Assembly: GCA_963575745.1 (NCBI GenBank)
Contig: CAUYUJ010000340.1
Coordinates: 51,153 to 115,152 of the forward strand
Length of the DNA stretch: 64,000 nt
Source: Prorocentrum cordatum
Lineage: Eukaryota; Sar; Dinophyceae; Prorocentrales; Prorocentraceae
Reading direction: 5' to 3'
Part shown: positions 1 through 64,000 of the stretch, in pieces
How the letters are laid out: each line of letters opens with the position of its first letter
How positions within the stretch are numbered: position 1 is the stretch's first letter
Made by a program: the position numbers and the translations under genes
The notes under the pieces: generated by a model
The model's input: the letters and a program-made list of their open reading frames with translations, nothing else
What the model was told of the DNA's origin: nothing
The model's database searches: none

Positions 1-471
1 CTAATTGCAAACGTCTAGATACATTCAACTAGCGCCTCTGATGATTCCCTTCGGATTGCCTTGCTGAACAGCTCTGTAGCTCATCTGCAGCACGTGTTAC
101 ACCAAGAAAACCAATAACACCTCCAAGAAGTTAGCAGGGTACGAATAGTTGTTCAGCCCGAGCGCTGATAGAAGACTGATTTCAAGAATCTAGATATCAA
201 ATAGCGCGCCTGACAATGTTCTTCCTAAAGCTCTGGAGCTCATCTGCAGCTCGAGTTAAGTCAGAAAAATCAATTCTATCACTAGAAAATAACAGGGTAT
301 GAATATGTATTCGGCTTCTGTGCTGAGAACAGACTGAATTCAAGAGTCTAGATACTTCAGACTAGCGCGTCTGATGACTCACTCCCGCTTTCTGTGCCAG
401 AGAGCTCTTAAACTCAGACGCCGCTCGAATTCGGTCATGGAACTCACTATCATTCGAGGGAAATTTTTTTT

Positions 472-552
<81 letters not shown>

Positions 553-1262
553 GGTTGAATAGGAATAGCTTCGCGGACCTAGCTCCACTAGTAGACTGAG
601 TTCAGACCTCTAGATACTTCAGACGAACGAACCTGATGATTATGAATCGAGTACGTGTGCGTATCAGCTATGTAGCTCCCATATAGCTCGGGTTAAGAAG
701 AGACAACCGACAACAGATGTCAACAAAATTCGTAGAATACGAACAGCTTTGCGGACCTAGCTCGAGTAGTGGACCGAGTTCAGACCTCTAGATGCTCCAG
801 ACGACCGCCTCTGATGATTCTGGATCGGTTTCTGCGCGCACCAGCTCTGTAGCTCTCCTACAGCTCGAGTTGAGGTCAGAAAACCGACGGCATCAGTCAA
901 GAAAATCAGTAAGAATACGAATAGCTTCGCAGACCTAGCTCGAGTAGTAGACCGAGTTGAGACCTCTGGATGCTCCAGACGACCGCGTCTGATGATTCTG
1001 GATTGGTTTCTGTGCGCACCAGCTCTGTAGCTCTCCTACAGATCGAGTTAAGTACAAAAACCCGACTGCATCTGTCAAGAAAATCGAAAGAATACGAAGA
1101 GGTTTGCGGACCTAGCTCGAGTAGCAGACTGAGTTCAGACCTCTAGATGCTTCAGATGAACGCACCTGATGATTCTAGATCGGTTTCTGTAAGTATCAGC
1201 TCTGCAGCTCTCCTAAAGCTCGAGTTAAATACAGAAAACCGCAACACCTGTCAAGATGACTC
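1..1262 (+). repeat. ~178 bp satellite array, first block
   Basis: Diverged tandem monomers recur every 177-178 bases: the 'gaatag/gaacag ... gcggacctagctc' phase point falls at about 563, 741, 919 and 1096. Each monomer has a block like 'gcggacctagctcgagtag', then 'gttcagacctctagatgc', then 'gatgattctg', then 'agctctgtagctctcctaca', then 'cgagttaagtacagaaaacc'. The first 480 bases hold a more diverged subfamily. No coding potential; open frames here are chance readings of the repeat. Confidence 0.85.
480..551 (+). repeat. A-homopolymer tract (~72 A)
   Basis: An almost pure run of about 72 A, preceded by a short T run and 'atata', interrupts the satellite array. No retrotransposon body is attached to it, so it looks like an expanded simple repeat, or a residual poly(A) of an insertion, rather than a LINE tail. 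The poly-Phe open frame on the minus strand is an artefact of this run. Confidence 0.9.
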
Positions 1263-1490
1263 AAAACAGCCGATCCCGCCCCAGTGCATTTTGGCAGTAA
1301 AAGGTACCCGATCGAGCTGAGATTCAAGCGGCGAGCGAGAATGAGACCGAATATCACGGGAAAAAAAAAACTCGAGCTCTAACGAATGGTTGAATTTCGA
1401 GAACAATTTTCAACCGAGCAAAAATCACCAAAAGGTCCGTCGAGATTTTTCTTGCCAACTAGCTCTCCAGCGCCCCGGAAGTACTGGGAG
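1263..1490 (+). repeat. Spacer module M2
   Basis: Recurring ~220 bp non-satellite module that ends most satellite blocks in this window. Landmarks are 'cgatcccgcc', 'ctttttggcagtaa', 'acccgatcgagctgagat', 'aatactagagctctaacga', 'caaccgagcaaaa' and 'ggtccgtcgagatttttctt'. Other copies start near 2345, 5112, 18690, 20365, 22095, 24305, 28265, 41830, 42975, 44300, 45405, 46755, 48178, 51158, 51995, 52995, 54610, 55630, 56930, 58560 and 60475. Function unknown; no coding potential. Confidence 0.8.
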
Positions 1491-1510
1491 CCGGCGGTAA
1501 ACCGTCAACC

Positions 1511-2112
1511 CGGTTTTTTTGCGCCTTGCGGTCCGACCACGGGGCCCTACAAGGGCGGTCGGGTTGGTGCAGCCATCCCCTGTGGGCTGGATGTACCAGG
1601 TTTTTGCTGGCTTTGCGGTGGGGTCCTCCAGCACATGCAAGCAGCGGTGCTCCCCGCGGCCACCAGGCGTAAGTGGCACTACCGAGCGTGTGAGACGCTA
1701 TCTATAACAGACGCAATCTGTGAGATTGCGATAATTAGCTTCGAGGCGGCCGTTAACTCACAGACCGTCACGGTTGACTCCCTATCGAGGCCAAACGCCT
1801 CCTCGGCAATCACGTGACACTGTATAGCATTTCGATGTTCTACAAAAGCCTGCAGCCACCAGCCTCCCCCAGCCCCAATCTCCGAGGTGCCTCCATCGAA
1901 GTAACCTCTCAATCCTAAAACTTTCGAAGTATACAAAGGGGCAAGATACTCGTTTCTCTTCGATGTGCGTGGGCAAGCTCTGCAGGCCCACGTGAGTTCA
2001 TCAGCATAACTGTTACCCTCCCTATAAAGATGTTTGATCGGGTCAGCCCCCGCACACGCAGTTCTCAAGCAGGTGTCCGTTACAGCATCAAGAGTGTTTT
2101 GTGCCGCCTCCA
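1511..2112 (-). mobile_element. LINE fragment D, 5'-truncated, inserted in H
   Basis: The 3' end of a minus-strand LINE begins directly after the H target word ACCGTCAACC (1501-1510), with a tail containing CCGCAA-type units in the sense direction. The copy runs about 600 bases and stops abruptly at about 2112, where satellite sequence ('agctctgtag') resumes. Severe 5' truncation with an intact 3' end is the usual product of target-primed reverse transcription. No target duplication could be defined at the truncated end. Confidence 0.8.
1679..2108 (-). pseudogene. LINE ORF2 C-terminal RNase H fragment (copy D)
   Basis: This reading frame holds only the end of the ORF2 polyprotein. In order it shows REGNSYADELTW (the fourth catalytic Asp region of RNase H), then RGYFDGGTSE...GGGWWLQ (the first Asp strand), then VTVCELTAASKL (the catalytic Glu helix), and then the stop. 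This is the same permuted order as in LINE C. The upstream GDS segment is missing because of 5' truncation at about 2108; translation beyond that point is satellite. It is a dead fragment with no start codon of its own. Confidence 0.75.
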
Positions 2113-2590
2113 AGCTCTGTAGCGAGTTAAGCACAGAAAACCGACAGCACCTGTCAAGATGACTCGAAGAATACAAATAGTTTTGCAGACCTAGCTCGAG
2201 TAGCAGACCGAGTTCACACCTCTTGGATGCAACAGACGAACGCGCCTGATGATTTTGAATCAGTTCCTGTGAGCACAAGCTCTCTAGCTCTCTTAAATCT
2301 CGAGTTAAGTACAGAAAACCGTCAACGAGTGTCAAGATGACTCGAAACGGCCGGTCCCGCCGCGACGCTTTTTGGCAGTAATAGGTACCCGATCGAGCTG
2401 AGATTAAGACGGCGAGCGGGAATAAGATCGAATACGGTCAAAAAAAATACTAGAGCTCAAACGAATTGAGGAATTTCGAGAACAAAATTTTCAACCGAGC
2501 AAAAAGTCACCAAAAGGTCCGTCGAGATTTTTCTTGCCAACTAGCTCTCCAGTGCCCCGGAACTGGCGCAGGCGGTGAACCGTCAACCTG
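2113..2590 (+). repeat. Satellite remnant, M2 module and H half-site
   Basis: About 230 bases of 178 bp satellite, then an M2 copy, then the left half of H (GGCGGTGAACCGTCAACCTGG, about 2571-2591 in two parts) where a small LINE fragment is attached. No gene seen. Confidence 0.75.
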
Positions 2591-2740
2591 GTTTTGCGGT
2601 TTTGCGGTTTTGCGGGCAGCGAAGGCTCCGTCGAAGCCTGCCCGAGCCAAACGCCCAGCAGGGCGCCTCGAGCTCTCTGCGAGCTCTCAGCACGCACTCG
2701 GCCGCCCCAATGAGGCGCTCCAGCGCCGTCAGTTCGGCAT
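2591..2740 (-). mobile_element. LINE fragment F, ~150 bp 3' end only
   Basis: Starts right after the H word CAACCTGG with three tandem TTTTGCGG units (CCGCAAAA in the sense direction). On the minus strand one frame reads VTDAELTALERLIGAAECVL, which matches the last RNase H helix (catalytic Glu) of the larger copies: VTDAELSAIEHII in LINE B and VTCCELAACAALT in LINE C. It ends near 2740, where the module sequence 'gtacgagtgctcagaatcg' resumes. Compared with unfilled H copies, about 32 bases of target (right H half) are missing at the 5' junction. A very short 5'-truncated insertion. Confidence 0.75.
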
Positions 2741-3230
2741 CAGTGACGCGCGCGTACGAGTGCTCAGAATCGAAGCAGAGAGCTTCGCAGAAGGTTCCCT
2801 TAGAATCTTTATTTTTGTATTTTTTGATGTCAATATGCGGTCGGTTCCCGGAAGTAAACCGATTGTAGCTGAGCTGATCTCAGAACAAAGCTTATATACA
2901 AATGCTTCGCGTAAAAATCTGCTTTCTCAAAATGAATGGGCAAATATCCTTCAAATCTCAGCACTGGGATTCGGCGGTAGACCGTCAACCAAGTAACCGC
3001 CGGGAGCCTCGTAGAGCTCTTTTCTCGCGCGGAGCTGATCGGAACTCATGAAAGAAGCTTTCTCAAGGATGAGCCAAGAAACTCGAAACAATATTTTTTT
3101 CATTTTCCCAGAGCTCGTTCCTGCAAGTCTTTTGATAGTAATACTACAGCTACAAACCTGAGAATTGCACTGATAGACGCGGCAGCAGCCACTACAGACG
3201 TGACATCGAATACTAGTTCTGCTACAGCTC
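2741..3230 (+). repeat. Spacer modules of type III and M4 with one H copy
   Basis: Continues the module that follows H in type III copies ('gtgctcagaatcgaagcagagagcttc'), then a complete H at about 2971-3003 followed by the M4 block ('agctcttttctcgcgcgg', 'tcctgcaagtcttttgatagtaata'). No coding potential. Confidence 0.7.
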
Positions 3231-3800
3231 GAGTTAAGACCTACAGCACCTGTCTAGAAAATCGGTAGAATCCAAATATATTGGCAGACCTACCTCGAGT
3301 AGCAGACCAAACTCCGATCCCCAGATGCTTCAGTCGAACGCGCCTGATGATTCTGAATCGATTACGTAGCGCGTCAGCTCCGTAGCTCTCCTACAGCCCG
3401 AGTTCAGCACAGAAAACCAACAGCATCTGGCAAGGAAATGACTCCAATAAGACTTATCGTGCGGACCTGGCTCGAGTAGCAGACTGATTTCAGACCTCTA
3501 GATGCTTGAGATGAACGCGCCTGATCAGGAATCGGTCCCTGGAAGCACCAGCTCTGTAGCTCCCCTATAGCTCGAGCTAAGTAGAAAAAAAAACTGACAA
3601 CGCCTCTCAAGGTAATTCCTCATATACAAATAGCTTCGCGGACCTAGCTCGAGCAGCAGACTGAGTTCAGACCTCTAGATGCTTCAAATGAGCGCGCCTG
3701 ATGATTCTGAATCGGTTTCTGTAAGTACCAGCTCTGTGGCTACCCTACATTTCGAGTTAAGTACAAAAAACCGACAACGCCTCTCAAGATGACTCGAGAC
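3231..3800 (+). repeat. ~178 bp satellite block
   Basis: About three diverged monomers with the usual landmarks ('gcggacctggctcgagtagcag', 'agctctgtagctc'). Confidence 0.8.
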
Positions 3801-4060
3801 GGGACTCGGTTCCCTCAAGTCTTCTGATTGTAATATTGCAGCTACGGACCTGAGAATTTCACAGCCGCGCGCGGAATAACCCACTACAGATTAGAAAAAT
3901 ACCCGCTCTTAAAACGAACTGTCAAATTTTACACAAAGACACAAAAACCGACCCAAAGTTACCACATTGTCTCTTTACGTCGGGTCTGTCAACTGGGCGC
4001 CGGCGGTAAACCGTCAACCTTTCTTACCGCCGGGAGGCTCGTAGAGCTTCCTTGCCGTAT
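3801..4060 (+). repeat. M4 module ending in a complete H palindrome
   Basis: M4 landmarks ('gtcttctgattgtaatattgc', 'cgacccaaagttaccacattg') lead into a complete H at 4000-4033. There CCGGCGGTAA is followed by the loop ACCGTCAACCTTTC and then TTACCGCCGG, and after that GACTCGTAGAGCTTCCTTGCC. This is an unfilled site equivalent to the one used by the LINEs. Confidence 0.8.
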
Positions 4061-5111
4061 ATTATGTCCAAAGAATTGGCAGAGAACGAATAGTTTTTCA
4101 GCCAGAGCGCTCATAGCAGACTGATCTCAGGCTTCTAGATACATTTCACGACTGCCCCTTATCATTCCCTTCCCATTGCTGTGCTGAACAGCTCTGTAGC
4201 TTATCTGCAGCACAAGTAAAACCAAGAAATCAATACCATATCCAAGACAGTAGCAGAGTACGAATCGGTGTTCAGCCCCAGGGCTAATAGCAGACTGAGC
4301 GCGGGTGTCTAGATACTTTCAAATAGCGCGCATGATGATTCTCGTCCGATTGCTGTGCCTAAGAGCTCTGAAGCTCGTCTGCCCCTCGAGCTCAGTCAAG
4401 AAAACCAATTCCATCACCAGAGAAATAGCAGAACATGACTAGTTTTTTCGCTTCTGCGCTCATAACAGACCCAGCCAAGCGTCTAGATTTTCTTCTCATT
4501 CCTGTGCGGGAGAGCTCTCAAGTTCATCTGCAGCTCGAGTTAAGTGAAGAAATTCACCATCAGCTCGAAACAAAATCGGTCGAATACGAATAGTTTTGCG
4601 GACCTAGCTCGAGTAGCAGACTCAGTTCAGAGCTCTAGATGCTTCAGTCGAACGCGCCGGATGATTCTAAATCGATTACGTGTGCTTACAATATCTGTAG
4701 CTATGCTACAGCTCGAGTTAAGTACAGAACACCAACAGCCCTTGTTAAGAGAACTCGGAGAATACGAATAGCTTCGCGGACCTAGCTCTAGTGGTAGACC
4801 GAGTTCAGACCTCTTCATGCAACAGACGAACGCGCCTGATGATTCTGAACCGATTTGTGTGCGTACCAGCTCCGTAGCTATCCTTCAGCCCGAGTTAAGT
4901 ACAGAAAACCGACAGCACCTGTCAAGATGACTCGAATAGGAATAGTTTCGCGGACCTAGATCGAGTAGCAGACCAAGTTCAGACCTCTGGATGACGAACG
5001 CGCCTGATGATTCCGAATCGGTTTCTGTGAGTGCCAGCTCTGTAGCTTCTGTAGCTCTCCTAAATCTCGAGTTAAGTACAGAAAACCGTCAACGCATGTC
5101 GAGATGACTCG
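4061..5111 (+). repeat. ~178 bp satellite block with two subfamilies
   Basis: The first ~450 bases are a divergent satellite subfamily (landmarks 'ttcagcccgagcgctgatagc', 'cttctagatac', 'catctgcagc'). The remainder is the common subfamily with 'gcggacctagctcgagtagc'. The same order of divergent then common monomers follows most H copies in the first 30 kb, which marks a higher-order arrangement. Confidence 0.75.
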
Positions 5112-5459
5112 ATACGGCCGATCCCGCCGCAACGCTTTTTGACCGCAAAAGGTACCCGATCGACCTGAGATTGAGACGGCGAGCGGGAATCAGATCGAAT
5201 ATGGTGGGAACAAATACTAGAGCTCGAACGAATTGTTGAATTTTGGGAATATAATTTTCAACCGAGCAATAGTCACCAACAGGTCCGTCGAGATCTTTCT
5301 TGCCAACTAGCTCTCCAGCGCGCCGGAATTACCCTTAAGCTTCCAGCAACTAGCTAAGGAAAGCTCTACGAGTTACTAGCTCCACCCTGCGCCCGAGTTC
5401 CTCTTACTAGCTCCACCCTGCGCCCGAATTCCTCTTGGCTCATCTTGCCGAAGAGCTCT
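5112..5459 (+). repeat. M2 module plus 'cgaagagctctacgaggt' linker
   Basis: An M2 copy, then short repeated linkers ('cttaagcttccagcaactagc', 'tagctccaccctgcgcccga') that lead to the insertion point of LINE A. Confidence 0.7.
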
Positions 5460-5471
5460 ACGAGGTACTTG

Positions 5472-8280
5472 GTTGGGTGTTGGGGTCAGCTACACAGGGC
5501 GCGAGCGCCCTAGCCGCGCAGAGCCCCTAGAGGCCCTCACGCCCTCTCAACCGCGTAGGGGTTGGAGGCCCGAGAATGCCAAAGATAATCTGCCGAACAC
5601 CGTGCGGCAGGCGTTCACAAGCTGTAAGCTCGCTTTCTGTAACAGCGGCCCCCAGCGGGAGCAAAGAAGCCTCCTGGAAAACTCGTCGCCAGTGGTTGCC
5701 CCCAAGAGAGACCTCCACATAGCAACCCAGGGCAGAACCTTCTACACTAACGCCACCGTCCCATCCTCCACGGATACGTCTGATACAGTGTCTCTGTTGT
5801 CGTAATATCTGAAGTCAATCCATCTTCCCGCCCTCCCCCTCCTCGCCTCCCATGTCAGCTCATCATCAACACTATTGAACTCTCGGTAAATATGCTTCCA
5901 CGGATCCGTCCCTACAGTGGCGCACCTGATGTCGTAATCCTCTGCAAGTTGGTTCATATCATTCTGGAGACCGCGCACTCTCCTGCGGCACAAGCGATCG
6001 CGGCATTCCCAGATCCCTCGGGCCCAGGTCACCACACACAGACTATCTCCAGTCATTGCAACCGATATTGAACCGTCCGGGCCTTCCTGCCAGACAGCTT
6101 CGCTGTTGCATCCGTGGGCAATCCTACGAGCGAGCCTCTCAGAGTCCTCAGGCGAGTCCCACACATCCACAGGACAAGGAGCACGGGGCGGTTTCTTAAA
6201 GATGGGCTCCGATCGAGGCTGTATGTTTGTCATGCATGCAAACACATTCCACCAGTCCGTAGCATTCCACTTAATGCAGAACCAGCGCAAATTACCACTC
6301 GCTGCCAGCATGAGACAATGCCAGCTATCAGTACTTGCGTGAGCTCTCCCTCCCGCTCTCCTCATACCTTCCCTCCTCCTGGCACCCGTAAACATGGATA
6401 CAAGTGTGTCCCTCCGTTGTGTCCATTCCCCCGCACCGTGTAACATAGTCTGCAGCGTCTGGCGCCACGCTCGTGCTCCACGCACGTCCGAGGAGGCAAA
6501 CGCCCTGTCATGAAACTGGGCAACCTCCAGCGCAAACTCGGAGTTGGCTCTGACCACCTTCTCTAAAAGACTGCAATAGCCCGCCTGCAAGACTAGCTCG
6601 TATGATTTCGGTGTGGTTCTGTCCCTGAACTCCTCCCACGCCCCCTCCTCCCTCTTGTGCAGTCCCCGCATACCGTTGAGACACCTCCCCTCCCATACCT
6701 TTATCCTCTCCAGCAGTCGTAAGTTGCACGGCCAGCCTATACATCCGCGGTACACCACTGACTGCACACGAGCGGCATACCTGCGAAACTTCTCTTTGAG
6801 TGAGACCGCTCTTGAGCGATAACACCGTATGTCAGCAAAGTAGGCCTTCCCCCCTTTCTCCAGCCGATGATACAAACCGTGGTAACCTTTTAATTCCAAA
6901 GTGAGCTTCACCCCCAGGACCTCCACCTCCACCCTCCTTGGCATTACGACAGTTGAGCGCATATGATCGGGGAGCTCCTCATCCCCAAAAATCGCACAGA
7001 TGGCTGGCGAAAGCGGGCAGAGCAGCGGCAGGTCGCCGCAAGTGTATGTCTGACCAAAAAGCACATAAGCCAGCGAATCCTCCTTCCAATCCATCCCCAC
7101 CCGTCTCAGTGTCACCGCCATCATACCGATCATCTGCTGTAACTGAAGTTGCGACGCAGCACAGAGCGTAACATTGTCCGCCCACAAGAAGTGGTGTGCA
7201 AGAGCACCGTCCGTCCCCTCCCCTTCCAGTCGGACTCCATATCCTAAGGTATCCCAGGTCCGAATCACGGATCCCCAGATGGCCTCCAAGACGATATTGA
7301 AAAGTATGGGCCCTTCCTTTCCTCCCGTACGGACCGATTTGTTGTATCTCACCTCACCGCCGCACACATTCTGAAACTCAAAGGTCGCAATGTTATCCAG
7401 CATGAGCTCCACAATGGCTCTGATGAGGCAAACAGGGTATTTAAGATGCAGCATGGCCTTGATAATGGTGTGTACTGTAACATTATCGAACGCCTTGTGA
7501 ATGTCCAAGGCTCCCACGTGCATTGACTCTGCCTTCCCCCACACATTAGCATGTCTAGTGAGATGTGATAGAGGTGCCGTGACATGTGTGACCTTCTGGT
7601 CCTTCTCAAACCCGTATGTGCACAACCGTCGGTTCACAGGAAACGCATCAATGAACTGCAACACGCATGCCATGCACAATTTACTCCTCACACTGATCAA
7701 GCATATCCCTCTGGTGTTGGAGAGACGCGTAGCATCTCGCATATTCGGCACAAGTTGGATACTCAGTTGCCTCCACGTCTCAGGGCTAGAGGAGCCCTGC
7801 TCGAAAATACTCTGGAAAGCACGCCGCACGAACTGTAAGCTCCGCCATGGCAACTCACGGATCACCTCAGCAACGATTCCATCGCTACCGGGTGCTGTGC
7901 CAGGCTTCAAAGACGCACGAGCCTGCATGAGCATACCCATTGTAATGACCCGTCCCTCCACCCCACAGCCATTGTGTTTGAGCTCCTGAAAGGCCTCCAA
8001 AGTCCGTTTCTCCTCCTCCGAGTTCGTGTAAGACTCCGTCGCATACCTAGTGATCTCCGTACTCCACCTAGTCCTGTCCATTGTCAGCACACCCTCACAC
8101 TCCAGCTCCTTAAGGATACAACGAGAGGTCTTACTGGATCCCTTGTGGTCCTGCAGGAGTTGGTTCCTTCTGCGTTGCCTCCTGAGAGTCTTCCTCCTAC
8201 GCAGTAGTTGTTTACGAGTATTCCCAAGGGCCCCATGCCTGATGGCAGACTCCACCTCCATGAGCTCCCTGGGCCTCTGA
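5472..8280 (-). pseudogene. LINE A ORF2: reverse transcriptase and RNase H part
   Basis: An uninterrupted 839-codon frame (8261 to 5742) encodes the RT and most of the RNase H. The template/fingers word GTAPGSDGI is at residues 121-129, GFEKDQK is near 217, motif A LDIHKAFDNV at 252-261, motif B RTGGKEGPILF at 311-321, and motif C FLWADNV at 358-364. RNase H pieces are TGDSLCVV at 737-744 and REFNSVDDELTW at 793-804. After the frame ends at 5742 the protein continues in another frame, shifted near 5757: WDGGVSVEG... and then VTESELTACERL, the first-Asp and Glu segments. The element is therefore broken here by a frameshift, and again near 8280 at the join with the endonuclease. The RT carries WADN and EG in place of YADD and QG, as in LINEs B and C. 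It copies element RNA at a nicked target by family knowledge. Confidence 0.8.
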
Positions 8281-9306
8281 ATAGGTTTGCAGTTGGGGGC
8301 CCCTTAGTGTGGTCCACAAGTTTTGCCGTCTCCAAGAGTACCCGTCCTACCTGTTGTAAGTCCGTCCCTCTCGTGTCAGATGCAAGCCCTTCAATCGACA
8401 CATCCGCAAGCACACTAAACATGTTCCGCGCCGCGTCGCCCGTCGGCTGCCAGCCAACCATTGACACAGGGCGCGGTGGTAGAGCAGGGCGCCGGAGCTC
8501 CGTGGACTTGACAGTCACCCAAGCCAGGGCATGATCACTATAGGCACTGACTTTTGCACGTATACCTGGCGATGCCGTGATGGGTTCCACAAACTGGACT
8601 TGGCATCTCATGTCCTGCTTGGCTCGTGCCTCATCCGCGCACCAACGTGTAGGGATGAGTATGTAGTCAAGGACACGCTCCACATGTGTCGAACAGTATG
8701 GTACGTGTGTGATACGTCGTGCTCCGTACGTGTTCGCCGCACAGATCCCCCAAATACTCAGAAATCTCATCAGTATGTCCCTCCTCTCTGCATGATAGTT
8801 CGCCTCCTCCCTCCTACCGTCCACCTGCATAAGTCATCCCCCCGTCATTCCAAGCAGATATGGTTCGAGTTCCGTCTGAGCATCCATCCCCACCCATGGT
8901 ATGACTCCAGCCTGTGTAGTTTGAAACATACAAACAGTGCACTTTGTCAGCACATCTAAATATTCCCCCAAGTGGTCGACATCACGCATCACGCATGGTA
9001 GGTACACTGATGTAACTAGACTCCCCTGAATTCAACACACGCATATCGTACCCCACTCCGTCGTGCCATCACATGTGGTGCCCAAGCCCTGCACCACGCA
9101 ACAGCCGCTTTGGAGCAGGAGCTATAGTGGATCTCCCATCCACATCTATTGCAACTATTTGCACTGGTATGTTCACACTCTTGCAAGCACACCACTTGAA
9201 TTGACCTGGCCGCACATGCAGCGACCAGGTTGGGCACCTGACCGTCGGATGCCTTCTGCACATTCCAGGTTGCGACGACGGTCTCAGTCGCAGCCCCGCA
9301 GCCCCG
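8281..9306 (-). pseudogene. LINE A ORF2: endonuclease domain, decayed
   Basis: Exonuclease-endonuclease-phosphatase (EEP) type nuclease that nicks target DNA in this class of element. The N-terminal part (to about 9016) shows TWNVQKASDG and VVCLQE in the frame that continues directly from ORF1 past its stop at 9307-9309. The C-terminal part (8830 to about 8290) is in a different frame and shows RVLDYIL and YSDHALAWVTV, the catalytic Asp-His end of the fold. Frame changes and stops between the two parts make it non-functional as read. There is no AUG between the ORF1 stop and the WNV motif. Confidence 0.7.
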
Positions 9307-10401
9307 TCAATGGTTGGGGCACCGCAGGGCCGGAAGAAAATGCATCTGGTTGATGCATGGCTCCACCTCCGTCAAGTTGGCGCCATAGAGGTTCCATCCT
9401 TTCGTCGGTCCCCATTCTGCAATCAACGTCTTTTGTGTAGTATCGTCTGGATTCGGCATGTACCACATGTATGTCATCGGCGGGCCAGTCTCACCACGAA
9501 GAATTGCCGTCGCATTCCCCTTGACGTCTGAAAATAAAGCTTGGAACCTCCCCACCGCCCGTACACGTTGTACCTTCCATGGTTGGCATTCAACTTGAAA
9601 TCACACATTGGGAGGCAGCGAGGTGAGTCCTCGCCTGTAATCATCTTCCCACACACGTTTCGCTTCCCATAAGATATATGGGGATGTCCCTGGCTTGAAA
9701 TAGATTCGGCCCCTCGTCTACGGCCAATACCTGCCTGTGTTCTCCTGAACCGTCCTGTCCAAGTCCAGTGCCACCCTCTGTGTTGCATCAATTTGTTTTG
9801 AATCAATAAGACCATTCATAGCCGTCGTCAGTGCATCCTGTGACAGAGCCTCCCGTTGACGTATCTCTCGGTTCTTCCATCCCTCCCTTGAAACCCATCC
9901 CTTGAACTCAACATACCGTGGCTTCCAAGCTGGGTCATGCATGTCCGCACCCGCCTTCGTGGATCCACTTGCTACCGACAGCCCGCCCCCCTGCTTGAGC
10001 TTCTGAACTTCATTGGTGAGGTCCTGGAGTGCCGACTCTGTCTTAGAGACTCTGGAACCTAAAAATGGATTGAGCCCGTCCATTTCCGTACGAATAGAAC
10101 TCCTGAACGATTGCATGTCGGCCGTCATTGTCTGTTGCCCCGTCATGGTAGAACGAAACATCTGTTCAATGTCAAGCCCAGCTTCCTGGGCAACCTCATT
10201 CGCACCTAATGTCTGTCCTGCACCTCCTTCTCCTTTCCCTCCTCCCTTGACCGATCGAGCACGAACAGCCCGAGCGAATGCACCACCCCCATCATCAACC
10301 GTCATGTCCTGACCAGTTGGATGCAAGCCTGGAGCACCTGAAACTGAAGAACCTGCTGGCACTGCTGGTGGAGTCACAGTCGATGCTGCTGCTGCGGCCA
10401 T
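9307..10401 (-). pseudogene. LINE A ORF1 (RNA-binding/coat-like protein), two premature stops
   Basis: Begins at the ATG at 10399-10401 (MAAAAAST), which matches the MAA-type starts of ORF1 in B and C. A Gly/Ser/Ala-rich stretch is followed by a probable coiled coil (about TMTADMQSFRSSIRTEM to LTNEVQKLKQ). Next comes the conserved block KPRYVEFKGWVSREGW, aligned with TPSFVELKGWVTDW of LINE C. The frame is then hit by TAG at 9718-9720 and TGA at 9601-9603, but it continues to align with LINE C throughout (GRIYF, then GRFQALF, then GETGPPMTYMW). The natural end is TGA at 9307-9309, after which ORF2 continues in the same frame. Such ORF1 proteins usually bind element RNA; no zinc knuckle or RRM was recognised. 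Confidence 0.7.
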
Positions 10402-10817
10402 TGTTCTTTTGCGGTTACGCAATATGTTGAAATCGTAGCCTTCAACCTGCAAGAAAGGAACTGTTGGTGTGAGCGATGGCCCCGATGGTACACATATCAC
10501 AGCTCCTGTCCTCACGTCGAGGCGCCCCGACCTGCCTGGCCAGAAAATCCCAATCACAGTGTCTGAAGTCGGATCCCCAACGTTCCAGTCCGCCCGTCTT
10601 TGCAAACAAGAAGGAGAGAGGCAGATACAACAACAACAAAAGCAAGCGGCCTGACACAAGCAAAGATACAAAATGCAGCGGCCTAGCTGACCTCGAAGTC
10701 GCCGAACTCAATGAAGGCAGCGATGGCTGCCGCGCCGCCCCGCGGCGCCGCTCCCCCCAGACGCCCGCGGGATCCAGACGCCTTTGATCCAGCGCCCGCT
10801 TGAGCCCACTTGAGCCC
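10402..10817 (-). other. LINE A 5' untranslated region
   Basis: GC-rich region upstream of the ORF1 ATG. Its outer ~100 bases share a pattern with the 5' end of LINE B: 'cagcgg' near the start, 'tcgaagtcg' and 'cgaactc', then 'ccgcggcgcc' versus 'ccccgcggca'. By family knowledge an internal promoter would lie here; no promoter motif was identified. Confidence 0.5.
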
Positions 10818-10830
10818 ACGAGGTACCTGG

Positions 10831-11152
10831 TAGCGTCCAAAACCCGGAGAGCAAAGAGGCACTCGCAGAAACTGGCACCGGCGGTGAACCGTCAACCTAG
10901 ACCGCCGGAAACCTCGCAGAGCTCCTTGCACCCGTAAGAGTGCTCAGATTCAAAGCAGACAGTTTCTCTGAGCATTTCTAGAAAAGCGTCGAATTTCAAT
11001 TTTTCGGTGTCAACGTGATGTTGGTTGCTCCTAATGTTTGGATCGTAAACTCTCTCCAGAGAGCTGAGCTGCTCGCAGAAGGAAGTTTAGACACTAATGC
11101 TCGGAGTAAAAATCTACTTTCTCAAAATAAACTGGCGCCGGCGGTGAACCGT
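10831..11152 (+). repeat. GC-rich snippet, H palindrome and type III module
   Basis: Starts with 'tagcgtccaaaacccgga', the opening of a GC-rich family seen again near 51385, 53365 and 58618. A variant H follows at 10878-10908 (loop shortened to CAACCTAG), then the type III module ('agagtgctcagattcaaagcag'), then a second H left half at 11138-11160, where LINE B is attached. Confidence 0.7.
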
Positions 11153-11379
11153 CAACCTGGTCTTTTGCGGTCGACTGCGCGGGCCGCCAGGCCCAGTCGC
11201 AAGCAAGAAACGGGCAACATACAGGTGAGCCAAGCCGCCCACCACACGCATGCGGCAGGGAGCGAAGCTCTTATTTCGAACAAGTGGCCGTCAAGCGAAG
11301 CTCTTATTCGACACACGTGCATGCATGAACACACAAGTACGAAGAAAGCAACGCAATCACAAATCACAATCGTTCAAAC

Positions 11380-11934
11380 TCAAAGTATGTGTAGAACCCG
11401 TGGAAGAACATCAATGATATGTTCAATCGCAGACAGTTCGGCATCAGTAACTGAAGCATTGCTGTCGATAGAGAAAGCAGCACTTTACACCTCCGTCCAA
11501 ACAACATCTCTGGAGCTCGGCTTACGACACGTCCGCGAGACACGACCGACATCAATCCAGCAACCGACTCCGACACCCGCCGGCGACACTCCACCATCGA
11601 AACCACAATCGATGGCACAATAGCTGTAAAGATTCGAATACTCGTTGGGCTTCTGCCCGATACAATCCTGAAATATGTCGATGCCCTCTCGGGCAGTATG
11701 AGTGAGCACGTCCGCCCTTGTATTCCATTCCCTGAAGCAGTGTTCGATGAGGTCTCTTCCAGGAGCAAATGGGCGCATACGAAACATAAAAGACATACCA
11801 TCCAGACGATTTATGATCCTGTCAACTCTTCTCTGAAAATCTTTGCTGATAACCTGCCAGTAAGCCTGGCACCATGATACAACCAACAAACTATCACCAT
11901 GGATACTTATTGGGACTCCGAAGGCCTCAAGATC
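11380..11934 (-). pseudogene. LINE B ORF2: permuted RNase H domain
   Basis: Frames below the RT stop (11935) encode the RNase H in the same permuted order. First comes ISIHGDSLLVVSW (third Asp), then FREWNTRADVLTH (fourth Asp), then CGFDGGVSPAGVGVGCW (first Asp). In a further frame there is VTDAELSAIEHII (Glu helix), followed by the stop at 11380-11382. At least two frameshifts separate these parts (about 11920-11935 and about 11485-11500), so this copy cannot make an intact domain. All four acidic residues are still visible. Confidence 0.75.
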
Positions 11935-14223
11935 TCACTCGGCATTTTCCCATTTAGATGTGTGTACAGCAAGTCGTTTGGCAAGACGATCATTGGCAAT
12001 TTGTGATCCCTCCTCCACTCCATACTCCTGAAGCTCCTGCTGAGTTTGGATATGGACCTCCCCAGTAGCCCTTGGATGACTATTTGTTTTGGCACGGATC
12101 TGGAAACAGCCAAGCATTTCCCGAGAACAAACGTGTGCGGCGAACTGCTCGAAGGTCCCTGGAGTAGCACGGAAATCCCCCCACCACTTGGGTCCGAAGA
12201 ACTCAGACAACATGTGTGTCCAGCGTCTCTGTCCGATAGCAAGGCCCCCTCCCCGTTGGCGTTTCATCTGACTGGATTCACGAAGGTAGAAACTCACGCG
12301 CAGGAACTCTGAGGCATCCGTACGCATGCGGTCCCACATCACACCATATACACACAAGCACGCACGTACGTCACGCCAAGTCCGACCTGCATTCCTCCAC
12401 TCGTCATATGTGCCCGCCTCGATTACGTGGATAAACTGGCACATGTCTTTGGCCTGATTCCAGGAGACTCGAAGAAACCTCTGAACCAGGGAAGCGAAAC
12501 CCATCTCCTGAAACTTCATCCTGGCTTCCGCATACCTCCTCCGACTCCACGTGGCCACATCCTCATCGGGTCCCCTGGGACAGGTGAACATTTTGCAAAG
12601 ACAGAGCCCTTCGAAAAAGTGCATACGCTGAATAGAATGATTGTCGAGTGTCATACCCTCGATACCGTACATAGCAATACCCTGAACCTTCTCCTGGTAC
12701 CTCCAAAACTTATCTCTAATACTCACAGCAGAACACCTGAAATAGTTGGACATGCCATAGAAACTCTTGCGGGCCATGGATAGACTATGGTCCACATCAG
12801 GATGTGTAGGGGTATTGAACTCCAAATGGATCTCGACACCGAGCACATTCATAAAGGAAACTCTTCTGAAGCGCAGGACCTCAGATGTGGTAACTATGAG
12901 GTCCTCCTCTGGTGAGATAATCCCATCAGCATTACAACGAGGTGTCAGGCCACATGTCATGAAGAGCAATGATGACGCCTTCCACGCCATGCCAAAAGAA
13001 GCAAGTGGTAATGTTAGATCGTGAATCATACTCCTGAGGTCATCGGCCGAGCCGGCTACGAGATAGACGTTGTCAGCCCAGAGGAAGTGACTGATGAGTA
13101 TCTCCTTACGGATGGACCCGTAGAGTCCCTCGACACGGTAGCCCAATCTTTTTACGTCCCAAGATCTGAAGACCTCGGCCCACATCGCCACGACAATCAG
13201 GTTGAACACCAGGGGCCCCTCGGGACCCCCCGCACGTATACACCTATCCCAATGGAGCCCAGGGATATCCATCCCTTCCACGATCACAGTGCCTATAGTA
13301 CCACATAAAGGGGCCAAAAGTGCGTATTGAAGATATGGAGGTTCATGTGCATGTTGTAAACCTCTTCTCACATTAGCTAGACTACAGTGATCGAACGCCT
13401 GTTTGATATCCGCATTCACGAAGTACACACTCTCATTCTTCCCCCACGTATCCCCGTGTTGAGCCAACGTTTTTAGACTGCTAGTAATCTCCCAAGTCTT
13501 ACGTGCCTCCTGGAACCCATAGATGCCCAAATTATGGGATAACCCAGAACGTTGAACGAAGTTTTCAGTAAGACTAACCACACATGCCAAGTACCAGCGG
13601 GAAATCGCATTTTGCATAACCAGGTAGCGACCCTCAGACAACGCAGTAAGGCCAGGCACCTTAGGCATGAACGATATGAGCACCTCCCTCCACCCACCAG
13701 GATAGTCCTGAGAGCACGTGAAGACACGATCGAAGAGTAACTGAATGGAACGAAGAGCGGACCAGGGGAGAGCACGAAGTGATTCCGTTGGCACACGGCC
13801 GGGCCCTGTCGCCCGCAACGTCTTCAGGCGACTTCGCGCCCTGCAAAGAGTAGCCATGCTGATGTACTCCGTACACCGACCGTCCTTGAAACTGGACACG
13901 GCCTCCTTCCTCAATTCCTCCAACATCTTCATGCTCTCCTCCCTCACCTCCTCCGACGAATACTTTGTAATAGAATAATCATGAATCTCCCGCCTCCACT
14001 CCCCCCTGTCCTCCGTCACCATCCCGTTAATGACAAGGTGCTTGATACGGCCTCGCGCCTTGCGCCTCGAAATGGGACTGTCCCATTCGGCGAGCGCACG
14101 TCGGTAAGCCCTGCGATAACGATTGCACACCATTCTGAGCTCTCTGCGCTCCTTCTCCGATAAAGGTGGCACAGCACGGCGTAGCCTCTCAAGGCCACGC
14201 TGTACCCCATTTCGTCGCCCCAT
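11935..14223 (-). CDS. LINE B ORF2: reverse transcriptase frame (762 codons)
   Basis: Long open frame covering the RT of LINE B. Residues 1-80 are a basic linker (RRELRMVCNRYRRAYRRAL). TGPGRVPTESL at about 139-149 matches the KAPGPD word of LINE C in weakened form. IYGFQEARKT is at about 234-243, motif A ADIKQAFDH at 271-279, motif B RAGGPEGPLVF at 330-340, and motif C FLWADNVYLV at 380-389. The two changes shared with A and C (EG for QG, DN for DD) are present. The frame ends at 11935, just before the RNase H GDS motif, through a frameshift. It lacks an attached complete endonuclease, so the element as a whole is probably dead even though this domain is open. Confidence 0.75.
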   Translation of the reverse strand: MGRRNGVQRGLERLRRAVPPLSEKERRELRMVCNRYRRAYRRALAEWDSPISRRKARGRIKHLVINGMVTEDRGEWRREIHDYSITKYSSEEVREESMKMLEELRKEAVSSFKDGRCTEYISMATLCRARSRLKTLRATGPGRVPTESLRALPWSALRSIQLLFDRVFTCSQDYPGGWREVLISFMPKVPGLTALSEGRYLVMQNAISRWYLACVVSLTENFVQRSGLSHNLGIYGFQEARKTWEITSSLKTLAQHGDTWGKNESVYFVNADIKQAFDHCSLANVRRGLQHAHEPPYLQYALLAPLCGTIGTVIVEGMDIPGLHWDRCIRAGGPEGPLVFNLIVVAMWAEVFRSWDVKRLGYRVEGLYGSIRKEILISHFLWADNVYLVAGSADDLRSMIHDLTLPLASFGMAWKASSLLFMTCGLTPRCNADGIISPEEDLIVTTSEVLRFRRVSFMNVLGVEIHLEFNTPTHPDVDHSLSMARKSFYGMSNYFRCSAVSIRDKFWRYQEKVQGIAMYGIEGMTLDNHSIQRMHFFEGLCLCKMFTCPRGPDEDVATWSRRRYAEARMKFQEMGFASLVQRFLRVSWNQAKDMCQFIHVIEAGTYDEWRNAGRTWRDVRACLCVYGVMWDRMRTDASEFLRVSFYLRESSQMKRQRGGGLAIGQRRWTHMLSEFFGPKWWGDFRATPGTFEQFAAHVCSREMLGCFQIRAKTNSHPRATGEVHIQTQQELQEYGVEEGSQIANDRLAKRLAVHTSKWENAE

Positions 14224-14246
14224 ATGCTTCCCAGGTATGGAGTCTC

Positions 14247-14903
14247 TCAGCTCAGGCGGGCGAGTAAACCTAAGAAGTTACTGCGAAGCCGTTCTCTGCA
14301 ATCCCTCCGTTCCCGTTGAGCACCTCCTTCATTAATAATCCTCCTCATCCCCTTCGTAGCTCCACCCACCGCCTCGTACTCCTCCCCCGTACGTGCACAT
14401 GTGACACGGGCATGAGGCGGCAACTCAACGTTGGCATCCGTGAGAAAGACAAAGCTGGCCTTGCACCATCTGCCATTCAGAGAACGCACGACACTCTCGA
14501 GTTGCTCGAACACGGATATCTGGATATCCTCACAATCAGGAACACCTGGATCAGGTAGATACATACTGAAAACCACCAAAGGAGACTGCCCACTGCCGAA
14601 AACGATACCGCAGAAACGATCAAATTCGCATATACAATGTCGGATGGACGCCGCCCACTCATCACTAAAAAGAGTAGCACACCTTGAACACCTGCTGGAT
14701 CTAATACCCAAGCGTAGTTTAGTAAGTACTGCATCGAATTTACCCCCAACGAGATTTTGTGTCTCCTGCAAGCCGAAGAGCGAACCCCTGATCTTCAAAG
14801 CCCTCAGGATCTCCTTCCCACGAAAGTTTGTAGTGCCAGCCCTATTCAAGTTCCAAGATCCCACCTGGAGCCCTGAAAACGAACTGGATCTGGTCTTTTT
14901 TCG
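14247..14903 (-). pseudogene. LINE B ORF2: endonuclease N-terminal half
   Basis: In frame with ORF1 past the stop at 14904-14906, this encodes the start of the EEP nuclease. VGSWNLNRAGTTN is the N-terminal motif, LFGLQETQN carries the catalytic Glu, and FVFLTDANVELPP carries the Asp-x-Asn pair. The frame ends at 14247. Relative to LINE C about 100 residues, including the DY and SDH catalytic motifs, are missing before the RT frame starts at 14223. An internal deletion near 14265 removed the second half of the fold. No AUG precedes the WNL motif; the nearest start-like codon is a GTG. Confidence 0.75.
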
Positions 14904-15969
14904 TCAGGTACGCCGGTTCACCTCAGCCTCGACCTCCGAACGATCTTTAGAGAAATCTGGGTACACACGCTGAAGCTTCGCGAAACCGTCCACGCTGACC
15001 TCCCACAAGGACGTGGTGGTAGTGAACTCTGCAAGCATGATGGGACGCTCACCTGAGTTCTGAGGAATAGTCCAAATCGTGGAACGTGGGGGGGGGGGGC
15101 ATCTCGCCTTTGATCGCAAGCATGGGAATGCGGAGGTCGGTGCATATCGAGCGTATCGTTCCACAGAAACGGCTGACAGCTTTTACATGATCACGTTTCC
15201 ACATCGGACACTCCACCGTCACACGAATGAGAGATGGGTCGAACTTCTGACTGACACCAGCAACAAGCACCTGAGGCGGCTGAATAGTGATGCCTGGGGG
15301 CCGATTCTCAATAGCTGCGGCAACCCGATCAATATCACGTTTCACACGCCAGAGTACATCACGACCAGTACCGTGTTTGAACTTAATCTTGAAAGAACCG
15401 AACATATACCTACCTGCATTCACCCTCTCCGTGGCATCGGGACAGATGTATGTGGCATCATCTTCTCCAAGGATCTAAATAACATTGTCAGCAATTTGCT
15501 TACAGTCGGACCACATGAGCATCTGTTCTGAACGGGCGGTGCGGTCATTCCAGTTAGTGGCCCAGCCTTTGAGTTCAATATACGTTGGCGTGAACAATGA
15601 CGGACTTACTGAGGAACCTGCCCGAGAAGCAGTCACTGGAGCACCACCACTACTGGGCCCTGATGTGATAGACGCACTCTTCTGCATATTACTGACCATA
15701 GTCTCAAGTGCTGTCTGGCGATTTTGAAGACTGGCGATGGCCGAACCCTGCTTCTCAACGGTTTCCTCAACGTGTTTGAACTGCTCTTTTTGACCCTCGA
15801 TACTCTCTTTGATGGACTCCGTGGAATCCTCAAACATGTACACCACTTTTTGGAACATGGCCTCGACCTTGTCTTCCCCTTCCAGCTCACGAGCCCTAGT
15901 CCTCTCCTTCTCCTGCCGAATACGTTTCTGAGGGGGCTGGTCATGCATGGCAACGTCTGCGGCAGCCAT
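14904..15969 (-). pseudogene. LINE B ORF1, with one premature stop and a homopolymer frameshift
   Basis: Starts at the ATG at 15967-15969 (MAAADVAMHDQ). A basic patch (QKRIRQEKERTRARE) precedes a long coiled coil (about EDKVEAMFQKVV to QNRQTALETMVSNM). The conserved block TPTYIELKGWATNW follows, then a premature TAG at 15475-15477. The frame resumes as NAGRYMFGSFKIKF and continues to KGEMPPPP, where a run of 12 C (15088-15099 on the plus strand as G) shifts the frame. The C-terminal part ends EVNRRT at the TGA at 14904-14906, in frame with ORF2. The C12 run may be real slippage or a sequencing error. Confidence 0.7.
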
Positions 15970-16413
15970 CTCGAAGGATCTAAGAGGAGGTGCACACCAC
16001 GATTCAAGCCACTCGTCGTCCGTCTGTATCTGGACACCGTACTTCCTGAGCCAATCCTCGTCTACCGATTCGATCAAGTCAGCCTCTGATGCCGACCGCT
16101 TGCAATGTCGAGATAATACCTCACGAAACTAATACGGAGACACAGTATTCGTCGCACTGCCGCCCACAGTCAATACAGCAAGAGATAGATAAGGAGACAC
16201 AATAATCGTCGCACTGCCCACAGTCAATACAACTTGAGAAAAGTAAGGAGACACAATACAGAGCAACAAATAAGCAGCAAACAAAGAAAAAGAAGCAGCG
16301 GCTGCTGGAGGTGTGGAAGTCGTCGAACTCCAGCATGGCGCCACGGCGCCCCGCGGCACGTCCCTCGACGAGGACGGCAGCCCTAGGCCCTGAGACCCTG
16401 AGCCGAGATTCTT
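15970..16413 (-). other. LINE B 5' untranslated region with ~55 bp tandem repeats
   Basis: Upstream of the ORF1 ATG. About 2.3 copies of a 53-57 base unit ('aaggagacacaata...cgtcgcactgc...ccacagtcaatacaac') lie at about 16134-16260, then the GC-rich 5' terminus shared in pattern with LINE A. Tandem units in the 5' UTR are a known feature of some LINE promoters; a promoter role here is inference. Confidence 0.55.
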
Positions 16414-16415
16414 GA

Positions 16416-17460
16416 GCCGGGAACCTCGCAGAGCTCCTTGCACGCCCAAGAGTGCTCAGAATCGAAACAGAGAGCTTTGCATAATATTTTCTTAAATCTT
16501 TATTTTAGTATTTGTTGATATGAATATGCGGTCGGTTCCTGGAAATGAACGGATAGTAAAACTTCCTCGGGAGAGCTCAGCTGCTCTCAGAACCGAGTTT
16601 ATATGCCAATGCTCGGCGTAAAAATCTGTTTTCTCGAAATGAATGGTTAAATATATTTCAGATTTTCGCAAAACTGACCCAAAGTTACCACCTTGTCCGT
16701 CCAAGCCGGGTGGCCCAACTAGCTACGCCCCGCGCCGGAATTCCTCTAGCTCATGGATGCCGAAGAGCTCTACGAGGTATTGTCAAATATCTTTCGAATC
16801 AAAGCAAAACCGACCCAAAATTGCCACATTGTCCTTTCTGGTCGGGTCGGCCAATTAGCTCCACCCGGCGCCGGAATTCCTCTAGCTCATCGACTGGGAT
16901 CCGGCGGTAAACCGTCAACCAGGCAACCCCCGGGAGCCTCGCAGAGCTCTTCTCTCGCGCGGCGCTGCTCGAAACACACGGAAAAAGCCTTCTCAAGCGT
17001 GAAGAAAAAAGCTCGAAAAATACGTTTTTTCGGTTTTCACGTCGGTTCCAGCAAGCGTTTTGATAGTAATACTGCCGCTACGGACCTGAGAAGTTCACTG
17101 GCAGAAGCGGCATAACCCACTACACGTGAGAAAAATACCGGTTCTTAACACGAACTTTCAAAGTGCACACAAAGATATAAAAACCGACCCCAAGTCATCA
17201 CATTGTCTCTTTTGATCGGGCATGCCAACTAGCCCCACCCTGCGCCCGAATTTCTCTTAGCTCATCTTGCCGAAGAGCTCTACAAGGTATTTTCATCCGA
17301 GCAAAAGTCACCAAAAGGTCCGTCGAGATTTTTCTTGCCAATTAGCTCTCCATCGCCCCAGAATTACTCTTAAGCTTCCAGCAACTAGCTCAGGGAAGCT
17401 CTACGAGTTACTGGGCGCCGGCGGTAAACCGTCAACCTTCCTTACCGCCAGGAGACTCGT
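16416..17460 (+). repeat. Type III, M4 and M2 partial modules with two H copies
   Basis: The resumed type III module after LINE B is followed by linkers, an H near 16901 (variant right half AACCCCCGGG), then M4 to about 17260 and a short M2 tail. A further H at 17418-17450 lies inside a longer palindrome: GGAAGCTCTACGAGTTACT on the left and ACTCGTAGAGCTTCC on the right. No gene seen. Confidence 0.7.
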
Positions 17461-17470
17461 AGAGCTTCCT
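17390..17470. repeat. H element: nested palindrome, best example of outer arms
   Basis: Outer arms GGAAGCTCTACGAGT (about 17395) and ACTCGTAGAGCTTCC (about 17454) are exact inverted repeats of 15 bases. Inside them lie the inner arms CCGGCGGTAA and TTACCGCC(A)GG around the loop ACCGTCAACC. Other H copies start near 4000, 19271, 20592, 20931, 23210, 27199, 29032, 35063, 42027, 43202, 43518, 44444, 44787, 45617, 45961, 46976, 48398, 48737, 50306, 52167, 53490, 53820, 54818, 55764, 57384, 58802, 59617, 60686, 61373, 62305 and 63504. Inverted copies lie near 31490, 33340 and 33845. Three loop types occur: CAACCTTTC (I), CAACCAGG (II) and CAACCTGG (III). Confidence 0.8.
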
Positions 17471-18689
17471 TGCCATATATTAAATCCAAATAACGGCAGA
17501 GAACAAATAGTTTTTCAGCCCGAGCGCTGATAGCAGACTGATCTCAGGCGTCTAGATAGATTTCACTACTGCCCCTGAAAATTCCCTTCCCATTGTTGTG
17601 CTGAACAGTTCTGTAGCTCACCTGCAGTAGAACCAAGAAAAACAATATCATTTCCGAGAAAGTAGCAGACTACGAATCGTGTTCAGCCCTAGCGCTACTA
17701 GCAGACTAAGCGCGGATGTCTAGCTACTTCCAAATAGCGCGCATGATGATTCTCTTCCGATTGCAATGCCTAAGAGCTCTCAAGCTGATCTGCACCTCGA
17801 GTTCAGTCCGGAAAACGAATTCCATCACCAGAAAAAATAGCAGAGTATGACTAGTTGTTTGGTGTCTCCGCTCATAACAGACCCAAGCCAAGCGTCTAGA
17901 TACTTCAGCCTAGCGCGCCTCATGGTTTGTTCTGATCTCTGTGCCAAAGAGCTCAAGTTTATCTGCAGCTCGAGTTAAGTGAAGAAATTCACGTGTTGCG
18001 GACGTGGCTCAGCAGACTGAGTTCAGAGCTCTAGATGTTTCAGCCGAACGCGCCTGATGATTCTGAATCGATTATGTGTGCGTACAAGCTCTGTAGCTAT
18101 GCTACAGCTCGAGTGAAGTACAAAACACCGACAGCACCTGTTAAAAGAACTCGAAGAATACAAATAGTTTCGCGGACCTAGCTCGAGTAGCAGGCCGAGT
18201 TTAGACCTCTCGATGCAACAGACGAACGCGCCTGATGGTTCTGAATCGATGCGTGTGCGCACCAGCTCTCTAGCTCTCCTACAGCCCGAGTTGAATACAT
18301 AAAACAGACAGACCTACCAAGATAACTCGAAGAATACGAACAGTGTCGCGGACCTGGCTCGAGTAGCAGACCGAGGTCAGACCTCTACATGCAACAGACG
18401 AACGTGCATCATGATTCTGAATCGTTTTCTGTGCGCACCAGCTCTGTAGCTCCCCTACAGCCCGAGTTAAGTACAAAAACCCGACAGCACCTGTCAAGAT
18501 GACTCCAAGAATACAAATAGTTTCGGAGACCTAGCTCGAGTAGAAGACTGAGTTCAGACCTCTGGATACAAGAGACAAACGCGCCTTATGATTCTGCATC
18601 GGTTTCTGTGAGTACGAGCTCTGTAGCTCTCCTAAATCTCGAGTTAAGTACAGAAAACCGTCAACGCGTGTCAAGATGACTCGAAACAG
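17461..18689 (+). repeat. ~178 bp satellite block
   Basis: About 450 bases of the divergent subfamily ('agcccgagcgctgatagcag') and then common monomers ('gcggacctagctcgagtagc') at 177-180 base spacing. Confidence 0.8.
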
Positions 18690-19330
18690 CCAATCCCGCC
18701 CGAGTGCTTGTTGGCAGTAATAGGTAACCGATCGAACTGAGATTAACCCGGCGAGCGGGAATCAGATCGAATATCATGGGAAAAAATACTGGAGCTCTAA
18801 CGAATTGTTGAATTTCGAGAACATAATTTTCAAACGAGCAAAGGTCAGAAAAGAGTCCGTCGAGATTCTTCTTGCCAACTAGCTCTCCAGCGCGCCGGAC
18901 TTAAGCTTCCAGCAACTAGCTATGGGGAGCTAGCTCTACGAGTTACTAGTTCCACGCTGCGCCCGAATTCCTCTTAGCAGCTCTTTAATCGCGCGACGTC
19001 GCTCAGAACACATGGAAGAAGCTTTCTGAAGGTGATCTGACAAACTCGGAAAGCTACGATTTTTAGTTGTTTCCCGAAGTCGGTTCCAGCAAGTGTTTTG
19101 CTACTAATATTGCAGCTACGGACCTGAGAATTGCACTGGCAGACCCGACATAACCCACTACACGTGAGAAAACTGCTTTCTCAAAATAATTTGTCGAATA
19201 TCTTTCAAATCTTAGCAAAAGCGACCCCAAGTCATCACATTGTCTCTTAAGGTCGGGTCTGCCAACTGGGCGCCGGCGGTAAACCGTCAACCTTTCTTAC
19301 CGCCGGGAGACTCGTAGAGCTTCCTTGCCA
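18690..19330 (+). repeat. M2, linker, M4 and H
   Basis: An M2 copy, a short linker with 'cttaagcttccagcaactagc', then M4 ('gcaagtgttttgctactaatattgc') and a complete type I H at about 19271-19304. Confidence 0.75.
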
Positions 19331-20364
19331 TATATTATGTCCAAAGAATTAGCAGAGAACGAATAGTTTTTCAGCCCGAGCGCTGATAGAAGACTGATCT
19401 CAGGCGTCTAGATACGTTTCACGATTGTCCCTGATAACTCCCTTCCCATTGCTGTGCTGAACAGTTCTGTAGCTCATCTGCAGCACGAGTAGAACCAACA
19501 AAACAATACCATTTCCAAGAAAGTAGCAGAGTACGAATCGGTGTGATACTTTCAAATAGCGCGCTGATTCTCTTTCCATTGCAATGCTCAAGAGCTCTCA
19601 AGCTCATCTGCACCTCGAGTTCAGTCCAGAAAACGAATTCCATCACCAGAAAAAATAGCAGAGTATGACTAGGTGTTTTGCGTCTGTCCTCATAACAGAC
19701 TGGAGCGAAGCGTCTGGATACTGGAGACTAGCGCACCTCATGATTTTCTTCTGATTTCTGCGCCGAAGAGCTCTCAAGCTCATCTGCAGCTCGAGTTAAG
19801 TGAAGAAATACACCATCATTTCGACAAATAATCAGTCGAATACGAATAGCTTTGCAAAGGTAGCCCAAGTAGCAGACCGAGTTCAGACCTCTCGATGCAA
19901 CCGACGAACGCAACTGGTGAGTCTGAACCGATTCGTGTGCGCACCAGCTCTTTAGCTCTTCCACAGCCCGAGTTAAGTACAGAAAACCGACAGCACCTGT
20001 CAAGATGACTCGAACAATACGAATAGTTTTGCGGACCTAGCTCGAGTAGCAGACCGAGTTCAGACCTCTTCATGCAACAGACGAACGCGCATGCTGATTC
20101 TTAATATGTTTCTGTGCGCACCAGCTCTGTAGCTCTCGTACAGCCCGATTTGAGTACAGAAAACCGACAGCGCCTGTCAAGATGACTCGAACAATATGAA
20201 TAGTTTTGCGGACCTAGCTCGAGTAGCAGACCGAGTTGAGACCTCTCGATTCAACAGACGAACGCGTCTGATGATTCTGAATCGGTTTCTGTGACTATCA
20301 TCTATGTAGCTATCCTAAAGCTCGAGTTAGGTACAGAAAAACGAGAGCACATGTCAAGATGAGT
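19331..20364 (+). repeat. ~178 bp satellite block
   Basis: Divergent then common monomers. Phase points at 20021 and 20198 give an exact spacing of 177. Confidence 0.85.
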
Positions 20365-20990
20365 CGACAGAGCCGATCCCGCCAGTGTGCTTTTTGGCAG
20401 CAATGGGTACCCGATCGAGCTGAGATCAAGACGGCAAGCAGGAATAATATCGAACATCATGGGAAAAGAGACTAGAGATCTAACGACTTGTTGAATTTCG
20501 AGAACATAACTTTCAAGCAAGCAAAAGTCAGAAAAAAAGTCCGTTGAGATTTTTCTTGCCAACAAGCTCTCCAGCGCGTTCGAACTGGGAGCCGGCGGTA
20601 AACCGTCAACCAGGTTACCGCCGGCAGCCCCGTAACGCTCTATAACCGCGCAACGTTGCTCGGAACACATGGGAGAAGGTTTCTCAAGATGACCTAGGAA
20701 ACTCGGAAAATTACGATTTTGATATTTTTCCCCAAGTCGGTTCCTGCAAGTGTTTTAATAGTAATACTGAGGCTACGAACCTGAGAACTGAACAGGCAGG
20801 CGCGGCATAACCCACTACACACGTGAGAAAAATACCGGTTCTTAGAACGAATATTCAAATTTTGCACCAAGATACAAAAACCGACGGCGAAGTCACACAT
20901 TGTCTTTTTAGGTCGGGTCTGCCAACTGGGCGCCGGCGGTAAACCGTCAACCTTTCTTACCGCCCGGAGACTCGTAGAGCTTCCTTGCCA
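20365..20990 (+). repeat. M2, type II H, M4, type I H
   Basis: M2 to about 20580, then H type II (20592-20624, loop CAACCAGG), M4, and a second H type I at about 20931. An unfilled example of the type II site that LINE fragment E uses at 22.3 kb. Confidence 0.75.
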
Positions 20991-22094
20991 AATATTACAT
21001 CCAAAGAATTAGCAGAGAACGAACAGTTTTTCAGCCGAGCGCTGATAGCAGACTCATCTCAGGCGTCTAGATACATTCAACTATTGCCCCTGAAAAATCC
21101 CTTCCGTTGCTGTGCTGAACAGACCCAAGCCATGCGTCTAGATACTTCAGACTAGCGCACCTGATGATTTTCTTTTAATTTATTACCAAAGAGCTCGCAA
21201 GCTCATCTGCAGCTAGAGTTCAGTGAAAAAATGTACCGTCGTTTCGAAGAAAAATCTGTCGAATGCGAATAGCTTCGCGCACCTAGCTCGAGTAGCAGAC
21301 TGAGTTTAGAGCTCTAGATGCTTCAGCCGAACGCGTCTGATGATGTCCAATCGATTATGTGTGCGTAGAAGCTCTGCAACTATGCTAAAGCTCGAGTTAA
21401 GTACAGAACATTGACAGACCCTGTTAAGAGAACTCGAAAAATACGAATAGTTTCGCGAACCTGGCTCGAGTAGCAGACCAAGGCCAGATCTCTAGATGCA
21501 ACAGACCAGCTCTGTAGCTCTGCTGCAGCCGAGTTGAGTACAGAAACCCGACAGCACCTCTCAAGATAACTCAAAGAAAACGAATAGTTTCGCGGACCTA
21601 GCTCAAGTTCAAACCTCTGGATGCAACAGATGAACGCGCCTGATGATGCTGAATCAGTTTCTGTGCGTACCAGTCTGTAGCTCTAGTACAGCCAAGTTAA
21701 GTGCAGAAAACCGACCGCACCTGTCTAGATGACTCAAAGAATACGAATAGCTTCGCGGACCTAGCTCGAGTAGCAGACCGAGTTCAGACCTCTGGATGCA
21801 ACAGACAAACGCGCATAATGATTTCGAATCGGTTTCTCTGCGTACCAGCTCTGTAGCTCTCGTACAGCCCGATTTGAGTACAGAAAACCGACAGCGTCTG
21901 TCAAGATGACTCGAACAATATGAATAGTTTTGCGGACCTAGCTCGAGTAGCAGACCGAGTTGAGACCTCTGGATGCAACAGATGAACGCGCCTGATGGTT
22001 CTGAATCAGTTTCTGTGCGCACCAGCTCTGCAGCTCTCCTAAATCTCGAATTAAGTACAGAAAACCGCTAACGCGTGTCAGGATGACTCGAAAC
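20991..22094 (+). repeat. ~178 bp satellite block
   Basis: Five to six monomers, mostly of the common subfamily, with small deletions in some. Confidence 0.8.
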
Positions 22095-22333
22095 GGCCGA
22101 TCCCGTCGCTATGCTTTTTGGAAATAATATCTACCCGATCGACCTGAGATTAAAATGGCCAGTGGGAATAAGATCGGATATGGTGGAAACAATACTAGAG
22201 CTCAAACGATCTGTTGAATTTCGAAAACAAAATTTTCAAACAACCAAAATTCACCAAAAGGTCCGTCGAGATTTGTCTTGCCAACTAGCCCTCCAGCGCG
22301 CCGGGACTGGGAGCCGGAGGTAAACTGTCAACC
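22095..22333 (+). repeat. M2 module and left half of a type II H
   Basis: M2 landmarks up to 'tctccagcgcgccgggactgg'. The H left half (AGCCGGAGGTAAACTGTCAA, about 22312-22331) carries two substitutions against the consensus. Confidence 0.75.
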
Positions 22334-22833
22334 AGGTTTGTTTGTTTGGACTCGCATTCCCAGCTGAGTGCAGCTGGGCGAGAACAGGCCCCGCAGGAGC
22401 ACACGGGCAGCGCTGAGCAGCGCTTCGGCTGCCGACAATTCACACTCTGTGACCGCAGCGCCATCAAGGAGCCACGCGGCCTCGGCCGCATCCCTCCAAA
22501 CGAGGGGAACGGCACTAGAAACAGCAAACTCATGCCCAGCAGGGAAGGGGCCCACGGTTCTCGCGGAAGCGATGCCTATCTCACTGGGATTGCACTGAGT
22601 ATTGATTAAGCCGATCTGAAGCCAGAAACCACATCCTGATCCTTGCTGGTCAACCCCGCCATCAAAGCCTCCCCTGATAGCGAACGGTAAGAGATAAGTT
22701 TCGAATGGATATAGATAACATCGAGTTCTATAAAATGTGCGGCCACATCTGGCCCCATGCGTCAACTCATCCGCGCGTGTATTGTCCTCCCTGAACTCAT
22801 GTCTCCATATCTCACGCCCCAAGGCAGCAGGCC
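22328..22833 (-). pseudogene. LINE ORF2 RNase H fragment (copy E)
   Basis: The frame contains WRHEFREDNTRADELTHGAR (fourth Asp region), then RGGFDGGVDQQGSGCGFWLQ (first Asp), then VTECELSAAEALLSAA (Glu helix), in the permuted order seen in the other copies. It reads through the tail into the target and stops at a TGA made by the H word (22328-22330), so its own stop may be lost. Truncated upstream of the fourth-Asp segment. Confidence 0.75.
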
Positions 22834-22838
22834 TCAGA
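22334..22838 (-). mobile_element. LINE fragment E, ~500 bp, 5'-truncated, in H
   Basis: Minus-strand LINE 3' end attached directly after CAACCAGG. The sense tail has CAAA units (CCAAACAAACAAACC). The other end is near 22838, where the H right half resumes as 'gggagcctcgtagagctctt' without TTACCGCC, so a few target bases were lost. It lies at the same target position as B, C, D and F. Confidence 0.8.
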
Positions 22839-23250
22839 TTGGGAGCCTCGTAGAGCTCTTCTCTCGCACCGAGGTGCTCAGAACATATGGCGGGAGTTTT
22901 TTCAGGCGTGAGCTGAAAAGCTCGAAACAACACGTTTTCGGTTTTCATCCAGAGTCGGTTCCTTCAAGTGTTTTGATAGTAATACTGCAGCTGCGGACCT
23001 GAGAATTTGACTGGCGGACGCGGCATAACCCAATACAGATGCGAAAAATACCGGTTTCCAAAACGAACTTTCAAATCTCTCACAATGCTCAAAGAACCGA
23101 CTTCAGGTCACCACATTGCCCCTCCGGGCCAGGTGGGTCAACTAGCTGCACCCCGCGCCGGAATTCCTCTAGCTCATCGATGCCGAATAGCTCTACGAGG
23201 TACTGGGCGCCGGCGGTAAACCGTCAACCTTTCTTACCGCCGGGAGACTC
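22839..23250 (+). repeat. M4 module, linker and type I H
   Basis: M4 ('tccttcaagtgttttgatagtaata') followed by 'gaattcctctagctcatcgatg', 'gccgaatagctctacgaggta' and a complete H at about 23210-23243. Confidence 0.75.
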
Positions 23251-24304
23251 GTAGAGCTTCCTTGCCAAATATTACATCCAAAGAATTAGCAGAGAACGAA
23301 TAGTTTTTCAGCCCGAGCACTGATAGCAGACTGATCTCAGGCGTCTAGATACATTTCATTATTGCCCCTGATAATTCCCTTCCCATTGCTGTGCTGAGCA
23401 GACCCAAGCCAAGCGTCTAGATACTTCAGCTTTTGCGGACCTAGCTCGAGTGCGACTGAGTTCAAAAGCTCTAGATGCTTCCGCTGAACGCGCCTGATGA
23501 TTATGAATTGATTCTGTGTGCGTACAAGCTCTGTAGCTATGCTACAGCTCGAGTTAGGTACAGGACACCAACAGCGCCTGTTAAGAGAACTCGAAGAATA
23601 CAAATAGTTTCGCGGACCTGGCTCGAGTAGCAGCCCAAGTCAGACCTCTAGATGCAACAGACCAGCGCGCCTGATAATTCTGAATCGATTCGTCTGCGTA
23701 CCAGCTATGTAGCTCTGCTACAGCCGAGTTACGTACAGAAAACCGACAGCACCTGACAGGATGACTCGAAGACTACGAATAGTTTTACGGACCTAGCTCG
23801 AGTAGCAGACCGAGTTCAGACCTCTGGATGCAATAGACGAACGCGCATGATCATTCTGAATCGGTTTCTGTGCGTACTAGCTCTGTAGCTCTCCTGGAGC
23901 CCGAGTTAAGTACAGAAAACCGACAGCACCTGTCAAGATGACTCGAAGAATACGAATAGTTTCGCGCACCTAGCTCGAGTAGCAGACCCAATTCAGACCT
24001 CAGGAAGCAACACATCCACGCGTATGATGATTCTGAATCGGTTTATGTAAGTACCAGCTCTGCAGCTCTTCTACAGCCCGAGTTAAACACAGAAAACCGA
24101 CAGCATCTGTCAAGATGACTCGAAGAATACGAATAGTTTCGCGGACCTAGCTCGAGTAGCAGACCGAGTTCAGACCTCAGGATGCAGCAGACGAACACGC
24201 CTGATGATTGCTGGATCGGTTTCTGTAAGTATCAGCTCTGTAGCTGTCCTGAATCTCGAGTTAAGTACAGAAAACCGTCAACGCGTGTCAAGATGACTCG
24301 AAAC
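23251..24304 (+). repeat. ~178 bp satellite block
   Basis: About six monomers with clear 'gaatagtttcgcggacctagc' phase points. Confidence 0.85.
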
Positions 24305-24464
24305 GGCCGATCCCGCCGCTATGGTTTTTAACAGTAATATCTACCCGATCGACCTGAGATTAAGACGGCGAGCGGAAATAAGATCGAATATCATGGGAAA
24401 AAATACTAGAGCTCTAACGAATAGTTGGATTTTGAAAACATAACTGGCGCCGGCGGTGAACCGT
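24305..24464 (+). repeat. Truncated M2 and left half of a type III H
   Basis: M2 is cut after 'gttggattttgaaaacataa', then H begins (ACTGGCGCCGGCGGTGAACC) and is interrupted by the 2.35 kb element. Confidence 0.75.
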
Positions 24465-25072
24465 CAACCTGGTCTGCGGAGTCTGCGTAGGCCGATTCGA
24501 GCTCCCATGGAAGCAGGCCAGGACACAGAGGAACCTAATCAGCGGAGCTGAACAGATATACACAGCGAAGCTGAAAAGAAAATACAAGTGCACAAACAGC
24601 GAATCTGTACGGGAATGCACAAGTATACAATACACGAGAATGCAACTCACAGATTTTAAGATAGAAAGCAATGCGAAGACCATGCAGCAACCACAAAGCG
24701 ATTACCGTCTCAGCACCACCGCAGTGAACCATGCCCGTGAAACACAATTACAAAGACGCATTCAAAATGTGAATTGAATGATAAGTTACAGATGCCTGCC
24801 ACGAACCACTTATGAGCCAGCGAGCGGGGAGCCGAGGGAAAAGCCAGCGGGGGAGCGGGAAGAGCCCAAAGAGCCAAAGCGAACCCAGGGGCAAAACAGC
24901 GAGGGAGAGGAAGGAAAAACACTCAAATTACAAAATGGATTTGCAATGAACTGATAAGTTGGAAGCTCACTGAACTCATGACATTAAACGTGCAATGAAC
25001 GCATGAGGTTGGAAATTCAACTCAGGAAACTTGCCTTCCAACATCTGTTGAAGCACGCCCAAAAACTTGCAT

Positions 25073-26356
25073 TCAAACATCTGCGAAAGAGACTCGCATT
25101 CCAACATCTGCCGAAGAAACGCCTGTCCCAACTGAACCGAGAACTCGGCGCGCATCTTGCAACGTCCATTGGCTGAAATCCTCCTTCCAAAAACTTGAAT
25201 GAACATGTTCGCCCAGAGTTCCAGGCCCACCTTGCACCACAATGAGGTATTGCAGGATGCCCTCAACAACGGTATCGCGCGTTGCCCTTTGCCTGGTGAA
25301 ACCGTGAATCTCTGATATTTTCAATCTGGTACACATATAGAACACACCAAAAAGAATGTCGTGATTGAAGCTATACCCGTAACCGAGCTTCCGGCACTGA
25401 GTCTTAAAGGCAACTGGAGTACCGAACTTTCTGCCCAGACACCTGGCGAGACGAAACACGTTTTGTGACGTGAAGCTCATGCGAAGCATGTCATCTATCA
25501 AGTAACTTCGCCCGTGCACTCCAACCTCAATTACGAACTGATCAAACTGCTCCATTTTATCTGGCACCCTAACATCAGATCGATTCACTCGCGCGCAAAT
25601 TGTTGCACTGCCAGCTGAAGAGACTCGCATTCCAACCTCCGCATCTTGTTATGCTGAAGAAACTTGCCATCCAACATATGCTGAAGAAACTTGCATTCCA
25701 ACGTCTGTTGAAGCACCCCCAGAAACGTGCATTCCAACATATGCTGACGAAACATGCATGCCAACATCTTGTTCTGCTGAAGAAACTTGCAATCCAACAT
25801 CTGCTGAAGAAACTTGCATTCCAACGCCTGTAGAAGCATTCCCAGAAACGTGCATTTCAACCTCTGCTGAAGAAACATGCATGCCAACATCTTGTTCTGC
25901 TGAAGAAACTTGCAATCCAACATTTGCTGAAGAAACTTGCATTCCAACGCCTGTTGAAGCACTCCCAGAAACGTGCCTTCCAACATCTGCTGAAGAAACA
26001 TGCATGCCAACATCTGCTGAGGAAATTTGCGTTCCAACGTCTGATGAAGAAACTTGCATCGCAACATCTGCTGAAGCACTCCCAGAAACTTGCATTCCAA
26101 CATCTACTGAAGAAACCTGCATGCCAACATCTGCAGTAGAAACGTGCATTCCAACAGCTGCCGAAGAAACTGGCGCCCCAACATTTTGCCGAGGGGAAGA
26201 CTTTGCCAAGCTTGCATGGGGATCTTCCGTCCTGGAACCACTCGTTTCATGTTCCTCCTTTCCACAAATGGCATCAAAAAGATAAATCGTACTACCTGCA
26301 GAGAAGCCCGAATGCGCGAGACCACATGAAGCAAATGCCGCCTCCTCCTCCTCCAT
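25073..26356 (-). pseudogene. Repeat protein of the 2.35 kb element, split by one nonsense codon
   Basis: From the first in-frame ATG (26354-26356) the frame encodes an acidic start (MEEEEAAF), then from about 26182 a long array of 9-residue units of the form VGMQVSSAD, with 11- and 12-residue variants (VGLQVSSAEQD, VGMQVSGSASTG). A TAA at 25649-25651 interrupts it. The equivalent unit elsewhere reads SSAEQD (GAA), so a single G-to-T change explains the stop. Beyond the stop the same frame runs on to 25073 with a non-repetitive, domain-like stretch (FVIEVGVHGRSYLIDDM, then FRLARCLGRKFGTPV, then YSFNHDILFGVFYMC), and then two more repeat units. An open stretch without ATG extends upstream to 26650. 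I do not recognise the family and assign no function. A plus-strand frame over the same repeat is a mirror. Confidence 0.6.
25620..26182 (-). repeat. 27 bp-based coding minisatellite
   Basis: About 18 units related to 'gaagaaacttgcattccaac' on the plus strand, in units of 27, 33 and 36 bases, so the coding frame is always kept. Length changes are always multiples of three, which suggests past selection on the protein. Confidence 0.8.
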
Positions 26357-26833
26357 ATCGTCAAAAACAGCAGCTAAGCTACCCTCGGAAGTAGAATCGA
26401 GATATCGAAAATATCGGGGAGCATCTATCTTCTGCACACAAACGCCCTGCCGCAACTCTGATCCATTTTCAATACCTCGGAGCCAACAACTCTGAATTCC
26501 AATGCGCCAAACAATGAGATCACGCGCGGCGTCTCCCTGGCTCGCTCCAATTCGGCGACTCTCTTTTGGAGCGTCCGCACTGTTGAGCAAAGCCAATTGA
26601 CAACATCTGAAGAAACGACCATATGAGAACAAAGATATACACAAATTCAAACCCGTAGCAAATTATCAGCAGCGGCAAGTACCCGAAGTTATTGGACGGC
26701 CCGCACACAAGATGCACAGTGGAGTACGATACGTGTGCATGCACAGAAACCTGTCCGCACAATGCGGCTCGAGGAGGCCCCCGACGGGCCAGGTCGCCGC
26801 TGAGCTCCCCGAGGAGGGACAGCAGCAACCTGG

Positions 26834-27240
26834 TCACCGCCGGGAACCTCGCAAAGCTCCTTGACCGCGTAATAGTGCTTAGATTCAAAGCAGACAGCTT
26901 CTCGGGGCATTTCTAGAAGAACGTCGGATTTGCACTTTTTGGTAGAGAGCAGAGCTGCTCGCAGAAGGAAGTTCAGACACTAATGCTCGGCGTAAAAATC
27001 TGCTATCTCAAAATGAATGGTCAAATATCTTTCAAGTCCTAGCGAAACCGACCGAAAGTTACCACATTGCCCCTTCTGGTCGGGTCCACCAACTAGCTCC
27101 ACCCCGCGCCGGAATTCCTCTAGCTCATCGACAACAAAGAGCTCTACGAGGTATTTTCAACCGACCAAAAGTTATAAAAAGTCTGTCGAGACTGGGCGCC
27201 GGCGGTAAACCGTCAACCTTTCTTACCGCTGGGAGACTCG
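26834..27240 (+). repeat. Type III module, linker and H
   Basis: Right half of the filled H, module III ('gtgcttagattcaaagcagac'), M4 tail, then a type I H at about 27199. Confidence 0.7.
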
Positions 27241-28264
27241 TAGAGCTTCCTTGCCATATATTATGTCCAAAGAATTGGCAGAGAACGAGTAGTTTTTCAG
27301 CCTGAGCGCTGATAGCAGATTGATCTCAGGCACCTAGATATATTTCACTATTGCCAATTACGATTCCCTTCCCATTGCTGTGCTGAACAGCTCTGTAGTT
27401 CATCTGCAGCACAAGTAAAACCAAGAAAAAAGTATCATTTCCAAGAAGGAGCAGAGTACGAATCGGTGTTCAGCCCTAGCGCTAATAGCAGACTGAGCGT
27501 GGGTGTCTAGATACTTTCAAGTAGCGCGCATGACGATTATATTCCCATTACAATGCCTCAGAGCTCCCCAGCTCATCTGCACCTCCAGTTCAGCCCAGGA
27601 AACGAATTCCATCAGAAGAAAAATAAAAGAGTATGACTAGTTGTTTGGCGTTTGCGATCATGAGAGACCCAAGCCAAGCGTCTAGATACTTAGACTAGGG
27701 CGCCTCATGATTGTCTTCTGATTCATGCGCGGGAGAGCTCCCGAACTCATCTGCGGCTCGAGCTAAGTGAAGAAATTCACCATCATTTCGAAAAAAATCA
27801 GTCGAATACAAATAGTTTTGCGAACCTAACTCGAGTACAAGACTGAGTTCAGTGTTCTAGATGCAACAGACGCACGCGCCTGATGATGGTGAATCGATTG
27901 ATGTGCGTTCCAGCTCTGTATATCTCCTACATGTCGAGTTCAGTACAGAAAACCGACAGCATAATACGAATAGGTTCGCGGACCTAGCTCGAGTAGCAGA
28001 CCGAGTTCGCACCTCTAGATGCAACAGATGAACGCGCCTGATGATTTTGAACGGCTTTCTGTAAGTATCAGCCCCTGTCAAGATGACTCGAATAATACGA
28101 AAAAATTCGCGGACCTAGCTGGAGTAGCAGACCGAGTTCAGACCTCTGGATGCAACAGACGAACGCCTGATGATTCTAAGAGGGTTTCTGTAAGCATCAG
28201 CTCTGTAGCTGTCTTACAGCTCGAGTTAAGTCAAGAAAACCGTCAACGCGTGTCAAGATGACTC
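27241..28264 (+). repeat. ~178 bp satellite block
   Basis: Divergent then common subfamily; several monomers have internal deletions (for example near 27950-28085). Confidence 0.8.
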
Positions 28265-28620
28265 GAAATAGCCGATCCCGCCCGAGTGCTTTTTGGCAGT
28301 GAAAGCTACCCGATCGAGCTGAGATCAAGACGGCGAGCGAGAATAAGATCGAATATGACGGGAAACAAATACTAGAGCTCGAACGAATTCTTGAATTTCG
28401 AGAACAAAATTTTCAACCGAGCAATAGTCAGAAAAAAGTCCGTCGAGATTTCCCTTGCCAACTAGCCCTCCAGTGCGTTCGAATTACTCTTAAGCTTCCA
28501 GCAACTAGCTAAGGGAAGCTCTAGTTATTTTCCTTGCCAATTGGCTCTCGGGCGCGCCGGAATTACTCTTAAGCTTCCAGCAACTAGCTAACGGAAGCTC
28601 TACGACTTATAACGAAGAGC
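28265..28620 (+). repeat. M2 module and duplicated linkers
   Basis: M2, then two copies of the 'attactcttaagcttccagcaac' linker. Confidence 0.75.
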
Positions 28621-28960
28621 TCTACACAGCACACGCACGCGGCTCAGCGTGCGTGGAGACGCTGGAAATCTCGCAAGACGGAGCTCGGAAGCCGCTGGAA
28701 AGCTTCCCTGCGTAGCTGAATGCTCCGGAAAAATGTTCCTTCACAGCTCCGGGGGCTCCCCTGCAGCGCTTCTGAAGCGCTGCCAGGAACGCTTCCACGC
28801 GTGCCTGCACGCGCGCAGGCACGCGCGGACGCTTGCTGGAAGCGCTCCCGGACGGGCTGCCGGGACCAGCGAGTTGCTGCGGGGATCGTGGAGCGGTGGA
28901 GGTGGGCTGCTGGCAGGCACCACCACCGTCCGGCTTCTAATCTAAAACCCTATAGCTCTC
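28621..28960 (+). repeat. GC-rich palindromic element, copy 1
   Basis: About 340 bases unlike their surroundings, rich in 'gcgcttc', 'cgtgcctgcacgcg' and other local palindromes (core near 28795-28835: 'cacgcgtgcctgcacgcgcg'). A second copy lies in opposite orientation at 30680-31017. Small open frames on both strands are due to base composition. Confidence 0.75.
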
Positions 28961-29400
28961 AGAGGGCTCTCCGGGAAAAACCGACCCAAAGTCATCGCAT
29001 TGTCCGTCCGGGCCGGGTCGACCAACTGGGATCCGGCGGTAAACCGTCAACCAGGTAACCGCCGGGAGCCTCGTAGAGCTCTTTTCGCGCGCGGCGCTGC
29101 TCGAAACACACGGAAAAAGCTTTCTCAAGCGTGAAGAAAAAAGCTCGAAAATACGTTGTTTCATCCAACGTCGGTTCCCTGAAATGTTTTGATCATAACA
29201 TTGCATCTACGGAACTGAGAATTGGACTGGCAGACGCGGCATAACCCACTACACGTGAGAAAAATATGGTTTCTCAAAATGAATTGTCAAAGCTCTTTCC
29301 AATCTCAGCAAAACCGACCCCAAGTCACCACATTGTCTCTTAAGGTCGGATCTGCCAACTAGCTCCATCCTGCGCCCGAATTCCTCTTATTATGTCCAAA
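28961..29400 (+). repeat. Type II H and M4 module
   Basis: H type II near 29032 (GGGATCCGGCGGTAAACC) followed by M4 ('cactacacgtgagaaaaata', 'cattgtctcttaaggtcgga'). Nearly the same block recurs at 35058-35440 (direct) and at 33000-33370 (inverted). Confidence 0.75.
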
Positions 29401-30552
29401 GAATTAACAGACAACGAATAGTTTTCCAGCCGGAGCGCTGATAGCAGATGATCTCAGGCGTCTACATACATTTCACTATTGCCCCTGATGCTCTCTAGCT
29501 CATCTGCAGCGCGAGTAAAACCAAGAAAAACAATACAATTTCCAAGAAAGTAGCACAGTACGAATCAGTGTTCAGCCCTAGCGCTAATAGCAGACTCAGT
29601 GTGCGTGTCTAGATACTTTCAAATAGCGCGCATAATCATTATCTTCCCACTGGAATTCCTAAGAGCTCTGAAGCTCATCTGCACCTCGACTTCTAACCAG
29701 GATCGAATTCCATCACCAGAAAAATTTCAGAATATGACTAGTTGTGTGGCGTCTGCGCTCATAACAGACCCAAGTCAAGCGTCTAGATACTTCAGACTAT
29801 CGCGCCTCATGATTTTCTTCTGATTTCTGTGCCGAAGAGCTCTCAAGCTTATCTGCAGCTCGAGTTAAGTGAAGAAAATCACCATCAGTTCGAAAAAATC
29901 GGTCGCATACGCATAGTTTTGCGGACCTAGCTCGAGTAGCAGACTGTGTTCAGAGCTCTAGATGCTTCAGCCGAACGCCCCTGATGATTCTGGATCGGTT
30001 TCTGTGCGTATCAGCTCTGTGGCTCTGCTACAGCTTCAGTTAAGTACAGAACACCGACGGCGCCGGTAAAGAGAACTTGAAGGATACGAATAGTTTCGCG
30101 GACCTCGCTCGAGTAGCAGACCAAGTTCAGACAGCTCGATGCAACAGACAAACGCGCCTGATGATACTGGATCGGCTTATGTGCGCACAAGCTCTGTAGC
30201 TCTTCTAAATCTTGAATTAAGTACAGGAAACCGACAGCACTTGTAAAATGACTCGAAGAATACGAATAGTTTTGGGAAGCTAGCTCGAGTAGCAGACCGA
30301 GTTCAGACCTCTGGATGCAACAGACGAACGCGCCTGATGATTCTGGATCGGTTTCTGTAAGCATCAGCTCTGCAGCTCTCCGAAATCTCGAGTTAAGTAC
30401 AGAAAACCATCAACGCTTGTCAAGATGGCTCGGAACACAGCCATTTCCTGCAAGTCTTTTGATAGTAATATTGCAGCTACCGACCTGAGAATTGAACTGG
30501 CAGACGCGGCATAACCCACTACACGTTAGCAAAACCGACCCCAAGTCATCAC
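29401..30552 (+). repeat. ~178 bp satellite block and partial M4
   Basis: Satellites to about 30430 and then an M4 segment without H. Confidence 0.75.
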
Positions 30553-30676
30553 ATTGTCTTTTAAGGCCGGGTCTGTCAACTAGCTCCACCCTGCGCCCGA
30601 ATTCCTCTTAGCTCATCTTGCCGAGGAGCTCTGCGCAGGGTGGAGCTAGTTGGCAGACCTGACCTTATGAGACAAT
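30553..30676. repeat. Inverted-repeat junction at the start of an inverted segment
   Basis: A 44-base arm at 30553-30596 ('...ctagctccaccctgcgc') is mirrored at 30633-30676 ('gcgcagggtggagctag...') with a 36-base centre that holds 'gaattcctcttagctcatc'. From here to about 35028 the local repeats read in reverse orientation. Confidence 0.8.
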
Positions 30677-30679
30677 TCC

Positions 30680-31017
30680 TGGAGAGCTCTCTGAGAGCTA
30701 TAAGGTTTTAGATTAGAAGCCGGACGGTGGTGGTGCCTGCCAGCAGCCCACCTCCACCGCACCACGATCCCCGCAGCAGCAGCCCGTCCGGGAGCGCTTC
30801 CAGCAAGCGTCCACGCATGCCTGCACGCGTGCAGGCACGCGTGGAAGCGTTCCTGGCAGCGCTTCAGAAGCGCTGCAGGGGACCCAGAGCTGTGAAGGAA
30901 AGTTTTTCCAGAGCACTCAGCTACGCAGGGAAGCTTTCCAGCGGATCCAGAGCTCCGTCTCGCGAGATTTGCAGCGTCTCCACGCACGCTGAGCCGCGTG
31001 CGCGCGCTGTGTTTCTG
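30680..31017 (-). repeat. GC-rich palindromic element, copy 2 (inverted)
   Basis: Reverse complement of the element at 28621-28960: it begins 'ttttagattagaagccggac' and ends near 'gagccgcgtgcgcgcgctgt', with scattered substitutions and small indels. Confidence 0.75.
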
Positions 31018-32030
31018 GGAGTAACCGTAGGGCTTCCCTTAGAGCATTAGCGGCGAAGCTAGAAGAGTAGCTCGTAAGAGTTTGTCGTTATCGATGAGCT
31101 AGGAATTCCGGCGCGGGGTGGAGCTAGTACCTCGCAGAGCTCCTCGGCATGATGAGCTAAGAGGAATTCGGGCTCAGGTGGAGCTAGTTGGCAGACCCGA
31201 CCTTGAAAGACAATGTGATGACTTGGGGTCGGTTTGCTAAGATTTGAAAGATATTTGACCATTCATTTTGAGAAACCAGATTTTTCGCACGTGTAGTGGG
31301 TCATGCCGCGTCTGCCAGTAAAATTCTGAAGTCTATAGCTTCAGTATTCCTATATCAAAACACTTGGAGCAACCGGCTTTCGATGAAAACCGAAAAAAAC
31401 GTGATTGCTCTAGTTTTTTGGCTCTAGCTTCAGAAGCTTCCTTCACGTGTTCCGAGGAGCGCTGAGCGATAAAAGAGCTCTACGAGGTCCCCGGCGGTAA
31501 CCTGGTGGACGGCTTACCGCCGGCTCCAAGTTGGTGGACCCGACCAGAAGAGACAAAGTGGTGACTTTGGGTCGGTTTTGCTGAGATTTGAAAGATATAC
31601 CTCGTAGAGCCCTTCGGCATCGATGAGCTAGAGGAATTCCGGCGCGGGGTACAGCTAGTACCTCGTAGAGCTCTTCGGCAAGATGAGCTAAGAGGAATTC
31701 GGGGGCAGGGTGGAGCTAGTTGGCAGACCCGACCTTAAGAGAGAATGTGGTGACTTTGAGTCGGTACCTCGTACCTCGTAGAGCTCTTCGGCATGATGGG
31801 CTAAGAGGAATTCGGGCGCAGGGTGGAGCTAGTTGGCAGACCCGACCTTAAGAGACAATGTGGTGACTTGGGGTCGGTTTTGCTAAGATTTGAAATAGAT
31901 TTGGCCATTCATTGTGAAAAACCATATTTTGCTCACGTGTAGTGGGTTATGCCGCGTCTGCCAGTCGAATTCTCACGTCCGTAGCTGCAATATTACTACC
32001 AAAAGACTTGCAGGAACCGATTATGTTTCG
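31018..32030 (-). repeat. Inverted M4 modules, linkers and one H
   Basis: Several reversed M4 and linker pieces; 'tacctcgtagagctcttcgg' and 'gaggaattcgggcgcagggt' occur repeatedly. An H lies at about 31490-31527 in reverse orientation, with its loop reading CCTGGTGGACGG. Confidence 0.75.
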
Positions 32031-33000
32031 AGTCATCTTGACACGCGCTGACGATTTTCTGTACTTAACTCGAGATTCAGGAGAGCTACAGAGCTGGTTC
32101 TTACAGAAACCGATTGAGAATCAGCAGGCGCGTTCGTCTGTTGCATCCAGAGGTCCGAACTCGGTCTGCTACTCGAGGTAGATCCGCAAAACTACTCGTA
32201 TTCTTTGAGTCAGTTTAACAAGTGCTGTCGGTTTTCTGTACTTAACTCAAGATCTAGAACAGCTACAGAGCTGGTACGCACATAGACCGATTCAATATCT
32301 CCAGGCGCGTTTGTCTCTCGCATCGAGAGGTCTGAACTCGGTCTGCTACTCGAGCTAGATCCGCGAACCTAACTCGAGCTGTAGCAGAGCTGCAGCGCTG
32401 GTACGCACAGAAGCCGATGCAGAATGATCAGGAGCGTTCGGGTGGACCTTCTAGAGCTCTGAACACAGTCTGCTAATCGAGCTGGGTCCGCAAAACTATT
32501 CGTATGCGACCGATTTGTTTCGAAATGATGATGAATTTAACTTAACTCGAGCTGCAGATGAGCTTGAGAGCTCCTTCGCCCAGAAATCAGAAGAAAGTCA
32601 TGAGGCGCGATAGTCTGAAGTGTCTAGACGCTTGGTTTGAGTCTGTTATGAGCGCAGACGCCGCACAACTAGTCATATTCTGCTATTTTTCGGGTGATGG
32701 AATTCGTTTCCTGGTTTGAACTCGAGGTGCAGATGAGCTTGAGATCTCTTAGACATTGCAATGGGAAGATAATGATTATGCGCGCTATTTGGAATTATCT
32801 AGACACCCACACTCAGTCTGCTATTAGCGCTAGGGCTGAACACTGATTCGTAAGGTGCTACTTTCTTGGGAATGGTATTGTTTTCCTGGGTTTTACTCGC
32901 GCTGCAGCTGAGCTACAGAGCATCAGGGGCAATAGTGAAATGTATCTAGACATCTGAGGTCATCTGCTATCAGCGCACAGAAAAACTAATCGTTCTCTGC
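32031..33000 (-). repeat. Inverted ~178 bp satellite block
   Basis: The same monomers on the opposite strand: 'gaggtctgaactcggtctgc', 'tactcgagctagatccgcgaa', 'gttttctgtacttaactc'. Confidence 0.85.
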
Positions 33001-34060
<1,060 letters not shown>

Positions 34061-34944
34061 GGTTTTCTGTACTTCTGATACTTACAGAAAAAATTCAGAA
34101 TCATCAGGCGCGTTCGTCTGTTGCATCCAGAGGTCTGAACTCGGTCTGCCACTCGAGCCAGGTTCGCAATACGATTCGTATCATTCGAATCATTTTGACA
34201 GGTGCTGTCGGTTTTCTGCACTTAACTCGGGCTGTAGGATAGCTACAGAGCTGACACGCACAGAAACCGATTTAGAATCATCAGACGCGATCGTCTGTTG
34301 CATCGAGAGGTCTGAACTCGGTCTGCGACTCGAGCTAGGTCCGCGAAACTATTCGTATTCTGCAAGTTCTCTTTACAGGCGCTGTCGGTGTTCTGTACGT
34401 AACTCGAGCTGTAGCAGAGCTACAAAGCTGGTACGCACAGACACCGATCCAGAATCGTCAGTTGCGTTCGGCTGAGGCATCTAGCTCTGAATAGAGTCTG
34501 CTACTCGAGCTAGGTCCGCAAAACTATTCGTATGCGACTGATTTTGTTCGAAATGATTGTGATTGTTTCCACTTAACTCGAGCTGCAGATGAGCTTGAGA
34601 GCTATTATGCAAAGAAATCAAAAGAAAATCATACGGCGCGATAGTCTGAAGTATCTACACGCTTGGCTGGGGTCTGTTATGAGCACAGACGCCGCAGAAC
34701 TAGTAATAATTTGCTATTTTTTCTGGTGGTGGAATTTGTTTCCTGGTTTCAATTCTCCCAGGCATCGCAATGGGAAGATAATGATTATGCGCGCTATTTG
34801 AAAGTATCTAGACAGCCACACTCAGTCTGCTATTAGCGCTAGGACTGAACACTGATTCGTACTCTGCAACTTTCTTGGAAATGGTACTGTTTTAATCGTG
34901 CTGCAGATGAGCTACAGAGCATCAGGGGCAATAGTAATATATAT

Positions 34945-34995
<51 letters not shown>

Positions 34996-35028
34996 GCCTG
35001 AGATCATCTGCTATCAGCGCTCGGGCTG
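34061..35028 (-). repeat. Inverted ~178 bp satellite block with a TA/GA microsatellite
   Basis: Reversed satellites, with 'tatatatata' followed by about 18 GA units near 34933-34994. The reversed orientation ends at 'ctatcagcgctcgggctg' (about 35028). Confidence 0.8.
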
Positions 35029-35505
35029 GAGAAGAGGAAGGAAAAAAAAAAGACATAACTGGGATCCGGCGGTAAACCGTCAACCAGATAACCGCCGGGA
35101 GCCTCGCACAGCTCTTTTCTCGCGCGGCGATGCTCGAAACACAAGGAAAGAACCTTCCTCAAGCGTGAAGACAAAAGCTCGAACAACAAAAAAAATCCGG
35201 TTTTCATCCAACGTTCCCTCAAGTGTGTTGATAGTAACATTGCATCCACGGACCTGAGAATTGGACTGGCAGGCGCGGCATAACCCACTACACGTGAGAA
35301 AAGAAAGGTTCCTCAAAATGAATTGTCAAATATCTTTCAAATCTCAGCAAAACCAACCGAAGTCACAACATTGTCTCTTAAGGTCGGATCTGCCAACTAG
35401 CTCCACCCTGCGCCCGAATTCCTCTTATTATGTTCAAAGAATTGAGAACGAATAGTTTATCAGCCCGAGCGATGATAGCAGACTGGGCGCCGGCGGTAAA
35501 CCGTC
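35029..35505 (+). repeat. Return to + orientation: type II H, M4 and type I H left half
   Basis: Purine-rich filler of about 30 bases, then H type II (35063), M4, a short satellite stub, and the left half of the H in which LINE C is inserted. Confidence 0.75.
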
Positions 35506-35593
35506 AACCTTGGTTTTGCGGTTTGCGGTTTGCGGTCCGCCACTAGAATCCGAATCCGAATCGGCGGAGCAGTGCAACTGAGCCCCCACCATC

Positions 35594-38500
35594 TTAGGTA
35601 GGTCGTAGCAGAGCGCACGCCACCTTAGCAGCAGCTCTCGTCAGGGCAGCGCAGGCAGCTAGTTCACAGCAGGTTACCGTGCTACCAGGAGGCAAGCTCA
35701 TCGCCTCCTCGGCCACATCGTGCCAATGGAAGCTGTGCGAGCTGGTGCAGGAGGAAGAGGAGGAGGAGGAGGAGGAGGAGGAGATGGGAAAATCAACCTG
35801 CACGCTGGAACCCCTACCTACAACGCCAATCTGAAGCCACCACCCACCTCCACATCCTTCATTACTGACACCCCCATCGAATGCACCACGGAGAGCAGTC
35901 TTACGAGTACTGAGGAACTTATCATATGCAAACCAGCGAGTAATAGTTTGGCCACCTCTGGCCTCCCACGACAATTTATCCGCACGCTCATTACCCTCAC
36001 GAAAGAAATGCTTATACAGATTCTGTCCCGATGCAGGTGAGGTCAGTCCCCATCCAGACAGCATCGATACCGTATTTTGTAGTGTTCCCACCAGTCGTAC
36101 ATACTGCTTGTTGCGAATCTGCCACTCACCACACATCCAGTTTACAACAGTCTTACTATCTCCCAAGATCTCCATCCCAAGACGCTCAATATTCTCACAC
36201 CTCCACTCCGTTTCATTCTCAAAATTTGCGGCAATACGTTTGCTCATCCTCTCATTCATCTCACTCTCCTCCTCCTCCTCTGCCTTCACATGTCTCACAC
36301 CAGGCGGCCTGGGTAGAACAAACAAGTCGAACAAGTGTTGCATACCAATCACAGTCAGCAAATGCTTGCAGTATTTCTCACGGGACCCAGCGGAACTGTC
36401 GAATGAGAGGTACCACTCACAACCAAAGAGATCGCACAAGCACCAGTCCCACGCAGTATGTCCACGGGGGCGGCCGCCTATGTTCATGCGTGTCAGCTGC
36501 TTCCTATCTTTTACAGGCATTGCTAGAATACATGTGTCACGATGTTCCGTCCACTTCCCCCTTCCATGTAACATGGCCAGCCTAGATATCATCCATTCAC
36601 GTGACATGTCCGACTCCTCAGGTATGGCAGGCTGATCATCTGGTGTACGCCGGCGACAGCCACTCGACATCTGGGATATCTGAGATACATGATATGTTTG
36701 AGAAGTCGCCGCCGCCGCCATCGCCCGAGTTTTCCTCTGACGCCGATTTGGTACCGTCTCTCCCTCCTCCTCCTCTGTGTGTGTTGTGTATCTCCTCATA
36801 CGAATACTTGCAGCAACTGAGACATCCTTAGCCCAATCCCAACAACGAAATATCCATATCTGCACCGCACTTCGGAATCCAAGTCCAGCAAAACTCTGTC
36901 GTCCCGCTTTGTATCGCCTACGTTGAAACTCAGACCAGCCTTCAGTTCTCCGCTTGCGTATACCTGACATTATAGCTAGACATCTGCCTTCAAAATAGTG
37001 AACAGCAGCAATGGTAGAATAGTCGGGCGTTCTGCCCTCACAGTTGAATAATAATGCAGCAATCACTTTAGCTTGATAGCGAGTAAATCTTTCAGCCAAG
37101 TCAATCCCAGAACAGCGGTAATACGCGATTTCCCCAAAGAACATCCTCTGGGCTTTCTGGAGCATGGCCTCTGAGTCCGAGTGGTCCTTCCAGGTCTCCT
37201 CCAGAGTGGCTCCCAGGATCTCAAACGCTTGAACACGCGGTAGGACCACTTCTCGGGTCCCAAGAGCGGCGTCACTAGACGGCACCAGCACACGGATATC
37301 CTGCTCAGGGGACGGCGGGATGCCAGGCGGCGCACCAAAGTAAATATACATCAAAGATTTCGGCTTCCAGGTCATTCCTGCATTCATCAGGGGGATACTC
37401 ATGTCACGCACCATCAACTCAAGGTCAGTGCGGGTCTTCGCATACAACAAAAGATTATCTGCCCAGAAACTGTGGGTCATACGCTCACCATTGAACATGC
37501 GCTCATCATTTTCCAATTTGATGCCGTACTGCGTTTCTTGCCTCCATCTGTCGATAACATCTCTCCAGAGTACAATAGAAACTGCCAGAAAAATCATAGG
37601 TCCCTCTACTCCTCCCGTTCGAATAGATTTGTCCCAATAGACCGCTGACGATGCCTCGATGCCCTCGAAGCTGGCCACGCACTGATTATCCATCATGGGT
37701 TCAATCAACGCCACAATGAGATCAGCAGGTATGTCAAGAGCACGAAGACAGCGCATGGCGAGGCACGGAGTAACATTATCGAAAGCTTGTAAGATATCAA
37801 GATTGGCAAGCCACAAACTGTCTCCTTTGCCCCAGACAGCGGAGTGCTGGCTGAGCCTCTTGGCAACGCTGGTGATTTCCGATGTTTTGCGTCCCGATCT
37901 GAATCCGTACAGGCATACATAGTGTCGGTGCTCCTCAATCCTCTTCTCAATCAACATCACAATACATGTCATGTACCATTTCATAAGACACGACTGTAGA
38001 CATAGCATACGTGTATCTGTCAAATGTTGTATGTCCATTTCTTTTGGCATGAGTGTGGCAGCTAGTTGACGCCAACTGTCGGGACAACATAACCTTCTGG
38101 AATACACACCTTGGAAGCTCACCAGAACACGTCGCACAGATGCCCACGAGAGCTGTTTCAACATCGTGACAGTCACGTTGTCGGGACCTGGGGCCTTTCC
38201 CGTGGACAGCTTCGCCCTCGCCCGCAGCAGGAGCGACATCGAGAACACCTCTGAGGATCCGCTTCCCGAACATAGACCACGCAGCGACTGAAGCTCACGC
38301 AGGGTCACCTCTCTGGCCTCGGGGTCCTCCACCTTAGACTTCATGTGCCCCAATATCTCGTCCCCCCACTCCTCGCGGTTCTGAGACTCCATCCCGTTGG
38401 CAAGGATCAACGTCTCCGTCTTGGCCCTCCTCCTCCTCCTCGTGTTCATTTCCGTCCTCCACCTCTGTACTCTTGCCTCTAGCCTCCTTCTTTCTCTCCT

Positions 38501-39772
38501 CACAATCTTTGAGCACCGTTTAGCCTCCTCTCTATCCCCCCGACGAAGAGCTTCACGTTTACTTGCCTGGGCGGCCCAGTGGATCTCGGATTTCTTTGGC
38601 ACATTATTCCTGGGATTGATATCTTTCTGGGGGGTCTCCTCGGCGGCCTTTATGAGGTCAGGTCCCAGCGTATCCAACATCTCCTGTCGATCCTCTGGGT
38701 CAGCATTTTCCTGGCACAGAGCACGGTAACGACTGCCCCGATCGTCCATGTTCTTCGCAAACTCCAGCTGTGACACCGGTTGCAAGTGGATGAATTTTCG
38801 AGCAGGCTGGGTCCGTCTCTTCGCAGACGGTGCACAAGACAAGCGAACAACTATGCAGGCGTGGTCAGACAGTGCACGCTCGTATCTGCTGCAAGGGTGC
38901 TCCGTCCAGGCGTGGCCGACTTCCGAAGGCAGCATCCAGCCAACGGTGAGCTCCTGCCTGTGTAAACGACGGCTGACACCAACATAGTCGAGCACCTTCT
39001 CCACCCCCGTACCTGATTTGAAAGTAACCCTCCTCTGCCCGAATGTGTTCTCCATCCTGATGCCCCAGAGCCCGCAGAAGTCCAGTAGGGCCCTCCTCAT
39101 CGATTGCAACCTAGACGCCCGTCGAATTTCGAAGCCCGAGACAAGCCTATGAGGTCTGGCTTTGCGTGCACCACGTTTTGTTTGAGTCATATACGGGTTG
39201 CCGTCATCCGCTCCCTCCTCCATCCCAGTATCAATCTCCGTAGACTCCCCAGCAATCCCAGACGCCTCCAGAAGCCCTGATCCAGTAACTCTAAAGCCGT
39301 TGACCTCCGAATCTGGCTCGAGTTCGACGTTAGCATCTGTCAAGAAGACCAGGTCCTGCGGCTGCTTCGGGAACTTAGACCTATGTGTGCGAAGCACTTG
39401 GGATATATCAAACAATATCTGCTCATACACATCATGCTCATACTGTTCTTCCGTAAGGGCATTGATACTCTCATGTGGCATATATGCAACAATAACCGTA
39501 ACACTAGAATAACTACAAATGACAAAACCTTTGCCACGATATGTGGCTCTGAGCGAGTCTCTCCAAGACTTAGACATAATCACCGCAGCCTTCCGACAAG
39601 TACTCCGAAAAATTGTGTAACCTCGCATGCTGAGATCACGAACTGAAAGGAACTGACACTCGCACAACCCCGCGAGTCCCACATCTAAACGACGTAGTGA
39701 ATTAATTATGTCATGGCCGTTCTCTGCACCTGCCCGACGCACATTCCATGACGCAATGGTGTCGTGGCACCT
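35594..39772 (-). CDS. LINE C ORF2: endonuclease, reverse transcriptase and permuted RNase H
   Basis: Open for 1392 codons after the ORF1 stop, in the same frame and without an AUG before the first catalytic motif. Numbering is from the GTG at 39742. EEP endonuclease: ASWNV just upstream of the GTG, Glu28 (GLCECQ), Asp136/Asn138 (FLTDANVE), LDYVGV at 251-256, LSDHAC at 291-296. RT: GKAPGPDNV at 515-523, LYGFRSGRKT at 611-620, motif A LDILQAFDNV at 648-657, motif B RTGGVEGPMIF at 708-718, motif C SFWADNLLL at 758-766. RNase H: ILGDSKTVVNW (Asp1195), REGNERADKLSW (Asp1255), RGAFDGGVSNEG (Asp1289), VTCCELAACAAL (Glu1360), with the stop 22 residues later. This order is a circular permutation of the usual Asp-Glu-Asp-Asp. 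A Ser run (about 321-331 counted within 1321-1331) interrupts the strand region before the Glu helix. No zinc knuckle seen. Confidence 0.9.
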   Translation of the reverse strand, partial: RCHDTIASWNVRRAGAENGHDIINSLRRLDVGLAGLCECQFLSVRDLSMRGYTIFRSTCRKAAVIMSKSWRDSLRATYRGKGFVICSYSSVTVIVAYMPHESINALTEEQYEHDVYEQILFDISQVLRTHRSKFPKQPQDLVFLTDANVELEPDSEVNGFRVTGSGLLEASGIAGESTEIDTGMEEGADDGNPYMTQTKRGARKARPHRLVSGFEIRRASRLQSMRRALLDFCGLWGIRMENTFGQRRVTFKSGTGVEKVLDYVGVSRRLHRQELTVGWMLPSEVGHAWTEHPCSRYERALSDHACIVVRLSCAPSAKRRTQPARKFIHLQPVSQLEFAKNMDDRGSRYRALCQENADPEDRQEMLDTLGPDLIKAAEETPQKDINPRNNVPKKSEIHWAAQASKREALRRGDREEAKRCSKIVRRERRRLEARVQRWRTEMNTRRRRRAKTETLILANGMESQNREEWGDEILGHMKSKVEDPEAREVTLRELQSLRGLCSGSGSSEVFSMSLLLRARAKLSTGKAPGPDNVTVTMLKQLSWASVRRVLVSFQGVYSRRLCCPDSWRQLAATLMPKEMDIQHLTDTRMLCLQSCLMKWYMTCIVMLIEKRIEEHRHYVCLYGFRSGRKTSEITSVAKRLSQHSAVWGKGDSLWLANLDILQAFDNVTPCLAMRCLRALDIPADLIVALIEPMMDNQCVASFEGIEASSAVYWDKSIRTGGVEGPMIFLAVSIVLWRDVIDRWRQETQYGIKLENDERMFNGERMTHSFWADNLLLYAKTRTDLELMVRDMSIPLMNAGMTWKPKSLMYIYFGAPPGIPPSPEQDIRVLVPSSDAALGTREVVLPRVQAFEILGATLEETWKDHSDSEAMLQKAQRMFFGEIAYYRCSGIDLAERFTRYQAKVIAALLFNCEGRTPDYSTIAAVHYFEGRCLAIMSGIRKRRTEGWSEFQRRRYKAGRQSFAGLGFRSAVQIWIFRCWDWAKDVSVAASIRMRRYTTHTEEEEGETVPNRRQRKTRAMAAAATSQTYHVSQISQMSSGCRRRTPDDQPAIPEESDMSREWMISRLAMLHGRGKWTEHRDTCILAMPVKDRKQLTRMNIGGRPRGHTAWDWCLCDLFGCEWYLSFDSSAGSREKYCKHLLTVIGMQHLFDLFVLPRPPGVRHVKAEEEEESEMNERMSKRIAANFENETEWRCENIERLGMEILGDSKTVVNWMCGEWQIRNKQYVRLVGTLQNTVSMLSGWGLTSPASGQNLYKHFFREGNERADKLSWEARGGQTITRWFAYDKFLSTRKTALRGAFDGGVSNEGCGGGWWLQIGVVGRGSSVQVDFPISSSSSSSSSSSCTSSHSFHWHDVAEEAMSLPPGSTVTCCELAACAALTRAAAKVACALLRPT

Positions 39773-40819
39773 CTAGCTCGTACTGGAAATCCTCGCTCGC
39801 AACTCATCAATGTTGATCCCTGGCTCAAGCTGATTCATTGCACGAGTGATCTCCCAGCCATTCTGCAGAGAGAACTTGGCCACAATCTTCCCTGGAGGTG
39901 GTAAGTGGTCACTGGAGCCCCACATGAACGTAATCGGTGGTCCCGTCTCAGCCCTGAGATTCGAATGATGCTTCTTGAAACTCTTGAACTTGGCCTGAAA
40001 GATCCCAGCGGCATCCAGATGGGGCTTCTTCCAGGGGGGGGCCTCCACGTGGACCTTGAGGGCCCTGGGAGCGTGCTGGAGTTTGTTGTCGGCGATCGCG
40101 GCAACGAGTCGACGACGAAGATCCCACAGCTGGTCACTGGTAACCCCATTCTGGAAATAGAGCCGAGCACGCGAATACCCCCACGCCTCTCTACCTGTGT
40201 TGAACCTCTTGGATTGGTTCAGGTCCAGAAACTCCTTCACACCACTGAACCATTCTCCAGCCAGGACCTCATTCAGCAGTGAATTCAACGCCTGCTGTGA
40301 TAACATCTCCTCCTGACGCTTCTCTGCATCCCTCCAGTCCGTCACCCATCCCTTGAGCTCGACGAACGATGGGGTGAAATTCTGCACTGACTGCCGAGTT
40401 TCCGCCGAGGACGCTGTCGTAGAGGTGCCTGCTCTGGGGGCCCCACCTGCAGGAGCCTGCTGGAGCTGGATTATCTGGAGCCTCTGATCCTCAACCTTCT
40501 TAGTAATAGCATCTATGTCCGTCATCGCCTGCTGTACATTTTTCTCCACCGAATCAACACGAGCATTGAGCTGGGTGCCGAGATCCGTGATGCTTCGATG
40601 TGTTGATTGGAAGCCCTCCGTCATCTTACCTCCCAGAGATGCAACAAGCGTCGTGATCTTGTCCATCCCCTTTGTCATGGCCTCCTCGAGGCCTTCAACC
40701 GTCTGAATTTTGACCCGTTTTCCCTCTGGGACCTCCTCCTCCTTGGCTCCTGGAACGGGCATATCAGTGGCGTCCATAGCGAAAACCTCGGGGACCGCAG
40801 CCGCTGATGAGGCAGCCAT
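39773..40819 (-). CDS. LINE C ORF1 (probable RNA-binding/coat-like protein)
   Basis: 348 codons from the ATG at 40817-40819 (MAASSAAAV), chosen because ORF1 of A and B also start MAA; the frame is open further upstream only through a non-AUG codon. A short acidic/basic stretch (GAKEEEVPEGKRVKIQ) precedes a coiled coil of about 80 residues (GLEEAMTKGMDKI to RLQIIQLQQ). An Ala/Thr/Ser linker follows, then the conserved block TPSFVELKGWVTDW shared by all three ORF1s, and then a C-terminal domain with ARLYF, VHVEAPPWKK and GPPITFMWG. It ends with TAG at 39773-39775, and the next codon is AGG in the ORF2 frame. By analogy with other LINEs it probably forms RNA particles; the fold was not recognised. 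Confidence 0.8.
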   Translation of the reverse strand: MAASSAAAVPEVFAMDATDMPVPGAKEEEVPEGKRVKIQTVEGLEEAMTKGMDKITTLVASLGGKMTEGFQSTHRSITDLGTQLNARVDSVEKNVQQAMTDIDAITKKVEDQRLQIIQLQQAPAGGAPRAGTSTTASSAETRQSVQNFTPSFVELKGWVTDWRDAEKRQEEMLSQQALNSLLNEVLAGEWFSGVKEFLDLNQSKRFNTGREAWGYSRARLYFQNGVTSDQLWDLRRRLVAAIADNKLQHAPRALKVHVEAPPWKKPHLDAAGIFQAKFKSFKKHHSNLRAETGPPITFMWGSSDHLPPPGKIVAKFSLQNGWEITRAMNQLEPGINIDELRARISSTS

Positions 40820-41065
40820 CTTGCCGTCTGAGATATTACAAGGGATATTCCACTTCGCACAGAACGATCGATCTTCTCGAGTACGTTTGAGATGTGCACT
40901 CAACTGATGAAAGTTATATGGGGCAACAGGATGGTGAGGTAAAGTGGGAGAGAGATCAGGTGGCCCAGATGGTATGTCGACTAGAGAATCCTCATCGTCG
41001 TGTCGAGCTCTACCAACCTGTCTGGCAAGATACTCCCACTCCCAATGTCCGAAGTTGGCTCCCCG
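40820..41065 (-). other. LINE C 5' untranslated region
   Basis: About 245 bases between the right border and the ORF1 ATG. Not similar by eye to the 5' ends of LINEs A and B. No promoter motif was identified. Confidence 0.5.
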
Positions 41066-41073
41066 AACCTTGG

Positions 41074-41829
41074 TTACCGCCGGGAGACTCGTAGAGCTTC
41101 CTAGCTCGACTTAAGTTAAGAAAACCGACAGCACCTACCAACATTCCGACTTATAGTGAATATTTGTTGACCTCTGAATGCGACACGCGGACGCGTCTGA
41201 TGTCTGCGAATCGACTCCTGTCATTACCAGCCCTGCAGCCCCCCCCAAAAGCCCGAGTTGCGTGCAGAAAACTGACAGTACCTCTCAGGATGACTCGAAC
41301 AATACAGTAGTTTTGCAGACCTAATTCGGGCAGCAGACCGAGTTCCGAGCTCTGGATTCGACAGGTAGACGCGCCTGATGTCTGCAAATCGATCCCTGTG
41401 ACCACCCGCACTGTAGCCGCCCCTCAGCGCGAGTTGAGTGAAGGAAACCGAGATCACTTCTCAAGATAACTCGACCAATACGAATAGTTTCGCGATTCTA
41501 GATCGGGCAGCAGACCGAGTTCAGAGCTCTGGATTCGACAGACATATGCGACTGATCAGTCTTAATCAGATTCTGTATGTATCAGCTCTGTACCTGTCCT
41601 ACAGCTCGAGTTAAGTACAGAAAACCGCGAGTTCATGGCAAAATGACTCGAATAATACGAATAGGTTTGCAGACCTAGCTCGACTATCAGACCGATTTCA
41701 GACCTCTGGCTTCAACAGGCGAACGCGCCTGATCATTCTACATCGATTAGCTGTGCTTATCAGCTCTATAGCTGTTCTAAAGCTCGAGTTATGTTCCGAA
41801 AACCGTCAGCGCGTATCAAGATAACTCAA
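41074..41829 (+). repeat. H right half and ~178 bp satellite block
   Basis: After the H remainder, four monomers of a subfamily typical of the second half of the window ('cgaacaatacgaatagtttcgc', 'gagctctggattcgacag'). Confidence 0.8.
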
Positions 41830-44786
41830 AACGGCCGATCCCGCCACAGTGCTTTTCGATAGTAATATTCACCCGATCGAGCTGAGATCAAGATGGCGAG
41901 CGGGAATAAGATCGAATATCACGGGAAAAAATACTAGAGCTCTAACGAATTGTTGAATTTCGAGAACGAAATTTTCAACGGAGCAAAAGTCAGCAAAAGT
42001 TCCGTCGAGATTTTTCGAGCCAACTGGGCGCCGGCGGTAAACCGTCAACCTTTTTTACCGCCGGGGGACTCGTAGAGCTTCCTGACAACATATAATGTCG
42101 AAAAAAATTACACCGAAAAAATGGTTTTTCAGCCCAAGCAATTTCAAACCTCTAGGATGCAACAGCCGAACGCCCCCGATGCTTATGGATTGTCTTCTTA
42201 CCAGCTCTGTAGCTCTCCTACAGCCCGAGTTACGTGCGTAAATCGACAGCACCTCTCAAGATGACTCGAACAATACAAATAGTTTGGCAAACCTAGCTTG
42301 AGTATCAGATCGAGTTCGGACCTCTGCATGCGACAGGCAGACGCGTCTGATGTCTCTGAATCGATTACTGTGATTACCAGCCCTGCAGCCCCCCCTACAG
42401 CTCGGGTTAAGTGCAGGAAACCGACAGCACCTCTCAGGATGACTCGAACAATACGAACAGTTTCGCGGACCTAGTTCGGGCAGCAGACAGAGTTCGGAGC
42501 TCTGGATTCGAAAGGCGGACGCGCCTGATCTCTCCGAATCGATTCCAGTGTTTACCAGCCATGCAGCCCCCCTACAGCCCGAGTTAAGTGCAGAGAACCG
42601 ACAGCATCTCTCAAGATGACTCGAACAATACGAATAGTTTCGCGATTCTAGATCGGGCAGCGGACCGAGTTCAGAGCTCTGGATTCAACAGACAACGGCC
42701 ACTGATAATTCTGAATCAGATTCTTTACGTATCATCTCTGTAGCTGTCCTGTAGCTCGAGTTAAGTACAGAAAACCGAGAGCGTCTGTCAGAATGACTCG
42801 AATAATACGAATAGGTTTGCGGACCTAGCTCGGCTAGCAGACCGAGTTCAGACCTCTGGGTTCAACAGTCGAACGCGCCTGATCATTCTAGAATCAATTA
42901 GCTGTGCTTACCAGCTCTGTAGCTATCCTGAAGCTCGAGTTATCTTCAGAAAACCATCACCGCGTGACAAGATGAACCGAAACGGGCGATCCCGCCTGCC
43001 TGCTTTTTTGGCAGTAAAAGCTACCGGATCGAGCTGAGATCAAGACGGCGAGCGGTATTAAGATCGAATATCACGGGAAAAAATACTAGAGCTCTAACGA
43101 ATGGTCAAATTTTGAGAACAAAATTTTCAACCGACCAAAAGTCAGCAAAAGGTCCGTCGAGATTTTTCTTGCCAATTAGCTCTCCAGCGCGCCGGAACTG
43201 GAACCGGCGGTAAACCGTCAACCAGGTTACTGCCGGACTCCTCGTAGAGCTCTTTTCTCGTACGACGCTAGACTCTGGAGAAGATCCCCCAAACTCGAAA
43301 AAAACACGTTTATGTTTTTATCGAAAGACGGTCCCGCCAAGTGCTTTGATAGCGATACTGCTCCTAGGCGCATGAGAATTCATTGACGAACACAAAATAA
43401 CCCACTACAGGTGCGAAAAATACCAGTTCTCAAAATGAATGTTCAAATCTCTCAGAAAATTTCTCCAACCGACCCAAAGTTCGCACATTGTCCGTCCGGG
43501 CCGGGTCGGCCAACTGGGCGCTGGCGGTAAACCGTCAACCTTTTTTACCGCCGGGGGACTCGTAGAGCTTCCTGACAACATATAATGTCGGAAAAAATTA
43601 CACAGAAAAAATAATTTTTCAGCCCAAGCAATTCAGACCCAGACCTCTGCATGCAGACGGCGAACGCGTCTGATGTCTCTGAATCGATTCCTGTGATTAC
43701 CAGCCCTGCAGCCCCACAGCCCGAGTTAAGTGCAGGAAACCGACAGCACCTCTCAGGATGACTCAAACAGTACGAATAGTTTCGCAGACCTAGTTCGGGC
43801 AGGAGACAGAGTACGGAGCTCTGAATTCGAAAGGCGGACGCGCCTGATGTCTCCAAATCGATTGCAGTGATTATCAGCCATGGGGCCCCCCGACAGCTCG
43901 GGTTAGTGCAGAGAACCGACAGCATCTCTCAAGATGACTCGAACAATACGAATAGTTTCGCGATTCTAGATCGGGCAGCAGAACAAGTTCAGAGCTCCCG
44001 ATTCAACAGACGACGGCCACTGATCATTCTGAATCAGATTCTGTACGTAGCAGCTATGTAGCTGTTCTGTAGCTCGAGTTACGTACAGAAAACCGAGAGC
44101 GTATGTTAAGATGACTCGAATAATACGAATAGGTTTGCAAACCTAGCTCGACTAGCAGGCCGAGTCCAGACCTCTGGCTTCAACAGGCGAACGCGCCTGA
44201 TCATTCTGAATGCATTAGCTGTGCTTACCAGCTCTGTAGCTGTCCTAAAGCTCGAGTTACCTTAAGAAAACCGACAGCGCGTATCAAGATGACTCGAAAC
44301 GGTCGATCCCGCCTGCCTGCTTTTTGACAGTAAAAGGTACCCGATCGAGCTGAGATCAAGATGGCGAGCGGGAATAAGATCGAATATCATGGAAAAAATA
44401 CTAGAGCTCCAACGAATGGTTGAATTTCGAGAATCAAACTGGCGCCGGCGGTGAACCGTCAACCTGGTCACCGCCGGGAACCTCGTAGAGCTCCTTTCAC
44501 GCGTATGCGTGCTCAGAGTCGAAAGAGAGAGCTTCTGGAAGCATTTTTCGAAAAAGGGAAACATTGATTTTTTTCGTGTCGACATGAAGTTCGTCCCGCC
44601 AAGTATTTTGATAGTAAAAGTGCGCCTACAGAGCTGATACTAAGACAGAGAGGCCCTCATAGTCGTTTACAGGTGCGAACAATCTGCTTTCAAAAAATGA
44701 ATTGTCAAATATCGTTGAAAAAATTGCAAAACCACCCAAAAGTTGTCACATTGTCTCTTTTGGTCGGGTCGGCAAACTGGGCGCCG
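41830..44786 (+). repeat. Composite higher-order array, part 1
   Basis: M2 (41830-42025), H (42027), five satellites, M2 (42975), type II H (43202), M4, type I H (43518), four to five satellites, M2 (44300), type III H (44444) and module III. The H at 44444-44477 is a clean unfilled type III site (CAACCTGG then TCACCGCCGGG) and shows what the LINE B and 24.5 kb sites looked like before insertion. Confidence 0.8.
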
Positions 44787-47700
44787 GCGGTAAACCGTCA
44801 ACCTTTCTTGCCGCCGGGGACTCGTAGAGCTTCCTGGCAATATATAATGTGAAAAAGAATTTCAGAGAACGACTAGCTTTTCAGCCCAAGCTATTATAGA
44901 GCTCTCAAGATGACTCTAACAAAACAGCTCTCGGTTCGACGAACGGACGCGTCTGATGTCTCAAAATCGATTCCTGTGACCAGCAGCACTATAGCCCTCC
45001 CCCAGCACGATGAAAACCGAGAGCACTTCTCAAGATGACTCGAACAATACCAATAGGTTCGCGAACCTAGCTCGGGGAGCAGGTCGAGTTCAGAGCTCTT
45101 AATTCAACAGACGAACGCGCCTGATAATTCTCAATCGATTTCTGTGATTATCAGCTCTGCGGCTGCCCTACAGATCGAGTTAAGTACGAAAAACCGAGAG
45201 CGTCTGCTACAATGACTCGAATAATACGAATAGATTTGCGACCCTAGCTCGGCTAGCAGACCGAGTTCAGACCTCTGGATTCAACAGGCGAACGCGCCTG
45301 ATCAGTCTGAATGCATTAGCTGTGCTGACCAGCTCTGTAGTTGTCCTGAAGCTCGAGTTATCTTGAGAAAACCGACAGCGCGTATCAAGATGACTCGAAA
45401 CGGCCGTTCCCGCCTGCCTGCTTTTTGGCCTTCAAAGTTACCCGATCGAGCTGAGATCGAGATGGCGAGCGGTAATAAGATCAAATATCACGGGAAAAAA
45501 TACTAGAGCTCTAACGAATGGTCAAATTTTGAGAACAACATTTTCAACCGACCAAAAGTCAGCAAAAGGTCCGTCGAGATTTTTCTTGCCAACTAGCTCT
45601 CCAGCTCCCCGGAATTACTGGGAACCGGCGGTAAACCGTCAACCAGGTTACCGCCGGGCCCCTCGTAGAGCTCTTTTCTCGCACGGCGCTCCTCAGTGCA
45701 CATCTAGAAAGAGTCTGGAGCAAGACTCAAAAAACTCAACAAAACAGGTCTTCATATTTTCTATTCAAAGACGGTTTCGCCAAGTGTTTAGATAGTAATA
45801 CTGCGCCTACGGACCTCAGAATACACTGGCGGACGCGAAAAACCCACTACAGGTGCGAAAAATACCGGTTCTTAAAACGAATGTTCAAATCTCTCACAAA
45901 GATCGTCCAACCGACCGAAAGTTCGCACATTGTCCGTCGGGGCCGGGTCGGCAAACTGGGCGCCGGCGGTAAACCGTCAACCTTTGTTACCGCCGGGGGA
46001 CTCGTAGAGCTTCCTGACAACATATAATGTCGAAAAAAGTTGCAGAGAACGAATAGTTTTTCAGCCCAACTCGAGTATCAGACCGAGTTCAGACCTCTGA
46101 ATGCGACAGACGGACGCGTCTGATGTCTCCGAATCGATTCCTGTGATTACCCGCCCTGCAGCCTCCCTACAGCCCGAGTTAAGTGCAGAACGCCGACAGT
46201 AGCTCTCAAGATGACTGGAAGAATACGAACAGTTTCGTGATTCTGGATCGCGCAGCAGACCGAGTTCAGAGCTCTGGATTCGACAGACAAACGCGACTGA
46301 TGATTCTGAATCGGTTTCTGTAACTATCAGCCCTGTAGCTGTCCTATAGCTCGAGTTAAGTACAGGAAACCGAGAGCGCCTATCAAGATGATTCGAATAA
46401 TACGAATAGGTTTGCGGACCTGGCTCGGCTAGCAGACCGAGTTCAGACCTCTGGTTGGAACAGCCGAACGCGCCTGATGATTCTGAGTCGATGAGGCGTG
46501 CTTACCAGCTCTGTAGCTGTCCTATATCTCGAGTTAAGTTCAGAATACCGACAGTGCGAATCAAGATGACTTGAATAATACGAATAGGTTTGCGGACCTA
46601 GCTCGGCTAGCAAACCGAGTTCAGAGCTCTGGATTCAACAGGCGAACGCACCTAATCATTCTACATCGATTAGCTGTGCTTACCAGCTCTGTAGCTGTCC
46701 TACAGCTCGAGTTAAGTACAAAATACCGACAACGCGTATCAAGATGACTCGAAACGGCCGATCCCGCCAGTGTGCTTTTTGGCAATAAAAGATACCCGAT
46801 CGAGCTGAGATCAAGATGACGAGCGGGAATAAGATCGAATATCACGGGAAAAAATACTAGAGCACAAACGAATTGTTGAATTTCGAGAACAAAATTTTCA
46901 ACCGACCAAAAGTTGTGAAAAGTTCAATTCATTTTTTTTCGAGCCAACTAGCTCTCCAGCGCGCCGGAATTGGGCGCCGGCGGTAAACCGTCAACCTTTC
47001 TTACCGCCGGGGGACTCGTAGAGCTTCCTAACAGTATATAGTGTGGGAAAAAATCCAGAGAACGACTAGTTTTCAGCCCAAGCGATTTCAGACCTCTCAA
47101 GATGACTCTAACAAAAAAAAACAAACAGTTTCGCAACCCAGTTCGAGTGTCAGACCGAGTTCAGACCTCTCAATGCGACAGGCGGACGCGTCTGATGTCT
47201 GCGAATCGACTCATGTGATTACCAGCCCTGCAGCCACCCTACAGCCCGAGTTAAGTGCAGAAGCCGACAGCATCTCTCAGGATGACTCGAATAATACAAT
47301 AGTTTCGCGGACCTGTTTCGAGCAGCAGACCAAGTTCTGAGCTCTCGAATCGACCAACGAACGCGCCTGATGTGTGCAAGTTGATTTTTATAACCCGCAG
47401 CACTGTAGCCCTCCCCAGCACGAGTTGAGTCCAGAAAATTGAGAGCACGTTCCACGATGATTCGGACAATACGAATAGGTTCGCGAACCTAGCTCGGGCA
47501 GCAGGCCGAGTTCAGAGCTCTCGATACAACAGACAAACGCGCCCGATAATTCCCAATCGATTTCTGTGACTATAGGCTCTGTAGCTGCCCTAAAGCTCGA
47601 GTTAAGTACAGAAAACCGAGAGCGTTTGTCAAGATGACTCGAATAATACGAATAGATTTGCGGACCTAGCTCGGCTAGCAGACCGAGTTCAGACCTCTGG

Positions 47701-48736
47701 GTTCAACAGGCGAACGCGCCTGATCATTCTGCCTCGATTAGCTGTGCTCACCAGCTCTGTAGCTGTCCTGAAGCTCGAATTGAGTACAAAATACCCACCA
47801 TGCGTATCAAGTTGACTCAAACAATACGAATAGGTTTGCGGGCCTAGCTCGGCTAGCAGACCGAGTTCAGACCTATGGATTCAACAGGCGAACACGCCTG
47901 ATGATTCTGAGTGCGACATGTGTGCTTACCAGCACTGTAGCTGCCCTACAGCTCGAGTCAAGTAGAAAATACCAACAACGCGTATCAAGTTGACTCGAAT
48001 AATACGAATAGGTTTGCGGATCTACTTCGGCTAGCAGACCGAGTTCAGACCTATGGATTCAACGGGAGAACGCGCCTGATGATTCTGAGTGCGATAGGTG
48101 TGCTCACCAGCACTGTAGCTGCCCTACAGCTCGAGTTAAGTAGAAAATACCGACAGCGCGTATCAAGAGGACTCGAAACGGCCGTTCCCGCCTGCCTGCT
48201 TTTTGGCCTTCAAAGTTACCCGATCGAGCTGAGATCAAGATGGCGAGCGGTAATAAGATCAAATATCACGGGAAAAAATACTGGAGCTCTAACGAATGGT
48301 TGAATTTCGAGAACAAAATTTTCAACCGACCAAAAGTCACCAAAAGGTCCGTCGAGATTTTTCTTGCCAACTAGTTCTCCAGCGCTCCGGAACTGGGAAC
48401 CGGCGGTAAACCGTCAACCAGGTTACCGCCGGGACCCTCGTAGAGCTCTGCATAGACCAGGTCGGCACCGAGATCACAGCAGGAAAAAGCTTGTGCATAC
48501 TAGCTTCAAACATAAAGACATCTGTGTTTTGGTTAATAGACAATGGTGGTTCCCCCTAGTCTTTCAATCGAAATAATGCAGCTGAGGCCCTGAGAATTGC
48601 ACCATCGCAAGCGCCATGATTCACTGCATAGATTAAAAATTCGAATTTGCAAAACGAATTTCAAAATCTCTCGCCATCTTCGAAAAACCGACCCCAGGTC
48701 ACCACATTGTCCGCCCGGGCCGGGTTGGCCAACTGG
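44787..48736 (+). repeat. Composite higher-order array, part 2
   Basis: Units headed by H at 44787, 45961, 46976 and a type II H at 45617 and 48398. Each is followed by 'agagcttcctgacaatatataatgt' and a series of satellites, and ended by M2. Unit lengths are about 1.0 to 1.8 kb. Confidence 0.8.
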
Positions 48737-49630
48737 GCGCCGGCGGTAAACCGTCAACCTGGCTACCGTCGGGGACCTCGTAGAGCTCTTTTCTTGCCCA
48801 GCTCCTCGGAACACGTGAAGCAAGCTTAAGCGAGAGCCAAAAAACTCTAAAAAATCGATCGCATACAAATAGTTTTGCGGACTTACCTCGAGAAGCAGAC
48901 TCTGTTCAGAGCTCTAGATGCTTCAGCCGAATGCCCTTGATGATTCTGTATCGGTTTCTGTGCGTACCACTTCTGTAGCTGTGCTACACAGCTATTAAGT
49001 GCAGAATACCGACAGCGCCTCTAAAGAGAACTTGAGAAATACGAATAGTGTTGTGGACCTAGCTCGACTAGCAGAACGAGTTCAGGCCTCTCGATGCAAC
49101 AGACGCAAGCGGCTGGTGATACTGAATCAGTGTATGTGCGTACCAGCTCTGTAGCTCCTCTGAATCTTGAGTTGAGTACAGAAAACCGGCATCACTGGTA
49201 AAGATGACTTTTACGGACCTAGCTCGAGTAGCAAAACGAGTTCAGGCCTCTGGATGCAACAGGCGAACGCGCCTGATGATTCTGAATCGGTTTCTGTAAG
49301 TATCAGCTATGTAGCTCTCGAAATCTCGAGTGAAGTACAGAAAACCGTGAACGCGTGTCAAGGTGACTCGGAACGCAGTTGGTTCCAGCAAGTCTTTTGA
49401 TAGTAATATTGCAGCTACGGACCTGAGAATTTAACTGGCAGACGCGGCATAACCCACTACACGTGAAAAAAATACCGGCTCTCAAAATGAATTGTCAAAT
49501 ATCTTTCAAATCAAAGCAAAACCGACCCAAGGTTATCACATTGTCTCTTTTGGTCGGGTCGGCCAACTAGCTCCAACCCGCGCCGGAATTCCTCTAGCTC
49601 ATCGATGCCGAAGAGCTCTACGAGGTATTT
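48737..49630 (+). repeat. H, short module, satellites and M4
   Basis: H near 48737, then a ~100 base module, three to four satellites of the subfamily common in the first 30 kb ('gcggacttacctcgagaagcag'), and an M4 segment that ends 'gaagagctctacgaggtattt'. Confidence 0.75.
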
Positions 49631-50245
49631 TTGGACTGCCTACGTGAAGTCGGTCCCTGGCTTCGCTCGGAAGAATTTTTCGACGGAATGAACTAAGAAT
49701 TTGTGAGGTAACTTCTGTAATGCCAAGCTTCGCTCTGCGCAAATATCAGCCCAAACGAATTGTTAGAACTGGAAAATCGGCTGATCCAGCCGCGGAAGGT
49801 ATGATCGCGTCCCTTTTCGACATTTCGCCAACTAGCTCCACCCTTTCGCCGAATTCCTCTAGCTCTTCTACCATCAGAGCTCTAGAGGCACTAGAAGTGC
49901 AAGCAGACGCCTGAGAGAACTAGAAGTGCAAGCGGATAGCTTATGATGGCATTTTCTGCAAAACTGGAAAATTCCATTTGTTGATTGCCAACGTGAAGTC
50001 GGCCCCTAGCTTCGCTCTGGAGAATTTTTCGACGGAATGAGCTAAGAATTTGTGAGGTAACTTCTGTAATGCCAAGCTTCGCTCCGCGCAAATAGCAGCC
50101 CAAACGAATTGAGAGAACTGCAAAATCAGCTGAGCCAGGCCGCGGAAGGTATGATCGCGTCCCGTTTCGACATTTCGCCAACTAGCTTCACCCTGTCGCC
50201 GAATTCCTCTAGTTATTCTACCATCAGAGCTCTACGAGGCACTAG
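49631..50245 (+). repeat. Tandem duplication of a ~350 bp unit unique to this spot
   Basis: Two copies (about 49631-49980 and 49981-50245; the second is shorter) of a sequence not seen elsewhere in the window: 'gaatttttcgacggaatga', 'aagaatttgtgaggtaactt', 'ggtatgatcgcgtcccttttc'. The phase point is at 49694 and 50044, a spacing of 350. Confidence 0.8.
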
Positions 50246-51380
50246 CTGCACCCCGCGCCGGAATTTCTCTAGCTCATCGTTGCCGAAGAGCTCTACGAGG
50301 TACTGGGCGCCGGCGGCAAACCGTCAACCTTTCTCACCGCCGAGGGACTCGTAGAGCTTCCTGACAATATATAATGTGGAGAAGCATTTCGGAGAACGAC
50401 TACTGTTTCAGCCCAAGCGATTATAGACCTCTCAAGATGACTCTAACAAAACAAACGAAGAGTTTTCCAATCGAGCTCGAGTATGAAACCGAGTTCAGAC
50501 CTCTGAATGCGACAGCCGGACGCGTCTCATGTCTGCGAATCGATTCCTGTGATTACCAGCTCTGCAGCCGCCCATACAGCCTGAGTTAAGTGCAGAAAAC
50601 CGAGAGTACCTCTCAGGATGACTCGAATAATACAACAGTTTCGCGGATCTCGTTCGAGCAGCAGACCGAGTTCCGAGCTCTCGGATCGACGAACGGACCC
50701 GCCTAATGTCTCGAAATCGATTCCTGTGACCAGCAGTACTGTAGCCATACCCCAGCACGATTGAAGTACAGAAAGCCGAGAGCACTTCTCAAGATGACTC
50801 GAACAATACCAATAGGTTCGCGAACCTAGCTCGGGGAGCAGACCGAGCTCAGAGCTCTTGATTGAACAGACGAACGCGACTGATACTTCTCAACCGATTT
50901 CTGTGATTATCAGCTCTGTGGCTGCCCTAAAGATCGTTAAGTACGAAAAACCGAGAGCGTCTGCTACAATAACTCGAATAATACGAATAGGTTTACGACT
51001 CTAGCTCGGCTAGCAGACTGAGTGCAGACCTCTCGATTCAACAGGCGAACGTGCCTGATCATTCCGAATGCATTAGCTGCTGACCAGCTCTGTAGTTGTC
51101 CTGAGGCTCGAGTTATCTTGAGAAAACCGACAGCGCGTATCAAGATCACTCGAAACGGCCGTTTCCGCCTGCCTGCTGTTTGCCCTTCAAAGTTAACCGA
51201 TCGAGCTGATATCAAGATGGCGAGCGAATAAGATCGAATATCATGGGAAAAATACTACAGCTCAACGAATTGTCAAATTTGAAGAACAAAATGTTAAACC
51301 GGCCAAAAGTCAGCAAAAAATCCGTCGATATTTTTCTTGCCAACTAGCTCTCTCCCCGGAATTACTCTCAAGCTTCCAGC
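50246..51380 (+). repeat. H, satellites and M2
   Basis: Linker and H (50306), about five satellites of the second-half subfamily, and M2 from 51158. Confidence 0.75.
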
Positions 51381-51760
51381 AACTTCTAAGCGTCCAAAAC
51401 CCGAATAGCGAAGCGAAGCGCGGAACGCCGCACGGGGACCAATGATGCGCGGGACGCTGGAAACCTCGCAGGAGACGCCTGCAGGGGCGCCGTTTACGAT
51501 GCGTGGGGCCCTGCAAAGCGCGCAAGAATGATCTGCCTAGAGCCTGGAGGAACTGCCGAGACTCTTCCGAAGCTCTGCCGAAGCACTTTGGAGCCACGCG
51601 TACTGGCAAACGCTAGGAAGCCACGCTCCCGGACCCGCTCCAACCTCCGGCCCGGCGAAGGTGGGCGTGTCCTCCTCACCAATCACCGCCGGCTTCTTCT
51701 CAAACCCTCAGCTCTCCACGGAGCTATCCGATAATAACTTGCTGAGGGAACCTCTACGAC
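51381..51760 (+). repeat. GC-rich element of the 'aagcgtccaaaaccc' family
   Basis: About 370 bases starting 'taagcgtccaaaacccgaat' with 'agcgaagcgaagcgcggaac'. The end ('gccggcttcttctcaaaccctc') resembles the end of the GC-rich elements at 28.9 and 30.7 kb. Shorter relatives start near 10831, 53365 and 58618. No coding potential supported. Confidence 0.65.
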
Positions 51761-53360
51761 TGCGCGCAGGCGGCAAACCGTCAACCTTGGTTACGACAGT
51801 GTCTGTCAAGATGACTCGAATAATACGAATAAGTTTGCGGACCTAGCTCGGCTCACAGACCGAGCTCAGATCTCTGGATTCAACAGGCGAACGCGTCTAT
51901 TCATTCTGAATGCGATAGGTGTGCTCACCAGCTCTGTAGCTGCCCTACAGCTCGAGTTAAGTACAAAATACCGACAACGCGTATCAAGATGACTCGAAAC
52001 GGTCGATCCCGCCAGAGTGCTTTTTGGCCTTCAAAGTTACCCGATCGAGCTGAGATCAAGATGGCGGGCGGGAATAAGATCGAATATCACGGGAAAAAAT
52101 ACTAGAGCTCTAACGAATTGTCAAATCTTGAAAACAAAATTTTCAACCGACCAAAAATCATCAAACTGGGCGCCGGCGGTAAACCGTCAACCTTTCTTAC
52201 CGCCGGGAGACTCGTAGAGCTTCCTGACATATATAATGTGGAAAAGAATTTCAGAGAACGACTAGTTTTGCAGCCCAAGCGATTATAGACCTCTCTAACA
52301 AAAGAAACGGACAGTTTTCCAATCTATGCAACCGAGTTCAGACCTCTGCATGCGACAGGCGGACGCGTCTGATGTCTGCAGATCGATTTCTGTGATTACC
52401 AGCTCTGCAGCCCCCCATACAGCCTGAGTTAAGTGCAGAAAACCGAGAGTACCTCTCAGGATGACTCGGATAATACAGCAGTTTCGCGGATCTCTCTCGA
52501 GCAGGCCGAGTTCCGAGCTTTCGGTTCGACGAACGGACGCGCCTGATGTCTCGAAATCGATTTCTGTGACCAGCAGCACTGTATCCCTCCCCCAGCACGA
52601 TTTAAGTACAGCAAACCGAGTGCACTTCACAAGATAACTCGAAGAATACAAATAGGTTTGCGAACCTAGCTCGGGACGCAGACCGAGTTCAGAGCTCTTG
52701 ATTCAACAGACGGACGCGCCTGATAATTATCAATCGATTTCTGTGGCTATCAGCTGTGGCAACCCTACAGATCGAGTTAACTACCAAAAACCGAGAGCTT
52801 CTGCTATAATGACTCGAACAATACGAATAGGTTTGCGACCCTAGCTCGGCTAGCAGACCGAGTTGAGACCTCTGGATTCAACAGGCGAACGCGCCTGATC
52901 ATTCTGAATGTATTAGCTGTGCTGACCAGCTCTGTACTTGTCCTGAAGCTCGATTTATCTTCAGAAAACCGACAGCGCGTATCAAGATGACTCGAAACGG
53001 CCGTTCCCGCCTGCCTGCTTTTTGGCCTTCAAAGTTACCCGATCGAGCTGAGATCAAGATGGCGAGCGGGAATAAGATCGAATATCATGGGAAAAAATAC
53101 TAGAGCTCTAACGAATGTCAAATTTCGAGAACAAAATTTTCAACCGACCAAAAGTCACCAAAAGGTCCGTCGAGATTTTTCTTGCCAACTAGCTCTCCAG
53201 CTCCCCGGAATTACTCTTAAGCTTCCAGCAATAACATGCTAAGGGAAGCTCTACGAGTTAATTTTCCGTCGAGATTTTTCGAGCCAACTAGCTCTCCACC
53301 GCGCCGGAATTCCTCTTAAGCATCCAGCAACTAGCTTGGGGAAGCTCTACGAGTCACTTG
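51761..53360 (+). repeat. Composite array: H remnants, satellites and M2
   Basis: A rearranged H at about 51768-51795 (loop CAACCTTGG, the same word as the LINE C duplication, without a following TTACCGCC), one satellite, M2, H (52167), four satellites, M2 (52995) and duplicated linkers. Confidence 0.7.
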
Positions 53361-54609
53361 TAAGCGTCCATTGTAAGCGTAAAACCCGGATAGCGAAGCG
53401 AAGCGCGGAAGGAACGCCGCACGGGGACCTCTGCCAGGCCGCCCGGGCGCCTGAATGAAGTGCGCGGACGCTGGAAAACTGGGGGGCGCCGGCGGTGACC
53501 GTCAACCTGGTCACCGCCGGGAACCTCGTAGAGCTCCTTTCTCGCGTGAGTGTGCTCAGAGTCGAAAGAGAGAGCTTCTCGAAGCATTTCTCGAGAAAGG
53601 GAAAAATTGTTTTTTTTCGTGTCGACATGAAGATGGTTCCGCCAAGTGTTTTGATAGTAAAACTGCGCCTAGAGAGCTCATACTAAGACAGAGAGGCCCT
53701 CATAGTCGTTTACAGGTGCGAAAAATCTGCTTTCTCAAAATGAATTTTCAAATATCTTTCAAAATTCCAACCCCAAAAGTTAAAACTTTGTCCTTTCTGG
53801 CCGGAGTCACCCCCTACTGGGCGCCCGGCGGTAACCGTCACTTTGTTTACCGCCGGGACTCGTAGAGTTCCTGACACATATACTGTCGGAAAAAATTGCA
53901 GAAAACGAATAGTTTTTCAGCCCAACTCGAGTATCAGACCGAGTTCAGACCTCTGAATGCGACAGACGGACGCGTCTGCTGTCTCCGAATCGATTCCTGA
54001 GATAACCCGCCCTGCAGCCGCCCTCCTACAGCCCGAATTAAGTGCAGAACGCCGACATTAGCTCTCAAGATGACTGGACGAATACGAACAGTTTCGTGAT
54101 TCTGGATCGCGCAACAGACCGAGTTCAGAGCTCTGGATTCGACAGGCGAACGCGCCTGATGATTCCGAGTGCGGTAGATGTGTTTACCAGCACTGTAGCT
54201 GCCATGCAGCTCGAGTTAAGTAGAAAATACCGACAACGCGTATCAGGTTGACTCGAATAATACGAATAGGTGCGGACCTAGCTCGGCTAGCAAACCGAGT
54301 TCAGACCTATGGATTCGACGGGCGAACGCGTCTGATCATTCTGAGTGCGGAAGATATGCTTGCCAGCACTGTAGCTGCCCTACAGCTCGAGTTAAGTAGA
54401 AAATACCGACAACGCGCATCAAGTTCACTCGAATAATACCAACAGGTTTGCGGACCTAGCTCGGCTGACAGACCGAGTTCAGACCTCTGGGTTGAACAGG
54501 CGAACGCGCCTGCTCATTCTGCATGCATTACATGTGCTTACCAGCTCTGTAGCTGCCCTACAGCTCGAGTTATGTTCAGAAAACCGTCAGCGCGTATGAA
54601 GATGACCGA
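53361..54609 (+). repeat. GC-rich snippet, type III H, module III, type I H, satellites
   Basis: The GC-rich family start, H type III (53490, with small indels), module III ('gagtgtgctcagagtcgaaag'), a damaged type I H (53820), and then four satellites. Confidence 0.7.
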
Positions 54610-57030
54610 AAACGGCCGATCCCGCCACCGTGCTTTTCGATAGTAATATTCACCCGATCGAGCTGAGATCAAGATGGAGAGCGGGAATAAGATCGATTAT
54701 CACGGGAAAAAGACTAGAGAAAAATACTAGAGCTTCTAACGAATGGTCAATTTCGAGAACGAAATTTTCAACCGAGCAAAAGTCAGCAAAAGGTCCGTCG
54801 AGATTTTTCTTGCCAATGGGCGCCGGCGGTAAACCGTCAACCTTTGTTACCGCCGGGGGACTCGTAGAGCTTCCTGACAACATATACTGTCGAAAAAATT
54901 GCAGAGAACGAATAGTTTTTGAGCCGAACTCGAGTATCAGACCGAGTTCAGACCTCTGAATGCGACAGACGGACGCGTCTGATGTCTCCGAATCGATTCC
55001 ATTGATTACCCGCCCTGCAGCCCCCCTACAGCCCGAGCTAAGTGCAGAACGCCGACAGTAGCTCTCAAGATGACTGGAAGAATACGAACAGTTTCGTGAT
55101 TCTGGATCGCGCAGCAGACCGAGTTCAGAGCTCTCGATTCAACAGGCGAAACGCGCCTAAATGATTCCTGAGTGCGGTAGGTTGTGCTTACCAGACCTTA
55201 TACTGCCTACCAGCTCGAGTAAGTGAAAATACCGACAACGCGTATCAAAGTGACCTCGAATAATACCTATAGTTTTGCGGACCTAAGCTCTGGAATCGAT
55301 CGATGGGGGGGGGGGAGTTTGACCTATGGATTCAACAGGCGAACGCTTTCCTGAATCATTCTGAGTGCGATAGAGTCTTACCACAGCACTGTAGCTGCCC
55401 TACAGCTCGAGTTGAGTAGGAAATACCGACAACGCATATCAAGTTGACTCGGATAATACGAATACGTTTGCGGATCTAGCTCGGCTAGCAGACCGAGTTC
55501 AGACCTATGGATTCAATAGGCGAACGCGCCTGATGATTCTGAGTGCGATAGCTGTGCTTACCAGCACTGTAGCTGCCCTACAGCTCGAGTTAAGTACAAA
55601 ATACCGACAACGCGTATCAAGATGACTCGAAACGGCCGTTCCCGCCCGTGTGCTTTTTGGCCTTCAAAAATACCCGATCGAGCTCAGATCAAGATGGCGA
55701 GCGGGAATAAGATCGAATATCATGAGAGAAAATACTAGAGCTCTAACGAAATTGTCCAAACTGGCGCCGGCGGTAAACCGTCAACCTTTCTTACCGCCGG
55801 GGCTCGGTAGAGCTCCCTGACAGTAATAGAGTGGAAATAAATCCAAGAGAAACGAACCTAGTTATCCTACTCTAACAAAAAAAACAACAGTTTTCGCCAA
55901 TCCGTTCGATTATCAGAGCGAGTTCTGACCTCGCATGCGACAGGCGGAGCGTCTGATGTCTGCGAATCGACTCATGTGATTACCAGCCCTGCAGCCCCCC
56001 GACAGCCCGAGTTAAGTGCAGAAAACCGAGAGCATCTCTCAGAAAGACTCGAATAATACAATAGTTTCGCGAATCTGTTTCGAGCAGCAAATCAAGTTCT
56101 GAGCTTTCGAATCGTCCAACGAACGCGTCTGATGTGTGCAAATCGATTTCTATGACCCGCAGCACTGTAGCCCTCCCCCAGCACGAGTTGAGTGCAGAAA
56201 ATTGAGAGCACGTTGCACAATGATTCGGAGAATACGAATAGTTTCGCGAAGCTAGCTCGGGCAGCAGGCCGAGTTCAGAGCTCTCGATACAACAGACAAA
56301 CGCGCCCGATGATTCCCAATCGATTTATGTGACTATAGGCTCTGTAACTGCCCTAAAGCTCGAGTTAAGTACAGAAAACCGAGAGCGTTTGTCAAGATGA
56401 CTCGAATAATTCGAATAGGTTTGCTAGCCCTGCTACCAGACCGAGTTTAGACCTATGGATTTAACAGGCGAACGCGCCTGACGATTCTGAGTGCGATAGG
56501 TGTGCTTACCAGCACTGTAGCTGCCCTGGACCTCGAGTTAAGCAGAAAATACCGACAACGCGTATCAAGTTGACACGAATAATACGAATAGGACCTAGCT
56601 CGGCTAGCAGACCGAGTTCAGACCTCTGGATTCAACAGACGAACGCGCCTGATGATTCTGAGTGCAATAGGTGTGCTTACCAGCACTGTAGCTGGCCTAC
56701 AGCTCGAGTTAAGTAGAAAATACCGACAACGCGTATCAAGTTGACTCGAATAATACGAATAGATTTGCGGACCTAGCTCGGGTAGCAGACCGAGTTCAGA
56801 CCTCTGGATTGAACAGGCGAACGCGCCTGATGATTCTGAGTGCGATATCTGTGCTTACAGGCACTGTAGCTGCCCTACAGCTCGAGTTAAGTTGAAAATA
56901 CCGACAGCCCGTAGCAAGATGACTCGAAACGGCCGTTCCCGCCACCGTGCTTTTTGGCCTTCAAAGTTACCCGATCGAGCTGAGATCAAGATGGCGAGCG
57001 GGCATAAGATCGAATATCATGGGAAAAATA
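54610..57030 (+). repeat. Composite higher-order array, part 3
   Basis: M2 (54610), H (54818), satellites, M2 (55630), H (55764), six satellites, M2 (56930). Monomers between about 55140 and 55330 carry many single-base indels and a run of 11 G (55305-55315). Confidence 0.75.
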
Positions 57031-57178
57031 TATATAATTTTATATTAATAAAAATTAAACAATTTTTTTAGTTATAAATATTTCTTATTTATTTATATTT
57101 TTTATTAAATTAAAATTATGATTGAATATATTTAATTGAAATATTAATAAATATTTATATAATAGTTCAAATTCGATA
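57031..57178. other. Extremely AT-rich insert in an M2 module
   Basis: About 148 bases with almost no G or C ('tatataattttatattaata', 'aatatttcttatttatttat') split an M2 copy exactly between 'catgggaaaaa' and 'tactagagct', words that are adjacent in all other M2 copies. No long open frame. It looks like filler DNA of organellar or other AT-rich origin captured at a break; the source is not identified. Confidence 0.75.
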
Positions 57179-58617
57179 CTAGAGCTTCTAACGAATTGTC
57201 AAATTTCGAGAACAAATTTTTCAACCGACCAAAAGTCACCAAAAGGTCCGTCGAGATTTTTCTTGCCAACTAGCTCTCCAGCGCTCCGGAATTACTCTTA
57301 AGCTTCCAGCAATAACTTGCTAAGGAGAGCTCTACGAGTATTTCGAGAACGAAATATTTTCAACCGACCAAAAGTCACCAACTGGGCGCCGGCGGTAAAC
57401 CGTCAACCTTTCTTACCGCCGGGGGACTCGTAGAGCTTCCTGACAATATATAGTGTGGGAAATAATCCAGAGAACGACTAGTTTTCATGACTCTAACAAA
57501 AAACAAACAGTTTCGCAATCTAATTCGAGAATCAGACCGAGTTCAGACCTCGCAATGCGATAGGCGGACGCGTCTGATGTCTGCAAATCGACTTATGTCA
57601 TTACCAGCCCTGCAGCCCCCCGACAGCCCGAGTTAAGTGCAGAAAACCGAGAGCATCTCTCAGGATGACTCGAATAATACAATAGTTTCGCGAATCTGTT
57701 TCGAGCAGCAAACCAAGTTCTGAGCTTTCGAATCGTCCAACGAACGCGTCTGATGTATGCAAATCGATTTCTATAAGCCGCAGCACTGTAGCCCTCCCCC
57801 AGCACGAGTTGAGTGCAGAAAATTGAGAGCACGTTGCACGATGATTCGGACAATACGAATAGTTTCGCGAACCTAGCTCGGGCAGAAGGCCGAGTTCAGA
57901 GCTCTCGATACAACAGACAACCGCGCCCGATGATTCCCAATCGATTTATGTGACTATAGGCTCTGTAACTGCCCTAAAGCTCGAGTTAAGTACAGAAAAC
58001 CGAGTGTTTGTCAAGATGACTCGAATAATACGAATAGGTTTGCGGACCTAGCCCAGCTAGCAGACCGAGTTTAGACCTATCGATTCAACAGGCGAACGCG
58101 CCTGATGATTCTGAGTGCGATATCTGTGCTTACGAGCACTGTAGCTGCCCTAGATCTCGAGTTAAGCAGAAAATACCGACAACGCGTATCAAGTTGACTC
58201 GAATAATACGAATAGATTTGCGGGCCTAGCTCGGATAGCAGACCGAGTTCAGACCTCTGGATTCAACAGGCGAACGCGCCTGATGATTCTGAGTGCGATA
58301 GGTGTGCTTACCAGCACTGTAGCTGCCCTACAGCTCGAGTTAAGTAGAAAATACCGACAACGCGTATCAAGTTGACTCGAATAATACGAATAGATTTGCG
58401 GACCTAGCTCGGATAGCAGACCGAGTTCAGACCTCTGGATTGAACAGGCGAACGCGCCTGATGATTGTGAGTGCGATAGCTGTGCTTACAGGCACTGTAG
58501 CTGCCCTACAGCTCGAGTTAAGTTCAAAATACCAACAGCGCCTAGCAAGATGACTCGAAACGGCCGTTCCCGCCACCGTGCTTTTTGGCCTTCAAAGTTA
58601 CCCGATCGAGCTGGAAC
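57179..58617 (+). repeat. Rest of M2, H and satellites
   Basis: M2 remainder, linker, H (57384), about six satellites with phase points at 58031, 58209 and 58387 (spacing exactly 178), then the start of M2 (58560). Confidence 0.85.
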
Positions 58618-60474
58618 TTGTAAGCGTCCAAAACCCGGATAGCGAGGCAAGGCGCGAGCGCAGAGCGCTCCAAAGCCCCGCACGGCGACCTCTGCCAGGC
58701 CGCCTGGAACGATGCGTGGAGCGTCTTTTACGACGCGCGGGCTTCTGTGAAACCTAACACGAGACCTCTGCCTAGGAGCCTGCGAGCGAGGGCGAAGCAC
58801 TGGGCGCCGGCGGTAAACCGTCAACCTTTCTTACCGCCGGGGGACTCGTAGAGCTTCCTGACAATATATAATGTGGGAAAAGACTCTAAAGAACGACTAT
58901 TTTTTAAGCCCAAGCGATTTCAGACCTCTCCAGATAACGCTAACAAAAAACAAATAGTTTCGCAACCAAGTTCGAGTATCAAACCGAGTTCAGACCTCTG
59001 AATGCGACAGGCGGGCGCGTCTGATGTCTGCGAATCCACTCATGTGATTCCCAGCCCTGAAGCCCTCCTACAGCCCGAGTTAAGTGCAGAAAACCGACAG
59101 TATCGATTCGAATAATATAATAGTGTTGCAAACCTAGTTCGAGCAGCAGACCGAGTTCCGAGCTCTGGAATCGACCGAAAGACGCGCCTGATGTGTGAAA
59201 ACCGATATATGTGACCTGCAGCACTCTAGCCATCCCCCAGCACGAGTTCAGTGCAGAAAATTGAGAGCACGTCTCAAGATCATTCTGGCAATACGAACAG
59301 TTTCGCGAACCTAGCTCGGGCAGCAGGCCGAATTCAGACCTCTCGGTTCAATAGACGAACGCGACTGGTGATTTCCCATCGATGTTTGTCACTATGAGCC
59401 ATCTAGCTGCCCTACAGCTCGAGTTAAGTACAGAAAACCGAGAGCGTCTATCAAGATGACTCGAATAATATAAATAGGTTTGCGGACCTAGCTCGGCTAG
59501 CAGACCGAGTTCAGACCTCTGGATTCAACGGGCGAACGCGCGTGATGATTCTGAGTGCGATAGGTGTGCTTACCAGCACTCTAGCGCCCCTAAAGCTCGA
59601 GTTAAGTACAGAAAACTGGGCGCCGGCGGTAAACCGTCAACCTTTCTTACCGCCGGGGGACTCGTAGAGCTTCCTGACAATATATAATGTGGAGAAGAAT
59701 TTCAGAGAACGACTAGTTTTTCAGCCCAAGCGATTATAGAGCTCTGAAGATGACTCTAACGAAACAAACGAACTGTTTTCCAATCGAGCTCGAGTATGAA
59801 ACCGAGTTCAGACCTCTGAATGCGACAGGCAGACGCGTCTCATGTCTGCGGATCGATTCCTGTGATTACTAGCTCTGCAGCCCCCATACAGCCTGAGTTA
59901 AGTGCAGAAAACCGAGAGTTCCTCTCAGGATGACTCGAATAATACAACAGTTTCGCGGATCTCGTTCGAGCAGCAGACCGAGTTCCGAGCACTCGGTTCG
60001 ACGAACGGACGCGCCTGTGTCTCGAAATCGATTCTGTTATCAGCAGCACTGTAGCAACTCCCCCAGCCCGATTTAAGTACAGAAAAACGAGATCACTATA
60101 GACACTCGACAATACCATAGGGGTTCACGAACTAGCTTCGGGGAGCAGGCCCGAGTTCAGACTCTTGATTCACAGACGAACGCGCCTGATAATTCTGAAT
60201 TCGATTTCCGTCTTGTGATTTTCAGCTCGTGGAAATACTACAGATCGAGTTAAGAACGAAAAACCGAGAGCGTCTGCTATAATGATTCGAATAATACAAA
60301 TAGGTTTGCGACCCTAGCTCGACTAGCAGACCGAGTTCAGACCTCTCGATTCAACAGGCGAACGCGCCTGATCATTCTGAATGCATTAGCTGTGCTGACC
60401 AGCTCTGTAGGTGTCCTGAAGCTCGAGTTATCTTGAGAAAACCGACAGCGCCTATCAAGATGACTCGAAACGGC
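58618..60474 (+). repeat. GC-rich snippet, two H-headed satellite units
   Basis: GC-rich family piece (58618-58800), H (58802) with five satellites, H (59617) with four satellites. The monomer at about 60060-60250 is dense in small indels. Confidence 0.75.
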
Positions 60475-60684
60475 CGGTCCCGCCTGCCTGCTTTTTGGCC
60501 TTCAAAGTTCCCCGATCGAGCTGAGATCAAGATGGCGAGCGGGAATAAGATCGAATATCATGGGAAAAAATACTAGAGCTCTAACGAATTGTCAAATTTT
60601 GAGAACAAAAATTTCAACCGACCAAAAGTCACCAAAAGGTCCGTCGAGATTTTTCTTGCCAACTAGCTCTCCAGCTCCCCGGAA
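60475..60684 (+). repeat. M2 module leading into the terminal array
   Basis: Standard M2 landmarks up to 'tctccagctccccggaactgg'. Confidence 0.8.
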
Positions 60685-63600
60685 CTGGCGCCGGCGGTGA
60701 ACCGTCAACCTGGTCACCGCCGGGAACCTCGTAGAGCTCCTTGAATCCGTGAGAAAGCTCAGCATCGAAGCGGGAGCTTCTGGGAGCTTTTCTACAAAAA
60801 CTTCAAGTTGAGATTTTTTCGGAGTCAACATAAAGTCGGTTCCTTCAAGTGAACTGGTACTGAAAATGACTCTAGATGGCCGAGCTGATCAGGGAACGAA
60901 GTTTATATCTCAATGCTCGGAGTAAAAATCTGCTTTTTTCAAAATGAATTGTCAAATATCTTTCAAAAAATTGCAAAACCACCCAAAAGTTGTCACATTG
61001 TCCGCCTCGGCCGGCTGGACCAAAGTTCTCACTCCCAGCGAAGCTATTCATATGAAGTCTCGCGCTCTCAGTGGGAGCGCGAGACCATTCTGCGTCGACA
61101 AACATGCACCAGAACTCTCTAGGTCACCCATAGATCGATATAAATTAGAAAAAAAATCATCCGACACAAAAAATACAAAATTGTACAAATCGATATTTTT
61201 CATTGATTTTTGAAATTCTAATCAATTTGGGGCACTCTCGAGGTCCCATTCGGATGTCTCGCATGCGCACTTCGATTGGAATGTACCTGGCATGCATAGC
61301 CTGCACTCAGCTCGATTTATCATCGAACCACCGTTCGCACACTCATACAATAGAGACAGTATTTTCGAGCATACTGGCGCGGCGGTGAAACCGTCCAAAC
61401 CTGGTCACCGCGGGAACCATCGTAGAAGCTCCTTGAATCCGTGAGAAAGCTCAGCATCAAAGCGGGAGCTTCTGGGAGCTTTTCTACAAAAACTTCAAGT
61501 TGAGATTTTTTCGGAGTCAACATGAAGTCGGTTCCTTCAAGTGAACTGGTACTGAAAATGACTCTAGATGGCCGAGCTGAAGGGAACGAAGTTTATATCT
61601 CAATGCTCGGAGTAGAAAATCTGCTTTTTCCAAATGAATTGTCAAATATCTTTCAAAAAATTGCAAAACCACCCAAAAGTTGTCTCATTGTCCGCCTCGG
61701 CCGGCTGGACCAAAGTTCTCACTCCCAGCGAAGCTATTCATATGAAGTCTCGCGCTCTCAGTGAGAGCGCGAGACCATTCTGCGTCGACACAAATGCACC
61801 AGAACTCTCTAGGTCACCCATAGATCGATATAAATTAGAAAAAAATCATCCGACACAAAAAATATAAAATTGTACAAATCGATATTTTTTCATTAATTTT
61901 GAAAATTCTAATCAATTTGGGCACTCTCGAGACTCATTCGATGTCTCGCATGTCGCTGCTTCGATTGGAATGCACCTGGCATGCATAGCATGCACTCAGC
62001 TCGAATTATCATCGAAACACCGTTCGCAACACGCATACATAGAGACAGTATTTTGAGCATAACTCCTGACTCAGCCATTTCTAGGAACTCTCGAGCTTCC
62101 AGTGTGACGCGCCAGATCATTCTGCATCGACTGGTGTGCGTGAGAGGTCTGTAGCTTGCTGACAGCTCGAGTTAAGTAGAGCCAACCACCGTCACCTGCC
62201 AAACTGCACTGCAGGCAAAGTCGGTTCCTGCAAGTCTTTTGACAGTAATATTGCCCTAGAGCCCTGAAAATTTTACCAGCAGGTGCGCCATAGCTTTCCG
62301 GAACTGGCGCCGGCGTTGAACCGTCAACCTGGACACCGCCGGGAACCTCGTAGAGCTCCTTGAATCCGTGAGAAAGCTCAGCATCAAAGCGGGAGCTTCT
62401 GGGAGCTTTTCTACAAAAACTTCAAGTTGTGATTTTTTCGGAGTCAACATGAAGTCGGTTCCTTCAAGTGAACTGGTACTGAAAATGACTCTAGATGGCC
62501 GAGCTGATCAGGGAACGAAGTTTATATCTCAATGCTCGGAGTAAAAATCTGCTTTTTCAAAATGAATTGTCAAATATCTTTCAAAAATTTGCAAAACCAC
62601 CCAAAAGTTGTCACATTGTCCGCCTCGGCCGGCTGGACCAAAGTTCTCACTCCCAGCGAAGCTATTCATATGACGTCTCGCGCTCTCAGTGAGAGCGCGA
62701 GACCATTCTGCGTCGACAAAAATGCACCAGAACTCTCTAGGTCACCCATAGATCGATATAAATTAGAAAAAAAATCTTCCGACACAAAAAATATAAAATT
62801 GTACAAATCGATATTTTTCATTGATTTTGAAATTCTAATCAATTTGGGCACTCTCGAGGCTCCCATTCGATGTCTCGCATGTCGCTACTTCGATTGGAAT
62901 GTACCTGGCATGCATAGCATGCACTCAGCTCGAGTTATCATCGAAACACCGTTCGCAACACGCATACATAGAGACAGTATTTCAAGCATAACTCCTGACT
63001 CAGCCATTTCTAGGAACTCTCGAGCTTCCAGTGTGACGCGCCAGATCATTCTGCATCGACTGGTGTGCGTGAGAGGTCTGTAGCTTGCTGACAGCTCGAG
63101 TTAAGTAAAGCCCACCACCGTCACCTGCCAAACTGCACTGCAGGCAAAGTCGGTTCCTGCAAGTCTTTTGACAGTAATATTGCCCCTAGAGCCCTGAAAA
63201 TTTTACCAGCAGGTGCGCCATAGCTTACTGTATGTGAGAAAAATCCGTTTTCTAAAAACGAATTGTCAAATCTTGCACAAATTTTCAAAAACCGACCCCA
63301 GGTTAACACATTGTCTCTTTTGGTCGGGTCGGCCAACTAGCTCCACCCTGCGCCCGAATTCCTCTTAGCTCATCTCGTCGAAGAGCTCTACGAGGTATGT
63401 GAGAAAAATCCGTTTTCTGAAAACGAATTGTCAAATCTTGCACAAAGTTTCAAAAACCGACCCCAGGTTAACACATTGTCTCTTTTGGTCGGGTCGGCCA
63501 ACTGGCGCCGGCGGTGAACCGTCAACCTGGTCACCGCCGGGAACCTCGTAGAGCTCCTTGAATCCGTGAGAAAGCTCAGCATCGAAGCGGGAGCTTCTGG

Positions 63601-64000
63601 GAGCTTTTCTACAAAAACTTCAAGTTGAGATTTTTTCGGAGTCAACATGAAGTCGGTTCCTTCAAGTGAACTGGTACTGAAAATGACTCTAGATGGCCGA
63701 GCTGATCAGGAACGAAGTTTATATCTCAATGCTCGAGTAAAAATCTGCTTTTTGAAAATGAATTGTCAAATATCTTTCAAAAAATTGCAAAACCACCCAA
63801 AAGTTGTCACATTGTCCGCCTCGGCCGGCTGGACCAAAGTTCTCACTCCCAGCGAAGCTGTTCATATGAAGTCTCGCGCTCTCAGTGAGAGCGCGAGACC
63901 ATTCTGCGTCGACGAAAATGCACCAGAACTCTCTAGGTTACCCATAGATCGATATAAATTAGAAAAAAAATCATCCGACACAAAAAATACAAAATTGTAG
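60685..64000 (+). repeat. Young tandem array of a type III H-headed unit
   Basis: Four copies starting at about 60685, 61373, 62304 and 63503 (spacings about 690, 930 and 1200). Each begins with type III H, then 'ccttgaatccgtgagaaagc', 'gactctagatggccgagctg' and 'ggaccaaagttctcactccc'. The copies match over almost all of their shared length, much more closely than the satellites. Length differences come from how far each unit extends before the next H. The array is cut by the window end. Small open frames in these units (about 60 to 180 codons) repeat with the unit and lack any recognisable domain. Confidence 0.85.
62672..62702. repeat. 14 bp stem hairpin with one-base centre
   Basis: GTCTCGCGCTCTCA, one G, then TGAGAGCGCGAGAC: a perfect inverted repeat. 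The same hairpin lies at about 61052, 61745 and 63871; the first has one mismatch (TGGGAGC). Confidence 0.85.

Follow-up and report, generated by a model that had tools for sequence, protein, structure and literature searches.

RNase H is among the most studied of protein folds, and its strand order is treated as fixed by domain models. An archaeal-like RNase H has been described at the C-terminal end of ORF2 in L1 LINEs of plants (Ta11) and oomycetes, the hosts reported for such elements, and in these LINEs a CCHC motif lies upstream of the RNase H; the main text of that report mentions no permutation of the domain (PMC5348765). Tat LTR elements and retroviruses encode an additional RNase H besides the native one, which is degenerate, and such a second RNase H is a plausible precursor of the arrangement described below, with no mention of permutation in the part of the report available to us (PMC10508981). 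The CIRPIN preprint of 2025 relates two RNase H-like domains to each other by circular permutation on the basis of predicted structures only, and, given that its available text provides no accession, transposon or reverse transcriptase (RT), that case is not comparable with the domain considered here (PMC12667903). By a word search, circular permutation is also unmentioned in the main text of a survey of the RNase H-like superfamily (PMC3985635).

Here we describe LINE C, an element of Prorocentrum cordatum in which the C-terminus of ORF2 is very probably a naturally circularly permuted, archaeal-like type I RNase H, characteristic of a whole clade and probably catalytic. Whereas LINEs whose ORF2 ends in an archaeal-like RNase H are already known, a permuted RNase H in a retroelement appears to be new: the earlier note on this DNA, made from the sequence without database searches, knew of no such domain in LINEs, and the open-licence literature that we searched yielded none in a retroelement. 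The LINE C clade and the L1 LINEs with archaeal-like RNase H are alike in carrying the domain at the C-terminal end of ORF2 (PMC5348765, as far as available). One loose regular expression found no CCHC motif in LINE C or in four related public proteins (P0001-P0004, see below).

The window, that is, the whole stretch of 64,000 nucleotides analysed (contig C340, positions 51153-115152, of a 4.13 Gb host genome), carries LINE C on its minus strand, to which all parts of the element given below belong. ORF2 (35594-39772) is a single open frame of 1392 amino acids, counted stop to stop, and comprises an N-terminal endonuclease-like region recognized by eye, the RT and the C-terminal permuted RNase H. 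The RT (residues 579-804, 37361-38038; Pfam RVT_1, E 9.1e-12) is the sole Pfam domain above the cut-off in this ORF2; the endonuclease-like region has no Pfam match, its resemblance to APE-type N-terminal regions being one seen by eye only. A 445-aa open frame directly upstream of ORF2 (39773-41110), without a Pfam family above the cut-off, is the probable ORF1. LINE C is classified as a LINE (non-LTR retrotransposon) on account of an RT encoded in a long ORF2 and of the fixed 3′ end that copies have in common. In a profile comparison, which is not a tree, the RT matches LINE-1 ORF2 chains with E values of 2.7e-18 to 4.7e-17, and R2-type and RT-like chains with E values of 1.2e-9 to 3.5e-8. 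Motif C of this RT is WADN, not YADD (residue 769), and WADN or YADN is present in all seven clade proteins checked (C, A, E and P0001-P0004); at eight loci of other LINEs (L001-L008), the motif reads YADD or FADD in seven and was not matched in one.

In the tail of LINE C ORF2, the four acids succeed one another as Asp (GDS), Asp (NxxAD), Asp (DGG) and Glu (ELxA), the predicted catalytic residues being D1205 of GDS (36158-36160), D1265 of NERAD (35978-35980), D1299 of FDGG (35876-35878) and E1370 of CCELAAC (35663-35665). The earlier note had claimed this order and an end of the protein just past the Glu helix; the former is confirmed within one 1392-aa open frame and the latter by the stop, which lies 22 residues beyond E1370. 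The motifs that it named are likewise correct, but its residue numbers are all 10 below the stop-to-stop numbering used here. Judged by the AlphaFold2 model and the profile alignment, the permuted domain begins with strand b4 and takes up the rest of the ORF (residues 1198-1392, 35597-36181). The canonical C-terminal half is placed first (b4 with GDS, aB, aC, b5 and aE with NERAD; residues 1198-1275, 35948-36181) and the canonical N-terminal half second (b1 with FDGG, b2, b3 and aA with ELAAC; residues 1292-1389, 35606-35899). Between these modelled elements, a linker from aE to b1 (35900-35947) takes the place of the canonical N and C termini. In the proposed permutation, the original termini would have been fused via this linker, between aE (NxxAD) and b1 (DGG), and the new ends would lie between helix A, which bears the Glu and comes last in the protein, and strand b4 (GDS).

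By profile comparison, the Asp-Glu-Asp-Asp set of type I RNase H is found at equivalent positions, whereas the canonical order of the elements is not kept. A natural-order profile of five proteins, from the RT to the end, was aligned to a canonical RNase H profile with alternative alignments requested. The first alignment places profile positions 717-802 on residues 68-141 of Sulfolobus tokodaii (Sto) RNase HI (P 1.9e-8) and the second, which does not overlap the first, places positions 814-906 on residues 1-67; jointly, they span Sto RNase HI once, with the order exchanged. Taken alone, the second alignment has a P value of 0.18 and, at the default threshold, is broken up into two short stretches (815-838 on 2-27; 882-904 on 43-65), so that the case for the DGG..Glu piece rests on the register of its acids and on a shuffle control. 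In profile numbering versus that of Sto RNase HI, D726 is paired with D76, D786 with D125, D820 with D7 and E891 with E52, and we take D7, E52, D76 and D125 to be the catalytic residues of the Sto enzyme. When the columns of the second half were shuffled 200 times, an invariant Asp fell on D7 once and an invariant Glu on E52 four times, but never both in the same shuffle. Chance likeness of motifs in an unrelated C-terminal domain is barely conceivable given these controls and the P value of the GDS half, and given that RNases H account for seven of the nine PDB sequences listed in the natural-order profile search (best E 0.011), even though the tail has no Pfam family above the cut-off and structural match scores are low, both of which would favour it.

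No other significant RNase H signal was obtained within ORF2 in the remaining alternative alignments (P at least 0.59 with two larger reference sets and at least 0.46 with a third), and a complete canonical RNase H elsewhere in ORF2, which the earlier note had named as a finding that would refute permutation, was not found. Swapping the halves back into canonical order, as that note had proposed, gave a mixed outcome, with hhalign scores rising for two of four reference sets and not for the other two. For the canonical references, 20 pieces were fetched, and one without a frame and one misframed were left out of the score comparisons. With a reference set made up of Sto RNase HI and canonical RNases H from the same genome, the score rose from 65.0 (P 9.1e-10) in natural order, where the GDS half only is aligned, to 74.3 (P 2.4e-11) in swapped order, where more is aligned; with some bacterial RNases HI added, it rose from 48.7 to 56.2. 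There was no gain with six canonical sequences (54.2 and 53.9), and 79 bacterial RNases HI alone gave 22.7 in either order. When the columns of the second half were shuffled, the swapped score averaged 66.0 (SD 0.9) with a maximum of 71.0, and none of 120 shuffles attained 74.3. Pfam and PDB sequence searches were uninformative in this respect: swapping did not help single sequences in Pfam (RVT_3 on the GDS half with E 0.03-0.05 in three of six lineages, in either order), and in the PDB search the GDS..AD half alone is aligned in both orders, RNases H making up seven of the 13 sequences listed for the swapped order (best E 0.01).

The structure prediction suggested in the earlier note yielded one confident domain. 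In the AlphaFold2 model of the tail (pTM 0.77; pLDDT of at least 90 for 95 of 228 residues), the elements follow the order b4-aB-aC-b5-aE-b1-b2-b3-aA, compared to the canonical b1-b2-b3-aA-b4-aB..b5-aE, and the tail is accordingly predicted to fold as a single domain with the usual Asp-Glu-Asp-Asp set. This modelled order and the complementary profile pieces both support a permutation that opened the chain between helix A and the GDS strand, as first proposed. The serine-rich loop between b2 and b3 (35744-35806, model residues 159-179) is of low confidence (pLDDT <50). Match scores from Foldseek and VIA-align were low, although each half has RNase H matches. With the whole model, Foldseek aligned Sto RNase HI (3aly) with a probability of 0.96 over 73 columns at 2.1 A, and with the half model its result was weak. 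With VIA-align, by our count 28 of the 50 rows listed for the half model, which bears on the DGG..Glu half, represent either RNases H or the RNase H portion of an RT, many RNase H chains being aligned from their first residues to about residue 62; for four chains of E. coli RNase HI, the alignment stops at residue 62 and covers 58-60 residues at 1.9-2.2 A. Complementation of the halves between two ORF2 molecules by domain swap, with no permutation within a single domain, is compatible with a monomer prediction but highly improbable, considering that the monomer model forms one domain by itself.

The best sequence-profile matches, and the Foldseek matches of best probability to the whole model, are archaeal-type RNases HI (Sto ST0753, 2ehg/3aly, and LC11 RNase H1), which resemble the LINE C tail in the GDS and REN..AD motifs and in the register of the four acids. 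The tail differs from them in its exchanged halves and in the long serine-rich b2-b3 loop, with 20-26% identity over the Foldseek alignments.

Four further copies in the window, A, B, D and E, all on the minus strand, are truncated or interrupted. The earlier note had reported the same order in all of them, which holds for the blocks still present, as far as the sequence of each copy extends, but in none of the four are the four acids found in one frame. In copy A (5530-8303), the acids are spread over two frames, with the RT, GDS and VDDEL in one (5745-8303) and the Asp of WDGG and the Glu of ESELTAC in another (5530-5814). Copy E (11488-14277) consists of an RT frame and then a frame with GDS, NTRAD and FDGG; its GDS, AD and DGG blocks lie within 11488-11934, and the Glu helix lies beyond one in-frame stop. 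NTRAD, FDGG and CELSA share one open frame in copy B (22331-22963), as do YAD, FDGG and CELTA in copy D (1679-2437), and no GDS block was seen in copies D and B in three frames of the upstream DNA to 2420 and 23200, respectively. A regular expression for the DGG block matches six places in the window, the sixth of which, at 7125, is unrelated. At about 2570-2750 on the minus strand, there is also a LINE 3′ end, very short and retaining only the Glu helix (RVTDAELTALERLIGAA) besides a CCGCAAAA repeat tail.

Searching residues 480-1392 of LINE C ORF2 against about 5.8 billion proteins (E 0.001 or better) returned five matches, four of which (P0001-P0004, source ENA, 28-41% identity) have the permuted tail; P0002 and P0003 have tails identical to each other, and the fifth protein, P0005, is without it. 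P0001, a public protein close to copy D in sequence, has all four acids. In the genome, the best 150 of 27166 candidates for the LINE C tail were scored, all with 97-100% identity, and 149 of these are free of stops, with 57, the window copy included, sharing the top score; because scoring was limited to the best candidates, these counts give no picture of old copies. With the tail of P0004, a second abundant family was found, all 150 scored places having 54-56% identity and 149 of them lacking a stop; its frames are often of 1506 codons, the longest being of 1839. In P0001 and in the 1506-codon family (L049), long low-complexity repeats separate the RT from the RNase H part of ORF2. Locus L050 also carries a third, E-like lineage. 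A genome search with the canonical RNase H model (PF00075) led elsewhere, the best 150 of 2607 candidates lying in other frames, the longest of which has 3628 codons.

Six lineages (C, P0001, P0002, P0004, the 1506-codon family and the E-like copy) were aligned over 247 columns, 213 of them profile positions, with 30-41% identity to the first row. Invariant columns number 26 and include those of all four acids, and the probability that four given positions would all be invariant by chance, computed on the 213, is about 2e-4. Over the final 111 positions of a five-protein alignment of ORF2, no Asp or Glu is invariant except the Asp of DGG and the Glu in the last helix. With window copies A, B and E added to the six aligned lineages, and copy D grouped with P0001, there are nine lineages in total, eight of which extend the permuted block order beyond LINE C. 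Pairwise comparison of six DNA copies gives a dN of 0.61-0.83 and, for 13 of the 15 pairs, a saturated dS, which makes long-term selection on the protein probable. The order of the blocks, the invariance and register of the acids, and the many near-identical copies of the families are matters of sequence. Conceivably, the tail could have the permuted fold without catalysis, serving as a tether or nucleic-acid clamp in the manner of a degenerate native RNase H, the more so as degenerate domains of dual-RNase H elements retain the fold, according to the available text (PMC10508981). We regard this as unlikely, since the native RNase H of Tat elements has a degraded catalytic centre, whereas the four acids are invariant here.

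The 3′ untranslated region of LINE C (35482-35593), ending in GGTTGACGGTTTACCGCCGGCGCCCAGT, defines the end shared by copies. Thirty copies were fetched, and match limits were taken from nine other copies listed, eight of which cease to match the window at 35474-35485 and the ninth at 35316; the same 3′ end, in some cases with few mismatches, is present in 27 of the 29 copies printed of the 30 examined. The shared ends leave about 112 nt beyond the stop codon, too short for the remainder of an RNase H. Alternatively, the tail might consist of the right half of one RNase H and the left half of another, as functionless remnants that do not fold together. The sequence does look like a tandem duplication with flanking losses, and two RNases H per pol gene occur in Tat LTR elements and retroviruses (PMC10508981, in the text available). 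Nonetheless, such remnants are very improbable: the acids of both halves are invariant over the six lineages, both halves persist in families that comprise many near-identical copies, the AlphaFold2 model has them packed into a single domain, and profile alignment gives no significant sign of the lost outer halves within ORF2.

For the permuted domain, a tandem RNase H pair that lost its outer halves would be the simplest path, and we infer that this could have happened once, prior to the diversification of the clade. By analogy with RNase H-bearing retroelements in general, the domain would bind two metal ions and, positioned behind the neighbouring RT, would digest the RNA template of the RNA:DNA hybrid, and this removal of RNA may free the first cDNA strand for second-strand synthesis. 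With some reservation, we consider it rather probable that a whole LINE clade, multiplying now or until recently, relies on an active permuted RNase H that became fixed a single time in the ancestor of the clade, probably via a tandem RNase H intermediate, together with an RT carrying xADN in place of xADD. If the domain is indeed a functional natural permutant, the strand order of RNase H would not be essential, and the permutation would account for the failure of Pfam to detect the domain in these elements. The clade, which combines several deep lineages with numerous near-identical copies, would offer a natural test case for the origin of permutations by tandem duplication and subsequent loss. 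This suggests that annotation requiring a canonical RNase H profile overlooks such retroelements.

Apart from the RNase H, the window contains a 337-aa open frame (25649-26662, minus strand) with repeated VGMQVSSADVGMHVSS-like units. The end of LINE C, GGTTGACGGTTTACCGCCGG, is repeated across the window, with 42 occurrences when up to three mismatches are allowed (at 35482-35509 and 41 other places), compared to 0 expected from 100 shuffles. It is often preceded by CCCGGCGGTAAGAAA and followed by CGCCCAGT, flanks that make a CCGGCGGTAA...TTTACCGCCGG hairpin possible. The same GGTTGACGGTTTACCGCCGG is also located at the 3′ end of both copy D and copy B and terminates many dispersed repeats, and the latter are perhaps SINEs that have their 3′ tail in common with the LINE.
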